IMG/VR virus record: IMGVR_UViG_3300039047_000098
Span: 1 to 25,883 of that record
Direction: 5' to 3' (one strand)
Source of the DNA: a virus
Length of the DNA stretch: 25,883 bases
In this document: positions 1-25,883 of the stretch, piece after piece
Layout: the number at the start of each line of letters is the position of its first letter
How positions within the stretch are numbered: position 1 is the stretch's first letter
Translations under genes and position numbers: made by a program
Notes under the pieces: generated by a model
What the model was told of the DNA's origin: nothing
The model's input: the letters and a program-made list of their open reading frames with translations, nothing else
Database searches by the model: none

Positions 1-1184
1 TAGCCAAAAGATTCAATTCTATCATTTACAGCTGCTGCTGTTAAAAAAGAAGTATCATTATCTGAAAAAGATGATCCTATTTCTGCGGAAGTTTGTATTG
101 CACTTCCTGATATATCGCTAAATGATACACTTGATAAAAAGCCTGAATCATTATTAAAAGCTGATAATGGTATTTCTGATATTAGTTTTCTACGATCTGC
201 ACCATTATCTAAAATTATTAACTCGTCTTGTGCACTATTCACTGATTGTGTCATGTCTGTTAATTCAGATAAATCAATATCTAAATTTAAACTGACTGCT
301 CCACTTGAACCTGTTCCTCCACCTGATAAACCTGTCCCAGCTGTTATTTCAACAGAAGTTATATCGCCTGTGTTTGTCGTGAAACCAAAGCTTTGTATTT
401 TATCTTGTATCGCTGCTGAAGTCATCAATGAAGTATCATTGTCCGAAAATGTTTCTCCACTTGTTTGAATTGCACTAGCTGTTAAATTACTTACAGCAAT
501 ACTATTTAATTGTGCTATACTTCCTAAGCCAAGATTAGATCTTGCTGTTGTTGTGTTTGTAAGATCCGACAAATTTGAAGCTTTTACTAGCTTTTCTCCT
601 AAGCTTGTTGATACTGTCGTAGAAAAATTTGCGTCATCTCCCAAAGCTGATGCTAATTCATTTAAAGTATCTAATGCACCTGGTGCACTGTCAACCAAGC
701 CAGATACCTCTGAATCTACATAAGCTTTGATACTTTGTTGTGTTGCTAATTTACTATCACTATCAGAAGCCATATTGTCCTCGTCAAGTATAGCTGTCCC
801 ACTTACACTTGTATTTATCACAGGGCTTGTAAGTGTTTTGTTTGTCAATGTTTGAGATCCTGTTAAAGTAATCTCTCCAGTAGCTGATAAATCAATATTG
901 TTATTAGCATCATCATAAGACACAGAAATATTTGTCAATGAATTACCTGTTGTAAACATTGTCCCCACTGTATCTTGAATAAACTCAGTAAGAGTTTTAG
1001 CCCCGATAAATAATTCAGTAGATATTTTTACTTTATTGCTTGCAATCTGCAAGTCGGAAGCTGTTCCGTCCCCGTCAAATAAAGTTCTCAAAGTAGTATC
1101 TATACCACCTGTTTCTCCAGTGTGTATAAGCTGAACAAAGCCCTGATTTACGGCTGTATTTCCTATGTTAGTATTACTACTCAT
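1..1184 (-). CDS. Partial tail-fibre-like structural protein (C-terminus outside window)
   Basis: An open minus-strand frame starts at the ATG at 1184-1182 and runs off the left edge without a stop, giving at least 394 residues. The translation is rich in Ser, Thr, Ala, Asn and Asp and has stretches typical of phage fibre and receptor-binding proteins: LTNKTLTSPVI, LATQQSIKAYVDSE, DTLNELASALGDD and the fibre-repeat phrase NLSDLTNTTTARSNLGLG. A unit of about 22 residues (FSDNDTSLMTSAAIQDKIQSFG and a diverged copy) occurs twice, the second cut by the edge. The start overlaps the stop of the upstream zinc-ribbon gene as ATGA, so the two are probably translationally coupled. Position after the capsid genes fits a late structural role. 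Host binding is inferred; no receptor-binding or chaperone domain can be seen because the C-terminus is missing. Confidence 0.8.
   Translation of the reverse strand, partial: MSSNTNIGNTAVNQGFVQLIHTGETGGIDTTLRTLFDGDGTASDLQIASNKVKISTELFIGAKTLTEFIQDTVGTMFTTGNSLTNISVSYDDANNNIDLSATGEITLTGSQTLTNKTLTSPVINTSVSGTAILDEDNMASDSDSKLATQQSIKAYVDSEVSGLVDSAPGALDTLNELASALGDDANFSTTVSTSLGEKLVKASNLSDLTNTTTARSNLGLGSIAQLNSIAVSNLTASAIQTSGETFSDNDTSLMTSAAIQDKIQSFGFTTNTGDITSVEITAGTGLSGGGTGSSGAVSLNLDIDLSELTDMTQSVNSAQDELIILDNGADRRKLISEIPLSAFNNDSGFLSSVSFSDISGSAIQTSAEIGSSFSDNDTSFLTAAAVNDRIESFG
4..452 (-). repeat. Two diverged copies of a ~68-bp coding repeat in the fibre-like gene
   Basis: Plus-strand positions 4-71 and 385-452 are related and keep the same frame. 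Both encode a block of the form FSDNDTS followed by an Ala-rich stretch, a D-(K/R)-I-(Q/E)-S-F-G ending, and a Gly-rich continuation. This is repeat structure of a fibre shaft rather than a mobile element; the DNA copies differ at many positions while the protein pattern is kept. Confidence 0.6.
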
Positions 1185-1399
1185 GAATCAATATTATCTC
1201 CAAGCTCTTCTCTGAGTTTTTTATCAGATAAATGTCCTAATTTTAAAAGAGTTGGTTTGCTGACTAATCTTTGTAGTTTATTAGGTTTATCGCATTCAAA
1301 GTATCCAATTTCTGAACAATCTTTAAACTTTTCGTCTTTAATTGGCTGATGTGTTTCAAACTCTTTACCACATTCGCATTTATATTCGTATATTGGCAT
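1181..1399 (-). CDS. Small FmdB-type zinc-ribbon protein
   Basis: A 72-residue protein beginning MPIYEYKCECG, the characteristic opening of FmdB-family zinc ribbons. Four cysteines are visible: C8 and C10 close together, then C28 and C36, followed by a short QRLVSKP segment like that at the end of the ribbon in this family. The usual second CxxC is spread out here, so metal binding is likely but the spacing is non-standard. The start ATG (1399) has AAAGGG about 7 bases upstream. It lies between the capsid gene and the fibre-like gene and overlaps the latter by ATGA. The role of such proteins in phages is unknown; a small regulatory or virion role is possible. Confidence 0.7.
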   Translation of the reverse strand: MPIYEYKCECGKEFETHQPIKDEKFKDCSEIGYFECDKPNKLQRLVSKPTLLKLGHLSDKKLREELGDNIDS

Positions 1400-1436
1400 T
1401 TAGATCCCTTTCAAATTCTTTTTTAATGATAATATA

Positions 1437-1456
1437 GGGCTATCCGAAAATAGCCC
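1437..1456 (-). terminator. Hairpin downstream of the capsid gene, possible weak terminator
   Basis: Read on the minus strand this is a perfect 7-bp stem, GGGCTAT with ATAGCCC, and a 6-base loop, 27 bases after the capsid stop. It is followed by an AT-rich run but not a clean U tract, so it may reduce read-through from the highly expressed capsid gene or protect the 3' end of its mRNA rather than stop transcription fully. Confidence 0.45.
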
Positions 1457-1482
1457 CATATTTAGTCGATTTTCAATTATGC

Positions 1483-2340
1483 TTATGAAGCATTCTTGAA
1501 GTTGACGATCCCACCTAATGCATTTTCCTCTGGGTGTGATAATGTTGCACCAAACAACATATCAACCACAACAGAAGTTGCTAGATGATCAATGTCATAT
1601 GCACTTTGACTTCTTACGCCAAATTGCTCAGCATAGTAAACAGATTCTCTCTTGAATACAGTACCTGATATATTTACTCCGCCCTCAGACCAGTCTGTTG
1701 AAGGATATACAGGCATACCATATATTTCCATTACATTTCCTGAGACGATTGGGTTTACAGCATCACCTCTTTTTTGTGATTCAGTAAAATCGCCCTGTCC
1801 CATTAAGCCCATGTAAGCTTTTGGATTTGCATAGAAGAAAGTATCTCCGTCTGTGTAGTCATAGTTTTGATCTAGTAATAGTTCAAGTCCGCTTCTTAAT
1901 TCAGCTGGCAAGATGATATCATCAGTTGCAAGTGTAATTAAGTTTTGTGTGTGTCCTTGAAGTTTACCAGCAATATATGCTTCTACACCTTTTGCTAAAG
2001 AATAACCCATAGAACTAGCATAAACTTCGAATAAAGACTGATTTGATTGCACATTGGCAATGTCCTCAATTCTTTTTGCTTCGTAGATATGTTGATCTAG
2101 TGGAATTGTTCTTGAAGTGTCAGTATTTGCGTCATAGGTGACAGCTGAGTCTGCACTCTTATCTCTTTTAGTGTCTTCTTTTACTTGTGGAATATTGATT
2201 CTGTCTACACCAGTAGCAAGTGCTGAAAAGTCTGTAATTTGATTTCTCAATTGCATTCTTTTTTGAGCAAATTCTAAAACTGCATCAGACCACATTTCCC
2301 CAAGAAAAACATCGACTTTTGTAGTCGTCACATTAGCCAT
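1483..2340 (-). CDS. Major capsid protein
   Basis: A 285-residue protein directly after a scaffold-like gene in the order portal, head morphogenesis, scaffold, capsid. It starts MANVTTTKVDVFLGEMWSDA and shows the alternation expected of an HK97-fold coat protein: an N-terminal arm, a central region (ANVQSNQSLFEVYASSMGYSL, a spine-helix-like segment), a block around TFFYANPKAYMGLMGQGDF and a C-terminal part with MEIYGMPVYPSTDW and VYYAEQFGVRSQS. These last two phrases are common in phage coat proteins. The length is typical of a lean HK97-type coat. AAGGGG lies about 9 bases before the ATG, consistent with strong translation. No protease is evident nearby, so maturation cleavage cannot be inferred. 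Confidence 0.88.
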   Translation of the reverse strand: MANVTTTKVDVFLGEMWSDAVLEFAQKRMQLRNQITDFSALATGVDRINIPQVKEDTKRDKSADSAVTYDANTDTSRTIPLDQHIYEAKRIEDIANVQSNQSLFEVYASSMGYSLAKGVEAYIAGKLQGHTQNLITLATDDIILPAELRSGLELLLDQNYDYTDGDTFFYANPKAYMGLMGQGDFTESQKRGDAVNPIVSGNVMEIYGMPVYPSTDWSEGGVNISGTVFKRESVYYAEQFGVRSQSAYDIDHLATSVVVDMLFGATLSHPEENALGGIVNFKNAS

Positions 2341-2364
2341 TTTTAAGCCCCTTTATATGTTATA

Positions 2365-2907
2365 TTAGTTTTTACTATAGCCCTCTAATATCTGATTCCA
2401 AAGCTTCGGATCTCTTTTCATTTTTTTACGATCTTCTTCAGTTATATCAGCAAACTTTGCATTCGTAGCAAACTTGCCACTTGATACAACTTCTTTGGCA
2501 TCTGATACTTGCACTTTCTTTTTACTCAATCTTTCAATGTGCTTTTCCAACTTCATCGTTGGGAGATCTACATAAATTTCCTGTTCTTCATCTGAAAGTT
2601 GAGACAGCAAATGTTCTCGTCTTTGTTTTTCTTGTATTTCAAACTTTTCAACAACTGGTTTCAATTGTTCATTTTCTGCTTTTACATTTTCATACAAAGA
2701 TTTGAATTCCTCTTTTTCCTCAAGTTGTTTTTGTTCTTGAAGTTTAAGATCCTCTTTGAGTTGCTTTAACTCAGCTTCTGCTGTTTGAGCTCTTGTTCGG
2801 TACTTTTTACTTTCTGCAATTAAGCCACCGACTTCATTGTTAGTTTCTTCCTTTGGCTGACTTTCTACTACTGCTTCTTGTTCAACCGCTTTTACATCTT
2901 CTGACAT
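2365..2907 (-). CDS. Capsid scaffolding protein
   Basis: A 180-residue, very charged protein (Glu, Lys and Gln dominate) with a long predicted coiled coil from about residue 30 to 100 (heptad-like runs such as AEAELKQLKEDLKLQEQKQLEEK) and a basic C-terminal tail around KKMKRDPKLWNQILEGY. This composition, the length and the place immediately upstream of the capsid gene are typical of phage scaffolding proteins, which guide procapsid assembly through a basic C-terminal helix-turn-helix and then leave. The strong ribosome binding site AAGGGGAC sits 3 to 4 bases before the ATG. Sequence identity to a known scaffold cannot be judged by eye, so the call rests on composition and synteny. Confidence 0.8.
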   Translation of the reverse strand: MSEDVKAVEQEAVVESQPKEETNNEVGGLIAESKKYRTRAQTAEAELKQLKEDLKLQEQKQLEEKEEFKSLYENVKAENEQLKPVVEKFEIQEKQRREHLLSQLSDEEQEIYVDLPTMKLEKHIERLSKKKVQVSDAKEVVSSGKFATNAKFADITEEDRKKMKRDPKLWNQILEGYSKN

Positions 2908-2916
2908 ACTGTCCCC

Positions 2917-3384
2917 TTATTTTATAGTTATGGTTTTTCTTGCATACTTTCTAATCTTTTGAGCATACAATCTTTCAACCTTATTCATAATTTTGTTTCT
3001 GTTGATAGTCCTCAAGTTGTATATGTCAGTTTCTCGATTGCCTAAAACTATTTCCCCTCTATCATAAGTAATAATTCCAGTATTTTTTCTTGATCCTGCT
3101 CTCATACCTCTTAATGTTCTTCCAGTCAGTCGCATATTTTTATAGCTTGTGGTTGTATCAGTTGACTGATTAGCAAACCCTTTAAGCTTAGCCCCGTCTG
3201 AAAATCTGTTCATACTGTTCGCTTTATATTTTTTATAGCCCGAACTATATGGAAATTTTTTGTATTGTGTGCTATCTTTTTGAAAGATCCCTTTGCTTGC
3301 GTCTTGAATAATAAGATCTATGCCCCTTTGTGCCACAGACTTCATAAACCTGTTGCTGACTTTTGGAATGTCAAATATTCTCAT
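2917..3384 (-). CDS. Small basic head-neck protein candidate, unknown function
   Basis: A 155-residue basic protein beginning MRIFDIPKVSNRF. The start at 3384 is chosen because it forms an ATGA overlap with the stop of the head morphogenesis gene; an in-frame alternative 24 bases upstream would need a longer overlap. The C-terminal third is Arg/Lys-rich (VERLYAQKIRKYARKTITIK). The middle has GRTLRGMRAGS, and the region TYDRGEIVLGNRETDIYNLR looks like the beta-rich part of virion morphogenesis or neck proteins. Position between the Mu-F/SPP1-gp7-like gene and the scaffold suggests a connector or virion assembly role. I do not recognise a specific family. Confidence 0.6.
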   Translation of the reverse strand: MRIFDIPKVSNRFMKSVAQRGIDLIIQDASKGIFQKDSTQYKKFPYSSGYKKYKANSMNRFSDGAKLKGFANQSTDTTTSYKNMRLTGRTLRGMRAGSRKNTGIITYDRGEIVLGNRETDIYNLRTINRNKIMNKVERLYAQKIRKYARKTITIK

Positions 3385-4094
3385 ACTGCCACCCAGTCGT
3401 GTCTGCAATTGTATCCACCTCGTCTGCTAAATCCCTCGAAATCTTTAACATTAAGATTAGCAATCTGTTTGCGTGTCAATGGACCTCTTTCTTTAACTAT
3501 TTCCAATACCTTTTTACAAGCTGGTCTAGTTTTGTCATCATTCACACCTACATATCTAAATTTTTGCTCAGGAAAGTCCTCAAAAGCTTTTGCCCTAGTA
3601 GCATTTGAAAAAGTTGCGAAAGCATCATTAATTAGAAATGATGATTCACTACTGCTGATAAACTTTCCTACACCAAAGCCGTTTGATAAGTTTTGTATTA
3701 TTTGAGCATTTGATTCGCCTGTAATAACACCTCTTATCATAGCATTCTTTAATTGATCTGCGTAAGATCTTGTATTGTTTGTTAAGTATGTTAACTCAAA
3801 TGCAATTAAATCATTAACAGCTTCTATGCTTGCAATAGCCACTTGCGATAATTGTCTTTGACTTAATTGACTAAATATCAATGCTATTTCTTCAGCATAT
3901 ACATTTCTTGTTCTCTCAATAAGCGAAGCATATCCCAGTCTGTTCATCTCGTCAAAAAAGTCTATTTGTCTTGCTAATTGAACAAGCTCAGTATCGTTGA
4001 GTGTTGTCAAACCAATAACAATCTTATCAAGCTTTTTGATAAGTTGATCTTGTATGTTAGCGATCTCTTTATTGTAAAAGTCTAACTTAGCCAA
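3381..4094 (-). CDS. Phage head morphogenesis protein (SPP1 gp7 / Mu gpF-like)
   Basis: A 237-residue protein downstream of the portal. The diagnostic part is the C-terminus: YVGVNDDKTRPACKKV, then a spacer, then FSRRGGYNCRHDW. The pattern D-x-x-T-R-x-x-C ... GG-x-x-C-R-H is the conserved core of minor head proteins of the SPP1 gp7/Mu gpF family, which bind the portal and often enter the capsid with the DNA. The upstream half is helical (residues 1-110). The likely start is a TTG at 4094 overlapping the portal stop by 8 bases, with AGGCGA 6 bases upstream; the next Met is only near residue 50, inside the helical part. The non-ATG start may keep this protein scarce, which suits a minor component. 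Confidence 0.85.
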   Translation of the reverse strand: MAKLDFYNKEIANIQDQLIKKLDKIVIGLTTLNDTELVQLARQIDFFDEMNRLGYASLIERTRNVYAEEIALIFSQLSQRQLSQVAIASIEAVNDLIAFELTYLTNNTRSYADQLKNAMIRGVITGESNAQIIQNLSNGFGVGKFISSSESSFLINDAFATFSNATRAKAFEDFPEQKFRYVGVNDDKTRPACKKVLEIVKERGPLTRKQIANLNVKDFEGFSRRGGYNCRHDWVAV

Positions 4095-5424
4095 CTCGTT
4101 CGCCTATTCTGTCTAATATTGACTGTGTTTGATTAGCTTCTTGTTGCTGTGGGCTTTCTGCGTCCAGCTGTTCAACCATTTCTGTAATTTCTTCTTCTTG
4201 TAAATCTGGGTTTTTCTTTCTCAAATAGCTTTGTCTTGTTTCAAGATCGTTAGCAAAAGCCCAAGTGTAATATGATATTTCCTCGTCTTGCGACATAGGT
4301 ATTTCTCTCTCAGCAAAGTCAATACTGAATTGATCTCCAAGTTGTATGCCACCTGATACTTCACATATTCTTTGTGCTATTCTAAATTGTTCTTTTTCAA
4401 ATGGTCTATAAATCTGTTCAACATCACTTCTCAATGCGTCCATAAGATCTAGTTCACTCATTTTTTTGGAAAGTCCACTTTCAGCTGCTTTATCAGTCCA
4501 ATTAATTCTTACATTATTCGCTTGTGCAATGCTGTCAACCATATACTTTGTTGACTCTATCATACCATTTATATCTGCGTTTGGCGAAGCATAAGAAAAG
4601 TTTGCCCCCTCAGGTAATACAATAGCTTTATCTTGTCCCATTCTGATTATTTGTTCTGTGTCTAATCCTGTAAACAAAGGCTGTCCCAATTGGAATCTGC
4701 CGTGTAATGCTAATTCAGTAAGCATAATATTAATAGATCGCATTCCGTCAACAAGATCGCTTGCACCCTCTCTAAAAAAGTCCCTAGTGTACGGGTGTCT
4801 GTGTGAAATATTAAATGGTATAATATCTCCATACGGGTTTTTATCTCCCTCTACAATAGAAGTGATTTTACCCTTTGAAGAAATCATAAAATACTTTCCT
4901 TCCATATCTTCTGTGTCTTTACTCCAAAACATATATTGTGCGTCCTCTGTTCTTGCCATAAGCTGTGATTCGGCTTGATACATTACTGCAAACGGCTCAT
5001 CTTCATTTGGTTTAAAGAACGGCACAAAGAAGTGAATAGGTCTATATTTTAATTTTTGCTGGGCATCGTCCCAGTGCGTATATAAAGCTTCCGTACCTAA
5101 CAAGTATGTCAGTTGCTCAAATTGTTTCATAAAGGAATCAAAGTCCCCTAAAACTTCATTATATTTATCATTATATCTTACTGGGGCTTGTTGATATACC
5201 AATGCTCGTCTGTTGATTATATTTCTTACCAAGTTAATATACATTGGCGGGATCTGTGAAAGTGATTCACTGTCAAAATATTGTTTTAAATCGTGTTCAA
5301 GATTTATGCCCTCATAATAATCAAGAAGTCTTTCTCTTTCTTCCATTTGCTTATCGTACCCGTCTTTTATGGTTTCCATAAGCAAATTGTATAACATTTT
5401 TTCTGTCAAATTTGTAATTATCAT
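4087..5424 (-). CDS. Portal protein
   Basis: A 445-residue protein between the terminase and the head morphogenesis gene. The ATG at 5424 is preferred over an in-frame GTG at 5442 because AAAGGA lies 8 bases before it and it begins after the terminase stop. It has features of the SPP1/HK97-type portal: a helical N-terminus (EERERLLDYYEG), the phrase PPMYINLVRNIINRRALVYQQAPVRY, a middle wing region, and a helical stem/crown with GASDLVDGMRSINIMLTELALHG and SGLSKKMSELDLMDALRSDVEQIYRPFEKEQ. The C-terminus is acidic and Gln-rich. It forms the dodecameric ring at one capsid vertex through which DNA is packaged by the terminase. Confidence 0.9.
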   Translation of the reverse strand: MIITNLTEKMLYNLLMETIKDGYDKQMEERERLLDYYEGINLEHDLKQYFDSESLSQIPPMYINLVRNIINRRALVYQQAPVRYNDKYNEVLGDFDSFMKQFEQLTYLLGTEALYTHWDDAQQKLKYRPIHFFVPFFKPNEDEPFAVMYQAESQLMARTEDAQYMFWSKDTEDMEGKYFMISSKGKITSIVEGDKNPYGDIIPFNISHRHPYTRDFFREGASDLVDGMRSINIMLTELALHGRFQLGQPLFTGLDTEQIIRMGQDKAIVLPEGANFSYASPNADINGMIESTKYMVDSIAQANNVRINWTDKAAESGLSKKMSELDLMDALRSDVEQIYRPFEKEQFRIAQRICEVSGGIQLGDQFSIDFAEREIPMSQDEEISYYTWAFANDLETRQSYLRKKNPDLQEEEITEMVEQLDAESPQQQEANQTQSILDRIGERVG

Positions 5425-5435
5425 TTGTTGTCCTT

Positions 5436-6629
5436 TTACCACTCTATTGTGTTTGCTTTGCCTTTGAAACCATACCTGTATTCAATGGGGTACATAATTC
5501 CGTCAAGAAAGTGTGATAAAGTTTCTGTTTTCAAAATATGTCCATTTTCTAATGTTGTTAATTCAAGATCTCTAATTGTGTTTTTACATTTAGGATCTAT
5601 AAAAAGCTTTGTTTTACCTCTTGCATCTCCCAGCATTCTGTTTAATGCATTTAATCTGTCTTTCTGTGTCGGGTTTGCTTTTCTACTAATCACTGTAAAT
5701 CCTGCTTCACGCAATATACTATGATCAGACTTTGTGCTATTGCTTGTTCTTGCTTTCCCTGCTGGATCTGGGTACACTGGCACATTAGGTGCAACTTTTT
5801 TCATCATTAAAGCTAATTCAAAAGTATTTGAGTTTTGTAAGCCAATCTCATCAAATACATAAACTTCGCCTTTTGTATTTTCACACATTAATATTGCCGT
5901 CATGTAGCTTGATACACCAAAGTCTATACCCCAAAAAAGTCTAGGTGTTTTATCCATTTCTTTCACATGTATATTTCTGTCAAAGTTGTATGCACATCTA
6001 TTCGCTGCTGTTTCAAAACTTGCTTCATATTCCTGTCTAAAGGTTTTCGGGTCCAAGTTTTTTTTAGCACTGTCTATTTCTTCTGCGGAAATAAACCCGC
6101 CGTCAATTGTAGTAAATTGCCAACTCTTATAGTCTGCGTTATCGCTTTGTCCTTTAACATACATATCGTAAAAATGATTTTGTATTCCTGTTGGTGTACC
6201 GACAAACAATGCTTGTCCCTTAGTTTCTGCTAACATGGGCTGAACGATCTCTCCCCATACATTTGGTTTCATATAAGCATATTCATCTAATACTACTCGA
6301 TTAAGACTGACACCTCTAATGTTGTCCTCTTTGTCAGCTCCCTTTAATTCTATTTTAGCCCCATTATTAAGAGTTATTGACAATTCAGACTCATTTACCT
6401 TAACATCTTTTCCTGCAAAAATTCTTTTAACCAAAGCCCAAGCTACCATTTTAGCTTGTCTATAACTTGGATAAATTATCCAGCGTCTTTCATTTGGTTT
6501 TAATTCAGTATGTAAAAGCCATATCAACGAAAAGAAAGTTTTGCCCCACCTGCGACCACAAACCAAAATTTTGTATCTTGATTTATCGTGCAATATAGAC
6601 TTTCTTGTGTCATCAATCTTCCACTTCAT
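5436..6629 (-). CDS. terL: Terminase large subunit (TerL)
   Basis: A 397-residue packaging motor from the ATG at 6629; a TTG 9 bases upstream is a weaker alternative. The N-terminal ATPase shows Walker A CGRRWGKT (Lys30), Walker B VVLDE (residues 112-116) and a coupling motif VGTPTG (143-148). The C-terminal RNase H-like nuclease begins at FWGIDFGVSSY with the catalytic Asp236, and further acidic positions follow, including the Pro-Asp of VYPDPAG. It translocates DNA into the procapsid through the portal and cuts the concatemer. The gene overlaps the TerS-like gene by 17 bases and lies 11 bases before the portal start. The packaging type (pac or cos) cannot be told from this sequence. Confidence 0.95.
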   Translation of the reverse strand: MKWKIDDTRKSILHDKSRYKILVCGRRWGKTFFSLIWLLHTELKPNERRWIIYPSYRQAKMVAWALVKRIFAGKDVKVNESELSITLNNGAKIELKGADKEDNIRGVSLNRVVLDEYAYMKPNVWGEIVQPMLAETKGQALFVGTPTGIQNHFYDMYVKGQSDNADYKSWQFTTIDGGFISAEEIDSAKKNLDPKTFRQEYEASFETAANRCAYNFDRNIHVKEMDKTPRLFWGIDFGVSSYMTAILMCENTKGEVYVFDEIGLQNSNTFELALMMKKVAPNVPVYPDPAGKARTSNSTKSDHSILREAGFTVISRKANPTQKDRLNALNRMLGDARGKTKLFIDPKCKNTIRDLELTTLENGHILKTETLSHFLDGIMYPIEYRYGFKGKANTIEW

Positions 6630-6903
6630 CAATATCAAACACTTTTATTGGATCTTCATTTACCTCGTGAATACCGACAGTCTGTTTTGGTTTACCCTCA
6701 AGCCTGTCTGCTATGAAATGAACAGCCCAGCTTTCGCCCTTGACTGCAAAATCAAATACTTTACGCATAATAAACTCTAATTTATCAGCATCAGTTCCTT
6801 TGACTTCTTCAGATCCTATTTTTTTTAACAAACTATTTAATGTTGTTGTGCCTTTTGGTCGCCCTTTTGGATTACCTGACTGTCCTTTTTTAAACTTCGC
6901 CAT
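6613..6903 (-). CDS. Small terminase-like protein (DUF5681-type N-terminus)
   Basis: A 96-residue protein directly upstream of TerL. The N-terminus FKKGQSGNPKGRPKG is the signature of the DUF5681 domain often found at the start of phage small-terminase-like or DNA-binding proteins. A helical middle follows (LEFIMRKVFDFAVKGESWAVHFIADRLEGKPKQT), whose DRLEGKPKQ phrase is common in such terminase partners, then an acidic tail. Synteny supports a role in recognising the phage genome for packaging. No separate HTH can be pointed to with certainty. Its end overlaps the TerL start, so translation is probably coupled. Confidence 0.8.
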   Translation of the reverse strand: MAKFKKGQSGNPKGRPKGTTTLNSLLKKIGSEEVKGTDADKLEFIMRKVFDFAVKGESWAVHFIADRLEGKPKQTVGIHEVNEDPIKVFDIDEVED

Positions 6904-6919
6904 ACCTGTTAATTCCCTG

Positions 6920-7453
6920 TTAAAACAGGAATTTTATAACTTTATCAGCTATTTCCCCTGCTTTCTGTTTATCCGTTATTTGAATTACTTCCAAATCGGG
7001 TTTCAAACACTCATCACTGAGTATATTATTTATCTTTGTCTGCCTAGACTTTTTAAACTTTTCTGACTGAGTATCATTTCTTTCCTCATGTCTTTTTTCT
7101 AATGTTTTCTTATCAAGATCTAAAACAATGAACTTCTGCTCATATTTGTCCTGTAAGTGTAATAAATTCTTTCTAGTAAACAGCCTATCGCCCTCAAATA
7201 GAACATTATAGTCTGTAATCTGTAAAAACTTCTCATAATCTTTTTGCACTGCCATAGAAAGCTTGTCAGTCCCGCCAAAAGTATCATTTTGCTGGTAAAT
7301 GCCAAGTATTGCTGTGTCGCCTGATATATAGCCCCTGAGAAGCCCATATTTAAAAAATTTCGGCTCATCCTCCACTTTGTTTAATATTTCTCTTACAAGT
7401 GTTGTTTTTCCAGAGCATGGCACACCGCCTATTGCTACAACTCTTTTAACCAT
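6920..7453 (-). CDS. P-loop kinase, predicted hydroxymethylpyrimidine-DNA kinase
   Basis: A 177-residue P-loop NTPase opening VKRVVAIGGVPCSGKTTL, with Walker A G10-VPCS-G15-K16-T17. A strand ending in FEGDR (Asp/Arg at the expected catalytic position) and a basic lid-like segment (KTLEKRHEERND, followed by SEKFKKSRQTK) give it the shape of a small nucleotide- or base-phosphorylating kinase. Kinases of this kind are known partners in phage thymine hypermodification, where they phosphorylate 5-hydroxymethyluracil in DNA. Here it is the last gene of an operon with a dioxygenase, a pyrophosphorylase-like protein, GATase and GNAT, and it overlaps the preceding gene by 19 bases. The substrate is inferred from the neighbours; a deoxynucleoside or tRNA-end kinase cannot be excluded from sequence alone. 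Confidence 0.75.
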   Translation of the reverse strand: MVKRVVAIGGVPCSGKTTLVREILNKVEDEPKFFKYGLLRGYISGDTAILGIYQQNDTFGGTDKLSMAVQKDYEKFLQITDYNVLFEGDRLFTRKNLLHLQDKYEQKFIVLDLDKKTLEKRHEERNDTQSEKFKKSRQTKINNILSDECLKPDLEVIQITDKQKAGEIADKVIKFLF

Positions 7454-8310
7454 TGTTTATCATATGTTTCGTTCCTGAAATCCCATAAAACATTCCAATT
7501 AACCCCGTCTGAAACTAGATCTTGCATTTTTTCTATTTCTTTTCGCTGACGATCTATGTAATAACCTACATATCTTTTGCCCTTTTTGAACTTTTTAAAA
7601 GCACAAAGTGTAGTTTCTATGTTCCAAATGTTTGTATGTTGTATATCAAGCTGCTCTATTTCTTCTTTAACAAGCTCGAATTGGTATTGTAAATACCCTA
7701 ATTCATTTTTATTTAATCTTTTTTTCTTGCCGTGCGTATCTAAATCAAATCTTTCAATGCTGTAAACTAAACCATTTCTACAGCTTTCGGCATTTTTCAG
7801 GTCTAAATATGTTGGCTCTAAATCAAAATCTGTTAAAACATTTACCATTTCTAAATAAATGAACATAGTAAATCTGCCAAAGTAGTGTATTTTCATTAGA
7901 TCCTGATAACAATTATCATATGTCATCTGTCTGTTTGGCTGTTTTAAAGAATTAAAATATTCCTCTTGTGTTAAGCCGTTTAACAAGCTTTTATATGATT
8001 TAAATATATTTACAAACTCATTAAAGCTTTTTACTTTCAGACGATCTGTTTGAAAGATAGTTTTGTGCTTGTTGCTATCCCACCACCTACTTAACCTGTC
8101 CTCATCAACATTTTCAAAATCTGGAAACTCATTGTATATGTAATACACTGTGCTTCCTGAATAACAACAAGCATATAAAAAAGCTAACCAATATCTTTGT
8201 TCAATGTTTAGCTCAAATCTATTGCTGATATATTTCAGACAATCATTAGCTGGATCAATGTCTTTCGCTTCTGAGGATCTTATGTGGTAATCAATATATT
8301 CATTTACCAT
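7435..8310 (-). CDS. Alpha-glutamyl/putrescinyl thymine pyrophosphorylase or amino acid:DNA transferase-like protein
   Basis: A 291-residue, largely alpha-helical protein from ATG 8310 (a TTG two codons upstream is possible). The segment NRFELNIEQRYWLAFLYACCYSGSTVYYIYNEFPDF (about residues 30-65) matches my memory of the helical pyrophosphorylase/amino-acid:DNA-transferase families that replace an activated 5-(pyrophospho)hydroxymethyl group of thymine with an amine. A second block follows, WWDSNKHKTIFQTDRLKVKS, which resembles the basic, trypsin-like spacing of the same family. It is fused in tight overlap with GNAT upstream and the kinase downstream, the partners expected of this chemistry. 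The call rests on recalled sequence character and context; exact clade and nucleophile (amino acid, ammonia, polyamine) are not determinable here. Confidence 0.65.
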   Translation of the reverse strand: MVNEYIDYHIRSSEAKDIDPANDCLKYISNRFELNIEQRYWLAFLYACCYSGSTVYYIYNEFPDFENVDEDRLSRWWDSNKHKTIFQTDRLKVKSFNEFVNIFKSYKSLLNGLTQEEYFNSLKQPNRQMTYDNCYQDLMKIHYFGRFTMFIYLEMVNVLTDFDLEPTYLDLKNAESCRNGLVYSIERFDLDTHGKKKRLNKNELGYLQYQFELVKEEIEQLDIQHTNIWNIETTLCAFKKFKKGKRYVGYYIDRQRKEIEKMQDLVSDGVNWNVLWDFRNETYDKQWLKEL

Positions 8311-8717
8311 TGCCAAATATTCTGTTCAACACCTTTACGGGTTTTTGTTTTTCCTACTTTTGTCATACCGATCTTTTCATAAAACCTATTGCCAATCTCA
8401 TTATCACAATTACATTTTAACATAAGCGGTCTAGGTAAATTTTCTACAATATATCTAGCTATGCCGTGTCTTTTAAAATCATCTAATACAGCTATCTCAT
8501 GAATTATCCAGCTGCTGTATTTTTTACTAAAACCATATCTGACAAAGCCCTTATCTTCACAAATCAAATACTTGTAGTTTGTACTTGAAGTCAAATACTT
8601 ATCCCATACTTGATATAAATTAAAAGATCCTATGTGTTCTTTGTCTTGTTTGTAAAGTTGTTTTAATAAGTCTTCGTCTGCTCGTGTAGCATGTCTTAAT
8701 TTATATTTAAATTTCAT
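8304..8717 (-). CDS. GNAT-family N-acyltransferase
   Basis: A 137-residue GNAT-fold protein. It has the core strand and acyl-CoA loop IIHEIAVLDDFKRHGIARYIV, with the pyrophosphate-binding R83-H-G-I-A turn, and the later motif LKCNCDNEIGNRFYEKIGMTKVG, which is the usual asparagine/fYek-Gf segment. GNATs move an acetyl or other acyl group from CoA to an amine. In this operon the natural acceptor is an amine installed on a modified base; GNATs also occur in known thymine-hypermodification clusters, and Mom of phage Mu is a diverged GNAT, so other base chemistry is possible. It overlaps the GATase by 11 bases and the next gene by 7. Confidence 0.85.
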   Translation of the reverse strand: MKFKYKLRHATRADEDLLKQLYKQDKEHIGSFNLYQVWDKYLTSSTNYKYLICEDKGFVRYGFSKKYSSWIIHEIAVLDDFKRHGIARYIVENLPRPLMLKCNCDNEIGNRFYEKIGMTKVGKTKTRKGVEQNIWQW

Positions 8718-9321
8718 ATATCTTATTAGCTTCTAACGGCTTGGGCATAAAAGTATTATCAACTCTTTTAAAAATATCTCTTGTTGAAGCTACAAACTTT
8801 GCATTATCATACTCTAATATCCAGCAAGGTCTTTTTTTATTTCTAATTACAAATAAGTTTTCTTTTTCATCAAGAATAATACCTGCAAAACTTCCCCTAA
8901 TATCATTTACAAATCTTTCAATAAGCTTTTTATCATTACCGCATCTTTGAATTAATATTTCTCCGTCATTATCGGTTTCCATAAAAATATTGTATGCATT
9001 TTCCATTTGTTTTTTGGTACGCATGTCAATAACACCATTGAAAACCAAAGACATATTGTCTATATGTATTGGCTGATTATTTTTATGATTTTTAAAATCG
9101 CCAGAAGTAGAGTACCTATTATGATAAATAATCTTATTAGTTAAAGGCAATTTAACCTCTTTAAGATCGTGGTATTTTCTTGTTATTAATTTTTTATCTT
9201 TAACAAAGCTATACCCAAAACTATGTATGCCCCTGATTGAGCTTTCTGCTATGATATCCTGTAAAATCTGTATATGATTTTGTTTAGGGTTTTCACAGCT
9301 ATAACCTACAATTCCGCACAT
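8707..9321 (-). CDS. Stand-alone class II glutamine amidotransferase
   Basis: A 204-residue protein starting MCGIVGY, so that Cys2 becomes the N-terminal nucleophile after Met removal. The ATG at 9321 is required for this; it overlaps the upstream TGA as TGATG. Family hallmarks follow: HNRYSTSGD (residues 67-75, with Arg69 for glutamine binding, replacing the usual HTRWAT), FNGVI (94-98, replacing HNG) and ETDNDGE (115-121, the usual TD-x-E-like motif). It would release ammonia from glutamine, or bind glutamine as a gamma-glutamyl donor. No synthetase or isomerase domain is fused, so the partner acceptor must be another protein, plausibly the pyrophosphorylase-like neighbour. The ntn-hydrolase fold call is strong; the acceptor is inference. 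Confidence 0.9.
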   Translation of the reverse strand: MCGIVGYSCENPKQNHIQILQDIIAESSIRGIHSFGYSFVKDKKLITRKYHDLKEVKLPLTNKIIYHNRYSTSGDFKNHKNNQPIHIDNMSLVFNGVIDMRTKKQMENAYNIFMETDNDGEILIQRCGNDKKLIERFVNDIRGSFAGIILDEKENLFVIRNKKRPCWILEYDNAKFVASTRDIFKRVDNTFMPKPLEANKIYEI

Positions 9322-10202
9322 CAATAAAGACTTTCCCCCGATCTAATTTGTCTTTGTTTTGCAAACTCTTGTTCTTCAACAGCTGTTCCACATTTTTGCA
9401 TATTATGTCTGTAATACATTACTAGTGATATTCTTGTAGCTTTTTCATCTACTTTTGTTATTGGTGTATTTCCGTGCCATTGATGAACATCACACAACAA
9501 TAAATCACAATTTTGCATATCAAAAGCGACTGCCCATTGCGGAATAACAAAATATCCGCCCTTATACAAGCCCTCTCTTAATACAACTAAATTTCCAAAA
9601 CCTTTTTCAAAGTCCCCTTTATCTGTGTGCACTGCTGTCTGCCAATTTTTATTTACAGTAATTGTTGTGAAAGCGGTGTCTTTTATAACAAAATCTTGAG
9701 CTGTATTGTCAGCAACTTCTCTTTGTAAAGCATAATGTTCAGGCATTAATTCAGAATATTTATTATCGACAAACTTTATAATCCCATAAGCTTTTTTAAA
9801 TTTATCAAACTCTTTTTGATTAAAAGCTGTTTGTCTGCAATATGGGAATCTAACATTTCTATCAAAATAGCCAATAATACCGCTATTAACCTGATCCCCG
9901 TGATTAGTATTTGATATTGTGCCGTCAGTTTTAAGTCTTTTTCTGCCCTGTTTGCCTGAAGCTTTATTTCTATTATTTGTTGCTCCAGCTGCTGATTTTA
10001 AATTTTGGTATGCTGTTTTTGCTATATTTGCTGGTATAACATTTTTTCTAAATTTTGCAATACAATTACCTGAAACTTCGTCATATACATCTGCGTCATA
10101 ATCAATAAGAATTTTATAGCTTGTGTCATTCAGCAATGCCCCAGCTAGTTCACTAGCTTCTTTATCTGTTAATTCAGGTTTTAAATATATTTCTCTAGCC
10201 AT
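9321..10202 (-). CDS. TET/JBP-type 2-oxoglutarate/Fe(II) DNA dioxygenase
   Basis: A 293-residue protein with the TET/JBP arrangement. The iron ligands are H192-T-D194 in the phrase WQTAVHTDKGDF, and distal H243 in DVHQWHGNTP; R257 in ATRISLVMYYR would bind 2-oxoglutarate. Upstream, FPYCRQTAFN (119-128) is the conserved Cys-Arg turn seen before the double-stranded beta helix in this family. The LVVLREGLYKGGYFVIPQWAVAFDMQNCDLLLCD stretch is a classic beta-helix core. Members oxidise the 5-methyl of thymine (JBP) or 5-methylcytosine (TET) in DNA. No cytosine-5 methyltransferase is visible in the window, which favours thymine, but one could lie outside. The N-terminal 110 residues carry a basic linker (ASGKQGRKRLK). 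Confidence 0.85.
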   Translation of the reverse strand: MAREIYLKPELTDKEASELAGALLNDTSYKILIDYDADVYDEVSGNCIAKFRKNVIPANIAKTAYQNLKSAAGATNNRNKASGKQGRKRLKTDGTISNTNHGDQVNSGIIGYFDRNVRFPYCRQTAFNQKEFDKFKKAYGIIKFVDNKYSELMPEHYALQREVADNTAQDFVIKDTAFTTITVNKNWQTAVHTDKGDFEKGFGNLVVLREGLYKGGYFVIPQWAVAFDMQNCDLLLCDVHQWHGNTPITKVDEKATRISLVMYYRHNMQKCGTAVEEQEFAKQRQIRSGESLY

Positions 10203-10785
10203 TTGTCAATTTCTCTAATGCTTTGAATATTGTATCAGTCAAATTATCTGTTCCAAATTCTTCTCTAAGTTGCAACTCCATTTTTTTGAAAACAGGCTCT
10301 GTATCGTCATTTAAAAACAATTGTATCATGCGTACATGACTTGATTCAGCTTCCTCTGGGTATTCTATAGTTTCATTGTAGTTGTTAGAAACTTCAAATG
10401 TAAGTTTTGACTCAACACCTAGTTCTTGCTCTGCAAAACCCCAATCTAAAAGCTGTTCTGTGCCAAAATTATTTGCTAGCATGTCCCAGTCCCAATCTCC
10501 AGTATTTTTATTTAATCTGATATTTAGTTCTCTTTCTTCTTCCTCAGAAAGATCTAATTCAAGGCATGGTACTTTCTTAATGTTTAACATTTTAGCAACT
10601 TTCACTCTTTGGTGTCCGCCAATAATAATGTTTTTTCTGTCTTTGTTTTTGTTTATTAAAACAGGATCTACAAAGCCAAAATTTTCTAATGATTCTTTTA
10701 ATTCTTCGTAAGCTTTTTCTGACAATTGTCTTGGATTGTAATCAGCTTCTATTAATTCGTTCGGGTGTTTTTCAATTATCTTCAT
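10195..10785 (-). CDS. ParB/Srx-domain protein without a methyltransferase domain
   Basis: A 196-residue protein whose first 100 residues form a ParB/sulfiredoxin-type domain: NPR at 17-19, the FGFVDPVLIN strand and IIIGGHQR (GGHQR at 56-60, the nucleotide-binding motif). The phrase NTGDWDWDMLANNFGTEQLLDWGF follows, typical of ParB-like domains attached to phage DNA methyltransferases, but here the chain ends in an unrelated acidic-basic region. ATG 10785 is preferred to 10788 because AGG then sits 5 bases away. Related domains can bind CTP or ATP, nick DNA or phosphorylate serine. Its second-in-line place in the modification operon suggests it targets or primes the base-modifying enzymes. 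The exact reaction is unknown. Confidence 0.8.
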   Translation of the reverse strand: MKIIEKHPNELIEADYNPRQLSEKAYEELKESLENFGFVDPVLINKNKDRKNIIIGGHQRVKVAKMLNIKKVPCLELDLSEEEERELNIRLNKNTGDWDWDMLANNFGTEQLLDWGFAEQELGVESKLTFEVSNNYNETIEYPEEAESSHVRMIQLFLNDDTEPVFKKMELQLREEFGTDNLTDTIFKALEKLTNG

Positions 10786-11014
10786 CATATCCTATGCTGT
10801 AATTTTCTTCATCAAAAGTAGAATGTGCGTCCCATTCTTCGTGCGGTGTATGATCCTCGTCGCCGTGTGGGTCTGCTAAAACTATGTTTTCTATATTACC
10901 TTGACTGAACTTTCGCATATTTTTTGTTTTATTGTATGCTTCATGTCCAACATTACTGTTTTCTACTTCTTGATCAATTTGATTAAGTATTTTGTCAATT
11001 TTTGAGTCCGTCAT
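10772..11014 (-). CDS. Small acidic protein leading the modification operon, unknown
   Basis: An 80-residue protein with a strongly acidic second half (ADPHGDEDHTPHEEWDAHSTFDEENYSIGYDEDN spans about residues 47-80), containing several His, Asp and Glu. The first half is neutral to basic. It is the first gene after the promoter at 11106-11134 and overlaps the ParB-like gene. There is no clear ribosome binding site; the leader is AT-rich. I do not recognise a family. It could be a DNA mimic, a metal-binding accessory, or a regulator of the operon; nothing in the sequence decides this. Confidence 0.6.
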   Translation of the reverse strand: MTDSKIDKILNQIDQEVENSNVGHEAYNKTKNMRKFSQGNIENIVLADPHGDEDHTPHEEWDAHSTFDEENYSIGYDEDN

Positions 11015-11105
11015 CTACATATATGTAAATTTTAAACCCTAAATGATGATATTTTGAAGATTACATTGCTGTAAGTGTTGATATTGCTGAATATAATTTT
11101 TTAAG

Positions 11106-11134
11106 ATTATAACCCTAAAATTTGGGGCGGTAAA
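11106..11134 (-). promoter_or_regulatory. Candidate sigma70-type promoter for the modification operon
   Basis: On the minus strand, TTTACC (11134-11129) and a perfect TATAAT (11111-11106) are separated by 17 bases. The -35 matches 4 of 6 positions of TTGACA. Transcription would start near 11099 and run leftward into the acidic protein and the modification genes, leaving an 85-base AT-rich leader. Confidence 0.5.
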
Positions 11135-11158
11135 ATGAATATTGAGAAAACCCGCCCC
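11124..11158 (-). terminator. GC-rich hairpin after the HTH gene, possible terminator
   Basis: On the minus strand GGGGCGG (11158-11152) pairs with CCGCCCC (11130-11124) across a 21-base loop, a striking GC island in AT-rich sequence. It lies 9 bases after the HTH gene stop and is followed by AAATTTT. It could end the upstream transcript just before the modification operon promoter, whose -35 overlaps the distal arm. Confidence 0.45.
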
Positions 11159-11166
11159 GCTCAGCC

Positions 11167-11463
11167 CTATATGGCTTTGGTATTATAACAACAACGATCA
11201 GCGAGAAGATTCTGTGTTATTATATTCAATTTTTTAACAGCTCTTTTATATATCCTGCTGACAGATTGAGCTGTAATTCCGTATTTTTTACCAATTTTTG
11301 CATATGTCATTGTATCGTGGTAGAAATATACTTCTTTTTGTTTTTTTGTCCAAGATTGCTTGTGATCCTTAGACATTGCAACCATTATTGCTTTACCATA
11401 AAGAATACTATTTTCTGAATTTGCGTGTATATCATCAATATAATATTCAAATGATTGTTGCAT
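11167..11463 (-). CDS. Sigma-70 region-4-like helix-turn-helix protein
   Basis: A 98-residue protein whose residues 37-80 (WTKKQKEVYFYHDTMTYAKIGKKYGITAQSVSRIYKRAVKKLNI) follow the pattern of sigma factor region 4: a helix ending in a Glu-Val hydrophobic run, then the turn TYAKIGKKYGITAQSVSR and an RAVKKL ending. Region 2 is missing, so this is not a complete sigma factor. It could be a transcription activator, an anti-sigma-type competitor or a DNA-binding switch for late genes. It follows a membrane protein gene with a 17-base overlap and is the last gene before the modification operon promoter. Confidence 0.7.
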   Translation of the reverse strand: MQQSFEYYIDDIHANSENSILYGKAIMVAMSKDHKQSWTKKQKEVYFYHDTMTYAKIGKKYGITAQSVSRIYKRAVKKLNIITQNLLADRCCYNTKAI

Positions 11464-11722
11464 TTTCTACAAGATAAAGCAAAAATAAACAAATTGCAAC
11501 TACAAGTATATAAACACTCAACAATAAATTAAATTTAACATCAGTGTTATATTTAAAATATTGTCTTAGACTTGTGTTTGCAATAACCATTTTATGCTCA
11601 TATTGAATAGCTGCAAATTCAGGATCAAAAGTCATTTTGTCAGGGTTTCTCAAAACCTCATTTCTTTTTAATCTGTATTTATAATTATCCAATGTTTCAT
11701 GTATTGGGAATTTTTTATCCAT
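11447..11722 (-). CDS. Small single-pass membrane protein, unknown
   Basis: A 91-residue protein with a charged, soluble N-terminal part (residues 1-64) and one C-terminal transmembrane helix (LLLSVYILVVAICLFLLYLV, about 66-85). The start has GGAG 7 bases upstream (AACGGAGAACAAAATG). The orientation and short tail resemble a tail-anchored inner-membrane protein. No lysis-type dual-start or holin arrangement is evident. Function unknown. Confidence 0.65.
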   Translation of the reverse strand: MDKKFPIHETLDNYKYRLKRNEVLRNPDKMTFDPEFAAIQYEHKMVIANTSLRQYFKYNTDVKFNLLLSVYILVVAICLFLLYLVENATII

Positions 11723-11733
11723 TTTGTTCTCCG

Positions 11734-11994
11734 TTAAGCTTTAACATTTTCAGCTGAATTTGTCAAATCTTTTACTAAATCAGCAAGCATTTCTTTATCT
11801 TCGCCAAAAACCTGTTCAACATTTTTCATAAACTTTTCATAATGATCGAAATATATCCAGCTGACAATTTTGGAAAATTCCTCTTGATCTCCGTTTAGCT
11901 TTTCAATATTAATTTCTGAAATAGCTCCCAGTGAATCATTAATGCATTTATGAAGTAAGCTTATATAAACTTTACTATCTGTGTCTTGTATCAT
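11734..11994 (-). CDS. Small helical protein, unknown
   Basis: An 86-residue acidic, helical protein starting MIQDTDSKVYISLLHKCINDSLG. ATG 11994 is favoured because AAAGGCGATAAA places a good ribosome binding site 5 to 7 bases upstream and it begins right at the end of the preceding gene. The C-terminus has LADLVKDLTNSAENVKA. No family is recognised. Confidence 0.6.
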   Translation of the reverse strand: MIQDTDSKVYISLLHKCINDSLGAISEINIEKLNGDQEEFSKIVSWIYFDHYEKFMKNVEQVFGEDKEMLADLVKDLTNSAENVKA

Positions 11995-11995
11995 T

Positions 11996-12265
11996 TTATC
12001 GCCTTTCATTTACTTTAAATTGTTCAATCCAAGAGTTTGCTTGAGATGTCGAACTTTTGTAGAAGTCAAAAGCATACCAAGTTCTCCCGTATCTTTCGTG
12101 CCACTCTTTATCCCAAGCTTCTGCTTCAGGTGTAAAGGGTTTAGGAACTTTATTTTTTTTCATTCTTTCTTCTAATGTTCCTGCTTTTTTTCCCCATTGA
12201 TCGTATGTTGGGTGTGAATTGGCTTTTCTGTTTAGCCAAGCTTGTTCTCTTTTACTTAAACTCAT
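11996..12265 (-). CDS. Small protein, unknown (Trp/Lys-rich)
   Basis: An 89-residue protein starting MSLSKREQAWLNRKANSHPTYDQWGKKAGT. It is rich in Trp, Lys and Glu, and has a short TPEAEAWDKEWHERYGRTWYAF stretch. The ATG overlaps the stop of the upstream 59-residue gene as ATGA and has AAAGGC about 6 bases upstream. No family recognised; its neighbours are small regulatory or replication-linked genes. Confidence 0.6.
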   Translation of the reverse strand: MSLSKREQAWLNRKANSHPTYDQWGKKAGTLEERMKKNKVPKPFTPEAEAWDKEWHERYGRTWYAFDFYKSSTSQANSWIEQFKVNERR

Positions 12266-12441
12266 TTTCTTGCCTTTCTAATTGATGAAATATTATTATA
12301 TTCCATATATTCATATCCTAGTTCTTTAAGCTTTTTCACATACTTTGCTTTGACTTTTGGAAAAAAACAGCCAAGTCTTTTAATTGTTTTGTGATATCGC
12401 ATTGCTTTTCTTGATTCTTTTATTTCTTTTTCTTCATTCAT
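12262..12441 (-). CDS. Very small basic protein (59 aa), unknown
   Basis: The minus frame from ATG 12441 to TGA 12262 encodes 59 residues, beginning MNEEKEIKESRKAMRYHKTI and containing KRLGCFFPKVKAKYVKKLKEL. AAAGGC sits 8 bases before the ATG, the preceding gene ends 12 bases upstream, and the stop overlaps the next ATG as ATGA. This tight packing argues it is real despite the short length. The KRLGCFFPKVKAKYVKKLKELGYEY region suggests a small helical DNA- or RNA-contacting protein, but no family is recognised. Confidence 0.6.
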   Translation of the reverse strand: MNEEKEIKESRKAMRYHKTIKRLGCFFPKVKAKYVKKLKELGYEYMEYNNISSIRKARK

Positions 12442-12453
12442 TTTGTTTGCCTT

Positions 12454-12753
12454 TCAAAGTTCAGGTGTATATTGTGTCATTTCCATACCAACTTCTACTG
12501 CTTTGTCGTGTCTTTTATCCCAATTTGCACCTCTTAATTCTTCGTATTCAGCTTGAAGTGATCTACGACAACGGGCAATAGATTCCCAATTGGTAAGTCT
12601 GTTTGTATTTAATAAGTGTAGAATGTCTGTATCCCATTCATCTTTCAATTCAGATTCCCAAACCCAAGCAACAAGCTTGTGATCTGAATCTCTTAAATAC
12701 ACATTTATTTCTAGTGCATTTTTTACAAAATCTTTCAGCTGCTTATGTTTCAT
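12454..12753 (-). CDS. Small protein, unknown (replication-module gene)
   Basis: A 99-residue protein from ATG 12753, with GAGG 5 bases upstream. An upstream TTG would need a longer overlap with the methyltransferase gene. It contains LVAWVWESELKDEW, a basic WESIARCRRSLQAEYEELRG segment and NWDKRHDKAVEVGMEM, suggesting a helical nucleic-acid-associated protein. It overlaps the adenine methyltransferase end by 11 bases. Function unknown. Confidence 0.55.
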   Translation of the reverse strand: MKHKQLKDFVKNALEINVYLRDSDHKLVAWVWESELKDEWDTDILHLLNTNRLTNWESIARCRRSLQAEYEELRGANWDKRHDKAVEVGMEMTQYTPEL

Positions 12754-13252
12754 TTTTCCTCGCTTCCTCAATCATATTTGACAATTTTTTACCACTTACA
12801 AAGTCTTTTTCATTCAGCCTGTATGATCCCCACCAAACAACAACCATGCTTGGAAATGGTGCAGGTGCTAATTTTTCCCCGCCTTCAAATTTAATTCTAC
12901 CTTTAATAAAAGCAATGGTGCAATCATCATATATAAAATTATGAAACCATTTTGTATCTGTTCTTGCTGGTAATAATGCGACAGTTGTGCAATCGTTCTC
13001 TCTCCATTGCTGATGTGCTCTTGCAACAAAAAGACTAATCTTTTTTCCGTATGGACAATTCATATAATTAGACTCTAGCCAATCATATTCTAAGCAAGAC
13101 TTTTCAAGTGTATAATTAAACTTGCATAAAGCATTATCATCATCTGAGCAAACATCTAAATGAAATCTAAAATGATCGTTTAAAACATTGAAAAGCCACT
13201 TTGGTGTTCGCCAATCATCTTTATTGGAAGTAAATAGACCTTTATTTATCAT
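12743..13252 (-). CDS. dam: DNA N6-adenine methyltransferase (Dam-type, phage)
   Basis: A 169-residue protein of the phage Dam family (the short PF05869-like type). SNKDDWRTPKWLFNVLNDHF at the start is the family opener; the catalytic DPPY-like motif is NCPY at 65-68; then LFVARAHQQW, TTVALLPARTDTKWFH and AFIKGRIKFEGG, with PFPSMVVVWW near the end, all typical. It would methylate adenine N6, commonly in GATC. The start overlaps the upstream stop as TAATG. Whether it protects the phage from restriction or marks DNA for other proteins cannot be told. Confidence 0.88.
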   Translation of the reverse strand: MINKGLFTSNKDDWRTPKWLFNVLNDHFRFHLDVCSDDDNALCKFNYTLEKSCLEYDWLESNYMNCPYGKKISLFVARAHQQWRENDCTTVALLPARTDTKWFHNFIYDDCTIAFIKGRIKFEGGEKLAPAPFPSMVVVWWGSYRLNEKDFVSGKKLSNMIEEARKNET

Positions 13253-13656
13253 TATTCTATACCTTTAAGAAAGCTTTTTGATACAATGCCATTTTCTTTA
13301 AACTTTTCATATTCTATTTCATTTTCAGTTTTGTAAAGCCCCTCAGACCTTAACAGCTTGATTGCGTTCTTATGTTGATTGCTATTATTACCCTCAGTGT
13401 AATGAAATTTCATAAATTTAATTAATTGATATTTGCCCTCTTTATATTCTACCAAATGTTCTTTTAAATTGTCTAATACTTCATCTTTGTCATATTCATA
13501 ACCCAAAATTGTATTAATGATTTTAAAATTTAAATTACCAAGCCCCGCATGATTTGAAGTCGTAAAAAAATATAATACTAACATTTTATATTCCAATGAT
13601 AAATCCATAAACCAAACTTCTTCCCATATTGTGTTTTCAATTTGTCTTTTTGACAT
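13252..13656 (-). CDS. Replication-initiator-like winged-helix protein
   Basis: A 134-residue protein beginning MSKRQIENTIWEEVWFMDLS, followed by LEYKMLVLYFFTTSNHAGLGNLNFKIINTILGYEYDKDEVLDNLK. The LS-x-E-x-K-x-L-x-L-Y-F-x-T pattern with a following short HTH-like region matches the N-terminal domain of phage replisome organisers (DnaD/initiator-like). A DnaD or helicase-loader C-terminus is not present, so it may be a truncated or split initiator. GGAGG stands 5 bases before the ATG. Context with SSB-like, NinG-like and Dam genes supports replication. Confidence 0.6.
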   Translation of the reverse strand: MSKRQIENTIWEEVWFMDLSLEYKMLVLYFFTTSNHAGLGNLNFKIINTILGYEYDKDEVLDNLKEHLVEYKEGKYQLIKFMKFHYTEGNNSNQHKNAIKLLRSEGLYKTENEIEYEKFKENGIVSKSFLKGIE

Positions 13657-14037
13657 TCATTCCTCCAATGATTTAATTTTTTCTCTAATTTTAGTTCTAA
13701 ATTCTTTTGATAAAAAATATTTCTTTTCTCCAGACTTTAACGGCTTATTAGCTCTTTGTCTTAATTTTTCAAATCGCTTTGATCCCAACATATATTGTTT
13801 GTGCATCATATGATCTACTGGGTTTCCCCCCAAATGACTATGACAGCCATAACAAAGTGCTTCGCAATTTTCCTCATCAAATCTGACACCCCATTTTCCA
13901 CGGCTGAAAAAATGCGAACAATGAAGAGCATTTGTTGGGGGTACATATTTTTTTTGACACCTTTGACAAGTCCAATTATCTCTTGTGCGAATATATTGCG
14001 ACCAAAGCTTATCTGAAGTTGTAGTTTTTATGCCCAT
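13657..14037 (-). CDS. NinG/HNH-like zinc-binding recombination nuclease
   Basis: A 126-residue protein with the arrangement of lambda NinG and related HNH nucleases: SQYIRTRDNWTCQRC (C24, C27), then ALHCSHFFSRGKWGVRFDEENCEALCYGCHSHLGGNP (H42 in CSHF, C62 and C65). The two Cys pairs probably bind zinc around a His-containing active loop. NinG acts in phage recombination, and such proteins can cut branched DNA. The C-terminus is Lys-rich (SGEKKYFLSKEFRTKIREKIK). It overlaps the SSB-like gene stop/start as TAATG. Confidence 0.8.
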   Translation of the reverse strand: MGIKTTTSDKLWSQYIRTRDNWTCQRCQKKYVPPTNALHCSHFFSRGKWGVRFDEENCEALCYGCHSHLGGNPVDHMMHKQYMLGSKRFEKLRQRANKPLKSGEKKYFLSKEFRTKIREKIKSLEE

Positions 14038-14291
14038 TAAAACGGCAAGTCATCAGGGTGTACTTCTGCGTCTTCGTCATCTTTTTTATATTTAGATGCT
14101 TCTTCTTCAGTTTGAAATTGTAAAGACAAAAACGGCTTGTCATCTTTTTTTGATCTCTTTCCCCAAACTGCTACTTCCATTTGAACACCATTGACTTTTA
14201 CTGCACCTTTATATTTCGGGTGTGATTCAGTAGTTGCATATTTATTTAAAAAAGCAACTCCGCTATTATCTTTGTCTATGTTAATTGCCAT
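14037..14291 (-). CDS. Single-stranded DNA-binding-like protein with SSB-type acidic tip
   Basis: An 84-residue protein with a beta-rich core (YKGAVKVNGVQMEVAVWGKRS ... KPFLSLQFQ) and an acidic tail ending HPDDLPF, very close to the DDIPF tip by which bacterial SSB recruits partner enzymes. The core is shorter than a full OB-fold SSB, and its NKY..TESHPKY..G opening resembles small phage ssDNA-binding proteins. The start has GGAGGAATAA before the ATG. It lies between the NinG-like gene and a possible recombination protein, a logical place for a DNA-annealing partner. Confidence 0.6.
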   Translation of the reverse strand: MAINIDKDNSGVAFLNKYATTESHPKYKGAVKVNGVQMEVAVWGKRSKKDDKPFLSLQFQTEEEASKYKKDDEDAEVHPDDLPF

Positions 14292-14855
14292 TTATTCCTC
14301 CAAGTTATCGTGCATTTCTCGTAATTCTTTCATTACATTGTCATACAACATTTTATTATTTCTTATTTCAGTATCTTGACTTCTGATATAATCTTTATAT
14401 TCGTCAGTCAATGCATCGGCTTCAGTCAGTTCTTTAAGCATTTTTGTATATTCGCCTATTGCTTTCAATGTTGGCTTTTGATTTTCAAATGCTTGTGCTT
14501 CTTCGTCCATATAATAACCTTTTTTACCATATGCACCAATAAGCATTAATGTTGATCTTGCTTTACCTCTGTTTAAAGCCCCAGCCCAATAATAAGGATA
14601 ATTACAATTTTTGGCATTAGCTTCGCCGTACATAGTTTCTTGCTTCAGCCCAAAGTCTGTTTGCATTTCGGCTGTTATGCGAATTGCAACACCCTCATTA
14701 TCTCTAGTTTCTAAATTATCAGTCCACTCAAAATTTATATCATGATAACTTATTATTTTATAAATACCAGTCATTGTTATAATATGTTGCCCCGCTTTAA
14801 CCCAAGTATCAACATCTTTAACTAAACCATATTTTTCTACAAATGCATCATTCAT
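14292..14855 (-). CDS. Possible recombination/annealing protein, function not established
   Basis: A 187-residue protein. The phrase YYWAGALNRGKARSTLMLIGAYGKKGYYMDEE resembles the pattern A-x-N-R-x-x-A-R-S-x-L-x-L-x-G of phage single-strand-annealing (Erf/Rad52-like) proteins, and the gene sits next to SSB- and NinG-like genes. The rest is beta-rich (MTGIYKIISYHDINFEW) with a helical acidic C-terminus. AGGAGCATAAA precedes the ATG. The resemblance is partial and the family call is tentative; it could equally be an uncharacterised accessory protein. Confidence 0.45.
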   Translation of the reverse strand: MNDAFVEKYGLVKDVDTWVKAGQHIITMTGIYKIISYHDINFEWTDNLETRDNEGVAIRITAEMQTDFGLKQETMYGEANAKNCNYPYYWAGALNRGKARSTLMLIGAYGKKGYYMDEEAQAFENQKPTLKAIGEYTKMLKELTEADALTDEYKDYIRSQDTEIRNNKMLYDNVMKELREMHDNLEE

Positions 14856-14864
14856 TTTATGCTC

Positions 14865-15107
14865 CTATTCTACATGTTCAGCTGAAACTGGATTAGCCGA
14901 AGTAATTCTTTCTTCTTCTTTCGGCTTACTAGAAATCAGCTCTTTTTCTTTGTTTATCTTATCTTGATATTGTTGTCTAACATTTCTCAAGTCTTTTGCT
15001 ATTGCTTCAATATATTCTGGATCACCCTGTCCGCTTTCTAAATAAAGTATTATATCGTCTAATAAAGCGACTGGCATACCCATAATATTTATAGTTGGCT
15101 TACTCAT
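14865..15107 (-). CDS. Small helical protein, unknown
   Basis: An 80-residue protein from ATG 15107, beginning MSKPTINIMGMPVALLDDII. This start overlaps the upstream stop by 8 bases; in-frame ATGs at 15125 and 15137 are possible but would overlap the upstream gene further. The middle is helical (IAKDLRNVRQQYQDKINKEKELI) and the end is Lys/Glu- and Ser-rich. No family recognised. Confidence 0.5.
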   Translation of the reverse strand: MSKPTINIMGMPVALLDDIILYLESGQGDPEYIEAIAKDLRNVRQQYQDKINKEKELISSKPKEEERITSANPVSAEHVE

Positions 15108-15363
15108 GATTTCTAAACATCTCATTAATATGTTCATTAATCTCTTGATAGTTTATTTTTTTGCTCGACCAAGCAACCCCGTCAGGTGTTTTTCTTTCGT
15201 GCATTTCAAACTCTAAGAGCCATTTTTCATAAGTATTGACAGATTGGGTAAAATTATTAGCCCAAACATTTTTGACAGTAGAATGTAATAGTTCGTCATT
15301 ATTTAACCATAATACCACATTCCAAGTTTCATAATTAGTATATCCATTATATTTTTTTTCCAT
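15100..15363 (-). CDS. Small protein with TNYETWN motif (DUF7249-like)
   Basis: An 87-residue protein starting MEKKYNGYTNYETWNVVLW at ATG 15363. This is the better start because TGGAGATCTC gives GGAG 5 bases upstream; the same frame stays open well upstream, but that part is antisense to the rightward genes. The opening Y-N-G-x-T-N-Y-E-T-W-N-V-x-L-W is a recurring small phage protein motif (my recollection is DUF7249). Its role is unknown. It is the first leftward gene of the replication block and faces the rightward cluster. Confidence 0.7.
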   Translation of the reverse strand: MEKKYNGYTNYETWNVVLWLNNDELLHSTVKNVWANNFTQSVNTYEKWLLEFEMHERKTPDGVAWSSKKINYQEINEHINEMFRNHE

Positions 15364-15595
15364 GAGATCTCCATTTTGTTGAATATTCATTAATGAAAGT
15401 TGCAAATAAAAGCTATATGAAACAATAATTTTTATCAATAAATTAATACATTTTTTAACTGTATAATTTTGTATAATTGATCTTTTCTTTTTTCCAAATA
15501 AATTTTTGATAATAAAAATTTTATTTCCTTTTTTAATACCAATAAATACAAGACCTACAGGTTTATTTATGTTAATTAATAAAAGAGGTATTACG
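15364..15595. promoter_or_regulatory. Divergent intergenic region between leftward and rightward genes
   Basis: About 230 bases of very AT-rich DNA with no convincing gene. Two adjacent TATAAT hexamers on the plus strand (15462-15467 and 15472-15477) are the best -10 candidates for the rightward cluster, but no good -35 lies at the right distance. The minus strand has a TTGATA with weak -10 matches. As the only place where the two strands diverge, it should carry the promoters of both groups. Confidence 0.4.
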
Positions 15596-15790
15596 ATGAT
15601 TAAAGACTCTCTTATGAGAAAAATGAATAAAGAGATGAAAGAGCTAAAAGCTAAAAAGCCTGTTAAGGAAAACAAGTATGATATGTTTTACCAAAACAGA
15701 CTTAAAAGGTGGCATATAGCAAAAGCTGAGTTGCATAACAAGATTTGCGACAGGGCTATTACACTCTTAAATAGAGGTAATTTACATTAA
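15596..15790 (+). CDS. Small basic rightward protein, unknown
   Basis: A 64-residue protein starting MIKDSLMRKMNKEMKELKAKKP. The start at 15596 is chosen because AGAGG stands 8 bases upstream; the open frame upstream has no such site. It is Lys-rich and helical, with a C-terminal HKI..RAITLLNRGNLH. It is first in the three-gene plus-strand cluster. Function unknown. Confidence 0.6.
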   Translation: MIKDSLMRKMNKEMKELKAKKPVKENKYDMFYQNRLKRWHIAKAELHNKICDRAITLLNRGNLH

Positions 15791-15796
15791 ATAAAC

Positions 15797-15814
15797 GGGG
15801 GCTGAAAAGCCCCC
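15797..15814 (+). terminator. GAAA-loop hairpin between rightward genes
   Basis: A perfect 7-bp stem, GGGGGCT with AGCCCCC, closed by a GAAA tetraloop, lies 6 bases after the first rightward stop. There is no U tract on the plus strand, so it is more likely an RNA stability element or a partial terminator. It sits just upstream of the next ribosome binding site and may influence its use. Confidence 0.45.
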
Positions 15815-15831
15815 ACAAAATGGAGAAAAAA

Positions 15832-16140
15832 ATGAATAAAAATGAATATAAAAAAAATAAAATATGGTATTCCGAAGCTGAGAGCTTATTGCTTAACAAA
15901 AAAATTGTTGCGATAGCTTGGCAAAAATGGGATAATGAAGATGTTGACTCTGCGACTGGATTAGTATTTACAACAGACGATGACACAACATTTTTTATAA
16001 GTTGTGATGATGAAGGTAATGAGCCTGGTGCATTACATTGGGTTAATGATAAAAGAAAAAATAGATGGGGCATCTTACCAACAGATGTCGCTGATGTTAA
16101 TGATTTAATCAAATATGAAAGCGAGAATAAAAATGGATAA
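15832..16140 (+). CDS. Small acidic rightward protein, unknown
   Basis: A 102-residue protein from ATG 15832, beginning MNKNEYKKNKIWYSEAESLL. An ATG at 15820 also exists, but it lies over the GGAG that serves the 15832 start. The middle has IVAIAWQKWDNEDVDSATGLVFTTDDDTTFFISCDDEGNEPGALHWV, a beta-rich, acidic stretch. It overlaps the papain-like gene. No family recognised. Confidence 0.6.
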   Translation: MNKNEYKKNKIWYSEAESLLLNKKIVAIAWQKWDNEDVDSATGLVFTTDDDTTFFISCDDEGNEPGALHWVNDKRKNRWGILPTDVADVNDLIKYESENKNG

Positions 16141-16588
16141 AATATGGGAATATAATGACGGCGGTAGATTTAAAGCTGGTTTTGTAGGTAATGCTGGAGA
16201 TTGTGTTGTCAGAGCTATTGCGATTGCAACTGATTTGCCTTATGATAAAGTATATTATGATTTGGCTGAAGCCAATAGAGAATATGCAAAGGGTAAAAGA
16301 AACTATGTTGCAAAGTATATACAAAAAAGAGGAAGTACTGCTAGAAATGGTGTTTACAAACAAGTTTTCAGACCTTATCTTGAAAGTCTGGGCTTTAAGT
16401 TTGTGCCAACTATGGGCATCGGCTCTGGCTGTAAAGTGCATTTAAAAGCCAATGAGTTGCCAAGCGGTAAAATTATTTGTTCCGTTTCTAAGCATCTCGT
16501 TGCAGTAATTGACGGAGTAATACAAGACACTCATGATTGTACTAGAAATGGAACAAGATGTGTTTATGGTTATTTTGTCAAGAGTTAG
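16133..16588 (+). CDS. Papain-like cysteine protease-fold protein
   Basis: A 151-residue protein from ATG 16133. The N-terminal part GNAGDCVVRAIAIATDLPYDKVY places Cys24 at the head of a helix, as in papain-like and C39-like enzymes. The C-terminal part has SKHLVAVIDGVIQDTHDC, giving His121 and Asp132 in the spacing expected for a catalytic triad. The later NGTRCVYGYF closes a beta sheet. The family call is by pattern; the substrate (host or phage protein, peptide, or none) is unknown. As the last gene of the only rightward cluster, it may be expressed early, separately from the late genes. Confidence 0.6.
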   Translation: MDKIWEYNDGGRFKAGFVGNAGDCVVRAIAIATDLPYDKVYYDLAEANREYAKGKRNYVAKYIQKRGSTARNGVYKQVFRPYLESLGFKFVPTMGIGSGCKVHLKANELPSGKIICSVSKHLVAVIDGVIQDTHDCTRNGTRCVYGYFVKS

Positions 16589-16613
16589 TTAAGTCAATAT
16601 ACCTCAAACAAAG

Positions 16614-16639
16614 AAGCCCCAAATTAATGGGGCTTTTTT
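16614..16639 (+). terminator. Intrinsic terminator, probably serving both converging strands
   Basis: AAGCCCC (16614-16620) pairs with GGGGCTT (16629-16635) across an 8-base loop and runs into TTTT on the plus strand, a standard rho-independent terminator for the rightward cluster. On the minus strand the same hairpin lies 14 bases after the stop of the gene ending at 16650 and is followed by a T-rich run, so it may also end tail transcription. Confidence 0.75.
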
Positions 16640-16649
16640 GTATTTCAGG

Positions 16650-17411
16650 TTATTGAATTTGCTGACGAAGTCTAATCTGAGTAGAAAATCTTCCGTCAGC
16701 TATCTCGGTGAATGTCAGTGTCTGTTCGAGTCTAACCCAATGAAAGAGTGTTCCGTCAAAATAAAGAAATTTCTTTCTTTGTCCTAACAAATGATCTTGC
16801 ATTGTGGTTAAATTTGTTTTGAAAGTGTTTGATATGTTTTGAAAACTGATTGTAATAACCTCTTGTCCTTGATTGACATTCAATACATACTCAACACCGC
16901 CCAAAGACCTTTGGACTGAATTTTGATAATCAATATTCGATTGAACATTAACATCAGGCTCAACTTCAAAAGATAGTTTTTTGCCTATTAAAATTTCTGA
17001 TACATTTGAAACAGATCCAGCAAAGATAGAATAAAATTTAGTTCCTGAAGTTTCTGTAAGGTCTGCAACTGCCCAACCTGCACCACTTACTGCTGATATT
17101 GTGCCTTTGCTTGCTCCAATAGTTGTTGTATCACTTATGTGAAAATTAATTATTGTTCCGCTTGATACTCCGTCATCTCCAGTAAAATATACAGCTGCTG
17201 CATCTGCTGTTGCTGTGGACCCCACGGCATATTGTATCCCGTCATTATTTTGTACTGCACTAATCACTGTGCCAATATTTTCATCATTGGCTCTTTCGTG
17301 ATCTGTAATGGCTGTGCCTGGTGTAAAAGTACTTCCGTCAGAAGTACCTTCACTTGAAGTATTATCACTTCTATACATATTAATTGAATCATAAATAAAA
17401 TAACTGCTCAT
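16650..17411 (-). CDS. Tail-associated structural protein, unknown
   Basis: A 253-residue protein whose start overlaps the stop of the large hub-like gene as ATGA. The N-terminal two thirds is Ser/Thr/Gly/Ala-rich and beta-like (IGTVISAVQNNDGIQYAVGST, GTIINFHISDTTTIGAS). The C-terminal part (VITISFQNISNTFKTNLTTMQ ... KKFLYFDGTLFHWVRLEQTLTF) has the look of a tail or baseplate sandwich domain. As the last gene of the leftward tail module, it is likely a distal tail or receptor-side component. No firm family. Confidence 0.55.
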   Translation of the reverse strand: MSSYFIYDSINMYRSDNTSSEGTSDGSTFTPGTAITDHERANDENIGTVISAVQNNDGIQYAVGSTATADAAAVYFTGDDGVSSGTIINFHISDTTTIGASKGTISAVSGAGWAVADLTETSGTKFYSIFAGSVSNVSEILIGKKLSFEVEPDVNVQSNIDYQNSVQRSLGGVEYVLNVNQGQEVITISFQNISNTFKTNLTTMQDHLLGQRKKFLYFDGTLFHWVRLEQTLTFTEIADGRFSTQIRLRQQIQ

Positions 17412-19708
17412 ATTTCCCTCGTAATTATAGACACTTTACCTACCTGTCTTTTTAAGTTTGTTATTATAAATTTTTTACCACTCCAAGACTCTTTAAATAA
17501 ATTTGTTGGCATTGCAACAAAGCTATCAAAAGTATCTGATATTTCGCTAAATGGTGTACCAAGATCTGCAAAAGTAATAGAGGAAAAGTCTATAAAATCT
17601 CCGACTTGAAGCATACCATACTTTTCTGGATTAACAAGAGTTGACTTTACTATTGTTTTATAATTACCAAAAAGCTTAGTTCTAAAATTTAACCAACTTT
17701 TATTTCTTTCAGTTCCGTTTGTTTCAACAGCATCAAATAAATGATTAAGGTTTATTTCTTGTTTTTGCTCTTTGACATCATCAAATATAACATCGTGATC
17801 ATCAAGCTCATATGATGCTTGTTTTAAAAATTGATTTTCAGCTGGGTGTTTTTTATAGTTTATTAAAATATTTGTTTCAAGATCCTGAGCTGGTGTAATG
17901 CTTAATTCATAATCAGAAATATCATTTTGTGATAATGCAACATTAGCTGTCGGGTTATCTCTAATTGTAAAATATCTTAAAGGGTGAACACCTGTTATGC
18001 TTGTTTGTTGTGCCTGTGGACTAAATTCAAAAAAGAAACAGCCCTCATATTGAAGTTCTTGTAAAATGCTTTCTAAGTTTAAAGACTCTTGAACATTTAA
18101 TCTTGTTTGCCAATGCACTGTGCTTGTGCTATCTACATTAGTAGTATCACTATCTCTCAGCTCAGCTACATTTTTAAATCCTGAAGCTTCTATTTCAGCA
18201 TCACTTGTATAATCATCAACACCTAATATATCATGTAATAAGTTTCTATGTATTGCCACAGGGTTATTTAAATCCGATAATGTTGCGTGTCCGCTGTGTG
18301 CCCTAAAACTTTCTGTGGTAATATCTCTGGCTAAATATACTTTTTCTACACCTGCATTAAATTCTTGTGAAGCTATTGGCTCATTAGCTGTATCATTTTC
18401 GGCTGTAATAGTTAAGAAAATATTATTCAATATAACATTGAAGCTTGTGTAATCTCCGTCCCCTGAAGCATTGAATTTAAAGCTTAAATACAACTCATCA
18501 GGTAAAGTACCATTATCAAGTATTGAAGCTATATCAGTAGAAGTTGCCAAAGCTTCATTTGTTCTATCAACTTTATCTCCACTGCTTGAAGATCCTACAA
18601 GCTCTACATCTCCCGAAGTTGATCCAAAGCTTGAGCTTAATGAAGTTGCTAAATTAAAAAATGCTCCGTCAGTTCCTGCTGGGCTTCCTGTTATAGTTTG
18701 ACTATATGTGCCTGACAGTCCCAAAGTTATTGCTGTTATTTTACCTGTTGCTTGTGGCATTTTCAATTGTAATACAACACCTCTAGCATCTCCCGAAAAC
18801 CCTGAGCTTTGAGAAAATGTTGCCCCATTGCCAGTATTACCATTAAAAGCTTGTGCTAATGTTCCTGAGCTTAAACTTACTCCTGAGCCTACAAGTGTTT
18901 GGGTTATTTCGTCAGGAAGCATATTGAATTGCCTTTGCATGCTTTTTGGTACTGACAAAATAGAAGCCCCGTCAATAGTAGCAATAGTATTGTTTGTGCT
19001 TGTCATACCAGTCAGCTCAATAAATCTTTTCATACTTTTATCATAAAACTCAAGCTTTTCAGTTCCTGTTGTCCCCTGAGGAACAATATATAAAAAATTT
19101 GCTCCGTCATTTTTAAGAAATGGACACGGGTAAACATCTTGCCCATTAGTGAAGCTAGTGTTTGGTGTATATTCCCCATATACTAATGGTATATTTCTGT
19201 TATTATATTGTGGGTTTGTAGCATTGCTTGTTCTTGAACTTGGCACAGAAACATTTTGAAATGGTCTTGTGCTTATTAAAGTCAAAATAATAGTGTTATT
19301 TCTGTAAGCAAAACTGCTTACTTTACCACTAAATATTTGTAATGCATTGTTTGCTGTGTTATCGTGATCTATTTGCGACAATATGTTCACATGTCCATTA
19401 ATTGTATCACTACCAAGCAATTCAAGCAAAGTTGTCCCGTCTAGATTAATATTAGCTAGATTTAATGTAATAGATCCTGTCTTTGTTGAAAAAGATTTTA
19501 AGTCCAAGCTGTAAGATATGCTTGGCTTATTCAATATAGCTGGATAATAATTAATAGAATTATATGCTGTTTCGCTAAAACTAAATGTAAAGTCAGGTGT
19601 ATTTGTTGTTAAAATATTTGTATTTGTATTTTTGAATATTTGAACTAACCAATTCTCTGTCATACTTGAAGATAGTTTTGCTTCATAGTTTGTATTTGTA
19701 AAGCTCAT
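17408..19708 (-). CDS. Tail hub / baseplate-like structural protein
   Basis: A 766-residue protein, the largest in the window, in the place expected for the tail hub after the tape measure. The N-terminal region includes STKTGSITLNLANINLDGT, and a phrase of the form N-I-P-L-V-Y-G-E-Y-T recurs in phage tail hub/baseplate proteins. The middle is Ser/Gly/Thr-rich (SSGDKVDRTNEAL). The C-terminal part has YELSITPAQDLETNILINYKKHPAENQFLKQ and a domain ending in SGKKFIITNLKRQVGKVSIITREI. It probably forms the trimeric tip at the tail end. No enzymatic motif is seen. The start overlaps a tiny basic gene as ATGA. Confidence 0.65.
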   Translation of the reverse strand: MSFTNTNYEAKLSSSMTENWLVQIFKNTNTNILTTNTPDFTFSFSETAYNSINYYPAILNKPSISYSLDLKSFSTKTGSITLNLANINLDGTTLLELLGSDTINGHVNILSQIDHDNTANNALQIFSGKVSSFAYRNNTIILTLISTRPFQNVSVPSSRTSNATNPQYNNRNIPLVYGEYTPNTSFTNGQDVYPCPFLKNDGANFLYIVPQGTTGTEKLEFYDKSMKRFIELTGMTSTNNTIATIDGASILSVPKSMQRQFNMLPDEITQTLVGSGVSLSSGTLAQAFNGNTGNGATFSQSSGFSGDARGVVLQLKMPQATGKITAITLGLSGTYSQTITGSPAGTDGAFFNLATSLSSSFGSTSGDVELVGSSSSGDKVDRTNEALATSTDIASILDNGTLPDELYLSFKFNASGDGDYTSFNVILNNIFLTITAENDTANEPIASQEFNAGVEKVYLARDITTESFRAHSGHATLSDLNNPVAIHRNLLHDILGVDDYTSDAEIEASGFKNVAELRDSDTTNVDSTSTVHWQTRLNVQESLNLESILQELQYEGCFFFEFSPQAQQTSITGVHPLRYFTIRDNPTANVALSQNDISDYELSITPAQDLETNILINYKKHPAENQFLKQASYELDDHDVIFDDVKEQKQEINLNHLFDAVETNGTERNKSWLNFRTKLFGNYKTIVKSTLVNPEKYGMLQVGDFIDFSSITFADLGTPFSEISDTFDSFVAMPTNLFKESWSGKKFIITNLKRQVGKVSIITREI

Positions 19709-19956
19709 CTTCTTCTCTTTCTTTTACCTCTAATTAAATCAGCATCTGCTTTTCTTGCTCCGCCTTTACCTGTCACGAAAGATCTTACTCGTCCCATAGC
19801 CCAAGCATGTGCTGAAACAGATCGACTTCCAGCCGAATAATATGCACCTAATCCTCTTTTATAAACTTTTCTTAAAGTAGCCATAGAATAACCTCTATTG
19901 GCATACTTCTTTAAATTTTTGGTAATACTACCTCTTTTTCTTCTTCTTTTTACCAC
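19705..19956 (-). CDS. Small very basic protein (DUF5824-like)
   Basis: An 83-residue protein, about one third Arg/Lys, read from a GTG at 19956 with AGAGAG 7 bases upstream. An ATG at 19884 (with AGAGG 7 bases upstream) would shorten it to 59 residues. The core MATLRKVYKRGLGAYYSAGSRSVSAHAWAMGRVRSFVTGKGGARKADADL is a small conserved phrase that I recall from several marine phage proteins of the DUF5824 type. The role is unknown; virion peptide or DNA-contact protein is plausible. It overlaps its neighbours on both sides. Confidence 0.6.
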   Translation of the reverse strand: MVKRRRKRGSITKNLKKYANRGYSMATLRKVYKRGLGAYYSAGSRSVSAHAWAMGRVRSFVTGKGGARKADADLIRGKRKRRR

Positions 19957-20134
19957 GAGCTGCTCTCTTTCTGCTAATTTCGTTCATCATTGCGGGTGTT
20001 AGCTTTCCAGCTTTATAAAGCTTAGCTGTTCTTTTGATTTCTCTTTCAGCTTTCTTTTTATTTTTAACACCTGCCAAATATCTTTTTGGCGTCCCGCCTT
20101 TTGTCTTTCTTACTTTCCTAAATCTTTTTGCCAT
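19928..20134 (-). CDS. Small Lys-rich basic protein
   Basis: A 68-residue protein starting MAKRFRKVRKTKGGTPKRYLAG and ending RGKKKKKKR. The composition (roughly half Lys/Arg) and the phrase G-x-P-K-R-Y-L-A-G followed by KKAEREIKRTAKLYKAGKLT match short marine phage proteins of unknown function. The ATG overlaps the upstream stop as TAATG. It forms a pair with the next basic gene, overlapping it by 29 bases. Confidence 0.6.
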   Translation of the reverse strand: MAKRFRKVRKTKGGTPKRYLAGVKNKKKAEREIKRTAKLYKAGKLTPAMMNEISRKRAARGKKKKKKR

Positions 20135-20514
20135 TATTTTATTTCCAATCGTATCTTTCTCAAGATCTCATTTTCATCAAACTTCATAGATATACCAGCT
20201 TCAAATCGCATTACTTCTTTGCCTTTTTCAAAAATAATAATTGTTGGCACAGTCTTAATGTTCCACTCTTTTTGAATAACAGCTCCAATGTTTTTGTTTG
20301 CAAGATCTATTTCTGCAACATAACAATCTTTCAGCTTCTCAATTTCTAATCTGTTGGCAAAATTCCAACTTGCGTTTACCTGCACTACTGCACAATCTTC
20401 AAGACTCATTAATTGTATTGCTTGAAAATTATTCAGATTAATTGCCTGAGAGTGCAATGGCGATAACCACAAACAGATACCAAGCAAGTATCCCAAACCA
20501 TAAAACCAATTCAT
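20134..20514 (-). CDS. Exported thioredoxin-fold protein lacking the CxxC site
   Basis: A 126-residue protein with a 24-residue signal-like N-terminus (hydrophobic LGYLLGICLWLSPL, then a possible cleavage after HSQA). The mature part has a thioredoxin pattern: VVQVNASWNFAN where WCGPC would be (Trp50, no Cys), the DLANKNIGAVIQKEWNI helix, and TVPTIIIFEKGKEVMRFEAGI with the cis-Pro near residue 90. The redox Cys pair is replaced, so it cannot act as a normal thioredoxin; a binding, chaperone or virion role is likely. GAGG lies 8 bases before the ATG. It follows a small coiled-coil gene. Confidence 0.6.
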   Translation of the reverse strand: MNWFYGLGYLLGICLWLSPLHSQAINLNNFQAIQLMSLEDCAVVQVNASWNFANRLEIEKLKDCYVAEIDLANKNIGAVIQKEWNIKTVPTIIIFEKGKEVMRFEAGISMKFDENEILRKIRLEIK

Positions 20515-20528
20515 GTCCGTACCTCATA

Positions 20529-20825
20529 TTAATTATTGTTCATTTTCAGTAGAGTATCATTAATGCTTCTTGTATCTTCTTTAATGTCATCTACTTTTTC
20601 TTCTAACTTTTCTACTTTTTCTTCAGTATTCATAATACTATTTCTGATCATTTGATCTTTTAAATCATATTCTGTTCTACTTACAGGGGGCTCAGGAAGT
20701 TCTTTTGCTTCTTGAATGTCTGCTTGTAGATTAAACCAAAGCCCAACAACCATAAATATTGATACAGCAATACTAACTGCTGTTTCGATACTTAATGTGA
20801 ATTTTGTATCTTTCCCAACTTGCAT
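20529..20825 (-). CDS. Small membrane protein with a C-terminal coiled coil (holin- or spanin-like candidate)
   Basis: A 98-residue protein with one N-terminal transmembrane helix (SIETAVSIAVSIFMVVGLWFNL, about residues 12-33), a short PPVSR linker and a Glu/Lys/Asp-rich coiled coil (MNTEEKVEKLEEKVDDIKEDTRS, about 65-87). AGGAG lies 10 bases before the ATG, inside the end of the upstream mini-gene. The architecture fits a type of single-pass phage membrane protein; a holin or spanin role is only a guess because no lysin is nearby. Confidence 0.5.
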   Translation of the reverse strand: MQVGKDTKFTLSIETAVSIAVSIFMVVGLWFNLQADIQEAKELPEPPVSRTEYDLKDQMIRNSIMNTEEKVEKLEEKVDDIKEDTRSINDTLLKMNNN

Positions 20826-20828
20826 TTT

Positions 20829-20945
20829 CTAATATCTCCTAATTTTTATTTTTCGTTTTTTTAATCTATCTTTCGTACTTGTTTTTTTAGTACCATGAAT
20901 TCTTTTGCCTAAATGTACTCTTGCTGTCTGTTTTGTTATGTTCAT
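20829..20945 (-). CDS. 38-residue very basic mini-protein
   Basis: The minus frame from ATG 20945 to TAG 20829 encodes 38 residues, about 45% Arg/Lys/His, beginning MNITKQTARVHLGKRIHGTK and ending in a KKRKIKIRRY tail. The ATG overlaps the tape-measure TGA as ATGA, and the downstream gene's ribosome binding site lies in its end. That packing is the main evidence it is translated. It resembles the other basic mini-proteins in this module. Function unknown; nucleic-acid binding is inferred from charge only. Confidence 0.55.
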   Translation of the reverse strand: MNITKQTARVHLGKRIHGTKKTSTKDRLKKRKIKIRRY

Positions 20946-22819
20946 AATCCTAGTTTCTCCGCTCTTTGTATTGCTGGAATAATATGATCAACCACTGTTT
21001 CATCTACTAACGGGGCTGATATGTTAATGGTTATATTTCTTGGACTATCATTTGGGCTTGGTAAAGGTGTGATATCTACTCTTTCCATGCCACTGGCATT
21101 ATCTCCCACAACTACACCGCTTCCAATAGGTAATGTTGTTCTGCCTTTTGTAATGAAAGATCCGCCTGTTTGAAATGATAAAAGACGATCCGTGACTTTA
21201 CCTATCATACTTCCTGCACCAGCTGCGACTGCAAGATTAATTGGAAATGGTAAAGCTTGCATAATACTTGAAATTAAACTTGCCTGAGCTTCTGCTACTT
21301 CTGCTTTAACTACTGATATGGCTGCGTCTTTTGCTGATTGTCCCTGCAAGATTGCACTTTCTAAATTTTGCTCTATTCTTTTTTGATGTGCTTCTTGTTC
21401 AAGTTTTTTTCTTTTATCAGTTTCAGCTTTAATTATAGCTGTTTTTTGTTCTTCTGTAATCTTTAAATTAGCTACAATTGCTTCAAAGTCCTCGATGCTT
21501 AATTGTGAAAGCTTTTCTGATTCAGTTATCTCTTTTCTTTTTTCAGCTGCTTGTTTTAATATCTCAGTTTTAATTTCTTCTTGCGACATTACGACTGCAA
21601 CAGGATCTTCGTCCCCGCCGTCGCCTGATTGTATTTCTTTGTTTTGTTTTTCTAAATCATTTCTTTCTTTTAAAAGTAAAGAAATTTCTTTTTGGTCTAT
21701 TATTTGTTGTTGGTTTCTAGCAATAACTTCGTCGCTACCTTTAAGCAAACTTTCTAAAAGTTGTTGACGGGTCACAAATAATGTTTTACCCTCTTTATTC
21801 ATTGGAACTATCTGAGCAAGTTCTTTTTCTGATAAAGTGTTTAATAATTCTTGTTGTTTAGCTCGACTCTGTACTGCATTTAAAATACCCTGTTCAAAGC
21901 CCTGAACTTTTTGTAATATTTCTTCAGTTGTAGTTGTACCAATTTCAAGGTTCAATTCTATTAATCTTGCTTTATTTGCAATCAAGACTAATTCATCTAC
22001 TTCTCCGCCTAAATCTTTAACAATTCTTATTGTTGTTTCAAGGTCTGTTTCTCCGAGCCTTTTGAATTGTTCAGTTAAAGCATCAACACCTGTTTTTAAA
22101 ACACTGATAACTCTTTTAATAGCTGGGGCTAATAAATCCCCTATGCTGTCTTGTAATTGTGAAAGACTGTCTTGAAAATTGCTAACTAAACCTTGAAATG
22201 TCTGAGCCAATAAGTCTGTTGCACCTGCAATATTACCCTGAGGATCGGTAAGAGTATCCTCTAATGCTTGTCTAAATTGTGGTAAAGTCAGCTTTGATAA
22301 ATCATCAAACCCTGATTTTAATTTAACTTGTGTTAATACACCTCGATCTCTCAAAACATCGGCTGCTCCTGCACCACCAGCAAAAGCTCGTCCAAATGCG
22401 TTAGCTGCGTCAACAATGTCTGTACCCATAAAGGCTGCTAAATCTGCTACTGCTTTCAAAGACTTTTCTGAATCTGCTCCAAAAGCTTCTAATTGAGCCC
22501 CTGCTTCAACAACATTTGCAAGTTGAAATGGTGTTGTTTTTGCTATTTGGTTAAATGCTTGGAAAGCTTCTTTACCGCCCTCAACACTACCTTTCAAAGC
22601 AACAAGTCTTGTTTCTAATGCTTCAAATTGTGCTGAAGTTGATACTGAGCTTTTAACTACTGCACCTAAAGCTGCTGCCCCTGCAAGTAGCCCAGCTCTC
22701 ATTGCTAAACCTTTAAAACTGCCTACAAGCTTATTTGTGCTTTTTTCGGTTTTATTTAATTTGTTTATAGCATCTTTTACTTCTGCACTAACTAATAATC
22801 TTATATGTTTATCTGCCAT
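20942..22819 (-). CDS. Tape measure protein
   Basis: A 625-residue protein after the tail chaperone pair. The N-terminal part (AEVKDAINKLNKTEKSTNKLVGSFKGLAMRAGLLAGAAALGAVV) has the coiled-coil-then-hydrophobic start of tape measures, followed by a conserved domain (TTPFQLANVVEAGAQLEAFGAD ... DAANAFGRAFAGGAGAADVLRDRGV) that is widespread in siphovirus tape measures. The rest is a long helix with KQAAEKRKEI-type coiled-coil repeats and a C-terminal glycine-rich end. At roughly 1.5 angstrom per residue the tail would be near 90 nm. It sets tail length and acts in DNA ejection. The ATG overlaps the chaperone frame by 11 bases. Confidence 0.9.
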   Translation of the reverse strand: MADKHIRLLVSAEVKDAINKLNKTEKSTNKLVGSFKGLAMRAGLLAGAAALGAVVKSSVSTSAQFEALETRLVALKGSVEGGKEAFQAFNQIAKTTPFQLANVVEAGAQLEAFGADSEKSLKAVADLAAFMGTDIVDAANAFGRAFAGGAGAADVLRDRGVLTQVKLKSGFDDLSKLTLPQFRQALEDTLTDPQGNIAGATDLLAQTFQGLVSNFQDSLSQLQDSIGDLLAPAIKRVISVLKTGVDALTEQFKRLGETDLETTIRIVKDLGGEVDELVLIANKARLIELNLEIGTTTTEEILQKVQGFEQGILNAVQSRAKQQELLNTLSEKELAQIVPMNKEGKTLFVTRQQLLESLLKGSDEVIARNQQQIIDQKEISLLLKERNDLEKQNKEIQSGDGGDEDPVAVVMSQEEIKTEILKQAAEKRKEITESEKLSQLSIEDFEAIVANLKITEEQKTAIIKAETDKRKKLEQEAHQKRIEQNLESAILQGQSAKDAAISVVKAEVAEAQASLISSIMQALPFPINLAVAAGAGSMIGKVTDRLLSFQTGGSFITKGRTTLPIGSGVVVGDNASGMERVDITPLPSPNDSPRNITINISAPLVDETVVDHIIPAIQRAEKLGL

Positions 22820-23219
22820 TTTTCTCGCTCATGTAAATTTTTATATTGTTTATTTCGGATCTAATTCTGTCAAACACTTCTAGCTTTTCTGCGTCTGCAC
22901 TGTCAAGATCCCTGCCAAGCGGTATATTAAATTCTTTTACATAATTATATTCTGTAATTAATGTTGATTCATCTCCGCTAATAATCCATTTTGGATTCAT
23001 AAATAATGGTAAGTAGAAATACAAATTTCTACCTAGTGAATAATCACTATCTTTCCAATTATCTACTAATTGATAAATTTCTTGCCATACCTGTTCAAGA
23101 TCTCTATACACTGTCATTTTTTTAGAGATCGGGCTTTGTCGTTTGTATGGAAACTCTAATGCCATGTGTGGAAAACCTAATGCGGAAAACCACACATAGC
23201 TACAAAGACCTATGAGTCT
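22809..23219 (-). CDS. Tail assembly chaperone, -1 frame extension (gpT-like part)
   Basis: The reading frame open from 23219 to 22809 is the -1 extension of the preceding small gene. A GTG at 23195 or an ATG at 23165 could start it alone, but neither has a convincing ribosome binding site, and the frame runs without stops to the slippery A8 run. The joined product would be 220 residues: 84 from the first frame, 136 from this one. This part is rich in aromatic residues (VWQEIYQLVDNWKDSDYSLG, RNLYFYLPLFMNPKWIISGDES) and helical. In lambda-like phages the gpG/gpGT pair assembles around the tape measure, which follows here. The frameshift is inferred from sequence, not shown. Confidence 0.7.
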   Translation of the reverse strand, partial: RLIGLCSYVWFSALGFPHMALEFPYKRQSPISKKMTVYRDLEQVWQEIYQLVDNWKDSDYSLGRNLYFYLPLFMNPKWIISGDESTLITEYNYVKEFNIPLGRDLDSADAEKLEVFDRIRSEINNIKIYMSEKNGR

Positions 23220-23225
23220 TTTTTT
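23164..23225 (-). promoter_or_regulatory. Programmed -1 ribosomal frameshift site with downstream stem
   Basis: On the minus strand the zero-frame codons GAA AAA AAA GAC hold the slippery heptamer A AAA AAA (23225-23219). A perfect 8-bp stem, ATGTGTGG with CCACACAT and an 18-base loop, begins 21 bases further on; a smaller stem AAAGAC/GTCTTT immediately overlaps the slippery end. Slipping back one base enters the stop-free frame of the downstream gene. Confidence 0.7.
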
Positions 23226-23470
23226 TCAAGCCCCATATATTGAGTAAAGACTTGTTGCAATACTAAGTCTATTTGCCCCATAGATAAATCGGTAAAGTCT
23301 TTTTCAGTTAGCCCTGAAAATTCTTCTACTTTGTTCATCAGTTTAAAATAGTCTTTTTCGTCTTGTCCCTCTTCTTTAAAAGCAATAAGACTTAACTGCC
23401 ACAACTCTCTTTTTTGTTTATATGTAATGGGCTTTGCTTCCCATTCTCTCTCAAACATCTCTACTTTCAC
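23210..23470 (-). CDS. Tail assembly chaperone, first frame (gpG-like)
   Basis: An 86-residue protein between the tail tube and tape measure genes, the position of gpG in lambda-like phages. It is helical and charged (ITYKQKRELWQLSLIAFKEEGQ, EFSGLTEKDFTDLSMGQIDLVLQQVF) and ends EKKDS just after an A8 run where a -1 frameshift would extend it. The ATG at 23470 follows the tail tube stop by 12 bases. Chaperones of this kind keep the tape measure soluble and scaffold tail tube assembly; the role is inferred from position, size and the frameshift. Confidence 0.75.
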   Translation of the reverse strand: MKVEMFEREWEAKPITYKQKRELWQLSLIAFKEEGQDEKDYFKLMNKVEEFSGLTEKDFTDLSMGQIDLVLQQVFTQYMGLEKKDS

Positions 23471-23482
23471 TTATTCCCCCTT

Positions 23483-24610
23483 TTACCAAGTTGACGAAGC
23501 AAATTTGTCGTTGTATTCAAATTTGAATGCTGTACCACTAGCATCTCCATTGTCGTCAGTTGGTTGAACTACCTTAAATGGTATTGTTATTACTGCACCT
23601 GTATCTGCGTTTGCGTCAATATTAACCGCTGTTGAAAAGATCTCGCATTCAATGTTCATCTCTCCAGCTTCGCCTGCATCGACTGTGCCGTCCCCCTGCT
23701 GTAATTTCAGAGTTGCTGTTTTCCCGTCAAGGAAATCTTGTAATACATTTTTCCCGTCTGCGAAATTTACATTTCCGTCATACATCACTGTCAATTCTCC
23801 AGTAATATTTACTGAAGGAATACCAAATGCATAACTTTCAGCATCTCCGTTGGCATCTCTACCAACTCTTGCAATATTGTTTTCAAATGTAAAAGATACT
23901 GCTTGCACAATCACATCTGTCAATGTTTGTCCGTCCACATCTAACTTTTTAAGATCAAAATTTGATTCTATTGGAATGACGGGTGCTGATGATGAAGCAA
24001 TAACATCTACTGCATTTGACAAGTTTTCTTCTTGGACAAATTTATTTGCACTTGTAAAGCCTGAATAAAATGTTCCACTTAATAAACATCTTCCGTCTGC
24101 CATGTCAAAGCTCATTGTCAAGTTCTGCAAAACTGCACTTGTAATTGCTTTATCTTCATTTGATGTTGGATAATAAAGCCCAATATCAAACAAGCTTGGA
24201 ACACCTGCACTAGAAGCTGTTGTAAAGTCTGGTCTTGATAAAGACGCACTCGAAGAAGCTTCAATTGTGTGAATTACATTTGTTCCGCTTGTATTCTCAG
24301 AATGATCTTGTAATACATTAGCTAGTAATCTAGTTATGAAATTTCTTTCTGCTGGTACTTCAAAATCCAAAGTGACAAATCCACCTTTTCTTGTTCTGAA
24401 TTGATCTTTATCTGTTTCAATCATTCCTGCATTGTTGCTTCGAATCTCACCACTTTCTACAAGATTGAGAACGGGTGATGATACATTGATTACTGGAAGC
24501 AATTTATATGCCCCGCTTGCAGAAGCTACTGTTGTGAATGCTGAACCGCTTTTTGCTACTATACCTATACTAAAACCGCTTTTAGAATAGACTTTTCCAC
24601 TAACTGCCAT
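23483..24610 (-). CDS. Major tail tube protein
   Basis: A 375-residue, beta-rich, Ser/Ala/Asp-rich protein located between the tail-terminator-like gene and the chaperone pair. Phrases such as FRTRKGGFVTLDFEVPAE, SFDMADGRCLLSGTFYSGF, DVIVQAVSFTFENNIARVG and GELTVMYDGN with IPFKVVQP near the end are typical of tail tube proteins that stack as hexamers. It is longer than the minimal tube (about 200 residues), suggesting an added surface domain. It overlaps the upstream 70-residue gene by 11 bases. Confidence 0.8.
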   Translation of the reverse strand: MAVSGKVYSKSGFSIGIVAKSGSAFTTVASASGAYKLLPVINVSSPVLNLVESGEIRSNNAGMIETDKDQFRTRKGGFVTLDFEVPAERNFITRLLANVLQDHSENTSGTNVIHTIEASSSASLSRPDFTTASSAGVPSLFDIGLYYPTSNEDKAITSAVLQNLTMSFDMADGRCLLSGTFYSGFTSANKFVQEENLSNAVDVIASSSAPVIPIESNFDLKKLDVDGQTLTDVIVQAVSFTFENNIARVGRDANGDAESYAFGIPSVNITGELTVMYDGNVNFADGKNVLQDFLDGKTATLKLQQGDGTVDAGEAGEMNIECEIFSTAVNIDANADTGAVITIPFKVVQPTDDNGDASGTAFKFEYNDKFASSTW

Positions 24611-24812
24611 TTTCTATTTCTCCCTCTTTTTTGCTTGGTTTTGGTTTACTTGTTGGCTCTAATAGAACACCAAGCGACTCTAACTCAGCCAATTCTTCTT
24701 TTTTAAGGTTTACTGCTTCGCCACGAATAAGTTTTCTACAAACCCTGTTTGGTGTTTGTGTATAACCATATTGAAGTCTTAATCCTCTTGTTTTTACTAA
24801 TTTATATTTCAT
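24600..24812 (-). CDS. Small basic protein, unknown (head-tail region)
   Basis: A 70-residue protein starting MKYKLVKTRGLRLQYGYTQTPNRV, with RKLIRGEAVNLKKEELAELESLGVLLE, then a Lys/Pro/Glu tail. Its ATG overlaps the upstream stop as ATGA. It lies between the tail-terminator-like and tail tube genes; a small tail accessory is likely but no family is recognised. Confidence 0.55.
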   Translation of the reverse strand: MKYKLVKTRGLRLQYGYTQTPNRVCRKLIRGEAVNLKKEELAELESLGVLLEPTSKPKPSKKEGEIENGS

Positions 24813-25246
24813 GATATTACCTCATTTACATTGCATTGAAAAGTTATAGCAACATTTGAAATGTTTTCATCATCTTCATCTCTTGTGTACTCTACACTAT
24901 CCACTATGCCATTATACCATTGTGAAGTGCTATCGCTTTCAAAGTTTTTATTATCGAATAAAATTCTTTTGACTGATTCAGCTATCATTGTCAGTCTATT
25001 CAAATGATTATCTTTTGTATATTCCCCACCTCGTCTAAGTCTATATTCGATAGTCGTAGAATATTGCCTGAGATGAACATTACTTGAATGATCTAAAAAT
25101 GTATCAGATTCAGGAATAATTAAAAAACTTTCTTGTCCTCTATGTTCACTATACAAGATTGGTATTGAAGAAAGATTTTGTTTTAATAATTTTTGTATAT
25201 TATCTAAAACACGATCTTTATAAATGTTTTCAAATGTTATTGCCAT
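24809..25246 (-). CDS. Tail terminator / tail completion-like protein
   Basis: A 145-residue protein in the position of a tail terminator, upstream of the tail tube. It has an alpha-beta shape: an N-terminal helix (DRVLDNIQKLLKQNLSS), then strands and a helix (STTIEYRLRRGGEYTKDNHLNRLTMIAESVKRILFD) and a final sheet (SNVAITFQCNVNEVI), all of the small tail-terminator fold. The ATG overlaps the stop of the 44-residue basic gene as TAATG, with AGGGGACAGGGATA before it. Family identity is not certain. Confidence 0.6.
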   Translation of the reverse strand: MAITFENIYKDRVLDNIQKLLKQNLSSIPILYSEHRGQESFLIIPESDTFLDHSSNVHLRQYSTTIEYRLRRGGEYTKDNHLNRLTMIAESVKRILFDNKNFESDSTSQWYNGIVDSVEYTRDEDDENISNVAITFQCNVNEVIS

Positions 25247-25380
25247 TATCCCTGTCCCCTATATTTTTTCTTATAATACTTTTTGCTAATCTTAGTCCCA
25301 TACTTTGTTCTTTTGCTTTGTCCCTGTCTAGTTTTCTTTTTACCATTTCTTCTAACAAATTGGACATTAGACTTTCTCAA
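25246..25380 (-). CDS. 44-residue basic mini-protein with TTG start
   Basis: The minus frame from TTG 25380 to TAA 25246 encodes 44 residues with more than 40% Lys/Arg, including GKKKTRQGQSKRTKYGTKIS and a KKYYKKKYRGQG ending. The TTG overlaps the upstream TGA (TTGA), AGAGAG stands about 7 bases before it, and the stop shares a base with the next ATG (TAATG). The RQGQS..TKY...YRGQG pattern is one I recall from small marine phage proteins. A competing ATG frame in the same stretch (MSNLLEEMVKRKL) is less supported. Confidence 0.55.
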   Translation of the reverse strand: MRKSNVQFVRRNGKKKTRQGQSKRTKYGTKISKKYYKKKYRGQG

Positions 25381-25703
25381 CTAAAAACTCTCTTTTGTGA
25401 TTTTGGCGGGTTTTTCTTTTTACCTTTTGGACCACTCCATAAAAACCTATTAGCCCAATAAGCTGCTGAAGTTGGACCTTTTTTAATATTTCTTGCGTGT
25501 CTTGCTTTAAAGCTTTTTCTAGCTGCTGCACTATAATTATGCCCCATACCCTGTGCACCAAATCTGATTAATTTTAGCTTATGCGGTCCTACTTTTGCCA
25601 ACACCATAGCTTTTTTCTTTGGGTGTTTGGGTGTCATTTTTGGTTTATTGACACCCTTTAACCCGTATTTCTTCAATAATGCTTTTTGTCTTTTTGAATG
25701 CAT
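25377..25703 (-). CDS. Small basic protein (DUF6321-like)
   Basis: A 108-residue protein with about 35% Lys/Arg/His. It contains VGPHKLKLIRFGAQGMGHNYS and a KSFKARHARNIKKGPTSAAYW stretch, a phrase I recall from marine phage and large-virus proteins of unknown function (the DUF6321 type). The start follows a TAATG overlap with the next upstream gene. It is probably a virion or DNA-associated peptide; charge and location are the only evidence for that. Confidence 0.6.
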   Translation of the reverse strand: MHSKRQKALLKKYGLKGVNKPKMTPKHPKKKAMVLAKVGPHKLKLIRFGAQGMGHNYSAAARKSFKARHARNIKKGPTSAAYWANRFLWSGPKGKKKNPPKSQKRVFS

Positions 25704-25882
25704 TATTTACCAACTTTTCTCATAGCTTCTGTGTGTGATTGTTTAAAAGTTTTACCTTTACGCATCGCTGAAGCCATTGATCTTAAATGTGCTTTGGTGT
25801 GATGAGTTTTATGCCTACTCATTTGTCTTTTTTGAGTTGCACTAAGCCCTTTCAAACTTATTCCTTTAAGATTTTTTGCCAT
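25703..25882 (-). CDS. 59-residue basic protein with HHTxxH motif
   Basis: The minus frame from ATG 25882 to TAA 25703 encodes 59 residues. It includes SATQKRQMSRHKTHHTKAHL, then RSMASAMRKGKTFKQSHTEAMRKVGK. The HHT-x-x-H, M-R-K-G-K-T-F and VGK phrases match a short conserved protein I recall from marine phages and large eukaryotic viruses. The TAA overlaps the next ATG as TAATG. The window ends one base after the start, so its ribosome binding site cannot be checked. Confidence 0.6.
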   Translation of the reverse strand: MAKNLKGISLKGLSATQKRQMSRHKTHHTKAHLRSMASAMRKGKTFKQSHTEAMRKVGK

Positions 25883-25883
25883 T

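Follow-up and report, generated by a model that had tools for sequence, protein, structure and literature searches.

Seven leftward genes of an uncultivated virus probably constitute an operon for post-replicative thymine hypermodification in a phage, and we hold this reading as a whole with moderate confidence. They lie in a stretch of 25,883 nucleotides (the window) of a 29,151-base record (IMG/VR, IMGVR_UViG_3300039047_000098), a linear fragment from which the absence of a gene is not absolute. In the proposed pathway, a TET/JBP dioxygenase would hydroxylate the methyl group of thymine in finished phage DNA, yielding 5-hydroxymethyl-uracil (5hmU), and a P-loop kinase would phosphorylate the new hydroxymethyl group. 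A class II glutamine amidotransferase (GATase) would hydrolyze glutamine to ammonia, which a protein of the amino acid:DNA transferase family (ADDT) would use in place of a free amino acid, displacing the phosphate to form 5-aminomethyl-uracil (PurF-like logic applied to a DNA base). The amine would be acylated by a GNAT protein, probably to 5-acetamidomethyl-uracil, a ParB protein would recruit or position the enzymes on DNA, and the modified DNA would be protected from host nucleases. Since the cassette adjoins terminase genes, modification probably occurs late, before packaging. Gene content, protein families, catalytic residues, conservation, and exchanges of gene blocks are observed, whereas we infer the substrate, the nucleophile, the order of steps and the final base, together with acetyl as the acyl group, the role of ParB, and the protective function. 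More tentatively, and with doubt slightly outweighing confidence, we propose that in three types of cassette the GATase-ADDT pair channels ammonia onto phosphorylated, TET-made 5hmU, a direct amination that would be an alternative to the route through glycine and a flavin-dependent lyase.

All seven ORFs were located between positions 6920 and 11014 on the minus strand (Table 1), at the coordinates given in a preliminary description of this DNA, with neighbors overlapping by 4-19 nt, and profile searches identified six of the seven as conserved functional genes. The acidic ORF had also been counted as an operon member: it is the first gene of the run, but lies outside the conserved core. It had no family match and was present only in the closest relatives (loci L005-L011), and is therefore a lineage-specific extra. 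A sigma-70-like promoter candidate was found inside the 152-nt gap upstream of the run, promoter-like matches overall being at about chance level. The surroundings of the cassette contained genes for the terminase large subunit, major head protein, tape measure, a Dam-type adenine methyltransferase, and a NinG-like nuclease; no defence system was detected by PADLOC. Among 68 loci with a terminase found downstream, the large subunit started less than 1 kb from the cassette in 64 (median, 342 bases).

Table 1. Genes of the putative hypermodification cassette and the candidate promoter (positions in the window).
Feature	Position	Strand	Family or match
Putative 5-hydroxymethyl-dU DNA kinase with a P-loop (probable distant relative of HMUDK)	6920..7453	-	AAA_18, PHROG_800
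ADDT (amino acid:DNA transferase family)	7435..8316, likely start ATG 8310	-	PF18724
GNAT acyltransferase, optional tailoring enzyme	8304..8717	-	PF13673
Stand-alone class II GATase domain	8707..9321	-	PF13537
TET/JBP Fe(II)/2OG dioxygenase, putative 5-hydroxylase of thymine in DNA	9321..10202	-	PF12851
ParB_N-domain protein, cassette companion	10195..10788	-	PF02195
Small acidic ORF (80 aa), opens the gene run	10772..11014	-	no family
Possible sigma-70-like promoter, TTTACC-17-TATAAT	11106..11134	-	consensus match 10/12

Profile searches upheld the earlier family assignments of the dioxygenase, GATase, GNAT, and kinase, and placed the transferase, previously called pyrophosphorylase/amino-acid:DNA-transferase-like, in the ADDT family and not among the aGPT pyrophosphorylases. 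Matches of the dioxygenase or transferase to unrelated families, which would have spoken against the whole interpretation, were looked for in this way and did not appear. The TET/JBP protein matched PF12851 (E = 1e-24) and possessed the HxD...H iron triad and 2OG-binding Arg of this family; H192, D194, H243, and R257 were invariant across 37 sequences. Its structural model (pLDDT 86) matched the folds of TET2, NgTET1, CMD1, and CcTet (probability 1.00), and oxidation of the thymine methyl group in DNA is its predicted activity. The transferase scored 69.7 bits against PF18724 (E = 3.9e-19), above the gathering cut-off of 26.2, and its profile matched PDB entries 25qc (E = 1e-11) and 8z2m (E = 8e-8). 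The only high-probability folds for its model (pLDDT 94.8) were 8z2m/8z2n (probability 1.00, E ~2e-3, TM ~0.6), namely, the 5-phosphomethyl-dU glycinyltransferase PUGT (PDB title '5-PmdU glycinyltransferase'). Translation probably starts at ATG 8310 because relatives begin there. Searches of the PDB with the single TET and ADDT sequences gave no match; profile searches did. When GTDB genomes were scanned, TET retrieved one bacterial relative (42% identical, from a betaproteobacterial MAG) and ADDT none.

The kinase matched AAA_18 (E = 2.7e-6), PHROG_800 (E = 4.7e-13), and, weakly, Ploopntkinase3 (E = 1.4e-4), with conserved P-loop, GTDKLS, and EGDR motifs. Although there was no direct match to PF18748, PHROG_800 also includes gp61c of Salmonella phage ViI, a 5-hmdU DNA kinase of that family (PF18748, E = 2.6e-116), and hhalign aligned the two proteins with an E value of 4e-6. 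Phosphorylation of 5-hydroxymethyl-dU in DNA is the predicted activity.

The GATase matched PF13537 (GATase_7) above the cut-off (E = 1.3e-9), and its catalytic Cys and HxRYST, NG, and NDG motifs were conserved over 10 divergent members, which gave the N-terminal Cys, glutamine-binding Arg/Asp, and NG oxyanion motif of class II enzymes. Because a class II GATase requires Cys directly after Met, the start codon is most likely ATG 9321 (Cys at position 2), not TTG 9324; this ATG forms an ATGA overlap with the TET stop codon, and models of GlmS and PurF aligned on the Cys from their first residue. The closest solved relative in a profile search of the PDB was PurF (E = 1.3e-7), an enzyme that uses ammonia from glutamine to replace the pyrophosphate on a sugar carbon. 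A phmmer search of the PDB with the single GATase sequence returned only weak matches to a bacterial exotoxin (E = 1e-4 to 1e-3), judged to be due to chance since the profile search recovered PurF and no toxin. The GATase is predicted to be the ammonia supplier of the cassette, and could serve another acceptor.

The GNAT protein matched PF13673 (E = 8e-6). The ParB_N protein matched PF02195 (E = 5.5e-9) and the ParB portion found in DNA methyltransferases of phages (PHROG_498, E = 3e-33; PADLOC MTase_II, E = 5e-22), suggesting a DNA-binding or recruiting partner. ParBc genes, of unknown role, also adjoin another phage base-modifying enzyme (PMC12783734).

The distribution of the gene set was assessed by scanning IMG/VR with TET (47 loci) and ADDT (80 loci). 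The scans gave 74 distinct ADDT proteins, 68 with upstream sequence; a GATase gene was found at 65 and a TET gene at 67 of these 68 loci. The order ParB-TET-GATase-GNAT-ADDT-kinase recurred down to ~66% TET identity, and the same order without GNAT was found at 6 loci. Two other orders were ParB-kinase-GATase-ADDT-TET (20 loci by profile) and ParB-GATase-ADDT-kinase-TET (3 loci), with TETs only ~21-24% identical to that of the window. In the former, the profile-based search missed the kinase; by reading, a different P-loop kinase was found at all 21 loci that include the stretch. GNAT, kept in one lineage and missing from both of these orders, is thus optional, while GATase is nearly constant. 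Conservation of one order in many divergent viral contigs ruled out a chance arrangement, and persistence of the set through three gene orders, which draw on two TET clades and two dissimilar kinases, indicated a functional unit and not only shared descent, because it was kept through rearrangement and the replacement of two members.

In two further loci, L014 and L026, TET (66-69% identical) and the kinase (~40%) flanked a replacement for the GATase-GNAT-ADDT block. As measured on L014, of which L026 is a close homologue, this block paired an ADDT whose match was glycinyltransferase 8z2m (E = 1.5e-6) with a protein that matched flavin-dependent lyases (8z2o/8z79; E = 8.5e-8 for 8z2o). Since these blocks are exchanged at the same place, GATase-ADDT appears to occupy the position of an aminomethyl-forming route; in work from 2024 cited in PMC11946847, aminomethyl-uracil is formed through glycine and a flavin-dependent lyase.

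ADDT is predicted to place an amine on phosphorylated 5hmU, and whether ammonia is the nucleophile, which is the simplest reading of the exchange and of the kinship with PurF, we regard as evenly balanced. To our knowledge, all characterized ADDTs use amino acids. The transferase might accordingly add a free amino acid to hypermodified thymine, as in ViI, M6, and PaMx11, with GATase amidating or altering the product later, or supplying glutamate. The PUGT-like glycinyltransferase fold is in keeping with this alternative, as are family members in L014, L026, and phage LittleMunchkin, for which no GATase was found; however, the cassette has no ATP-dependent amide synthetase domain to put ammonia on a carboxylate, a dedicated glutaminase is unnecessary for glutamate, and, whatever the gene order, GATase accompanies one ADDT clade. 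We consider addition of a free amino acid unlikely.

Irrespective of the nucleophile, thymine is likely to be the base that is modified. In known thymidine hypermodification, 5hmdU is brought in through a thymidylate-synthase-like enzyme. No ThyA-family dUMP hydroxymethylase, which would supply 5hmdUTP as in M6 and PaMx11, was found in the window's own record or in any of 44 relative records, and a C5-methyltransferase, the partner in TET-coupled cytosine modification, was likewise missing from the own record and found in only 3 of the 44 relatives, once ~4 kb from the cassette. With the hydroxymethylase absent and the methyltransferase nearly so, the cassette probably acts on thymine that is already part of finished DNA. 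These absences and the exchange with homologues of thymidine-hypermodification enzymes favored the post-replicative oxidation of thymine put forward in the preliminary description.

Cytosine would instead be the target if a host or phage C5-methyltransferase produced 5mC, TET converted this to 5hmC, and kinase, ADDT, and GATase then acted on it. Such partners do occur together: in the Melnitz-type TET clade (71 loci), the gene directly upstream encodes a C5-methyltransferase at almost every locus, and TET is followed by a kinase from the family to which that of the window belongs, so the kinase alone is no proof of thymine. The three relatives with a C5-methyltransferase point the same way. 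On the other hand, this enzyme was missing from 41 of 44 relatives, complete phages among them, and thymidine is the substrate of the ADDT homologues with known chemistry. The TET residue pattern also differed from that of the methyltransferase-linked clade: at the eighth residue after the 2OG-binding Arg, TETs linked to ADDT had Arg (75) or Leu (26), and among 53 readable TETs linked to a C5-methyltransferase, 52 had Asp. These counts enter duplicated loci twice and come from few clades with no independent events, Leu in one clade being uninformative. In a profile alignment, this residue corresponded to TET2 H1904, a position that contacts 5mC in TET2 and NgTet. A donor for thymine O4 versus an acceptor for the cytosine amino group would make sense at this site. 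Another candidate discriminator, the residue five positions beyond the first iron-binding His, failed, since Asp stands there in both main clades. Overall, cytosine hypermodification is quite improbable.

A target other than phage DNA (host DNA, tRNA, or protein), or a group of unrelated neighbors, is highly improbable: GNAT and GATase domains serve a wide range of acceptors, but one gene set recurs in three orders with non-orthologous replacements, the ParB part is common to DNA methyltransferases, and DNA substrates define the ADDT and HMUDK families.

If post-replicative thymine hypermodification is correct, small phages would hypermodify thymine in ordinarily replicated DNA with the nucleotide pool unchanged, a predicted means by which viral DNA could be disguised, and a second chemical route to aminomethyl-thymine would exist. 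TET, kinase, GATase, and ADDT provide a concrete minimal gene set, which would offer DNA-labeling tools (a TET that acts on thymine, a kinase for 5hmU, and a DNA transferase that uses ammonia), and the TET residue difference with and without a C5-methyltransferase partner is a testable rule for thymine/cytosine specificity.

TET/JBP-initiated hypermodification operons, in which kinase and pyrophosphorylase/transferase enzymes build on a hydroxymethyl pyrimidine, were reportedly predicted by Iyer and colleagues in 2013. The present cassette resembles those operons in the hydroxymethyl pyrimidine that its TET/JBP protein is predicted to make; the shuffling of gene order and the flavin-lyase swap come from this analysis. 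A five-gene set in Rhodococcus phage Tonitrus is annotated for TET-initiated hypermodification (PMC11955845). The window shares with Tonitrus and Gordonia phage LittleMunchkin the side-by-side genes for ParB, a TET-like protein, aGPT-Pplase2/ADDT, and a putative 5-hmU kinase, whereas the GATase present here is not reported for Tonitrus and was not found near the LittleMunchkin set by profile search; a literature search covering part of the relevant papers found no description of GATase with phage TET and ParB. In the synthesis of trypanosome base J, JBP1/2 similarly make 5hmU in DNA (predicted here), but the product is glucosylated, while kinase, transferase, and GATase follow here. Burke and colleagues are said to have described cytosine hypermodification by phage TET and C5-methyltransferase in 2021. 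These (Melnitz-type) systems have the same TET superfamily and sometimes a related kinase, but differ in the C5-methyltransferase adjoining TET and in Asp in place of Arg/Leu after the 2OG-binding Arg. In thymidine hypermodification of the PaMx11/M6 type, an acetyltransferase, a likely counterpart of GNAT here, was reportedly found by Lee and colleagues in 2022. That type (Lee et al. 2018, 2022; Wen et al. 2024) has in common with the pathway predicted here a P-loop 5hmU kinase, an ADDT-fold transferase (there the glycinyltransferase PUGT), and post-replicative action on 5hmU; however, its 5hmU arises via a thymidylate-synthase-like hydroxymethylase and the polymerase, where TET is predicted to make it in DNA here, and it uses glycine and a flavin lyase, where the cassette has a class II GATase instead.

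A gene for the terminase large subunit was located less than 1 kb downstream of the cassette in 64 of the 68 distinct cassette loci, and the interval between them frequently held just one small terminase-like gene. The terminases adjoining the cassette were unlike one another from locus to locus.

Among the relatives gathered by database scans, the gene run of L029, also seen in L028, L030, and L031, possibly directs a sulfated-sugar base modification; TETs in loci of this type showed ~57-60% identity. A TET-associated glycosyltransferase adjoined TET in Nonlabens phage P12024L, and neither a C5-methyltransferase nor a ThyA-family gene was found across this complete genome. The FkbM-type methyltransferase following ParB-TET in L003 and L049 would perhaps catalyze the O-methylation of 5hmU. 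In L032 and similarly in L041, ParB-TET was followed by a conserved protein with no family assignment, which is a putative TET partner, and then by the terminase. TET with 42% identity to that of the window was also detected on a 40.7 kb betaproteobacterial MAG contig (L214), which may be a prophage or a binned phage.

Positions of features in the window and related loci
Locus	Positions	Feature
Window	5436-6903	Terminase large subunit
L002 (P12024L)	7986-9614	TET, glycosyltransferase (PF20691)
L003 (Pelagibacter phage HTVC112P)	5372-7594	ParB-TET, FkbM-type methyltransferase
L029	8948-11548	TET, weakly glycosyltransferase-like gene, DUF2061, APS kinase, nucleotidyltransferase
L032	2383-2943	186-aa protein
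L049	4178-6484	ParB-TET, FkbM-type methyltransferase
L054	2457-6537	C5-methyltransferase, TET, ~430-aa protein, kinase
L137	38203-38865	PHROG_800 naming
L214	8001-8918	TET

The gene set of L054 also occurred in L059-L129, all of these being loci of marine phages, and its kinase belonged to the same family as the cassette kinase; these loci are candidates for kinase-based cytosine hypermodification. TET/JBP proteins in many phage records (Mycobacterium and other phages) were labelled queuine tRNA-ribosyltransferase, DpdA-like, or SNF2 DNA repair protein. PHROG_800 is labelled terminase small subunit; its members include ViI gp61c, which is a 5-hmdU DNA kinase by Pfam, and kinases of other phages, Cr30 gp114 among them, have come to carry the label.
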